27,232 nucleotides of DNA from a virus, in the IMG/VR virus record IMGVR_UViG_3300037847_002405, positions 1-27,232 of that record; one strand, 5' to 3'. The notes below the pieces were generated by a model that worked only from the letters and a program-made list of their open reading frames with translations, did not search any database and had not been told where the DNA came from. Both the position numbers and the translations under genes were made by a program. Shown piece by piece: positions 1 to 27,232 of the stretch. Numbering within the stretch: the first letter of the stretch is position 1; every line of letters begins with the position of its first letter.

Positions 1-83
1 ACGGGTTACCGTGGGAAGTCACCGAGCAATTCAAGGCGGCGAAGGCCGCACTCAAGGAAGCCAATCAGGAGGCCACATCATGA
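1..83 (+). CDS. C-terminal end of an unidentified protein (5' truncated)
   Basis: An open frame enters from the left edge (first full codon at 3) and stops at TGA 81-83. The visible tail of 26 residues ends in KAALKEANQEATS, an Ala/Lys/Glu-rich helix-like end. Its stop overlaps the ATG of the next gene in an ATGA arrangement, the spacing used throughout this region, which supports it being a real gene end. Too little is present to say what the protein does. Confidence 0.6.
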   Translation, partial: GLPWEVTEQFKAAKAALKEANQEATS

Positions 84-436
84 TTAGGAATTTAGTGGAA
101 GAAGCAAAACAGAATCGCGCCGAGGCAATTAAGTACGCGAAGTTACTATGGAGGGTAACTCGCAGTCGAGGCGTAGAGCTGGCGTGTCTGGACAAGGACG
201 GACAGCTCATAGACCCCGTGTTTAATGTACCGCTCACACGGCAGGGTATAAGCGATGCTGTGAAGGACGGGCTATACATGGGTGCTGTCAAGTTTGCCCT
301 TACCGGCGGCATTGATGGCGCTGATAGCGTCTGGGCGATGAACAACTGGGAATACGAGCCAAGGGTCGAAAGCTGGGACGGTCGCACTTTCACCGCCGAC
401 GAGATCGGCGTTGTAATCGGGGAGGATGCATCATGA
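80..436 (+). CDS. Hypothetical protein, 118 aa
   Basis: I chose ATG 80 rather than an earlier in-frame start because AGGAGG lies at 67-72 with seven-base spacing and the start overlaps the upstream stop (ATGA); residues encoded before it read like non-coding sequence. The protein begins MIRNLVEEAKQNRAEAIKYA, a charged helix, followed by mixed sequence with a Trp-rich patch (VWAMNNWEYEP) and an acidic C-terminus. I do not recognise the family. It is one of a string of small early-type phage genes and overlaps the next gene by four bases. Confidence 0.75.
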   Translation: MIRNLVEEAKQNRAEAIKYAKLLWRVTRSRGVELACLDKDGQLIDPVFNVPLTRQGISDAVKDGLYMGAVKFALTGGIDGADSVWAMNNWEYEPRVESWDGRTFTADEIGVVIGEDAS

Positions 437-603
437 AGTTCGCAATGCTTTCAATTCTTTATGTAGTCGCTGGTTCTGGGTTGATGCTTCACGGCATCAC
501 CCAGCCAGACCCCGACACTGTACTCGCTGGGACAGGCTTGCTTCTGCTGTCCTTTGTTCTGCTGGTTGCCAGCATTGTTGATCCTGAAATGGGAGGGAAC
601 TAA
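433..603 (+). CDS. Small two-helix membrane protein, 56 aa
   Basis: The ATG overlaps the previous stop (ATGA) and is preceded by GGGGAGG. The product starts MKFAMLSILYVVAGSGLMLH, a hydrophobic segment, has a short polar turn with PDPDT, then a second hydrophobic segment (GTGLLLLSFVLLVASIV) and a short tail ending EMGGN. The layout is a helical hairpin of 56 residues in the inner membrane. Small two-helix phage proteins include holins and superinfection-exclusion proteins, but its place among early-type genes gives no direct clue. Function unknown. Confidence 0.7.
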   Translation: MKFAMLSILYVVAGSGLMLHGITQPDPDTVLAGTGLLLLSFVLLVASIVDPEMGGN

Positions 604-605
604 TC

Positions 606-869
606 ATGAGCGATGAGGCCGAGCTGTACGGCGACGAGGTATTCATGAAGGAAAGTGATGTCCTCCGCTCAATAGATTTGCTGGCCCAGCTCTCTAAGGT
701 TTACGAGGATTTGCTTCGTAAGCATTTTCAGGGCATGGACAGCATGAGTGCTGACGAGTTGATCATGGAGCATGGAGACGCAATGTCTGATGCCCAGAAG
801 ATGATAATCGTCAGCTTTATTCACTTCTGGGACAAAATCGACGAACTGGAGTCGCGTTATGAGCAATGA
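606..869 (+). CDS. Hypothetical protein, 87 aa, helical and acidic
   Basis: Begins two bases after the previous stop with GGGAGG upstream. The product is rich in Glu, Asp, Met and Leu and looks fully helical (for example DVLRSIDLLAQLSKVYEDLL). No signal peptide, membrane segment or metal-binding motif is seen. Its 3' end overlaps the start of the next gene by 11 bases, which suggests coupled translation. Family not recognised; a small soluble regulator or host-takeover protein is possible but unsupported. Confidence 0.7.
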   Translation: MSDEAELYGDEVFMKESDVLRSIDLLAQLSKVYEDLLRKHFQGMDSMSADELIMEHGDAMSDAQKMIIVSFIHFWDKIDELESRYEQ

Positions 870-1182
870 CTTTGAGGCCGCACTGGCGAGCCTATACAAC
901 GAAGCAATGAGCACCCTGACCAACTTGGACAAGGTGGACTTCACCCAGTACAAGACCCCCAAGGAGGCGGCACACGCCGCCTACGAGGCGCTGTGCAAGG
1001 ACTGCAAGCTGTTTGATCAAGACCCCAGCTATGAGGTCTTCATCCGCGAGCAGGACAGCGGGGCTTGGAAGGTGAGCTGGGAGTGCGGCCCATACGAGTG
1101 GTCAATAGGTCGCCTCATCAGTGGGCCTTGGGGTCTTGCAGAACCGTACTACTCGTTTGACCTAGACTTCTGTGACGGGTAA
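859..1182 (+). CDS. Hypothetical protein, 107 aa
   Basis: Overlaps the preceding gene by 11 bases. The N-terminal 50 residues are helical (DFEAALASLYNEAMSTLTNL), followed by CKDCK and a Trp/Tyr-rich beta-type region (WKVSWECGPYEWSIGR) ending in FDLDFCDG. The two cysteines of CKDC could bind metal, but no partner pair is clear. Family not recognised. The 3' end contains a candidate promoter for the downstream tRNA. Confidence 0.7.
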   Translation: MSNDFEAALASLYNEAMSTLTNLDKVDFTQYKTPKEAAHAAYEALCKDCKLFDQDPSYEVFIREQDSGAWKVSWECGPYEWSIGRLISGPWGLAEPYYSFDLDFCDG

Positions 1183-1185
1183 CAT
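1157..1185 (+). promoter_or_regulatory. Candidate sigma70-like promoter ahead of tRNA-Cys
   Basis: TTGACC (1157-1162) matches the -35 consensus at five of six positions. After exactly 17 bases comes TAACAT (1180-1185), four of six for the -10. Transcription would start near 1192, about 34 bases before the tRNA. It sits in the last codons of the preceding gene. Matches of this quality occur by chance, so this is a candidate only. Confidence 0.35.
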
Positions 1186-1203
1186 CAACACTTCAATTAA
1201 CCT

Positions 1204-1217
1204 GCCCCTCATGGGGC
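1204..1217 (+). other. Short perfect hairpin 5' of tRNA-Cys
   Basis: GCCCC-TCAT-GGGGC forms a perfect 5-bp GC stem with a four-base loop, nine bases before the tRNA 5' end. No T-run follows, so it is not an intrinsic terminator. It could be a leader hairpin in the tRNA precursor; the function is unknown. Confidence 0.35.
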
Positions 1218-1225
1218 CATCCAAC

Positions 1226-1299
1226 AGGGCGGTGGCAGAGTGGTTATGCACTGGACTGCAAATCCAGATAGGCGGGTTCGATCCCCGCTCGCCCTTCCA
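1226..1299 (+). tRNA. tRNA-Cys (anticodon GCA), CCA encoded
   Basis: The gene folds as a complete 74-nt cloverleaf. The acceptor stem AGGGCGG pairs with TCGCCCT (one G-U), with discriminator T1296 and encoded CCA 1297-1299. The D-stem is 3 bp (GCA/TGC) with GG in the loop. The anticodon stem CTGGA/TCCAG holds loop CTGCAAA with anticodon GCA at 1258-1260. The T-stem GCGGG/CCCGC encloses TTCGATC. U73 is the known cysteine discriminator. It sits between two small genes in the + strand early-type block, and may supply Cys-tRNA during infection; neighbouring small proteins do contain Cys clusters. Confidence 0.96.
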
Positions 1300-1318
1300 A
1301 TCTCTTTAGGAGGAGATC

Positions 1319-1534
1319 ATGAGTATGTCATTCACGGGGCTGACGCCCCTTCAACTTAACGTGATTCAAGTGGCTATAGATCACATGGAGGAGCATCTAG
1401 CAGATGTCGCTTCTAGTATCTCAGAGCACTCAGTTGAAGACCTTGAATCGAAGGTAGAAACCCTTGAACGCCTAATCGCCGCCAAGCAACTTAAGGCGGA
1501 ACTAAAGTGGACTATGTATGGGGGTGAGTCATGA
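1319..1534 (+). CDS. Hypothetical helical protein, 71 aa
   Basis: First gene after tRNA-Cys, with a strong AGGAGGAG ribosome site. The product is acidic and probably a coiled coil from about residue 12 on (VAIDHMEEHLADVASSISEH, VEDLESKVETLERLIAAKQL) and ends WTMYGGES. The last codons and stop/start junction are almost identical to the end of the next gene. Family unknown; small coiled-coil phage proteins often oligomerise or bind a host partner, which is inference only. Confidence 0.75.
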   Translation: MSMSFTGLTPLQLNVIQVAIDHMEEHLADVASSISEHSVEDLESKVETLERLIAAKQLKAELKWTMYGGES

Positions 1535-1747
1535 GAACGCTTATTAAAGAATACAGCAACCGCTTTGCGGCGGCTGAGAAGATGTCAGACGGAACCTTTG
1601 ACCTGTACAACAACGTCACTGGGCTGTTTGTCAGAACGGTGAAGACTTGGGACGAGGCCAAGGGTCACCTCAGCGACACTTACTGCTATTACGATGCAAT
1701 CGAAAACAATGGCTTTGTGTCAATGAATTATGGAGGTGAGTCATGAG
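1518..1747 (+). repeat. Duplicated stop/start junction (1518-1535 and 1730-1747)
   Basis: Two 18-base segments, 17 of 18 identical, span the ends of consecutive genes: ATGGGGGTGAGTCATGAG at 1518-1535 and ATGGAGGTGAGTCATGAG at 1730-1747. Each contains the SD-like GGGGGTGA or GGAGGTGA, the Gly-Gly-Glu-Ser codons and the ATGA overlap. The proteins themselves are not alike, so only the junction is duplicated. Confidence 0.8.
1531..1746 (+). CDS. Hypothetical protein, 71 aa
   Basis: Translationally coupled by ATGA to the gene before it. The product is a small mixed alpha/beta protein (RTLIKEYSNRFAAAEKMSDG, then FDLYNNVTGLFVRTVKTWDE) with aromatic residues near the C-terminus and the same GGES ending as its upstream neighbour. 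The pattern DGTFDLYNN-TGLFVRTVKTW suggests a small beta-sheet domain. No function can be assigned. Confidence 0.75.
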   Translation: MRTLIKEYSNRFAAAEKMSDGTFDLYNNVTGLFVRTVKTWDEAKGHLSDTYCYYDAIENNGFVSMNYGGES

Positions 1748-2057
1748 AGTCTATGGCTACAAGGGAGGTTCTGACATGATGAAAAAGTTTTGCATTGAAT
1801 GCGGCAGGCTCGACTGCTCCCCCAACTGCCCCGAGGCTGATGATATGCCGGAGCCTACTTTCACAGTTTGGCAAGTGGGTAAGGTGCCTGACACGGTGCT
1901 CCGATCAGAGAGCGCCATGCGGGAAGCCGCCAGCAAGCTGGGGTTTGACGCTGACGTTGTCATGTCAGAAGGCGAGGCTGACATCCTGCGAGACGGGCTG
2001 GTCGTGACTGGCGGGTGCTACATCAACGACTACAACGAGGGCTGGATATATGACTGA
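1743..2057 (+). CDS. Small protein with a Cys-rich zinc-binding-like motif, 104 aa
   Basis: ATGA-coupled to the gene upstream. Starting at 1743 the product has 104 residues, with a Cys motif CIECGRLDCSPNC (CxxC, then C-x3-C) near residues 17-29, a likely zinc site, followed by an alpha/beta domain that ends NDYNEGWIYD. A second possible start is ATG 1776, ahead of MMKKFC and preceded by GGGAGGT, so a shorter 93-residue form is possible. Function unknown; the knuckle suggests nucleic-acid or protein binding. Confidence 0.7.
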   Translation: MRVYGYKGGSDMMKKFCIECGRLDCSPNCPEADDMPEPTFTVWQVGKVPDTVLRSESAMREAASKLGFDADVVMSEGEADILRDGLVVTGGCYINDYNEGWIYD

Positions 2058-3264
2058 CTTATTCAATCTAGTTATTGCCGCCACTCAAAACCCAAGGAGG
2101 GGTTTCCTTGACCCCTCCTTCCGCCACAAGAACATCAAGCGGAAACAGGTAGAGACTGCGGCTAAGAAAACCCGCGTGAGCCTTTTGGGCGCACAGAAGT
2201 TTTATGTCTGCGACAGCCTGATGGGCCATGCTTGTGAGGTTTTTGACGCCAAGCCACAGACAATGCTCAACATGATGAGTGCCGCTATCCCAGCGTTTGA
2301 CAATATGTGGATTGAGTGGAATGAACCAACACGGCAAGCCCGATGGAGTCAGGTCACTAATGACCTCTCTTTTAATCGTCAGCCGCCAGAGTCAATCGGT
2401 ATGCACATATACGCTGACCCGAATGGTAATGATGGCGGGTACTTGGTTGACCTGTACTTCTTGGCGAACGAAAACGCCAACGGTAAAGGCGCTGAGGGCA
2501 AGGTGGGCTTGTCGCCTTACGCACTGCGGTTCACCACTGGCGCTGACTTCGACTGGGAGAACTTGCACGAAACCCTCAACACGGCGGGGATAGTCTCAAC
2601 CGCACACTCCTTGGGTCTTGGCAAAGCAGTTGACGCGGCGATTGAAAATCAATCCAACCAAGGTCCGCTTTTGCTGGGTACAACCTATGCCGGAGGACGC
2701 CTTGGAGAGACGCCACCAAGGCCGCATAGCCCTGCTTTGGAGCGCCTGTACAAGCAAGTTGCAATGGTGCCAACCGAGGAGGTTGGAAAGATATGCGTTC
2801 TTAAAGATGTGTTTGATTCATATCACGCTTGGGAAAGCATTGATGAGCGAATGGATAAAGCATTCAGGGATGCTACCAGAGACGCCCTCGCTGGATGGCA
2901 CGGCGAGATAAGATGGGTGATCTCAATACTTGCATTACTCAACTACTCGCACACTGTCATTGCGCGAGATCAGGAGCCAAGCAGTGCAAAGCGCATAGCT
3001 TATGGTCAGGTTGTACCGCGCAACGAACTCAGGGTGGTCGAGATTGATCTGCCCAAACCTCGCGGCACGGTGCAATACGAGAAGCTGTTTAGCGGCTCAG
3101 GGGCTAAGAAGCGCCGTCATGTTCGGCGTGGACACTGGCGGCGATATGTTCATCGGGATGGCACAGTCTCAACGCGGTGGATACCTGAGCAATGGGTGGG
3201 TGATGCGTCCCTTGGGACAATCATTCATGAGTATGAGCTAGTCAACAAGAGGAACAAGGCATGA
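2050..3264 (+). CDS. Hypothetical phage protein, 404 aa, with basic C-terminal RGHWR motif
   Basis: Largest gene of the left block; it starts eight bases before the previous stop. The N-terminal half (about 1-230) is mixed alpha/beta, containing NPRRGFLDP and many Trp/Phe residues. The middle is helical (AWESIDERMDKAFRDATRDA, WVISILALLNYSHTVI). The C-terminal 60 residues carry KKRRHVRRGHWRRYVHRDG followed by RWIPEQWVGDASLGTIIHEY. I recognise this HxRRGHWR..WI..W.GD..LG ending from many otherwise unrelated phage proteins of unknown function; its basic nature suggests nucleic-acid contact. No catalytic motif is evident. It is a genuine gene by length and coupling to both neighbours. Confidence 0.85.
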   Translation: MTDLFNLVIAATQNPRRGFLDPSFRHKNIKRKQVETAAKKTRVSLLGAQKFYVCDSLMGHACEVFDAKPQTMLNMMSAAIPAFDNMWIEWNEPTRQARWSQVTNDLSFNRQPPESIGMHIYADPNGNDGGYLVDLYFLANENANGKGAEGKVGLSPYALRFTTGADFDWENLHETLNTAGIVSTAHSLGLGKAVDAAIENQSNQGPLLLGTTYAGGRLGETPPRPHSPALERLYKQVAMVPTEEVGKICVLKDVFDSYHAWESIDERMDKAFRDATRDALAGWHGEIRWVISILALLNYSHTVIARDQEPSSAKRIAYGQVVPRNELRVVEIDLPKPRGTVQYEKLFSGSGAKKRRHVRRGHWRRYVHRDGTVSTRWIPEQWVGDASLGTIIHEYELVNKRNKA

Positions 3265-3413
3265 GAGGTTTACTGTTTGTTGTGGTTTTGTTGGTAGCAC
3301 TAGGGATCGTGGGAGAGGACGACTATCAGCGAGAGATTGCTGAGACTCGCCACTACTGCGAAATGGTGGGGTCAGGTGTCTGGCCCCGTTTCAAAAGCAA
3401 CGTGAATTGCTAG
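3261..3413 (+). CDS. Small membrane-anchored or exported protein, 50 aa
   Basis: ATGA overlap with the preceding stop. The N-terminus MRGLLFVVVLLVALGIVG is a signal-anchor-like hydrophobic segment; the rest is polar with two cysteines (HYCEMVGSGVWPRFKSNVNC). Short phage proteins with an N-terminal hydrophobic stretch and a YC...G.WP..C tail are common in aquatic phage genomes; the role is unknown. The cysteine pair could form a disulfide if the tail is periplasmic. Confidence 0.7.
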   Translation: MRGLLFVVVLLVALGIVGEDDYQREIAETRHYCEMVGSGVWPRFKSNVNC

Positions 3414-3423
3414 GAGTAGTATC

Positions 3424-3813
3424 ATGAAAAATGGATGGAAACGATGGACAGAAAGAGAGAGTGTGTTGCTCATCTCTCTGATCCAACAGGGGATGAAGCC
3501 GGACGAAATTGCCGCTCAGATGCAAGGCCGGACTACGTCTGCGGTGATGAATAAAATCTATGGGAACGACGAAGTTCTGTCAGCCTATAGACAGAACCGA
3601 GGAGGCAGAAGAAGGCCAAGGATTAACTACCCCGAGCCTACGGTTAAGCCGCCGCCAGTCAAGCCCAAGCCTGAAAGGCAGACGCCACCAAAGGCAGAGA
3701 TCAAGTCTGTTGCGGATGACAACCGCATCTGGCTGGCAATGGTCGGCGGGTTGACCAGTGCGGTCTGCTCGTTCAGCACCTTCCTGATCGTTCTGCTGGC
3801 GCTGTTGTCATAA
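3424..3813 (+). CDS. Myb/SANT-like DNA-binding protein with C-terminal membrane segment, 129 aa
   Basis: TAGGAG precedes the ATG. Residues 5-50 (WKRWTERESVLLISLIQQGM, then EIAAQMQGRTTSAVMNKIYG) follow the Myb/SANT-like pattern W-T-x-E-E...LL...G-x-x-x-x-E-I-A...GRT..AV..K, a three-helix DNA-binding fold. A Pro/Lys-rich linker (PPPVKPKPERQTPPK) follows, then a C-terminal hydrophobic stretch (WLAMVGGLTSAVCSFSTFLI and on to VLLALLS) long enough to cross the membrane. The expected protein is a DNA binder tethered to the inner membrane. Phage examples might hold DNA at the membrane or act as regulators; both are inference. The next gene starts shortly after its stop. Confidence 0.75.
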   Translation: MKNGWKRWTERESVLLISLIQQGMKPDEIAAQMQGRTTSAVMNKIYGNDEVLSAYRQNRGGRRRPRINYPEPTVKPPPVKPKPERQTPPKAEIKSVADDNRIWLAMVGGLTSAVCSFSTFLIVLLALLS

Positions 3814-3848
3814 ACTCTGATGACGCACAGATAGCCGTGGAAGCGGCT

Positions 3849-3989
3849 ATGCAAACGGCTGAGATGCTGGGTGAGGACATGGCAATCATGTCTGATCTCA
3901 GCGTCAAGCCATTACGAACTGCCAAGGGCATCGTGCTAGAAATAGTGCGGTGTCCTGCGGCACTCAAAAAAGGATCAAACAATGAATAG
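3849..3989 (+). CDS. Small phage protein, 46 aa (start uncertain)
   Basis: ATG 3849 has GGAAG eight bases upstream; the frame ends at TAG 3987-3989, overlapping the next ATG by eight bases. The product MQTAEMLGEDMAIMSDLSVK continues with PLRTAKGIVLEIVRCP, a helix followed by a short beta strand, a pattern I associate with small phage proteins of unknown role. The same frame upstream (about 3803-3848: GAVVINSDDAQIAVEAA) also looks coding, but it has no ATG; GTG 3837 is the only other ordinary start. The true start, or a frameshift from the preceding gene, is unresolved. Confidence 0.6.
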   Translation: MQTAEMLGEDMAIMSDLSVKPLRTAKGIVLEIVRCPAALKKGSNNE

Positions 3990-4248
3990 TTACCCTTATT
4001 TCGATTACCCCACGCTCAAGAAACTGAACGACAAGGCAATCAGCCTTAACCTAAACAGGTCGCTTGAGCCTAGTTTTTTTGATGATGTGTCGCCGGATAC
4101 GCTGTTCCCGATCACATTTTCCATTGATCACAATGATGGTAGGGAGGCGCGAGTCAGGTTTGTTTACAACGAACTCGCGGATTCTGAGTACCTCGACTTG
4201 TTGATGCACGACTTCCTGTCGTTGCCGAGGTTCACGCAAGAAGCGTAA
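3982..4248 (+). CDS. Hypothetical protein, 88 aa
   Basis: Last gene of the left + strand block, with AAAGGA upstream of the ATG and an eight-base overlap with the gene before. It is a compact alpha/beta protein (DYPTLKKLNDKAISLNLNRS, then ITFSIDHNDGREARVRFVYN) with an acidic face and no membrane segment. Family unknown. The converging - strand operon ends 22 bases downstream; I see no hairpin with a T-run in that 22-base gap. Confidence 0.7.
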   Translation: MNSYPYFDYPTLKKLNDKAISLNLNRSLEPSFFDDVSPDTLFPITFSIDHNDGREARVRFVYNELADSEYLDLLMHDFLSLPRFTQEA

Positions 4249-4270
4249 ACTGGATTTGGGGGGATGACTC

Positions 4271-4468
4271 CTAACGGTGTGCGGTGGCATCGTCAGACTT
4301 TTCGCGTTCCCCCTTCATCTTCATGAAAGCGCGATTGTCATCCACCGCATCCTTCCTCCAGTAGACATGAACCCTTCCGCAAGCCTCACATCTCACGTAC
4401 TTTGTGACGACTTCTTTCTTCTTGACCTCCTGCCTTTCCTCCGTTTGCCCTCCACAACTGCACTGCAT
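4271..4468 (-). CDS. Zinc-ribbon-like small protein, 65 aa
   Basis: The start has GGGAGG seven bases upstream on the - strand. The product opens MQCSCGG and has a second knuckle YVRCEACGRVHVYW around residues 25-38; CxCGG plus CxxCG is a four-cysteine zinc ribbon. The C-terminus is charged and helical (FMKMKGEREKSDD). The first 76 bases overlap, in another frame, the end of the 86-residue gene upstream; the cysteine motif and ribosome site argue that this frame is really used. Zinc ribbons of this size often bind nucleic acid or protein; the exact role is unknown. It is the last gene of the primase operon. Confidence 0.7.
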   Translation of the reverse strand: MQCSCGGQTEERQEVKKKEVVTKYVRCEACGRVHVYWRKDAVDDNRAFMKMKGEREKSDDATAHR

Positions 4469-4653
4469 TTCTGAGCCTCCCTCTTGGCCTTAGCCCACTT
4501 CCGCTTGTACTCCGAGAACGTCATCAAATACTGCGCTGACGGGTCGCTGAGAAACTCGTCATAGCACCCTTTGTAGAATGATCTAGCGCGGTGAGCGCCT
4601 AGCCGCTTGTCCTTGGCAAAACCCACACTGGTCTTGTTGTCCATGCCGCCCAT
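4393..4653 (-). CDS. Basic small protein, 86 aa
   Basis: Begins three to five bases from the end of the 161-residue gene (stop and ATG overlap), so it fits the operon. MGGMDNKTSVGFAKDKRLGA is followed by RSFYKGCYDEFLSDPSAQYL and a Lys/Arg-rich tail (GKRRKGRRSRRKK). That tail is encoded by the 76 bases shared with the zinc-ribbon gene, so its basic composition may partly reflect the other frame. ATG 4644 is an alternative start. Possibly a DNA-binding accessory protein; not recognised. Confidence 0.6.
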   Translation of the reverse strand: MGGMDNKTSVGFAKDKRLGAHRARSFYKGCYDEFLSDPSAQYLMTFSEYKRKWAKAKREAQKCSAVVEGKRRKGRRSRRKKSSQST

Positions 4654-4654
4654 G

Positions 4655-5140
4655 TCAGTTCTTTTTCAGATGCCTCATTGGGTTCCTGCCTCCCGCCATA
4701 CGCCGGTCTGAGATCAAGCCGAGCGCCTCCTTCAGCATCACCAACAATCGCTTGTCCCGAGACACATCCAGTCCGTCGATCACCACATCCTCGACAAGCC
4801 GCTGATGCTCCTGACCGTATCGCTTCCTGACAAGGGCCAACGTCCTGCCGTACCGCATCAGGGACTCTGACGCCATTGAGTCAGCGTTAGCCTCACCAGC
4901 TCCTGCCTCATACCTGAGCGGCTTGGTGAAGATGCCTGCCTTTGCCGCCTGACTCAGCAGATACTCTCCGGCCTGATGTTCCTGCAAAGTCAGCAACCCG
5001 TCGATCAGATACCTGTCGATCAGGGTCTGATCCATGACCCTTGCCCGAGGCACAGTGCCGCCTTCGATCATGACGGCGTGACGCTGATGCACCTCTGGAG
5101 AGCCGAGATCGCTGTACTTCTTAGAACTCATCAAAGTCAT
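4655..5140 (-). CDS. Hypothetical helical protein, 161 aa (distantly like DUF6456-type proteins)
   Basis: The start overlaps the end of the primase-helicase gene by 20 bases; AAGGGG sits five bases before ATG 5140, which I prefer to ATG 5131. After a polar N-terminus the protein is nearly all helix: LIDRYLIDGLLTLQEHQAGE, YLLSQAAKAGIFTKPLRYEA, SLMRYGRTLALVRKRYGQEH, LVEDVVIDGLDVSRDKRLLV. The order 'AGE..L..A...G......Y...L..v..G......LL..AL' resembles alphaproteobacterial DUF6456-like regulators by eye. The similarity is weak and needs a profile search. Position after the primase suggests replication or its control. Confidence 0.7.
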   Translation of the reverse strand: MTLMSSKKYSDLGSPEVHQRHAVMIEGGTVPRARVMDQTLIDRYLIDGLLTLQEHQAGEYLLSQAAKAGIFTKPLRYEAGAGEANADSMASESLMRYGRTLALVRKRYGQEHQRLVEDVVIDGLDVSRDKRLLVMLKEALGLISDRRMAGGRNPMRHLKKN

Positions 5141-6863
5141 CCCAGCCCCTTCCCTTCAGCTTGCTCAGGTTTGTCCTTGGCGCTTCGATCTGCTTCTGGC
5201 TGTACTGGCCTGTCGATATGTCATAGTCGAGCAATGCCATGCCCTGCTGGCCCACCCACTTGAAGCGTGACTTCCAGCAATGAACCTCGACGCCATCCTC
5301 GCCTCTATGAACCGTGATGCCGAGATCGGCCTTGGCGAACCATGCCGCCGAGCCTGAGATGTTCATGCCCTTGGGGACGGAGTAGGAGCCGTCTTCTTTC
5401 GGGTACATCTTCTGAGGGTGCGCCACAAACCAGACATGGATGGAGTGGGCCTTGGCGAAGCTGGTGATGCGGGTCAGCATCTGGCTGATACTGCTATGCT
5501 CCTCGCCGCCAGTGCTTTCGATGTAGTTGTAGGGGTCGATCAGCAGACCGTTAGCGCCGCGCATGATCGCCTGTTTTGTCCTGTCGATGATTGAATCAAT
5601 GGTGCTGAGGTTTCCGTCCTTTGACTCAAGGAACATAAAGTGGTCTTCGATGAATGACATCGCCTCACTCAGCTCATCTTCGCTCATGCGCTCTTTGATG
5701 CCGCTGTAAAATGGCTTGCCTGTAATCTTCTCTGCGAGCTTGGCAATGTGCATAGCAGGGGGGTTCTCAAACGAGCAGACCGCAAACTTCCAGCCATCGC
5801 GCTGGGCTAGGTTGATCATGATCTGGTCAATGAACTCTGACTTACCGCTACTGGGCATACCAGTTACTATGGACAACTGACCTTCTGCAATCGTGAACAG
5901 CTCGTCAATGCTGTCGAAGCCTGTAGAAGCGCCCCGTCCATGCCCATTCGCGTAGATGTTTTTTACGTCATCGAGATAGTCTGACGCGCAGTACACGCCG
6001 GACAGTGGTACGGGTTCGGGGTTGTCGAACAGGCGCTTGGTTTCCTCCGCGCCGAGCTTCTCGACGGCGTCATTGCCATCCTTCACTGAGTCAGGGAACT
6101 TGACCCGCCAGCACTTGGCCCTACCCACTCGACGGGCAATCTCTTCTGCCAGTGCCTCGCCTGCCTCATCTGCATCTGTCGCCAGCACAATCTTCTTGCA
6201 ATGCTCCAGCCGCTCGCGCTCGTTCCAGATGAAGTTGAACTTTTTGTCTTCCTCTGGGTCGATACGGTGCGACGACACCTTGATTGGTGCGCCATTCGGG
6301 CATGACACCGCCTTGATCCCCACAGACGCCAGCGCAATCACATCACACTCGCCCTCTACAATGGTCAGCTCTTCTTCGCCATCATCTATCTGCTCAATGC
6401 CGTAGAAGGCTCTGGGAGCGCCGTCACAAGTAAATCCCTTACCGTCGATACTCCGCCACTTGATAGCGGTAGGGTTCTCTCTGGGGCCGTACACGAAGCC
6501 CACAGCGGCCTTCTCCTCGCCCCTAAACATCTTTGTGCCGGTCGTCATGGCAGGGAGCGAGTCGAGATTGTCGAGAGTGACGCCCCTGCCTGCGAAAAAT
6601 TCTTTGATCTGGTCTACGTTGTTGTTGAGCTGGGTGGGTAGCTTGACTACCTTTTTCGGTTCGTTCATGTGAGCCTCGTAAAATTTTTTGCGCCGGAACG
6701 AGCCTGACAAGCCACAGTGGTGACAGTGATACAGTGCGTGTTCTGGCTTTATGGTGATGGAAAAAGTCTTGATGTTTTTCTTCTTTCTTGCGTCCGAGCA
6801 ATCGGGGCAACGTGTTCTAGCGTCTTGATTGTGACCCAGAACAAACTCTTCCAAGCTGTTCAT
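5121..6863 (-). CDS. Primase-helicase (Twinkle / T7 gp4-like)
   Basis: A bifunctional replication protein that primes lagging-strand synthesis and unwinds DNA as a ring. A zinc ribbon has Cys19, Cys22, Cys47 and Cys50. The TOPRIM domain shows EGECD (from Glu170) and the acidic pair in ATDADEAG (Asp230, Asp232). The RecA-like helicase has Walker A GMPSSGKS (335-342), Walker B LLIDPYN (Asp443) and a sensor histidine in AHPQK (482). At 580 residues it matches phage gp4-like proteins. The C-terminus is acidic and ends in Phe (GWDDFDEF), as in T7 gp4, where the tail contacts the polymerase. GGAGG lies about 11 bases before the ATG. The gene follows an AT-rich gap with palindromic repeats that may control it or mark an origin. 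Confidence 0.95.
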   Translation of the reverse strand: MNSLEEFVLGHNQDARTRCPDCSDARKKKNIKTFSITIKPEHALYHCHHCGLSGSFRRKKFYEAHMNEPKKVVKLPTQLNNNVDQIKEFFAGRGVTLDNLDSLPAMTTGTKMFRGEEKAAVGFVYGPRENPTAIKWRSIDGKGFTCDGAPRAFYGIEQIDDGEEELTIVEGECDVIALASVGIKAVSCPNGAPIKVSSHRIDPEEDKKFNFIWNERERLEHCKKIVLATDADEAGEALAEEIARRVGRAKCWRVKFPDSVKDGNDAVEKLGAEETKRLFDNPEPVPLSGVYCASDYLDDVKNIYANGHGRGASTGFDSIDELFTIAEGQLSIVTGMPSSGKSEFIDQIMINLAQRDGWKFAVCSFENPPAMHIAKLAEKITGKPFYSGIKERMSEDELSEAMSFIEDHFMFLESKDGNLSTIDSIIDRTKQAIMRGANGLLIDPYNYIESTGGEEHSSISQMLTRITSFAKAHSIHVWFVAHPQKMYPKEDGSYSVPKGMNISGSAAWFAKADLGITVHRGEDGVEVHCWKSRFKWVGQQGMALLDYDISTGQYSQKQIEAPRTNLSKLKGRGWDDFDEF

Positions 6864-6867
6864 GTTG

Positions 6868-6896
6868 TTGACTACCTCCTTTTTTTCTGCTATTTA
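6868..6896 (+). promoter_or_regulatory. Possible + strand promoter in the primase leader
   Basis: TTGACT (6868-6873, five of six for -35) is followed after 17 bases by TATTTA (6891-6896), a weak -10. A transcript would begin near 6903, at the first palindromic repeat, and would meet the + strand terminator at 7007-7032 after about 120-130 bases. No + strand gene lies between. Weak evidence taken alone. Confidence 0.25.
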
Positions 6897-6902
6897 CTTC
6901 CC

Positions 6903-6975
6903 CTAGTAATTTCCTAGACTAGAATCTTCCTAAGTTTTAAACCTTGGTAAGTTACTAGGTCTAGTAAGTTACTAG
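6903..6975. repeat. Four 15-bp palindromic repeats, operator or iteron cluster
   Basis: Copies lie at 6903-6917 (CTAGTAATTTCCTAG), 6919-6933 (CTAGAATCTTCCTAA), 6944-6958 (TTGGTAAGTTACTAG) and 6961-6975 (CTAGTAAGTTACTAG). The last is a perfect palindrome with 7-bp half-sites around a central G; the others depart from CTAGTAA-N-TTACTAG at one to several positions. Start-to-start spacings are 16, 25 and 17 bases. Copies three and four share a 14-bp identity (6947-6960 and 6964-6977). The stretch is AT-rich against its neighbours and lies just upstream of the primase-helicase gene. A dimeric regulator's operators or origin iterons like those of lambda are both possible. Confidence 0.75.
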
Positions 6976-7006
6976 GTTCATTGAATGACTCCTTTTTTTG
7001 AGCTTC

Positions 7007-7032
7007 GCCCCTCCCAGAGAGGGGCTTTTTTT
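7007..7032 (+). terminator. Intrinsic terminator, + strand only
   Basis: GCCCCTC (7007-7013) and GAGGGGC (7019-7025) form a perfect 7-bp stem with loop CCAGA, followed by seven Ts (7026-7032). On the - strand no T-run follows, so it stops only rightward transcription, although both flanking genes run leftward. It overlaps the stop codon of the 83-residue - strand gene. Confidence 0.85.
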
Positions 7033-7282
7033 ACGCAAGCTCAGTCAGCTCATCCATCACCATCTGGGCGACAACTTTCTGCTCAGGTAGGCTCAAAAGA
7101 AGCATCTCGTCGAGTGCATCCTGTAAACCGGAAGGGTATCCAGCGGTGTGGCAATGTGATGTAAAAGCTGGGGATTTCAGATACTTAGCGGCGGCATCAC
7201 GGTCATCTGCGTAGTTGCAAACCAAGTCCTTGATGGCTTGATTGATGACCTTGCTGTAGATGACCCTATAGGTGTCTGACAC
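7031..7282 (-). CDS. Hypothetical protein, 83 aa
   Basis: Lies in the rusA operon and overlaps the end of the resolvase gene by 17 bases. The product is helical and soluble (YRVIYSKVINQAIKDLVCNY, then ALDEMLLLSLPEQKVVAQMV) with a short Cys/His-containing middle (FTSHCHTAGYPSG). The family is not recognised. Its stop codon falls in the T-run of the + strand terminator. A partner of the resolvase is possible by position only. Confidence 0.7.
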   Translation of the reverse strand: MSDTYRVIYSKVINQAIKDLVCNYADDRDAAAKYLKSPAFTSHCHTAGYPSGLQDALDEMLLLSLPEQKVVAQMVMDELTELA

Positions 7283-7619
7283 TAATTTCTGCCCGTGGAT
7301 TTTCTTTGTCCACGCCTCCCCAAATAACGTGCTTCTCTTTCACTTGCCTGTCATTCTTATACACCAGCCCCTGCATACAGTCCAGTATGAGAGACTCATC
7401 AAGGTCGGGACGGCGACTGGCGTAGTAAATTCTGATGATGACAGAGACATCCTCAGTGATCAGTGGATCGACAGACCGGCACTGCTGGCTAAATGACTTC
7501 ACATAATCTAGCGCCTTCTTGCTCTTGATGAAGAGTGGCCTGCCTGCCTTGCTCTTCACAAGTCTCCGGCTGTTGGCTTTACTGCATGGCTCACCAAATA
7601 TCACCATATTGATTGACAT
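7266..7619 (-). CDS. rusA: RusA-like Holliday junction resolvase, 117 aa
   Basis: RusA-family enzymes cut four-way DNA junctions as dimers. Residues 5-20 (MVIFGEPCSKANSRRL) match the phage RusA N-terminus. RRPDLDESLILDCMQG (69-84) and VYKNDRQV (86-93) carry the conserved acidic residues Asp72, Asp74 and Asp90. The ending NPRAEISVRHL gives the last strand. The length is normal (about 120). Two positions differ from E. coli RusA: Glu follows DLD in place of Asn, and Ile78 sits where the catalytic lysine is expected, a change I associate with a phage subfamily. It is divergently arranged with the recombination operon and likely resolves replication or recombination intermediates before packaging. 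Confidence 0.85.
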   Translation of the reverse strand: MSINMVIFGEPCSKANSRRLVKSKAGRPLFIKSKKALDYVKSFSQQCRSVDPLITEDVSVIIRIYYASRRPDLDESLILDCMQGLVYKNDRQVKEKHVIWGGVDKENPRAEISVRHL

Positions 7620-7641
7620 ATTGCGCTGTCTCCGGCATGAT
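7613..7641 (+). promoter_or_regulatory. Sigma70-like promoter of the recombination operon
   Basis: TTGACA (7613-7618) is a perfect -35 hexamer; after 17 bases comes CATGAT (7636-7641), four of six for the -10. Start of transcription would be near 7648, some 23 bases ahead of the first + strand ATG at 7671. The -35 box overlaps the first codons of the divergent rusA gene, so activity here could interfere with rusA expression. Confidence 0.6.
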
Positions 7642-7670
7642 TCGTTGTCCCAGTAATTCAGGAGTTTAGC

Positions 7671-7901
7671 ATGAGCAAGATGGGACGTTACGTTTTCAAC
7701 TTACAGGAGACTGCAAATGCAGATTCAGATCGACAAGCACATTCCCGTTCCCAAGCGGACGAAGATACCCGATCTACCATTAGAGATGATGGAGACGGGC
7801 GACAGCTTCGTGGCACCCATCGACGCGAGCAATCCCGTCGAAGTCAGGGCGTTGAGACAGCGAGTGAGTCGCTGGCAACGTGGGACGACATCCCGTTTTA
7901 G
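7671..7901 (+). CDS. Possible leader protein with SSB-type DDIPF tail, 76 aa
   Basis: AGGAG lies six bases before ATG 7671, and this is the first frame after the promoter. It starts MSKMGRYVFNLQETANADSD, which looks like a real phage N-terminus, but from base 7717 it overlaps the better-supported 76-residue gene in another frame, and its middle is a low-complexity Arg/Asp/Ser/Gln mix. It nevertheless ends TWDDIPF, the same acidic tip as bacterial SSB and as the 102-residue protein downstream. It could be a truly overlapping gene or a chance frame. Confidence 0.4.
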   Translation: MSKMGRYVFNLQETANADSDRQAHSRSQADEDTRSTIRDDGDGRQLRGTHRREQSRRSQGVETASESLATWDDIPF

Positions 7902-7947
7902 CTGTATCCGAGATGGCGATGACATGAGGGTCTTTCGCGTAGCATGA
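7717..7947 (+). CDS. Small conserved phage protein, 76 aa
   Basis: CAGGAG precedes ATG 7717. The product begins MQIQIDKHIPVPKRTKIPDL, then EMMETGDSFVAP, and ends IRDGDDMRVFRVA. I recognise this pattern (a short IPxPxxxK start, a MExGDSF turn, Arg-rich helix and RVFR/RVWR end) from many phage and bacterial genomes, where the function is unknown; it has the look of a small DNA-binding domain. Its stop overlaps the exonuclease start (ATGA). It largely overlaps the 7671 frame, and of the two this is the more secure. Confidence 0.8.
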   Translation: MQIQIDKHIPVPKRTKIPDLPLEMMETGDSFVAPIDASNPVEVRALRQRVSRWQRGTTSRFSCIRDGDDMRVFRVA

Positions 7948-8813
7948 ACTACACCAACGTCACCAATCTACCCCAGCCGATATTCAAGGCGCTGACGCAC
8001 AGTGACTACACCAGAGGTCACAGCAACCGCTCAGTCACCCAGCTAATCGACTCGCCTCGCGTCCGAATACTACGCAAGGAGCATGACGACGACATCACCG
8101 AGGATGTGAGCGATATGGTCTGGAGCGTACTGGGTACGTCAGTTCACAAGATGTTTGAGGAGCACCACGCCGATGGTCACACCGTCGAAGAGCGGCTCTA
8201 TGCAGACATTGACGGGTGGACAATCAGTGGCGCAATCGACTTACAAAGGTCGGAAGATGACGGCACAGTCACGATCCTTGATTACAAATGCACCTCTGTG
8301 TGGTCTGTAATCTACGGCAAGAAAGAATGGGACAAGCAACTCAACTGCTACGCATGGCTTGCAGAGCAAGCTGGTAGAGAGGTGAGCGGCTTGCAAATAG
8401 TAGCGGTGCTCAGAGACTGGCAACGGTCGAAGGCAAAGCAAGACCCCAACTATCCTGCCGCACCGATGATGGTAGTCCCCATCCCCCTGTGGTCTAAGGA
8501 GGAGAGGAACGCCTACGTCAAGGAGCGGGTCGCACTGCACCAACACGCTGAGTATGAAAGGCTGACTGGCGGTCACATCCCCCACTGCACCGATGAGGAG
8601 CGGTGGAAGAAGGACGACTCGTTTGCTGTCAAGAAGAAGGGCAACAAGCGAGCATTGCGAGTATTCAACTCTACAGAGGAGGCAGAGAAATTTATGGCAG
8701 ACCAAAAAGGTCTGGAGCTGGAGCATCGTGTTGGGCGCTGTATTAGGTGCGATGACAACTGGTGCAGGGTTGCAGACTGGTGTGAGCAGTACGAGAACGA
8801 GGCATGGTCATGA
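7944..8813 (+). CDS. PD-(D/E)XK exonuclease, RecB/Cas4-like, with Cys cluster, 289 aa
   Basis: A single-strand-specific or end-resecting exonuclease of the PDDEXK_1/Cas4 type. His68 (SVHKM) starts the active site. GAIDL gives Asp99, LDYK gives Asp113 and Lys115, and QLNCYAWL (Gln132, Tyr136) is the RecB-family motif. The C-terminus carries C-I-R-C-x4-C-x5-C (Cys266, 269, 274, 280), consistent with a 4Fe-4S cluster as in Cas4 and AddB; Cys215 is another candidate ligand. The length fits the family. The start is ATGA-coupled to the previous gene. With the DUF1071 annealing protein three genes downstream it would form a two-component recombination system, similar in logic to lambda exo/beta. Confidence 0.88.
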   Translation: MNYTNVTNLPQPIFKALTHSDYTRGHSNRSVTQLIDSPRVRILRKEHDDDITEDVSDMVWSVLGTSVHKMFEEHHADGHTVEERLYADIDGWTISGAIDLQRSEDDGTVTILDYKCTSVWSVIYGKKEWDKQLNCYAWLAEQAGREVSGLQIVAVLRDWQRSKAKQDPNYPAAPMMVVPIPLWSKEERNAYVKERVALHQHAEYERLTGGHIPHCTDEERWKKDDSFAVKKKGNKRALRVFNSTEEAEKFMADQKGLELEHRVGRCIRCDDNWCRVADWCEQYENEAWS

Positions 8814-9031
8814 TTCAGACTGACCCCGAGTTCTACCGCAAGGTTGTCGCATTGAATCAGATAACCACGCGCAAACTAAAGATAACCGTTAGCGGAGACA
8901 GCGTCAGGTTTTATATTAGCGACAAGCACGTTGGTGATATGAACTCAGGACTGTTCTTCAAGCTAACGCCCAGTGAAATTCTCAAAACGATAGGAGTATC
9001 GAATGAGCACAGAAAGTCATGGCTCACATGA
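8810..9031 (+). CDS. Hypothetical protein, 73 aa
   Basis: I use ATG 8810, which forms an ATGA overlap with the exonuclease stop, rather than ATG 8804 two codons earlier. The product (MIQTDPEFYRKVVALNQITT, then KLKITVSGDSVRFYISDKHV) appears to be a small alpha+beta domain, with a helical end and a final HRKSWLT. It lies between exonuclease and annealing protein, so a role in recombination is plausible but not shown. Not recognised. Confidence 0.7.
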   Translation: MIQTDPEFYRKVVALNQITTRKLKITVSGDSVRFYISDKHVGDMNSGLFFKLTPSEILKTIGVSNEHRKSWLT

Positions 9032-9398
9032 TGAGCCGCAAGAGTACATCGCGGTACTTACTCTCATGGTGTCGGGAACAATAAAGGAGTGTGTTGTTCT
9101 GCGAATAGCTGACCGTGAGGAAGAGGGGGCATACACTAAGGCTAGACAGATTTGCCATAGCATTACGGCTAACTATCCCGTCGATTGTGTAGACCCGAGT
9201 GACTACCCCAATCACCCCTACTGGAGCGTCCTGACCGTAAGGAAAGAACATGGTGAGGACGCAATCGTCGATCTTTGCCTTGAGGACGACATCGTAAAGC
9301 TGGATTCTGTTTGGCTGGCAAACGCCCTAAAGGTGCGCCGTTGCACCGAATACTGGACAAAAGTTTCTCAGGGGGAGATTGAGCATGACCGCTTCTAA
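9003..9398 (+). CDS. Hypothetical acidic protein, 131 aa
   Basis: AGGAG is five bases before ATG 9003, and the gene overlaps the previous one by 29 bases. After a short polar start (MSTESHGSHDEPQEY) the sequence is alpha/beta: YIAVLTLMVSGTIKECVVLR, ARQICHSITANYPVDCVDPS, then an acidic strand-rich part (EDAIVDLCLEDDIVKLDSVW). It has four cysteines without a metal-binding pattern. No family is recognised. It sits in the recombination operon and its end overlaps the annealing-protein start. Confidence 0.7.
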   Translation: MSTESHGSHDEPQEYIAVLTLMVSGTIKECVVLRIADREEEGAYTKARQICHSITANYPVDCVDPSDYPNHPYWSVLTVRKEHGEDAIVDLCLEDDIVKLDSVWLANALKVRRCTEYWTKVSQGEIEHDRF

Positions 9399-10107
9399 AA
9401 CAAAACACACATACGCCAGTGTGTGGAAGACACTCAGCGCCATAGACTGCTCTGAGAAAGCCGAAAAGAAAAACGGCTTAACCTACCTATCTTGGGCTTG
9501 GGCGTGGGGCATCCTGATGGAGCATTACCCAGAGGCCACCTACGACTTTCTTACCGAGGAATGGGATAGAGAAGACCGCTGTACTGTCTGGTGCAAGGTG
9601 ACGATAGGTGAGCTGGAGCGGCTCATGTGGCTACCCGTCATGGACTACAAAAACAAGGCGATAGTCAGCCCAGACACCAGAGCAGTATCTGACACCCGTA
9701 TGCGCTGTTTGACGAAATGTCTGGCGATGTATGGACTGGGACACTACATTTATGCTGGCGAGGACTTGCCCACCCAAGCAGAGCCTGCGGTAGAGGAGAA
9801 GCCTGCACCCAAGAAGTCAACCGCAAAGAAAGCACCGCCCAAAAAGGCTGACAACGTCACACCCATAGGCGGCATACCCGACACTATTGGTGATGCCGAG
9901 GAGGCTTCAAAGGTGGTGGACTTCATCTGCCAGACGGCTGACACATTCGCCACTGGCACCGAAAAGGAGCTGATCAGTTTCTGGAGCGATAACAAGAAGG
10001 TTATCGACTTGCTGGATGATGAGTATCCCGAGCATTTCACGCAACTGAAGGCGCATTTCGGCGCTCTCAGAACATCCCTCAAGAACAAGGAGTCTAGCGA
10101 TGAGTAA
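9385..10107 (+). CDS. DUF1071 / Sak3-type single-strand annealing protein, 240 aa
   Basis: DUF1071 proteins belong to the phage single-strand annealing (Sak3-type, Rad52-like) group that pairs complementary strands during recombination. The marker sequence is YLSWAWAWGILMEHYPEATY (34-53), followed by MRCLTKCLAMYGLGHYIYAG (106-125), both typical of the family. A Lys/Pro/Ala-rich linker (about 138-156) joins a C-terminal helical domain (about 170-235) that could bind partners. I chose ATG 9385 over TTG 9379 because GGGGGAG is seven bases upstream. It works logically with the PD-(D/E)XK exonuclease and the SSB-tail protein encoded next to it. Confidence 0.85.
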   Translation: MTASKTKHTYASVWKTLSAIDCSEKAEKKNGLTYLSWAWAWGILMEHYPEATYDFLTEEWDREDRCTVWCKVTIGELERLMWLPVMDYKNKAIVSPDTRAVSDTRMRCLTKCLAMYGLGHYIYAGEDLPTQAEPAVEEKPAPKKSTAKKAPPKKADNVTPIGGIPDTIGDAEEASKVVDFICQTADTFATGTEKELISFWSDNKKVIDLLDDEYPEHFTQLKAHFGALRTSLKNKESSDE

Positions 10108-10408
10108 GTACCACAAGACCGATGGCGGTCTATGGCCCAACAAAGACAAGGCCAAGCCAACCCACCCCGACATGAAGGGAAACGTCAAGATCAGCTCTGA
10201 GCAGATGAAAGGGCTGATCGCGCAGGCCAAGGAGGGTAAGGAGCCTAAGATTCAAATCGCCTCATGGAACCGCAAGGCAAAGGACACTGGGCAGGAATAC
10301 CAGTACGTCACGGCTGAAGTGTTCTGGGATGCAGAGGCGCAGGCGGCTCCTCCGCCCCCGCCAAAGCCCCAGCCCATTGAGCTGGAAGAAGACGATATTC
10401 CGTTTTGA
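10100..10408 (+). CDS. Small protein with perfect SSB-type C-terminal tip, 102 aa
   Basis: The start overlaps the annealing-protein stop. The 75-residue body (MKGNVKISSEQMKGLIAQAK, then EPKIQIASWNRKAKDTGQEY) has an alternating basic/aromatic pattern, followed by a proline tract (APPPPPKPQP) and the tail ELEEDDIPF. The DDIPF tip is identical to that of E. coli SSB, which recruits RecQ, RecO, PriA, exonuclease I and others. The body is shorter than a standard SSB OB-fold, and I cannot show that it is one; it may be a minimal phage ssDNA-binding protein or a mimic that uses the tip to attract host repair proteins. Confidence 0.75.
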   Translation: MSKYHKTDGGLWPNKDKAKPTHPDMKGNVKISSEQMKGLIAQAKEGKEPKIQIASWNRKAKDTGQEYQYVTAEVFWDAEAQAAPPPPPKPQPIELEEDDIPF

Positions 10409-10728
10409 TCAGGTCGAAAAAACTGCTGGATGCGGCGAAAGATCAGTCATGCGTCAACTGCGGTGTCAGAGATGGCACCGTGGTTGCGGCCCACTATACC
10501 GGCCTACGCGCACACGCACTTGGTAAGGGTACAGGTCACAAACCACACGACTTGTTGATCGCTGACCTGTGCCACAAGTGCCACTACCAGTTCGATGTGG
10601 GCGGCGGTGGCGCAACCTTTGAGAAGAAGATCGACAAGTCAGAGCAGTTCCTGTTCAACATAGTCAAAACCTTGATGCGCCGGATTGATCAGGGCGTCAT
10701 CACAATAGAAGGAATGAAGGATGAGTGA
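10405..10728 (+). CDS. YbcO/DUF1364-like nuclease, 107 aa
   Basis: TTG 10405 is the likely start, overlapping the previous TGA as TTGA. The zinc-binding core has Cys16 and Cys19 (CVNCG), His30 in VVAAHYTGLR, and Cys56, Cys59 and His60 in LCHKCH, with GKGTGHKPHD between, which is the DUF1364 (YbcO) signature. The family is found in lambdoid ninR-type regions and is thought to be an HNH/His-Me-like endonuclease acting on DNA junctions or single strands. With RusA and the PD-(D/E)XK protein it makes three likely DNA-processing nucleases in this phage. Confidence 0.82.
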   Translation: MIRSKKLLDAAKDQSCVNCGVRDGTVVAAHYTGLRAHALGKGTGHKPHDLLIADLCHKCHYQFDVGGGGATFEKKIDKSEQFLFNIVKTLMRRIDQGVITIEGMKDE

Positions 10729-11156
10729 TGGAGATACACCTACCAAAGAGCGAAGCAGTGAGGCGGATGAGAGTGTTACAGTCACTGTGTCAGGAGTTTC
10801 CGCAAGTGGCACCTCAGATACTGGAGGTGAATTTACAGTCGAAGCACGGGGTGACACTGGAGGTGAAACCTCTGCGGACTCACCGCTCCAGACCGCAAGA
10901 AAACTACTACAGAAAGTGGTGCAACGGATTCGCAAAATTCTGCGGCTTGACCCCTGACGAAATGCACAACGAGCTTCTCTGCCAATGCTATGGGTCAGAG
11001 GAGATCGACAGCAAGTTTGGAGTAGTTCGTCGTCCGGTGAAGCGTAGCAACGATGCTACCCGTGGTGACTACTCAGAGCTGATTGAGACATTGTGCAGAG
11101 TGGCGGCACAGATGGGTTATGACGTACCACCCCCTGCTATGGAAGAGACAGCGTGA
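10728..11156 (+). CDS. NinB-like recombination protein (tentative), 142 aa
   Basis: ATG 10728 overlaps the previous stop (TGATG), and AAGGA lies upstream. The N-terminal 50 residues contain paired helices and strands (EAVRRMRVLQSLCQEFPQVA). The central RTHRSRPQENYYRKWCNGFA followed by KFCGLTPDEMHNELL matches the pattern R-S-x-x-Q-N-x-Y-Y...G-x-x-x-D-E-x-H common to NinB-type and related phage recombination proteins. The C-terminal part (RSNDATRGDYSELIETLCRV, then YDVPPPAME) also fits that group. Assigned by motif and neighbourhood only. Its stop overlaps the GTG of the next frame. Confidence 0.6.
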   Translation: MEIHLPKSEAVRRMRVLQSLCQEFPQVAPQILEVNLQSKHGVTLEVKPLRTHRSRPQENYYRKWCNGFAKFCGLTPDEMHNELLCQCYGSEEIDSKFGVVRRPVKRSNDATRGDYSELIETLCRVAAQMGYDVPPPAMEETA

Positions 11157-11749
11157 TTTGCGGCGAAGCATTAGAGCTACCTTTGTTTCCAACAAAGGAA
11201 GGGGGTGCAAGTCCCACCTCGCCGCTCCAAATTAAATTTGTGGAGATTGATAAGGGGGTGGCGGCAAGCCTTTACAGGAAGCACCACTACCTTGGGGACA
11301 AGGGCTTTTTACATCAGTACACCTATGGGGGTCTTTGGCATGGCGAGGTTATCTGCGCGATTACTTACGGGATACCTAACGCTCACTCCATAAACGGGCT
11401 ATACGACAAACACAATCAACACGGGGTGCTAGAAATAACAAGATTGGTGTGTGACCCACGTTGCCCCAAAAACACGCCCTCAAGAATGATCGCCATCACG
11501 ACAAGATTGTTAAAAAAAATCTACCCATTGAAGCTGTTGATTAGCTACGCAGACACGGCTCAAGGCCATGATGGAGGCATATACAAAGCGTCTAACTTCC
11601 GTGCTCACGGCCTGACTGCGAAGAAAACAGATTTCTTATTTCCAGACGGTTCTATACGGAAAGGCAGGGGCATCAAATACTCAGAGCTGGAGGGAGAGTG
11701 GGTTCCGCGATCCCAGAAATACCTATTCAGCAAAAGGATTGAAGAATGA
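11153..11749 (+). CDS. Mom-like DNA-modification protein (GNAT-like), up to 198 aa
   Basis: Phage Mu Mom, a GNAT-related enzyme, modifies adenines to block restriction. Matching features here are YRKHHYLGDKG (41-51), YGGLWHGEVICAITYGIP (58-75), LEITRLVC (Arg97), NTPSRMIAITTRLLKKIYP (Ser110), LLISYADTAQGHDGGIYKAS (Asp134, Tyr144) and the ending VPRSQKYLFSKR. Family length is about 200. The start is unclear: GTG 11153 overlaps the preceding stop (GTGA), but residues 3-26 would come from a tRNA-like sequence at 11160-11229, and the core domain begins near residue 27. GTG 11240 is an alternative but lacks a ribosome site. No com-like regulator is visible beside it. Confidence 0.75.
   Translation: MICGEALELPLFPTKEGGASPTSPLQIKFVEIDKGVAASLYRKHHYLGDKGFLHQYTYGGLWHGEVICAITYGIPNAHSINGLYDKHNQHGVLEITRLVCDPRCPKNTPSRMIAITTRLLKKIYPLKLLISYADTAQGHDGGIYKASNFRAHGLTAKKTDFLFPDGSIRKGRGIKYSELEGEWVPRSQKYLFSKRIEE
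11160..11229 (+). tRNA. tRNA-Gly(UCC)-like element with shortened D-arm
   Basis: GCGGCGA (11160-11166) pairs perfectly with TCGCCGC (11219-11225), followed by discriminator T11226 and CCA 11227-11229. The anticodon arm CTTTG-TTTCCAA-CAAAG (11181-11197) has anticodon TCC at 11188-11190, U33 and A37. The known bacterial glycine identity elements G1-C72, C2-G71, G3-C70, U73, C35 and C36 are all present. Only 14 bases separate acceptor and anticodon stems: AGC-ATTAGA-GCT forms a 3-bp mini D-hairpin with no GG. The T-arm GGGGG/CCCACC pairs with one bulged A, and its loop TGCAAGT has G where U55 is expected. It may be a decayed tRNA, a working noncanonical tRNA or a tRNA mimic. It overlaps the Mom-like frame. 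Confidence 0.75.
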
Positions 11750-11958
11750 CAGGCAAATTTACACTAGAGCTAGAGGGGGACGCCTATGCAGACGGCCTCG
11801 CTACTGCGGAAAAGTTTTTGGCAATTATTCAGGGAAGGCTGACCAAAATAGAAGAGCTGGTCGAGGAAAACCTTGAAGCTGTGGAGAACCTTGCTGGGGC
11901 GATTGAGTCGCTAGAAGACGCCAGAAAGGCGCTACACGATGCTAGTCAGGCTGAGTAA
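11746..11958 (+). CDS. Small coiled-coil protein, 70 aa
   Basis: ATGA-coupled to the Mom-like gene. The product is acidic and almost entirely helical with heptad-like spacing (LTKIEELVEENLEAVENLAG, AIESLEDARKALHDASQ), so a coiled-coil oligomer is likely. There is no membrane segment or cysteine. Function unknown; its end overlaps the start of the following nuclease-like gene by 20 bases. Confidence 0.7.
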   Translation: MTGKFTLELEGDAYADGLATAEKFLAIIQGRLTKIEELVEENLEAVENLAGAIESLEDARKALHDASQAE

Positions 11959-12445
11959 GCAAGACGCTCACGCCTCAGAGTTAATGGGCGCAGACACCGT
12001 GAAGCTGTGCGAGATGCAGGGCTTTCCCCCGCGACTGGAGAATGAACAGCAGTCTCGCGTTGAGGCAAATATCTATGGATTCAAAGCGGAGTTTGCTGTT
12101 GCTAGGGTGTTGGGTGTCAATCCGCCGACAGTCAATGTTTTGACAGATGGTGGCATTGATCTCTGGTTTGATGACATATCAATCGACGTTAAGTTCACCA
12201 ATCGTGACGGTGGGCCGTTGATATTCGACAATCAGGAGAAGTTTAAGGCTGACTGCGCCGTACTGGTCAGCAAGACGGATGACCCCTTGGCGATGAGAAT
12301 ATGGGGTGGTATCGGCAGGAAGTCGTTTCTCTCTCAAGCTAGAGTGCATGACTTTGGTTACGGGAACAGGTTAGTGATGGAGGCTAATGACATCAGGCCA
12401 ATAGAATGGCTGTGGCGTCATCTTATTGAGAGACGATTTGCATGA
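11939..12445 (+). CDS. PD-(D/E)XK-like nuclease, 168 aa
   Basis: The fold signature is a helix with Glu51 (YGFKAEFAVARVLGV), then TDGGIDLWF (Asp74), then ISIDVKFT (Asp83, Lys85), i.e. E...D...DxK, as in restriction-endonuclease-like and resolvase-like enzymes. A strand with CAVLVSK follows, then mixed sequence and a helical end (PIEWLWRHLIERRF). Small phage proteins of this kind cut DNA at structures or are of unknown target. It overlaps the previous gene by 20 bases. By position near the Mom-like protein it could belong to a modification/nuclease pair, but its role in recombination is equally likely. Confidence 0.72.
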   Translation: MLVRLSKQDAHASELMGADTVKLCEMQGFPPRLENEQQSRVEANIYGFKAEFAVARVLGVNPPTVNVLTDGGIDLWFDDISIDVKFTNRDGGPLIFDNQEKFKADCAVLVSKTDDPLAMRIWGGIGRKSFLSQARVHDFGYGNRLVMEANDIRPIEWLWRHLIERRFA

Positions 12446-12516
12446 AAAACTTGCCGGAGTACGTCCCCCCACTCATCTTTGTGGCGGCGCTGAGTATTTA
12501 TTTTGTATATGCTTGA
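12442..12516 (+). CDS. Tiny single-pass membrane peptide, 24 aa
   Basis: ATG 12442 overlaps the preceding stop as ATGA, as in the whole operon. The 24-residue product MKNLPEYVPPLIFVAALSIY plus FVYA is a short polar start followed by one membrane-spanning helix. It is the last + strand frame and overlaps the 3' end of the convergent 61-residue gene by 44 bases. Coupling and composition support translation, but the frame is very short. Confidence 0.5.
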   Translation: MKNLPEYVPPLIFVAALSIYFVYA

Positions 12517-12658
12517 AGACCGCATAGATCGACAAGAAGTAGAAGGCGATAATGCTCATGGGGATGGATAGATAAATCAAGTCCCACGGGTGCAGGGCCA
12601 GTATCTCCCAGATGCCTTCAAGCGCAGACTCGACTTGGTTAGCCGCGCACTCCTCCAC
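12473..12658 (-). CDS. Small single-pass membrane protein, 61 aa
   Basis: The probable GTG start overlaps the thermonuclease stop (TAGTG), with GGCAGAA rather than a strong ribosome site upstream. The product has an acidic N-terminal helix, then one long hydrophobic segment (LIYLSIPMSIIAFYFLSIYA) and a short basic tail ending KYSAPPQR. Such a last-gene small membrane protein could be a holin or spanin-like lysis protein, but no endolysin is visible nearby, so this is only a possibility. Confidence 0.6.
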   Translation of the reverse strand: MEECAANQVESALEGIWEILALHPWDLIYLSIPMSIIAFYFLSIYAVFKHIQNKYSAPPQR

Positions 12659-13104
12659 TAGATTCTGCCTTCAGCCTTGTGATGCTGAACATTGATCAGG
12701 TGCTGATTGATGATGTCTTCCTTGGACTGACCGTAATACTGCACAGCCAGCATCTCGTCTAGCAGGATGGTGTTTAGGCTTCTGTCCTGAAAGCCCTCAA
12801 CGTCAGGCACCTCTGGCATATACAGCTCGCCAAGTATTCTGCCGAACTTGCCCTTACGATCCATGTGCGTCCTGATCAACAGCTCAGAACCCTCTGGCAC
12901 CATCTGCGTCACATAATCTTTGGCGAGAAGGCCAAGAGCCTTCAATTCTGGGGTTCCTCCGCGAGTCTCTGCCGTGTCTATGCCATACAGTCGCACCGAC
13001 TGGCTCTTCAGCAGAACGTCAAATCCGGCGTCTATCGTGAGGATTATGCTATCTCCGTCTACCACACGCTCACAGGTAGCGTGGTACAGCCAGTCCATCT
13101 TCAT
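12658..13104 (-). CDS. Thermonuclease-like (SNase family) protein, 148 aa
   Basis: Staphylococcal-nuclease-type enzymes cut DNA and RNA with calcium. The key sequence VVDGDSIILTID (14-25), VRLYGIDTAETR (37-48: Arg38, Asp43, Glu46) and DRKGKFGRILGELY (82-95: Arg89) contains the equivalents of the catalytic Asp, Arg, Asp, Glu and Arg. The C-terminal helix region (LNTILLDEMLAVQYYGQSKE) is typical of phage versions. No signal peptide is seen, so it acts inside the cell or is packaged. The start is ATGA-coupled to the giant protein upstream, i.e. it is a late gene; host DNA degradation or genome entry are possible roles. Confidence 0.88.
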   Translation of the reverse strand: MKMDWLYHATCERVVDGDSIILTIDAGFDVLLKSQSVRLYGIDTAETRGGTPELKALGLLAKDYVTQMVPEGSELLIRTHMDRKGKFGRILGELYMPEVPDVEGFQDRSLNTILLDEMLAVQYYGQSKEDIINQHLINVQHHKAEGRI

Positions 13105-16100
13105 TTTGCTTTACCCACTATGTCACTGTATCTGGAATTAAACCTGTTCATCGTGTCATCAATGCGTTTCTGTATTAACTGCTCTCTCTCAGCCAGCTCT
13201 ATTGCTCTGCTGGGGGTTGCGTTCTCCATCTGCGCCCGTATTTGCTTCTGCGCTTTCCTCAGCGCCCTAAGCCGCTTTTCAGTCGCCTTTAGGACTGGCA
13301 ACATCCTGATATATTCGTTGTTTTCGCGCCTATACTTGGCCCTCTCTGAGCCAGTAAGCACATCGTTAGCTTGTCGGTCTTTCTGCTGTAGGGTTTGCCT
13401 GCGCTCGTAGTACTTCTCAGTATTTGCGCCTTCTGTTATTTCGCCATAAATCCTTCTGACGAACGGAATGTCCTTCAGCTCAACGTCTTTTGCCGGATCA
13501 GCAATGGCCTCCGGTAGCTTGAAGAATGTTCTTTCCGCAAACGTGCCAGCACCACCAAGTCCAAACCCAAGCAGATAGCTGATGGCGGATGGAGGAACCT
13601 CCAGAAGCCCCGGCTCCGATTCATTACCACCTGTAAATTCGCTCACAACCTCAGTAATGTTTTGCCATATCTGAGGTGTATTACTAAACGCTCTGCGCGA
13701 CAAAGGCTCTTGCGCCCCACCGAACGGGCTGTCTGGCGGATAAATGGGCGAGCCAAAATAGTTTTCGTTCATCACCAGCTCCAGCACTGGCTTTACAACT
13801 TGCGGTGTAGCGGTTTTTGCCACAGACCCGAGGTAGGTTTCGCTAGAGGATGTGCCTAGCGGGTTAAAAGACCCCAAGAAAACATTGGTTGATCTTACCG
13901 CCGCATCTTCTGGAGAAAGGTTGCCAGAGGAAACAAGATACGCATTCTCACCCAGATTGTGGAAGACGTTGTAGCCATACGGTAATGGTATCGTGACGTA
14001 TTCTTTGGGATCGCCGCCCCACAGGGCCGCTGGAATAATGATGTTCCTGTCTCTGACGTATGTCGGTATTTTTTCGTACTCATCATCACCCAAAATTGAC
14101 TGAGCTATTGACGTTGTAAGAGCGCCAAAGGCCATGATTCCGCCCACAATTCCCTGCTTTGTTCTTGATGAGTTTTTGCTGAATACATTTAGACCGCGCA
14201 TTGTGTTGACGGTGCCTTGCACAGATGCGTTGAAGAACAGGTACAGGCCGTTCAATAGCTGGCCTGAGTTGCCCTTGCGGTTGAAGTTTACAGTCAGGTT
14301 TTTGGCGAGAGTTGCGGCCTCTTGGATAGCTTCGTTTCTGGGTATGCCCTTTTCGATCATGGCATCCCTTGCCGCAACAAAAGTTGCAAGCCTGACGCCA
14401 TTCTCCACTGCTGAGTTGTAGTCGTCGATAAAGTCTAGGGTTGACCTAAACCCCTTCTTCGCGTTGCCCTTAAAGGTTCCGCTTGCCATCTCTATCATGG
14501 ACTCAATGTTTTTCTTCTGTTGCTCTGGGTCTTTTGAGTGGAACCAGTCTGTCTTTGCGCCGGTCTTTATGAACTCGTTAAAGTCTCTAGCATCTTCAGC
14601 AGACAAGCTGTCAGGGTTTCTAAATCCCTTGTAGAAGACTCCGATAGACGGGATTGTCCTCTTTAGAACCTTGCCGACGATACCTTTTGCATTGACTGCC
14701 TTGCCTCCGACCATCGACTGCTCGCCAATAATGTTATAGATGGCAGTCTGCACATCCCTTGGGAAGTTACCCATAACAAACTCAGGGTTGAGACTTGTAT
14801 TGACGTAAGACATGAATCGCGTAATGCCGTTGAGCTTCTCAACCAAAAACCCAACGCTTTGTGCGTCTAGGTTTAAGACGGCTTTACGCAAGTCTGGGTT
14901 CTTGAACTCAACGAAATACTGCTCGCCATCAACCTTCACACCAAGAAGCTCTTGGCCTGTAGGATTAATTACGGGGTCTTGTATGACCCGCACCTTCTTC
15001 ACCCAGTTCTTTTTGTCCGCCTCGCCTGATATGTCAGTTTTTCTTTCGCCATACCTGCTCGCGTCAGGTCCAACGTAGGTGTATGAAGTATCGAATGCTC
15101 GCTTGTAGCGCGGATTGTCTGGACTGATCAGCTCCCACACCTCGTCATTCGGGTTCTGCTGGATCAGGTCAATCAGTCGCTTACCAAATGATGTGTTCTT
15201 TACAGCTCTAGCCGCTTGAGTGCCACGCTCAGAGACAATGGTTGCAAAGGGCGATATTGCCTCTGTCTCACGGCCCATCGTGCGCTTCACTTCTTTACCA
15301 ACCACGCTCAAGCTACCACCAGAGCCAGCCGTTCTCGCATCGCTCTCTGCGGCAATGTCTTCTTCCTGAGATATGCCTCTCAGTGGGGTGTAATACTTGA
15401 AGTATCCGTCTAAGAATGCCCTTTCTTGCTCTGTGATCAGACCACCCTTTTGGCTAATAGCCAGCGTGGTGCTGTTCATCTTATCTATCTTACCCGCCAA
15501 GGCAGACATAACCTTGCTTCTGTCGTTGCCGCCAACCCACTCGCCCTTGGCGTCATTCCATGTCATGCCGTAATCGGCAAGCATCTTTCTTTTGACGTAA
15601 GCATCTGTCAGCTCGATCTTGTTCCATTTGCCCGACCCAGCATCTGGCATCGACGGATTTATCTTTCTGACTCTCGCATTTCTTTCTATGGCATGGCGCA
15701 ATACAAGAAACTCGTCCATCTGATCAAGGGTGACATCATTGTCGTTCATCTCTTTCAGCAGAGGCTTTAGCTCGTTTTCGGTAAAGCTCCTGTCAAATGC
15801 CCCTATCTTCCCTGCCAGCGTTTCTTCGCCAATGTATGCACTCTCTGATGATCTCAGGCGAGGCAAACCTGCCGCCTCACGGGCCGCATTGATGGAGTCT
15901 TCTATCGCCTTGAGATCGGTCAGCTTGTCTTGAACCTCAAAGACAATACGCTTTAGGAAGGACTTAGGCGGTGGTGTCGTAAAGGAGGGGTATGCTCCGC
16001 TTTGATCGGCAAAGCCAGAGTTGATTGAGTTCGCCATTGGGCCAGCTCTAAGCGTTGCCATGCCAATATCGTCAGGCTGATTGTCAACGGCATATTCAAT

Positions 16101-19100
16101 GACGCCGTCCAACTGATTCTGGCTTGAAGAAATTACATTCCTATCTGCGGCTTTTCTGGCGAAGGCAATAACATTGTCCTTCTTTGCGCCTACAGCACCA
16201 GCGACCTCCTCCGACAATACCTGCTGTGCATCCACCATCTCTGCATTCTTTGCCAATACCAGAGGGCCAACTTGTATGACCTCATCAGCCTTAGTCACCA
16301 TCATTCGGTGATTAGACCTGTCGTAAAAATATCCGTGACGCTCCGGGTCCATGCCCACCTGCGTCCATTCGCCGTCTTTTCTGAGAGAAGAGGCAACGGC
16401 CTCCTCTGCCAACGCCATTGTTTCTGCTTCGCTCCTTTCGATTAGTTTGCCAGAGACTCTGGCGAATGTTGATTTGTTCTTTGAGGCATCTGCGACTTTG
16501 AGCGCGGGGGTCACAAAAGTGGGGAACGTAACGTCTGTCACGCTGGCAAACGGCCTATAAGATGTAAGCTCTGACTTGTCTCGTCCAGTTTTTTCATTGA
16601 TCAAATGTTTTTTGTGTCTACTTTTGTCCTTCTTGGACAGCTTGTTTGTCCTTATATGCAAAGTCGGAACCCATGTCCCGTAGCCTGCGTAAGCGGGAAT
16701 ATCTAGCCTTAGCTCAACCGCCGTCCCTTCCTCAATAGGCAGGTTTATCCTGTCTTTTTGATCTGATGCCAAAGCATTGCTCATCGCCGCTTCTGTCTCT
16801 GGAACAGGCACGAACTCAAACGGCAAAACTGGCTTGTATTCGTCAATCAGATCGTTGTATTCACGCTTCAGCTCCAGCATACGCTGTTGCCTTTCTTCCA
16901 GCGGCAGTCCCTTGATCTCCTCAAGGGTTGCGCTTATTCGCTGTGCCGCCTCTGTCAGTTCTGGGATGCGAGTTGTTACGTCTTTAAAGTTTAGATTGCG
17001 TCTGTCTACAAGACTAAACATCAGGCTATCTATCCCCGCGTCCTGCATCAATGTGTCAACCTTGACAGGAGATGATCTACCCCCGCCCTGCTCTGCAAGT
17101 GTTCTAGCAGACCTTTCCGTGAACTCTGGGTCATCTGTCTCGATAACAGTTCTGCCTGTCGGCGTATCAACAGTTGCTGAATAGAGCGCATCACCCTCGT
17201 CAGTGCGAACTTGAATGCCGTCAACTACTCCCCTTCTGTCAATAAACCGGCCTGTGCCTCTTTCGAGACGGTACAGTGTCCTAACAACACCCCGCTCCCT
17301 TTCTCCTATGCGCCCTGCCTCAAGGTCATTCATGAACTGGGTAAATGAGGTGTAGTCTGGATCAACCTCTGTCGCCGTGCCGACAAGACCCTTGAAGAAC
17401 TTAACGATCTTGTTGATGATTGATCTGGGCTTGCCTGCCAGCTTTGCAGGTTTATTGTCAATTATGATGCGGCCTGTCACCGCATCTCTAATCATCTCAG
17501 CAATAGCCTCTTCTGAAACAGCGACACGGTTAAGGCTTTTTTCTGGATTGTTTGGGTCTGTATAGGTCTGCGTTGCCCACTCAAGGTACGTCTGATCTGT
17601 GTCAACCTTTTTGTATCTTGTAGACAGCCGCTCAAGAAGCTGAAGCTCTGACTGGGTGATGAGGTCAATCTCTCTGAGTGCGTGTACAACCTCATGATTT
17701 AGAACATCAACAACCGCCGCCTCTATGTTATCGGCCTTTGGCGACTGAGCCATGATCGCATCAACTGCAACCTGAACCACTTTAGCCCCATCTATCGAAT
17801 ATCCGCCTTGAGGCTGAACATCTAAGTTTCTTTCGGCGTCCGCAAGACCCTTGAAATAGACATTACCGTCCACATCTCTTTCGACATTATTTATCAGGTT
17901 GGTGACAACAGGCGTTACCTCAGTAAGACCAAGCTGTTTTAGCCTCTTCTCCATCGCTCTCTGGAGCATCCCTTTCGTTGCCGCGTCCATACCCTTTGGC
18001 GTGGTAGGGGATGGGAGCGCAAGAGCCTCGCCCTCCACCTGCTCCTCTGCAACGGGAGCTGGCTCTTTCTTGGGGCGTAGCTTGAAGAGGGGGATGTTGG
18101 TGGGGGAGCTAAATCGTGGTAGCTGTCTTAGCTTTTGATAGAACAACTGGCGCTCTGAGGCCGTGAGATCACTAATCGACTGATCTCTTCTCAGCTTTCT
18201 GCCAGTAAACCTTGCCGCCAAATTTTTTACTTCTGGCGAGTTGAGGGGAGACGAGATGTTCTTTCTGTCCAGTATCTCTTGTATCTTATCGACGCCAAAC
18301 TCTGGGTCACCCATCAGCTCTTTGCTGGGAATATAACTGCCGCCCTTGCGACTGTTGGCATCCCTTGCAAACTCAAACGCTTCTGCGGCAGAGGCAAACT
18401 GAACCCGCTTGCGAGCAGGCTTACCCGCCTCTCTAGCGGCCTGTCTTTCTGCGGCTGTGCTCGGCCTGTCAAATATCAGATCGCCTGAAGGCTCAAGCCT
18501 GCCATCAACACTCAGGCTCATAGGCTGTACAGCAAACTTACCGTTTACCTGACTAGGAAGTGCCGCATAGGTGTCAACACGGAACGCTCCCGCCTCATAC
18601 TCTGCAAGCCTGCCAACATCCTTGCCTATCTCTCTGCGAATCTCGCTGATGGCAAATCTATTGCTAGGGACTTTTCCTTCCTTGATTCGCCGCACGTTAA
18701 TGCGCTGGGAGACGGTTTGCTTTTTGCGGGGAATGTTGGCTTCGATAACTTTCTCTGCGGAAAGCTGTGGGTTGAAACCTTTTTCGACGGTAGTGCCACC
18801 GGCATAATCTGCGGCTTCTGAGGTGTATGACAGAGACTCTGGGCCAAGTGCTATACGGCCCACTCTCTGTAGGGTGCTGATTTGCTCTGGTGAGTAGTTT
18901 TCTTTGGAGTCAGCTATTACTGCTCGGTTACTCTGGAATATGTTTTCTTCGACAGTCTGCCCATTGAGGGCCGCAACGGCTGGCTGTAGCTTCAGCCTCA
19001 TTCCTTCTGAGACGGGACGCCCATAGGTGTTGCCCTTGCTGTCCCTGATGGCAACCATTCCGGGCTGACCATCTATATCGTCTTCTATGTAAAACTCTGG

Positions 19101-20432
19101 CTCAACAGGGAAGCTGTCTCCCATTTGCTGGACAACGGTTCTCGCCATGCTTTTGTAAGAGTCTGCGGTAGGCACCCGCTGGTTGTATCCTCTGATCAGA
19201 GCGCGTTCTTCACGGCTAAGGTCTTCGCCTGCGCGATCCTTCTCCATAGCCATCATTTCTTCTTTGGTCGGCTCTACAATGATGCCGTTAATATCAAGAA
19301 GTTCTGGGAGAATAATTGGGTCTTGCGTGGGGACTGGGCCGACTGAGGCTAATTGCGAAGCTCTTTCTCTTCTCGCCGCCTCTGCGTCTTCTATATTTTG
19401 ACGTAGGATGGTTTCTTCTGCTATGCGCTCTTCCCGCAAAGGCTGTACGGGGTCTTCTTCCGTGCCAGATATACCTCGTCTTCTGCGTGTGGCTAGATTA
19501 ATAGCGACATCAAACAATGCGCCAGCCGTACCACCGGCTACAAAATCCACCGCAAAAGAGTCGCCAATCTCTATATCAGGATTGATGTATTCTTTGAGAA
19601 CGGCGTCCGTGGCGATCCCAGCAAGAACCTCCTGTACCGCCTCCTCTCCGCCTTGCAGTGCCGCACTTTTTAAGTAGTCGCCCAGCTTCTCTATCGCTTT
19701 GGGGTTTTTAGCCGCCGCTCCGCTGATTCGACGCATAACCCTAAACGCTGGGCCAATAAACGGCAGTCCCTCTGAGGCGCCTATCGCCGCAAGTCTTTTC
19801 GATGCGGCTTCGTAGTCCTCATCGTTTACAATCCTGCCGCTTTCAATCTGCCGTGCAGTCTCCTCCATGCCTGACGCTATATTAGAGCCAGCACCCAGCA
19901 AAATACTTGTTCCTAAACCTAAAATGCCGCCAACCAGTGTGCCTACACCGGGGACAACGCTACCTATTGCCGCACCAGTAACTGCCGCACCACCAAAACC
20001 AAGCACAGAACCCGTTACGTCTGCGGCTAGTCCAAGCGTGGAATCGTCGTATTCTTCGTCATAGCCAAGTCCGGTTCTGACGCTTTCTGCGATGGCCCGA
20101 TTGCGCTCTACAAGCTCCTCGTCCTCTTCAAAGCCATCCCTGAAAAGAGACTGTAGACCAGCGGGGGCTTGACCCAAAAGAGTAGCGGCAGAGCCAACTG
20201 TTCTTTGCCCGAACTCTGTTATGTCATCGAAAAGACCAGTCTCTTCTTCCTCCTCTTCCTCTGATACAGGCTCAGTTATGCTGACCTCTTCATCTGGCTC
20301 TTGATTCTGATCGGACTGTGATTGCAGGTAGTTGTATTCTGCAAACTCAAAAATTTCTCGTTCTGATGCGCCCTCTGGGTGATTGATTCTTAGTATTCTT
20401 CCATCTGGAACACGAACATCTGATACAGGCAT
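13101..20432 (-). CDS. Giant polyvalent/ejection protein with HExxH motif and LPD38-like region, 2443 aa
   Basis: AAGGGG lies eight bases before the ATG. The N-terminus (DGRILRINHPEGASEREIFE) is a short domain seen at the start of other large phage ejection proteins; an acidic tract and a Gly/Ala-rich hydrophobic region (about 125-185) follow. VLNHEVVHAL places an HExxH zinc-protease motif at His913-His917. LYLFFNASVQGTVNTMRGL near 2065 matches the LPD38 domain of large polyvalent proteins, and a hydrophobic stretch (GIVGGIMAFGALTTSIAQSI) follows. The C-terminus is a charged helix. Such proteins travel in the virion and enter the host with the DNA. It fills a third of the window, and I see no second enzyme motif with certainty. 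Confidence 0.85.
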   Translation of the reverse strand: MPVSDVRVPDGRILRINHPEGASEREIFEFAEYNYLQSQSDQNQEPDEEVSITEPVSEEEEEEETGLFDDITEFGQRTVGSAATLLGQAPAGLQSLFRDGFEEDEELVERNRAIAESVRTGLGYDEEYDDSTLGLAADVTGSVLGFGGAAVTGAAIGSVVPGVGTLVGGILGLGTSILLGAGSNIASGMEETARQIESGRIVNDEDYEAASKRLAAIGASEGLPFIGPAFRVMRRISGAAAKNPKAIEKLGDYLKSAALQGGEEAVQEVLAGIATDAVLKEYINPDIEIGDSFAVDFVAGGTAGALFDVAINLATRRRRGISGTEEDPVQPLREERIAEETILRQNIEDAEAARRERASQLASVGPVPTQDPIILPELLDINGIIVEPTKEEMMAMEKDRAGEDLSREERALIRGYNQRVPTADSYKSMARTVVQQMGDSFPVEPEFYIEDDIDGQPGMVAIRDSKGNTYGRPVSEGMRLKLQPAVAALNGQTVEENIFQSNRAVIADSKENYSPEQISTLQRVGRIALGPESLSYTSEAADYAGGTTVEKGFNPQLSAEKVIEANIPRKKQTVSQRINVRRIKEGKVPSNRFAISEIRREIGKDVGRLAEYEAGAFRVDTYAALPSQVNGKFAVQPMSLSVDGRLEPSGDLIFDRPSTAAERQAAREAGKPARKRVQFASAAEAFEFARDANSRKGGSYIPSKELMGDPEFGVDKIQEILDRKNISSPLNSPEVKNLAARFTGRKLRRDQSISDLTASERQLFYQKLRQLPRFSSPTNIPLFKLRPKKEPAPVAEEQVEGEALALPSPTTPKGMDAATKGMLQRAMEKRLKQLGLTEVTPVVTNLINNVERDVDGNVYFKGLADAERNLDVQPQGGYSIDGAKVVQVAVDAIMAQSPKADNIEAAVVDVLNHEVVHALREIDLITQSELQLLERLSTRYKKVDTDQTYLEWATQTYTDPNNPEKSLNRVAVSEEAIAEMIRDAVTGRIIIDNKPAKLAGKPRSIINKIVKFFKGLVGTATEVDPDYTSFTQFMNDLEAGRIGERERGVVRTLYRLERGTGRFIDRRGVVDGIQVRTDEGDALYSATVDTPTGRTVIETDDPEFTERSARTLAEQGGGRSSPVKVDTLMQDAGIDSLMFSLVDRRNLNFKDVTTRIPELTEAAQRISATLEEIKGLPLEERQQRMLELKREYNDLIDEYKPVLPFEFVPVPETEAAMSNALASDQKDRINLPIEEGTAVELRLDIPAYAGYGTWVPTLHIRTNKLSKKDKSRHKKHLINEKTGRDKSELTSYRPFASVTDVTFPTFVTPALKVADASKNKSTFARVSGKLIERSEAETMALAEEAVASSLRKDGEWTQVGMDPERHGYFYDRSNHRMMVTKADEVIQVGPLVLAKNAEMVDAQQVLSEEVAGAVGAKKDNVIAFARKAADRNVISSSQNQLDGVIEYAVDNQPDDIGMATLRAGPMANSINSGFADQSGAYPSFTTPPPKSFLKRIVFEVQDKLTDLKAIEDSINAAREAAGLPRLRSSESAYIGEETLAGKIGAFDRSFTENELKPLLKEMNDNDVTLDQMDEFLVLRHAIERNARVRKINPSMPDAGSGKWNKIELTDAYVKRKMLADYGMTWNDAKGEWVGGNDRSKVMSALAGKIDKMNSTTLAISQKGGLITEQERAFLDGYFKYYTPLRGISQEEDIAAESDARTAGSGGSLSVVGKEVKRTMGRETEAISPFATIVSERGTQAARAVKNTSFGKRLIDLIQQNPNDEVWELISPDNPRYKRAFDTSYTYVGPDASRYGERKTDISGEADKKNWVKKVRVIQDPVINPTGQELLGVKVDGEQYFVEFKNPDLRKAVLNLDAQSVGFLVEKLNGITRFMSYVNTSLNPEFVMGNFPRDVQTAIYNIIGEQSMVGGKAVNAKGIVGKVLKRTIPSIGVFYKGFRNPDSLSAEDARDFNEFIKTGAKTDWFHSKDPEQQKKNIESMIEMASGTFKGNAKKGFRSTLDFIDDYNSAVENGVRLATFVAARDAMIEKGIPRNEAIQEAATLAKNLTVNFNRKGNSGQLLNGLYLFFNASVQGTVNTMRGLNVFSKNSSRTKQGIVGGIMAFGALTTSIAQSILGDDEYEKIPTYVRDRNIIIPAALWGGDPKEYVTIPLPYGYNVFHNLGENAYLVSSGNLSPEDAAVRSTNVFLGSFNPLGTSSSETYLGSVAKTATPQVVKPVLELVMNENYFGSPIYPPDSPFGGAQEPLSRRAFSNTPQIWQNITEVVSEFTGGNESEPGLLEVPPSAISYLLGFGLGGAGTFAERTFFKLPEAIADPAKDVELKDIPFVRRIYGEITEGANTEKYYERRQTLQQKDRQANDVLTGSERAKYRRENNEYIRMLPVLKATEKRLRALRKAQKQIRAQMENATPSRAIELAEREQLIQKRIDDTMNRFNSRYSDIVGKAK

Positions 20433-20449
20433 TGCCTAAACCCCTTTTA

Positions 20450-22588
20450 TCAAGGTGATGTACTCTCAACAGAGTAACCCTCAAATCTGTTTCTTCCACG
20501 GGGTTGCTTGCTCAACTCTGTGTATGCGTTATACAGAGCATTTCTATCGCTGACCAACTGAACAAGTCTAGGATCGGTTTCTTCTACACCCAGCCCATCT
20601 AGCCGCATTAACTCAGTATCTATCGTGTCTATCATGTCAGGTATTGAATTTAGCCTTGCCCTAAAGTCTAAAGCGTCTTGCTCGTTATAATCTTGCTTCA
20701 GCCTTTCATTAAACTGCCTAGTCTCTTCCGCAAACTTCTGCCCAAACTGACTTTCAAGTACATTCTGCTTTCTTTCCTCAAGACCTATCCGTCTGTCAAA
20801 GCGCCTTGCTTCTTCTTCCCTGCGGAGGTCTTCTCTACCCGCCTCATACTCCGCAAGCCTGCGCTTCATATCCAAGTCTCTAGCATCCTGAGTGCCTGCT
20901 GTTGCGGCCTGCCCAGCGGCGGCTATGCCTTTGGAGACATCACCGCCTGCAATACCAGCGCCAAGCTGTATTAGCGCGTTAGACATAGCCTGTCGTCTTG
21001 AGTCTGCAATCAGGTCTGCGAAGTCAAGAGCGGGGTTGTTTGCAGGATTGCTTTTGTCGTTTCCGGGCTGGCTTGCGACAGCGCCAACCAGAGCGGTTTC
21101 CGCGTCAGGCTTTCCTTTTGCAAGACCCAAGTCTTTGTCAAACTCAACAGGGCTTAAACTGGGTGCATCCAGCCGAGAAAGCATTTCTTGGGTTGGGTTC
21201 GCCAAAAGATTTGCGCTTATTCCCGTGCTTTGAGTTTGCACATCACTTTCACCTTGGACGCTGGCATCGCCCCTTGATATCCCAAATGTGTCAGCAAGCG
21301 TTCCTGACGACCCAGCAGGATAATCACCACTAACAATCGCGTCATAGTCAGACATTAGCTTGGACTCAATGTTGGTTTCATAATCCAACATTCCGGGATT
21401 TTGCCTCAAGTCCAGCATGGTTTCGTAACGCTCCATCTGGGGGCTTCTGTCGAAAAAGCTGGCAATGTTGCTTTTTGTTTTTTGATTAGCCGCTACACGC
21501 TCTGGGTATCTTTCTGCATATCGCTCAGATAAGCCAAAATCAAACATATTACCCAAAGCGTCAACGATGCCGCCAAAACCACCACTGCGAGGCGCTCTTT
21601 CTGTGACCATCCCAGCTACCGCATCGTCAACATCTTGAGATGTTACTGAGTCACTAAGACCGCTTCTGATGTTTTCTACCCTAGCCCTGTCTGCGGCTAT
21701 TCTCTGTTCTCTTGTCGGCATACCTAAATCAGGCATAACATCGCTAAAACCACCCGCATCAAACGGTCTGCCACCTGCGCCTCTTTGGGGTGCTGTCGAT
21801 AACTCTGGTATAGACGGCAAAGAAAGATCATTTCGGCCCAGCAGTTGGTAGTTCGGCATATTCATCGCTGAGTCAAAAGCAAAGTTTCCGGCAAAGTCCT
21901 TCGCACCCTGCAACGGATCACCTGTTGAATACTTTGGAATGGCGTCAAACGCACCACGCATCGCGTCAGCACCTCGCTGACCAGCATCTTGAAACTGACC
22001 GCCAAGATCGCTCAATCCTTGCCTTAGCTCGCTCATGTTTGGAAAGAGATCACCCCTGCCAACCATTGAGTAGTCGGGGTTGTTTATCTGGGCTTCGCGC
22101 CTTAGCTGTGCAAGGGCATCCTCAAAAGAAGCAACGCCCATCTCTGCCAAAACCTTGGCTCTTTCGATCAGCGGGTCAACGTACTCCTTTTGCACACCAT
22201 AGAGTGCGCCTGCTCCGGGCATACTTCCGCCGGGAGACATCTCTACAATCCCACCCTCAGCCATCATCTGAGGCGGCATAGCCTGCTCTATGCCCTGCGG
22301 AGGCATTTGAGGAGGAGGCATATTGGGCATTCTCTGGGCCATCTGCGGAGCCATAGCCATCTGCGGAGGCATAGACGCCATAATGCCTTCTTGCACCACC
22401 TTGTCTTTAACGGTGCCTTTAGGCATCTGTTCCTGCTCTGACTTGTACCGCTTACGCATATCTGATCTGCGCTGTATCTCAGATACAACCAGATACTGCG
22501 GCACCTGACCGCTGGGCATCTGGGCTTCCTGCATCAACGCCTGATCGGGTAGCCCTTTAATAATGTCTTCTTGCTCAAGAATGTTCAT
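20450..22588 (-). CDS. Virion-associated protein with Met/Pro/Gln-rich region, 712 aa
   Basis: The start (MNILEQEDIIKGLPDQALMQ, then SGQVPQYLVVSEIQRRSDMR) is a pattern I recognise from many uncultured marine phage genomes, where it marks a structural or ejected protein of unknown function. Residues about 70-112 are a low-complexity MPPQ-rich tract ending in MMAEGG, followed by long, largely disordered, Gly/Asp-rich sequence. The C-terminal 170 residues are helical and charged (RDLDMKRRLAEYEAGREDLR). It is ATGA-coupled to the gene before it and lies 17 bases from the giant protein, which suggests they are co-produced virion parts. Confidence 0.8.
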   Translation of the reverse strand: MNILEQEDIIKGLPDQALMQEAQMPSGQVPQYLVVSEIQRRSDMRKRYKSEQEQMPKGTVKDKVVQEGIMASMPPQMAMAPQMAQRMPNMPPPQMPPQGIEQAMPPQMMAEGGIVEMSPGGSMPGAGALYGVQKEYVDPLIERAKVLAEMGVASFEDALAQLRREAQINNPDYSMVGRGDLFPNMSELRQGLSDLGGQFQDAGQRGADAMRGAFDAIPKYSTGDPLQGAKDFAGNFAFDSAMNMPNYQLLGRNDLSLPSIPELSTAPQRGAGGRPFDAGGFSDVMPDLGMPTREQRIAADRARVENIRSGLSDSVTSQDVDDAVAGMVTERAPRSGGFGGIVDALGNMFDFGLSERYAERYPERVAANQKTKSNIASFFDRSPQMERYETMLDLRQNPGMLDYETNIESKLMSDYDAIVSGDYPAGSSGTLADTFGISRGDASVQGESDVQTQSTGISANLLANPTQEMLSRLDAPSLSPVEFDKDLGLAKGKPDAETALVGAVASQPGNDKSNPANNPALDFADLIADSRRQAMSNALIQLGAGIAGGDVSKGIAAAGQAATAGTQDARDLDMKRRLAEYEAGREDLRREEEARRFDRRIGLEERKQNVLESQFGQKFAEETRQFNERLKQDYNEQDALDFRARLNSIPDMIDTIDTELMRLDGLGVEETDPRLVQLVSDRNALYNAYTELSKQPRGRNRFEGYSVESTSP

Positions 22589-23583
22589 GGCCCCGGCGTC
22601 CCTCTAAATGCGTTGTACAAACCAGCCGCCGCAATCCCCGTTCCCAGCAACTGTTGCATGGTGGACGGTTGCATACCAAATGATGTCTGCGTCTGTCCGG
22701 GCGCGATGGGAGTTCCCTGCAACATCTGGCTGTAGAACCCTAACTGCTCCTGCGGGAAAGCTCTTTGTCTCAGGAAGTCCTGATAGCCAATATCCATGCC
22801 TGCCTGACGTAGCCTGCGCTCTGCCTCTCCTGCGGCCTGCATATTGCGGAGTCTTTCGATTTCCATTCTCTGACGCTGATCAGCATAGTCACCCAGCATT
22901 CCAGCCGCCTGTAGGCGCTGTGCATCGCCAGATAGCAAGTTACCGTATGCGGCCTGACCCAACTGAGCGGCCTGCTGTGCGTATGCCCTATCTTGAGCGA
23001 GAGCCTGCTGTGCCTGACCAAACGCCTGTTGCATACCTGCGCCATACAAATCACCAAGCTGGCGCTCTAGGTTGCGCTGACGCTCTGCCTGCATGATGCC
23101 TTCGCGGTATCCGCCCAAACTGCCCTGACCAGCCGCCTGCAAGCCAAAGTCACGGCCCATAATGTCGGACTGACGGCGAGCTTCCCGCATCTGGTTATCC
23201 AGAACAAGTTGCTGGTAAGGGTTCATGTAGGACGCCATCGCGTAGGGGTCAGCCATCGACGGCATTTCCTGCGCTCGACGGGTCACCTCCAGCATGGTTC
23301 CGGCATAAGGACTGCCCATACCGACAGTACCAGCAATGTTACCGGCTACATCAAGCTCTGGGGGCGTACCAGACACGCCCATCTCCGTAAAGCGCGACAT
23401 AGCCTCCTGTTCGGCAGGAGTGAAGTACGCCATACGCGCCGCAGGGTACGGGGTATATTCTTCCGCAGACTCATAGCCAACACGGGCCAACAGGTCTTTG
23501 TAATATGGTTCTGCGTATTCCGGTAAATTTGAAACTATCTGTGTAGTCTCTGTTGGAGCAGAACTGCCGCCACCTTTACCCAT
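22585..23583 (-). CDS. Virion-associated protein, 332 aa
   Basis: Starts MGKGGGSSAPTETTQIVSNL, then PEYAEPYYKDLLARVGYESA, an N-terminus common in marine podovirus-like genomes next to the MNILEQE-type protein. The remainder is Gln/Ala/Arg-rich helix (QQALAQDRAYAQQAAQLGQA, MLGDYADQRQRMEIERLRNM), probably a long coiled or rod-like internal or tail part. No enzyme motif. It overlaps the previous gene by eight bases. Internal virion protein is the best guess from order and composition. Confidence 0.8.
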   Translation of the reverse strand: MGKGGGSSAPTETTQIVSNLPEYAEPYYKDLLARVGYESAEEYTPYPAARMAYFTPAEQEAMSRFTEMGVSGTPPELDVAGNIAGTVGMGSPYAGTMLEVTRRAQEMPSMADPYAMASYMNPYQQLVLDNQMREARRQSDIMGRDFGLQAAGQGSLGGYREGIMQAERQRNLERQLGDLYGAGMQQAFGQAQQALAQDRAYAQQAAQLGQAAYGNLLSGDAQRLQAAGMLGDYADQRQRMEIERLRNMQAAGEAERRLRQAGMDIGYQDFLRQRAFPQEQLGFYSQMLQGTPIAPGQTQTSFGMQPSTMQQLLGTGIAAAGLYNAFRGTPGP

Positions 23584-23998
23584 TTTTCATACCCTTCTCA
23601 TAGAATGCCGCCGACTTTTCAAAGCCGTCAGCCTGTAGATATTTCCAAAAACCAAACCTCGCCACGCCTTCAATCCCGTCACAGCCCATGTCTAGGCCAT
23701 ATCGGGTGATTTGCTCAAGCAGTAGGTTGTACCAAGAATCAAAATCTTCGCCGCCAAGAAAGTGCATGGACAGCACTCTCTTGGCAGGATATTGCGTTAT
23801 TTCTGTAGTAAGACAGCCCCAAATCTTTTGATCGTCATCAAAGGCTATCCAAAGCTGTGTGCTACCCATGACCACTGCGGCACACAGATGCTCCATCGTC
23901 CAGCGCCCGTTGCACCTCTCGACGGCGGGTTCAAGATAATGACGTACATCATTCCAAGCCGTGTGGGCGTGTTCCAACGGAACTAGACTAATGTTCAT
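23576..23998 (-). CDS. GNAT-like protein, gp13-type virion factor (tentative), 140 aa
   Basis: The sequence follows an N-acetyltransferase-like layout: N-terminal helix (AHTAWNDVRHYLEPAVERCN), strand QLWIAFDDD, strand IWGCLTTEIT, then YGLDMGCDGIEGVARFGFWK near 110-125. Phage proteins with this pattern lie among late genes and resemble T7 gp13-type proteins needed for virion assembly; whether they acetylate anything is unknown. The canonical acetyl-CoA loop (R/QxxGxG/A) is not obvious. It is ATGA-coupled to the 748-residue protein. Confidence 0.7.
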   Translation of the reverse strand: MNISLVPLEHAHTAWNDVRHYLEPAVERCNGRWTMEHLCAAVVMGSTQLWIAFDDDQKIWGCLTTEITQYPAKRVLSMHFLGGEDFDSWYNLLLEQITRYGLDMGCDGIEGVARFGFWKYLQADGFEKSAAFYEKGMKNG

Positions 23999-26241
23999 GC
24001 AGGCATCACTTTCCTTTCATCAATTCTGGGAGCCTGTTGCGTTGTGCCGTTGCGCTCCATGCGAACCTTGTCCATCATTCTGTCTAGCTCTTTGGCTCCA
24101 GCATCAGAGCTACCCTCGCCTAGACCGGACACCACATCAGCGGCAACGATATATTCGCCGGGAGAAACGGCAACAGGTTGATCTTTACCTATCATACCCT
24201 GCACCTTGTCATCCATCCCACTACCATTTCCACGAACCATGCCCTCCGTCTGGGCATTTGGCACGACAGACTCAAGAATCATTTGTCTAACCTGACGAAA
24301 CATATCAGGACCATACTTATCGACGAACATATTTATGATCGGGTCGGGGTTTTCTGTCTGTCCTAAAACAGCCATAGCCAGCATAGACATCTCTTGCTCA
24401 CTGGGCATCGCCTGTTGGGTAAACTCAGTGGGAACCCGAGCTATCCCACCATCAGGGACAGTCCCCTCCATCATAGAGGTGCGAATAGGTATGTCGCCGC
24501 CTGTGGGTGCAGGGCCAACCTCTGGCATTTTTTTGCCTTCCGCCTCGCCACCTTTGTTCATGTAATTAAAAATACCGCCAAAACCGCCTGTCATCATTCC
24601 CGTCAGAAAGTTAGCTGTATCTGGATCGTACATATCTAGATACTGCTGAATTAGAGCTATTTGCTCTTCCGTCATTCCCTCCGTATCAATGCCTGACATA
24701 TCCGGTGTTTCTGGCTCTGCCGTGGCCTGAGCAAACTCCGCATTTGTTACAACGCCATCGCCGTCTAGGTCGTAACCTTTTACTCTCGACGATTGCTGAT
24801 TGTCTATAGCCTGACTCATAGACATACCGCGATCCATCAACTCCGATATGCGGCCTCTTTGAGCGGTATTAAACGGCGCTAAAGGCGCATACTGCTGGAA
24901 CATGTTTTGTTGCATTGGAGACAGCACAGACCCCTCAGAGGCCAGCCCCATCACTGTTGCCTCATCAAGAGGGCCGGGGTCGAGCTTTTCCAGCGTTCGA
25001 CGAAACTCATTCATCTGGGCGCCGGACTGTGGTGCCTGTAGCACTGGATCAAAGTATTGACTACGAGATATGACGCCTTGTCTCATCGGCCTATAGCTTC
25101 TGTCAGGAACGTCAGGGGTGCCAACTATGTTGCCATCTGGGTCGCGAGCTAGGTTTTGGAAGTAGTCAAACTCCGGCTCAAAACCCGGCATATAGTCGCG
25201 TGGTGGGGCTATTACGTCTGGGCCACGCAGTCTTTGCTGTACGGTAACAGGATCAACGCCCATATACCCTCTGGGGCCACCCATAAAGCGAGCAATATCT
25301 CTCGCCGCTCCAAGACTCGCGTACTGCCTTGCATAAGGGTTCTCGTCCTGACCGCCCGGATACGTCTTACCACCCTCCTCCATGCCGCGCACTTGACCGC
25401 CACCAGCCATATACATAGGTGGAGGGGTACGGCGGCTCATCTCTGACCTTGCTCCTGACAAGCCAGTGGGTATTCCGGGCTGTGCCGCCATGTAACCACG
25501 TTGGAGATCGTCGTATGCTTCTTTGCGATCTGCTTCTGCTTCTCCTAAGCGAGCCATTTCCTGTCTGGCAAACTGCTCTTGAAGCCTGTCCTGCTCCATA
25601 GTGCCTGCCGCAATGCCAGCACCGGCTATGTTTCCGCTAAAACCAAGGTTCTGACTTATACCTTCGCCAACGCCAGTGCCTGACTTAAAGGCGTCAGGGA
25701 CGCTAGATCGTATTGAATCTAACATTCCGGGGTCTTGCGCTACATTTGCCGTGGCATCGGCAATGTTCACAGCCCCTTCTGATATTAAGTTAGGGTCAAC
25801 TTGGGTTACGCTTTGGGCTACATCACCAGCGGCATCAAGCGCAACGGCACCATCTGATATTAAGTTGGGGTCAACATTCGCTATTCCTTGAGCCGCCTCA
25901 CCAACACCAGCCGCCGCATCCGCAATACCAGCACCAAAGCCTGCTGTTAAACCAGAGAGAATGCCACGCTTGAGATCGCCTGTTACAGCCGCCGTTCCTG
26001 CGCCTACAAGAGCGCCTGTGCCTAATGCACTAAGACCTAAGCCCTTTGCCGCAAAACCCAGCAGGAGCGGTAGGAACGCCTCTGGCTGGCCTGTAACGGG
26101 GTTTGTGGTGAGTCTGCCACCGGGAACCAAAGAGGCTATCCCTGCCACTTCAGCGGGGTTCATGTGGACAAGCATCGTGTCGCCATAGCGACCATACTTC
26201 GCCATCTCGTCCATCATTGGTTTTGCTGGGTATCTATTCAT
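23995..26241 (-). CDS. Virion-associated protein with EF-hand motif and 25-residue repeats, 748 aa
   Basis: The N-terminus (YGRYGDTMLVHMNPAEVAGI, then SLVPGGRLTTNPVTGQPEAF) is a conserved marine phage pattern followed by a Gly/Ala-rich hydrophobic region (about 55-110), probably membrane-active. Two 25-residue repeats begin near 123 and 148 (VDPNLISDGAV / VDPNLISEGAV). The middle is Gly/Pro/Met-rich. Residues 491-503, DLDGDGVVTNAEF, form a complete calcium-binding EF-hand loop. The C-terminus (SPGEYIVAADVVSGLGEGSS, then AGAKELDRMMDKVR) is shared with other phage virion proteins. The start overlaps the previous stop by one base (TGATG). Likely an internal or ejected protein. Confidence 0.8.
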   Translation of the reverse strand: MNRYPAKPMMDEMAKYGRYGDTMLVHMNPAEVAGIASLVPGGRLTTNPVTGQPEAFLPLLLGFAAKGLGLSALGTGALVGAGTAAVTGDLKRGILSGLTAGFGAGIADAAAGVGEAAQGIANVDPNLISDGAVALDAAGDVAQSVTQVDPNLISEGAVNIADATANVAQDPGMLDSIRSSVPDAFKSGTGVGEGISQNLGFSGNIAGAGIAAGTMEQDRLQEQFARQEMARLGEAEADRKEAYDDLQRGYMAAQPGIPTGLSGARSEMSRRTPPPMYMAGGGQVRGMEEGGKTYPGGQDENPYARQYASLGAARDIARFMGGPRGYMGVDPVTVQQRLRGPDVIAPPRDYMPGFEPEFDYFQNLARDPDGNIVGTPDVPDRSYRPMRQGVISRSQYFDPVLQAPQSGAQMNEFRRTLEKLDPGPLDEATVMGLASEGSVLSPMQQNMFQQYAPLAPFNTAQRGRISELMDRGMSMSQAIDNQQSSRVKGYDLDGDGVVTNAEFAQATAEPETPDMSGIDTEGMTEEQIALIQQYLDMYDPDTANFLTGMMTGGFGGIFNYMNKGGEAEGKKMPEVGPAPTGGDIPIRTSMMEGTVPDGGIARVPTEFTQQAMPSEQEMSMLAMAVLGQTENPDPIINMFVDKYGPDMFRQVRQMILESVVPNAQTEGMVRGNGSGMDDKVQGMIGKDQPVAVSPGEYIVAADVVSGLGEGSSDAGAKELDRMMDKVRMERNGTTQQAPRIDERKVMPA
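25778..25875 (-). repeat. Two 23-bp direct repeats within the 748-aa gene
   Basis: TCTGATATTAAGTT(A/G)GGGTCAAC occurs at 25778-25800 and 25853-25875, differing at one base. The 75-base spacing is exactly 25 codons, so this is a tandem protein repeat (VDPNLIS-D/E-GAV...) rather than a regulatory element. Confidence 0.85.
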
Positions 26242-26570
26242 CAGCTTGTCTCTACACCGAACATATTGAAGCTAAGGCCAGTGCCACTTGCGTACACCTT
26301 GACCACATCGCTCTGGTTAAGTGTCAGTCCTAACACAGCAGAAAATGTGTCTGTAGCTGAGACTGACTTATCATAATAAATAAACTGCTTGTTGTCTGCT
26401 CCAGCACCCGCAACATGGACGCTTAATCTAAATGTCAGTGCGCCAGAGGTGCGGTTGCATACATTGATAGAGCTAACGGTTGTCTGGTTCAGGTTAGGAA
26501 CCGTGTACAGCGTGGTTGTTGTCGTGGCAGACGGGTCAAGCTGACCAAGAACCTTAATGACATCAGCCAT
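26241..26570 (-). CDS. Small structural protein, 109 aa
   Basis: ATG 26570 (MADVIKVLGQLDPSATTTTT) is preferred to GTG 26579. The product is Thr/Ser/Val-rich and strand-forming (LYTVPNLNQTTVSSINVCNR, LTFRLSVHVAGAG, VVKVYASGTGLSFNMFG), typical of a beta-sandwich virion decoration or tail protein; the start IKVLGQL-PSATTTTTLYTVP is common in phage structural regions. It overlaps the 65-residue gene by eight bases and the next gene by one. Confidence 0.78.
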   Translation of the reverse strand: MADVIKVLGQLDPSATTTTTLYTVPNLNQTTVSSINVCNRTSGALTFRLSVHVAGAGADNKQFIYYDKSVSATDTFSAVLGLTLNQSDVVKVYASGTGLSFNMFGVETS

Positions 26571-26760
26571 TGCTTGCACCCATCAGCAAGAACTGGAACC
26601 GGCGTAGAGCCAGTGACGAGTCCTTGTTTGTCTTGTTTGTGTTGCCTTCTACAGTTGCCGATATGTCTTGTAGTGACTGCTCTATTGATCGACGGGCAAC
26701 CTGCTCATTTTCTCGCTCATATTCTGGGCTGGCTACCGGCAGTGTTGTGTACTTAGGCAT
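26563..26760 (-). CDS. Small conserved late protein, 65 aa
   Basis: MPKYTTLPVASPEYERENEQ followed by a helix (VARRSIEQSLQDISATVEGN) and the ending RRFQFLLMGASNG. I recognise this start and end from marine podovirus-like genomes, always beside tail and virion genes. It is likely a small structural or assembly component with a central coiled coil. Both ends overlap neighbouring genes by eight bases. Confidence 0.75.
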   Translation of the reverse strand: MPKYTTLPVASPEYERENEQVARRSIEQSLQDISATVEGNTNKTNKDSSLALRRFQFLLMGASNG

Positions 26761-27232
26761 TAGCGGCGTCCATCCGTTCTGACATCAAATCGCAGATCAG
26801 AGTCCAGCCATAATCCGTTCCGTTGCTGGATATTTTGATGATCATCTCCCGAGTTCTGGCTCTGAGATGAAACTGGCCTGTAGTACTGGCTATTGTCGCT
26901 GTATCTAACAGTGTCTCACTGCCCAGCGGAAAGTCCCTGCCCTTAACCTCAAGAGACAGATCAACAGCCGCAGAGTTACCTCTGAAGGTAAAGTCAGGTA
27001 TAACCCTTCTCACCGCCGCAAACTGCTCGCCATCACCCAAGCCAATGCCGCCAGACGCAACAAACGCATTTAGCGGCTCTCCGTCAGCAGTATGACCAAA
27101 CTCATGTATATAAAGATAATTGTCGCTAGTCAGACTGTTTGACGCGGCAATCGGGAACTCTTTGGTTGGCGCATGGATAAACGCCCCACGATCCAGTGTG
27201 CCTATAGACCAGTTATCTTCTAGGTAGTTGTA
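26753..27232 (-). CDS. C-terminal part of a tail-tube-like structural protein (5' truncated)
   Basis: The frame is open to the right edge of the window, so the start is outside; 159 residues are visible. The first part (NYLEDNWSIGTLDRGAFIHA, then NYLYIHEFGHTADGEPLNAF) and the later VASGGIGLGDGEQFAAVRRV, IPDFTFRG fit the C-terminal domain of T7 gp12-type tail tubular proteins: a strand-rich W-S-x-G-T-L-x-R start, HE-G, GDGEQF and V-R-R-V-I-P-D. The ending RARTREMIIKISSNGTDYGW also fits. The family assignment comes from motifs only. A TTG near 27040 is not a real start, because coding sequence continues upstream. Confidence 0.75.
   Translation of the reverse strand, partial: YNYLEDNWSIGTLDRGAFIHAPTKEFPIAASNSLTSDNYLYIHEFGHTADGEPLNAFVASGGIGLGDGEQFAAVRRVIPDFTFRGNSAAVDLSLEVKGRDFPLGSETLLDTATIASTTGQFHLRARTREMIIKISSNGTDYGWTLICDLMSERMDAANA

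Follow-up and report, generated by a model that had tools for sequence, protein, structure and literature searches.

Multi-site operators are already known as a kind, a classical case being those of phage lambda, OL and OR, where several nearly palindromic sites for dimers are grouped in two regions of the genome, each of them by a promoter. The palindromic iterons of the lambda replication origin lie inside the O gene, at one place. The locus described here belongs to the window, that is the whole 27,232-nt stretch analysed from the IMG/VR virus record IMGVR_UViG_3300037847_002405, and its palindromes, which are conserved and probably serve as docking sites for a protein, are carried at two genome places (array 1, in the window, and array 2, beyond its end). 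They resemble OL and OR in the occurrence of near-palindromic, putatively dimer-binding sites at two places, each near a predicted promoter. They differ from them in having 4-7 sites, repeated every 16-17 bp on the two sides of an AT-rich centre, in that these sites do not overlap the promoter but come after it, in their location at replication and virion operons, and in that no CI/Cro-like repressor was identified. Four palindromic sites near replication genes are also shared with the lambda origin, but the present arrays are intergenic, found at two places and provided with a tiny AT-rich centre. Another comparable system is the alpS array of prophage CGP3, composed of 24 copies of the TTAAnnG repeat in the promoter region of one operon, where the phage protein AlpA binds; together with an actin-like filament, it links the DNA of the phage to a structure of the cell (PMC4446434). 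The likeness lies in the repeat array in a promoter region and in the phage protein bound there, for which a candidate exists here; the present repeats are instead 15-bp palindromes at two places, and the connection, if any, would be a membrane anchor.

The phage group concerned is mostly unstudied. One module of virion genes is common to its array-bearing members and to the pelagiphages HTVC023P and HTVC027P, and the transcriptome paper on HTVC027P describes all the early genes of this phage as being of unknown function (PMC12753301). No arrays were seen within the stretches read of HTVC023P, HTVC027P, DSL-LC04, CRP-901 and Pag-Yong1. The literature searches found no description of such an array system, nor of the gene-switching mechanism of the array-bearing phages. 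As far as these searches showed, the pairing of a replication array with a late-operon array, the gene-less unit made of promoter, array and terminator, and the possible tail-anchored binder are new.

The initial annotation of the window had reported four palindromic 15-bp repeats in a gap of about 170 bases next to the primase-helicase gene. These repeats are real, starting at 6903, 6919, 6944 and 6961 (steps of 16, 25 and 17 bp), and the gap, located between two minus-strand genes upstream of the primase-helicase gene, measures 167 bp (6864-7030; Table 1). If a site may depart from CTAGNANNNTNCTAG at up to two of its ten defined positions, four sites are found within 75 bp of the window, a number reached in none of 1,000 dinucleotide shuffles, three sites being obtained in 4 of the 1,000. 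The full motif had been noticed nowhere else in the window, which is right for these 27 kb, but the impression of a single copy is misleading, since the window is a fragment and the near-identical G001 and other relatives carry the second array beyond its end. A six-codon upstream reading frame inside array 1 (MNLVTY*) is probably due to chance, its start codon being lost in L004.

Table 1. Coordinates of the array 1 elements and of the genes considered in the window
Feature	Position	Strand	Remark
129-aa Myb/GcrA-like HTH protein, proline-rich linker, C-terminal hydrophobic helix	3424..3813	+	candidate array binder
161-aa protein downstream of primase	4655..5140	-	conserved
Primase-helicase (Toprim + DnaB_C, phrog_239)	5121..6863	-	
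Predicted sigma-70-like promoter into array 1	6868..6896	+	consensus match only
Site 1, nearest the primase gene, CTAGTAATTTCCTAG	6903..6917	.	kept in relatives
Site 2, CTAGAATCTTCCTAA	6919..6933	.	
AT-rich array centre, GTTTTAAACC	6934..6943	.	AT-rich in relatives too
Site 3, TTGGTAAGTTACTAG	6944..6958	.	
Site 4, CTAGTAAGTTACTAG	6961..6975	.	perfect palindrome about its central base
Intrinsic terminator after array 1, GC hairpin + 7 T	7007..7032	+	same strand as promoter
83-aa protein upstream of array 1	7031..7282	-	conserved, no known family

Comparison with 75 related primase-helicase loci, all from records of uncultivated phages, revealed that the array between the 83-aa gene and the primase gene is kept in relatives with 72-100% primase identity, among records with upstream DNA, and is also present in L118 (70%). 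The 15-bp sites follow each other in steps of 16-17 bp and are arranged 2+2, 3+2 or 3+3 around an AT-rich centre, whose length is about 10 bp for the window and its close kin and 10-20 bp in relatives; the conservation of spacing among relatives, proposed initially as a check, thus extends down to about 70% primase identity. Over 172 half-sites, the consensus is (C/t)TAG-D-A-M, the fifth position being T, G or A and never C, as expected for half-sites read by a protein, and followed mostly by A and then mostly by C or A. This degeneracy, which is not compensated inside the site, points to a dimeric DNA-binding protein. The array therefore displays the repeated, degenerate and two-fold symmetric sites with regular spacing that characterise multi-site operators.

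Array 1 is also placed at a promoter in all 19 array-1 sequences, as predicted from sequence only. In the window, this element combines a -35 TTGACT (6868-6873), a 17-bp spacer, an extended -10 TG (6888-6889) and a -10 TATTTA (6891-6896), with a predicted RNA start at about 6903, at the array edge. The TTG core, the 17-bp spacer, the extended -10 TG and the TA of the -10 are invariant alignment columns (19/19), and a generic scan did not have this element in its list. On the plus strand of the window it lies in the start region of the primase gene; its maintenance in L025, L026 and L115, despite a weak or lost primase ribosome site, argues that it does not merely arise from that sequence. The terminator that follows array 1 is kept in the 12 relatives displayed (12/12) and in the alignment of the locus; the predicted transcript would end after about 130 nt and the promoter drives no evident gene, a unit that an ordinary operator leaves unexplained. 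A conserved promoter-like element, TGTCAAGG...TANAATC, stands in front of array 2, some 17 bp away from its first site and with an unclear -35 part, and in some relatives (L114, L120, L202, L207) the array itself contains a terminator-like hairpin.

Such a short unit could be read as one acting through its RNA, the transcript folding into a long hairpin used as an antitermination leader or a small RNA. Its promoter and terminator are conserved and the predicted array-1 transcript of the window folds better than shuffles (z -4.3), but when whole sites were permuted and inverted within their arrays, the folding was no worse than with the natural arrangement (mean percentile 0.38, 18 arrays). A hairpin is thus expected from any palindrome array and this control revealed no selection of an RNA fold beyond the DNA sites; nor did array 1 match any Rfam family. 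A role of the sites as DNA is consequently preferred, and we consider the RNA reading very unlikely.

The main rival to an operator system is a replication origin at array 1, in which an initiator would occupy the palindromes, the AT-rich centre would melt and the RNA starting from the array edge would prime or activate replication, as in phages whose origins depend on transcription. The initial annotation had suggested such a lambda-type origin, and palindromic iterons near replication genes are indeed present. The array adjoins the primase-helicase gene, as do other CTAG palindromes in the distant relatives G015, L066 and L126, and a predicted promoter fires into the AT-rich centre. However, such an array is also found in front of the virion operon, the window and its close kin have an AT-rich centre of only about 10 bp, and no array is found at this place in G013 and G014 (58% primase identity). 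The GC skew, also proposed initially as a check, was dropped as origin evidence as it only follows gene direction. We regard an origin, to which the skew, the short centre and the second array bring no specific support, as an unlikely, though serious, explanation.

In longer relatives, array 2 lies 10-12 kb from array 1, after the small terminase gene and ahead of the terminase/virion operon. The clade records that span its place all have it (G001, G002, G003, G004, G021 and many terminase contigs), and both arrays are found within one record in G001, G002, G003, G004, G021 and L115. Every exact copy of CTAGNANNNTNCTAG in 13 array-bearing records falls in one of the two arrays. A scan for two tandem sites in 2.9 million viral contigs matched 35 contigs; in 34 of them, marker genes of the phage group accompany array 1 or array 2, the 35th (L131) presenting an array-2-type sequence at a contig end. 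The same scan in bacterial and archaeal genomes gave three matches, two unrelated ones and a MAG that includes a stretch of this phage, and a host operator of this type was thus rejected. The MAG contig, L236 (PBMQ01000020.1), is labelled Euryarchaeota and contains the phage, with a 95% identical terminase and array 2, a probable case of misbinning. In Psittacicella hinzii (L235, 5035-5065), three tandem 16-bp copies of CTAGCAAGCTACTAGA are apparently unrelated to the phage.

The deep relatives G015 (45% primase identity) and L126 (44%) also have two arrays at the same two places, both made of CTAGTA-type palindromes. This joint change of both arrays points to one trans-acting factor, and a single protein thus probably acts on the two. 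Other repeats were observed at the array-2 place: an AAGG-N5-CCTT-type palindrome in G013 (L220, 659-785) and G014 (L224, ~11640-11800), two genomes devoid of both array 1 and a Myb-like gene, and GATCAGGTAATTACCTGATC-type repeats in L202 (2300-2890), L207 (5830-6530) and L199 (2300-2740).

Array 2 directly follows the small terminase gene and could accordingly be seen as a packaging site (pac or cos) for the small terminase, array 1 being a copy or a decoy. This explanation appears extremely improbable, as it accounts neither for array 1, which all close kin retain, nor for the promoters that face the arrays. Upstream of array 2, after the small terminase gene, several hundred bases of non-coding DNA are conserved (e.g. 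G021 43780-44200, reverse) and include the elements CCCCCACCCCCCC, TATATACATAGT-like and CTGTAGACATGT; a packaging site or additional regulatory sites may be located in this DNA.

The occurrence of the sites at two places, each faced by a predicted promoter, favours a control of transcription joining replication and virion genes. We give about even chances to the reading in which arrays 1 and 2 are the two operator loci of a single dimeric DNA-binding protein encoded by the phage, through which the replication module and the late operon would be coupled. Several dimers, spaced 16-17 bp from one to the next, would line up to the left and right of the short AT-rich centre, just downstream of the promoter that fires into the array; their occupancy would shut or gate this promoter and block the polymerase from crossing the array, and the build-up of the protein would link the late operon, through array 2, with the short array-1 transcript and the read-through into the primase gene. 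The sites, their period, their occurrence at two places and the conserved promoter and terminator sequences are read directly from the DNA, and from them we infer the binding, the dimerisation, the direction of the effect and the identity of the binder. The initial proposal of an operator cluster of dimer sites is therefore strengthened by the degenerate half-sites, the fixed period and the predicted promoter facing each array, the origin that it offered as an alternative having gained no specific support. The operator, origin and membrane-docking readings are not mutually exclusive.

The 129-aa protein, put forward in the initial annotation as a possible binder, is the best candidate for this role. 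It reaches the cut-off of the Pfam Myb_DNA-binding family (25.3 bits for 24.4), remains below the gathering score of Pfam GcrA (18.9 bits for 26.9) and matches Myb and GcrA structures, its top fold match being the GcrA structure 7ye1. It shares an N-terminal Myb-like HTH with GcrA and the phage GcrA homologs, such as that of phiCbK (PMC3556154), and differs from GcrA by its score below the Pfam cut-off and its predicted C-terminal membrane helix. The D5-like regulators of phrog_323 are matched, through the HTH, by 19 of the 19 aligned Myb-like homologs; in the window protein, the likeness to these T5 D5-like regulators is limited to a 40-residue stretch over the HTH, the remainder being different. 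The Myb-like gene was found in all 21 relatives with a CTAG-N7-CTAG array and in none of the 24 without it, among relatives with enough sequence, an association confined to one clade that could reflect a single gain or loss. Some arrays occur apart from this candidate: no Myb-like gene lies in the 5.7 kb covered for the array-bearing L118, and none could be detected in the sequence searched from G015 and L126, whose arrays are of the CTAGTA type. At the place occupied by the Myb-like gene in other array-bearing phages, L118 encodes a 132-aa possible winged-HTH protein (995-1393). Another candidate, the 161-aa protein encoded downstream of the primase gene, was rejected as it also occurs in relatives without the CTAG array and matches neither a Pfam family nor a known structure.

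The 22 distinct homologous sequences of the Myb-like protein all present a strongly hydrophobic C-terminal segment (KD19 2.07-2.55), and in the structure model an HTH predicted with confidence is joined by a disordered linker to a single long helix at the C-terminus. The protein may hence be anchored in the membrane by this helix, as a predicted tail-anchored DNA-binding phage protein. The arrays would then be anchoring sites through which it holds the phage DNA at the membrane, organising replication or keeping the genomes in place. The hydrophobic segment, the modelled architecture, the co-occurrence of gene and array and the presence of two arrays per genome are consistent with this reading; yet L118, G015 and L126 speak against this putative binder being the sole one, and anchoring does not need sites at promoter starts. 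We find it distinctly unlikely. Quite improbable, too, is an extended version in which the protein, bound to arrays 10-12 kb apart, would dock the genome at the host membrane and join replication with late transcription or packaging in one place, as a centromere-like or docking system made of an HTH and a membrane tail. For the phi29 membrane proteins p16.7 and p1, a role in moving replicating phage DNA to the membrane has been proposed (PMC4974454); the likeness concerns this proposed outcome, and p16.7 works via terminal protein and single-stranded DNA, not via site arrays. Should the anchor prove real, it would point to a means by which a phage positions its DNA at the membrane. Since the half-site is defined and a candidate binder exists, how the putative operator system controls the replication and late genes becomes directly testable in vitro.

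Elsewhere in the window, the early region contains a tRNA gene (1226-1296, Rfam), a Mom-like DNA modification protein is encoded at 11153-11749 (phrog_1384), and a single 2443-aa ORF occupies positions 13101-20432, its size and position indicating that it probably encodes a very large virion-associated protein.

Follow-up and report, generated by a model that had tools for sequence, protein, structure and literature searches.

Mom Modification and the Closest Described Systems

The phage enzyme Mom produces alpha-N-(purin-6-yl)glycinamide, i.e., N6-glycinamide-adenine, in DNA (Swinton 1983, cited in PMC4461284). The source of the glycine has been an open question since the description of this base in 1983; in a 2021 review the donor was only guessed at, as an acyl-CoA such as glycyl-CoA (PMC7824862), and in the papers found on phage Mu it is unsettled. 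A search of the open-access literature gave no relevant paper on Mom with glycyl-tRNA or on tRNA-dependent DNA modification; a prior report among subscription papers and preprints is possible. To our knowledge, there is no DNA modification that takes its amino acid from a tRNA.

The non-proteinogenic tRNA-Gly of S. aureus, in which G18-G19 is replaced, feeds the FemX/A/B synthesis of the cell-wall bridge (PMC4052509), and the RNA family described below similarly pairs the loss of G18-G19 with a kept glycine identity. However, the S. aureus RNA comes from a normal cellular tRNA gene, whereas here a phage RNA lies in or beside the gene of the enzyme itself, with G55, a bulged T-stem, an often missing D-arm and DNA as the proposed acceptor. 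The thrS operator of E. coli is a tRNA-like structure at the mRNA 5' end, before the start codon, that regulates a synthetase; the Mom-linked family, in contrast, has no fixed place at the 5' end of an mRNA. The GNAT-fold toxins AtaT, AtaT2 and TacT acetylate glycyl-tRNA (PMC7595197, PMC7470980 and PMC9177977), while Mom would instead pass the glycine of an aminoacyl-tRNA to a DNA base. The tRNA-like structures of tymoviruses (RF00233) are tRNA mimics with the T-loop UGCAACU and G55, in which they resemble the element analysed here, but they form the 3' end of a plant RNA virus, and the RF00233 model scored the element at 14.9 bits against a gathering threshold of 40 (E 0.28), which is chance level.

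The mom Gene and the RNA Element of the Window

The window, i.e., the whole stretch of DNA analysed, comprises positions 1-27,232 (27,232 nt) of the virus record IMGVR_UViG_3300037847_002405. Its plus strand encodes at 11153..11749 a Mom-like protein of 198 aa, which belongs to the Pfam family Mom (PF25680; E 6e-26, 91.8 bits vs. the cut-off of 27.1) and matches PHROG 1384. The AlphaFold model of this protein (pLDDT 92) had the Mom of phage Mu (8bv8) as its best PDB match, with Z 17.4, 164 residues aligned and rmsd 3.4; the window gene thus shares its family with Mu mom by sequence and predicted fold, and its product is a PF25680 member with a modelled GNAT-type Mom fold and a predicted role in DNA modification. 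Among the 50 PDB matches listed for the model, aminoacyl-tRNA transferases were absent, which is uninformative either way. The GTG start of mom overlaps the TGA of the preceding gene, in agreement with the GTGA coupling given by the first-pass annotation; this neighbour, directly 5' of mom at 10725-11156, is a NinB/Orf-like recombination mediator gene. In the related records L002 and L003, the GTG/ATG start and an upstream Shine-Dalgarno sequence are kept despite unrelated upstream DNA, which indicates that translation starts upstream of the RNA element.

The element itself, tRNA-Gly-like, occupies 11160..11229 of the plus strand (70 nt including CCA), corresponding to codons 3-26 of mom. The bacterial glycine identity set consists of U73, G1-C72, C2-G71, G3-C70, C35 and C36 (PMC9976931), and all of these bases are found in the element, as had been claimed. 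The 5' strand of the acceptor stem, GCGGCGA (11160..11166), carries G1, C2 and G3 and forms a perfect 7-bp stem with 11219-11225, and the 3' segment (11219..11229) consists of TCGCCGC, the discriminator U73 at 11226 and the encoded CCA at 11227-11229. The anticodon arm CCTTTG-TTTCCAA-CAAAGG (11180..11198) has a 6-bp stem, U33 and the anticodon TCC at 11188-11190. The gap between the acceptor and anticodon stems is just 13-14 nt and holds a reduced D-arm, AGC-ATTAGA-GCT, A (11167..11179), while the T-arm GGGGG-TGCAAGT-CCC(A)CC (11201..11218) bears G55 at 11207 in place of U55 and a bulged A at 11216. Thus, the element departs from a canonical elongator tRNA, being without G18-G19 and U55 and having a T-stem bulged on its 3' side instead of an unbulged 5-bp stem. 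Re-reading of the sequence bore out the first-pass annotation in the acceptor stem, discriminator, CCA, anticodon arm, short gap and U55 replacement; it had passed over the bulged A and two points treated below, the general tie to Mom and the correspondence of glycine charging with the glycinamide product. ARAGORN, proposed there as a check, did not call the element, and Rfam gave no significant match to it, so that non-detection by such tools carries little weight.

The part of Mom encoded by the element belongs to a flexible end of the protein: residues 1-20 have a pLDDT of 55-70 and are predicted to be disordered. Judging by this model, the element-coded tail could be a place where a second code is tolerated.

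Conservation at the RNA Level

A covariance model (R1), built from 16 other sequences with the window left out, scored the window element at 48.5 bits (E 4e-12). Its score for the tRNA-Cys(GCA) at 1226-1299 of the window, which is ordinary and fully canonical, as previously stated, was a weak 28.9 bits. When the window is compared with L003, the 24 element codons show 0 synonymous changes and the remainder of the gene shows 58 (P = 1e-4 by permutation within degeneracy class); the corresponding comparison with L002 gave P 0.31. All 18 pairs of the window element survive in merely 0.011% of its random synonymous recodings. By the R1 score, the recoding test and the synonymous suppression against L003, the window element is not a product of chance.

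The stem changes between relatives are of the compensatory kind. The pair 11183-11195 is T-A in the window, T-G in L003 and C-G in L002, a stepwise compensation, and the few other element changes among these three all fall in loops. In L018 and L064, with Mom cores of just 37-38% identity to the window Mom, the same element occupies the same reading frame, and the changes in its acceptor, D and T stems are compensated. The first-pass annotation had considered that relatives might show a full D-arm, with a sequence error or recent deletion in the window; the D-arm of L018 and L064 is indeed fuller (4 bp and a 7-nt loop), but it also lacks G18, and by this comparison the short arm of the window arose by a later, in-frame 6-nt deletion within its own small clade. 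Over an alignment of 16 sequences (A2), both-sided changes occur in 13/21 pairs with 98% of cells paired, and the covariation is 0.661 vs. 0.19 in shuffled alignments (0/500); over 78 matches fitted to the covariance model (A4), both-sided changes occur in 15/21 pairs, and the covariation is 0.691 vs. 0.166 (0/500). The window element is real, conserved and a member of a large family, previously unrecognised.

Two explanations at the level of protein or DNA have to be weighed here. The view that the stretch is simply a peptide motif conserved at the Mom N-terminus, with codons that fold by accident, draws on the similar N-terminal LF...PTSP motif of relatives without the RNA, but it is hardly credible, since the fold does not survive synonymous recoding, disorder is predicted for the coded stretch, and the same RNA is found in C-terminal codons, across stops and in non-coding DNA. 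Accordingly, a chance or peptide-only origin was rejected on the synonymous-rate and recoding tests and the non-coding members, and with it the possibility, raised earlier, that only the amino-acid sequence is conserved across 11160-11229; the proposal that one stretch serves as RNA and as coding sequence stands, a glycine-type tRNA-like RNA doubling as mom codons. The Moms without RNA in L004 (3935-) and L010 (3914-) keep the N-terminal LF...PTSP/PSSP stretch (QDDLF, QLNLF), which may be what is left, as peptide, of an element since lost, or else a motif for binding the sliding clamp.

The DNA similarity of the window to L002 and L003 sets in precisely at the start codon of mom and gives out close to the stop, with unrelated flanks, and such limits between unrelated neighbours imply that the mom of this clade moves as a one-gene cassette. 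The element might then be a boundary or recombination site of the mobile cassette, or a decaying tRNA remnant. This reading is very improbable in view of the compensatory stem changes and the synonymous suppression; moreover, the glycine identity is kept to the single base, as would be expected neither of a DNA site nor of a decaying tRNA.

Reciprocal Linkage of the Element and Mom

The distribution of the family was followed from both sides. From the RNA side, a pattern of the anticodon loop and T-arm had matches in at least 120 viral contigs, almost all of which shared a single spacing, and a pattern of the T-arm alone gave a further set of matches. A Mom-family domain lies in the same locus and on the same strand for 171 of the 185 structured elements, most of the 14 Mom-less ones being at contig ends. 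Among 71 records newly found by the RNA-only search, 67 contained Pfam Mom, compared with 1/19 control records that had a chance pattern match and no fold. From the Mom side, with a protein-only query that contained no RNA and 80 loci listed for each search, the element stands directly 3' of Mom in 80/80 listed loci of the WHYSK clade, near the 3' end of Mom in 71/80 listed loci of the HYSGK clade, and in only 5/80 listed loci of the wider clade of the window. The linkage of RNA and Mom is thus reciprocal.

BLASTn with family elements matched two phages, the Verrucomicrobia phage P8625 and the Psychrobacter phage Y8A. The latter, the isolated phage vB_PmaS_Y8A, has a ParB gene, a Mom gene (E 1.8e-55) and, immediately following the latter and before the terminase genes, a tandem pair of elements; its authors reported no tRNA genes (PMC10434257). 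A gene with a ParB-like domain often directly precedes Mom or the element (L243, L244, L104, L157, L175), and the annotated phages of this ParB-Mom group have terminase genes downstream. No relative was found by BLASTn of the window gene against phages or of the window element against plasmids, nor was there a match in the protein search of genome contigs; the pattern search of genome contigs gave 41 matches, most of them with chance spacing.

The position of the element in relation to Mom is variable: among the 171, it lies in the C-terminal codons in 83, in the N-terminal codons in 67, across the stop in 17 and after the stop in 4. In addition, 13 of the 71 elements of the HYSGK clade are on the opposite strand. 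Moms with C-terminal elements and those with N-terminal elements branch as deep, separate clades of the Mom tree, and the sampled Moms without an element fall among the N-terminal types. With such varied sites (N- or C-terminal codons, across or after the stop, the opposite strand), the family is not a motif of the peptide, nor is it a regulator at the 5' end. A tRNA-like structure that acts in cis on the mom mRNA and controls translation of a toxic enzyme, possibly through binding of glycyl-tRNA synthetase or of Mom, would fit the window and the other N-terminal members, where the structure begins 7-12 nt past the start codon, as well as the toxicity and post-transcriptional control of Mu mom (PMC4461284), and on such a reading the element would bind the synthetase. 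However, proximity to the translation start is confined to these N-terminal members, while most of the family lies at the mom 3' end, across or after the stop, in tandem or on the opposite strand, where it has no control of mom mRNA initiation. A regulatory role is for this reason improbable, and the suggestion that the element acts as a tRNA-like 5' structure of the mom mRNA was not upheld.

The element also multiplies together with the enzyme gene: L107 (1025-1101 and 2478-2554) and L344 (1312-1381 and 2023-2092) each contain two Mom genes with an element of their own. Tandem elements were also seen in L244 (2890-2957 and 2962-3030). These duplications bear on a decoy or replacement for the host tRNA-Gly, directed against tRNA-attacking defences or GNAT toxins, with the tie to Mom reflecting a shared counter-defence. 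Known toxins do acetylate Gly-tRNA (AtaT, AtaT2) or pyrophosphorylate tRNA-Gly (FaRel2), according to published accounts. Nevertheless, counter-defence genes differ from phage to phage, whereas the element keeps to a single enzyme family, shares sequence with the reading frame of the enzyme and duplicates with it, and the Mom product itself contains glycine; a decoy is about as improbable as a regulator.

Glycine Identity Kept, Decoding Features Lost

Conservation within the family is concentrated on the glycine identity bases, which are kept, or nearly so, throughout. In a set of 125 unique elements, the pair 1-72 is always G-C (125/125), 2-71 is always C-G (125/125) and 3-70 is G-C in 122/125, while pairs 4-7 take all forms; N73 is U in 119/125, and where the CCA is not part of the gene, U73 is present without exception (37/37). 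In two samples picked without regard to the anticodon (n = 56 and n = 63), C35-C36 is kept in 54/56 and 61/63, the latter being the count for C35, and N34 varies between U, A, C and, rarely, G. U33 is required of decoding tRNAs; it is present in only 14/56 and 21/63 members of these samples, and loop size varies across the family. The bulged A on the T-stem 3' side and the T-loop TGCAANT are family-wide. A small subgroup (L312, L335) has the anticodon loop ACTTCGT with UUC in place of NCC, which speaks against glycine donation.

The elbow exists in two alternative states. In a sample picked solely by the Mom protein, U55 accompanies G18-G19 in 30/30 elements, whereas G55 is present in 12/14 elements with a GG-less D-loop and in 32/33 of the D-arm-less type, to which the window element belongs; the p of 4e-9 for this swap is optimistic, since the elements are related. 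Of the two options left by the first-pass annotation, coordinated adaptation and shared decay of the elbow partners, the former agrees with these counts. D-arm-less members recur in other Mom clades. Ordinary-elbow tRNA-Gly (GG with U55) is also found beside some Moms, and hence the odd elbow is not a requirement.

An extra glycine tRNA for translation, travelling with mom by chance, would explain the kept identity bases and CCA, and some minus-strand members near Mom are called tRNA-Gly by ARAGORN, namely 11 of the 13 opposite-strand elements of the HYSGK clade. Over the 125 unique elements, ARAGORN recognises 8, calling tRNA-Gly, and the Rfam tRNA model recognises 3 of the 7 loci tried. Such a role is, however, still less probable than regulator or decoy: U33 is mostly lost, the loop size is variable, the D-arm is often gone, there are changes at G18-G19 and U55 and a bulge in the T-stem, and codon supply fails to explain a reciprocal linkage to Mom only. 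Taken from the sequences, a kept identity with free N34 and altered U33, elbow and T-stem appears to bear the marks of an RNA selected for glycylation, not decoding.

Exceptions to the Linkage

No element was found anywhere in the Mom phages Mu, RaK2, Vibrio 1.187.O, Roseobacter CRP-212, Pan3, PK3.6 and SHEF2; for Mu, whose genome was covered as a whole, this is a difference from the window. Since many Moms, including that of Mu and most of the wider clade of the window, occur without the RNA, Mom cannot strictly need it; Moms without a linked RNA, Mu included, presumably use the host Gly-tRNA.

The converse exceptions are elements without Mom. In the complete genome of P8625, the element lies beside a ParB-methyltransferase and there is no Mom. 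Methyltransferase genes are nearby, with no Mom in the record, in L321 (792-860) and L338 (9442-9517, reverse strand), and a DNA methyltransferase is adjacent or nearby in L243 (KP792622; 1995-2070), again with no Mom in the record. In these, a methyltransferase may have taken the place of Mom, or the RNA may be used by another modifier. In L087, L111 and L202, an unrelated ORF of 164 aa has the element as its N-terminal codons; about 1 kb downstream, there is a distant Mom-like match that stays below the threshold. The Klebsiella phages RAH1 and 6 LV-2017 were set aside as carrying an ordinary tRNA-Gly and no Mom. The lambda-like Klebsiella phages L245 (2978-3052) and L246 (2478-2552) have an ordinary tRNA-Gly(TCC) between antiterminator Q and holin, with no Mom in the record.

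Proposed Function and Its Significance

A Mom-linked, non-decoding RNA with glycine identity and an enzyme product that is a glycinamide together point to a glycyl-RNA as the donor. Hence, the phage-encoded, non-decoding glycine tRNA-like RNA is probably a dedicated partner of Mom and its source of glycine. With slightly less confidence, a wider statement is also likely, namely that DNA is modified with a tRNA-borne amino acid, in that non-decoding phage glycine tRNAs, forming one evolving unit with Mom and often placed inside its coding sequence, take over glycine from the glycyl-tRNA synthetase of the host and bring it to adenine of the phage DNA.

The course of events that we infer would be as follows. 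Excision from the mom transcript would free the element for charging with glycine by the host glycyl-tRNA synthetase, which would read G1-C72, C2-G71, G3-C70, U73, C35 and C36, and the altered T-arm, elbow and anticodon loop would keep the charged element from EF-Tu and translation. Mom would then take the glycine off the element to make N6-glycinamide-adenine in the phage DNA. A route compatible with the GNAT fold would be the transfer of the glycyl group onto adenine N6, followed by a rearrangement that places the glycine nitrogen on C6 and turns the old N6 into the amide. In the window, the element serves also as the first mom codons, coding for the flexible N-terminal tail; for this N-terminal type, excision of the RNA would destroy its host mRNA, which counts against the donor explanation.

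The family thus points to a charged tRNA as the donor of Mom, a proposal testable in an isolated phage. If it is true, DNA would join the few acceptors outside the ribosome that receive amino acids from tRNA, and the same DNA stretch would be both the coding sequence of an enzyme and the RNA partner of that enzyme. There would also be a class of tRNAs in which charging is kept, decoding is lost and the G18-U55 elbow contact is replaced.
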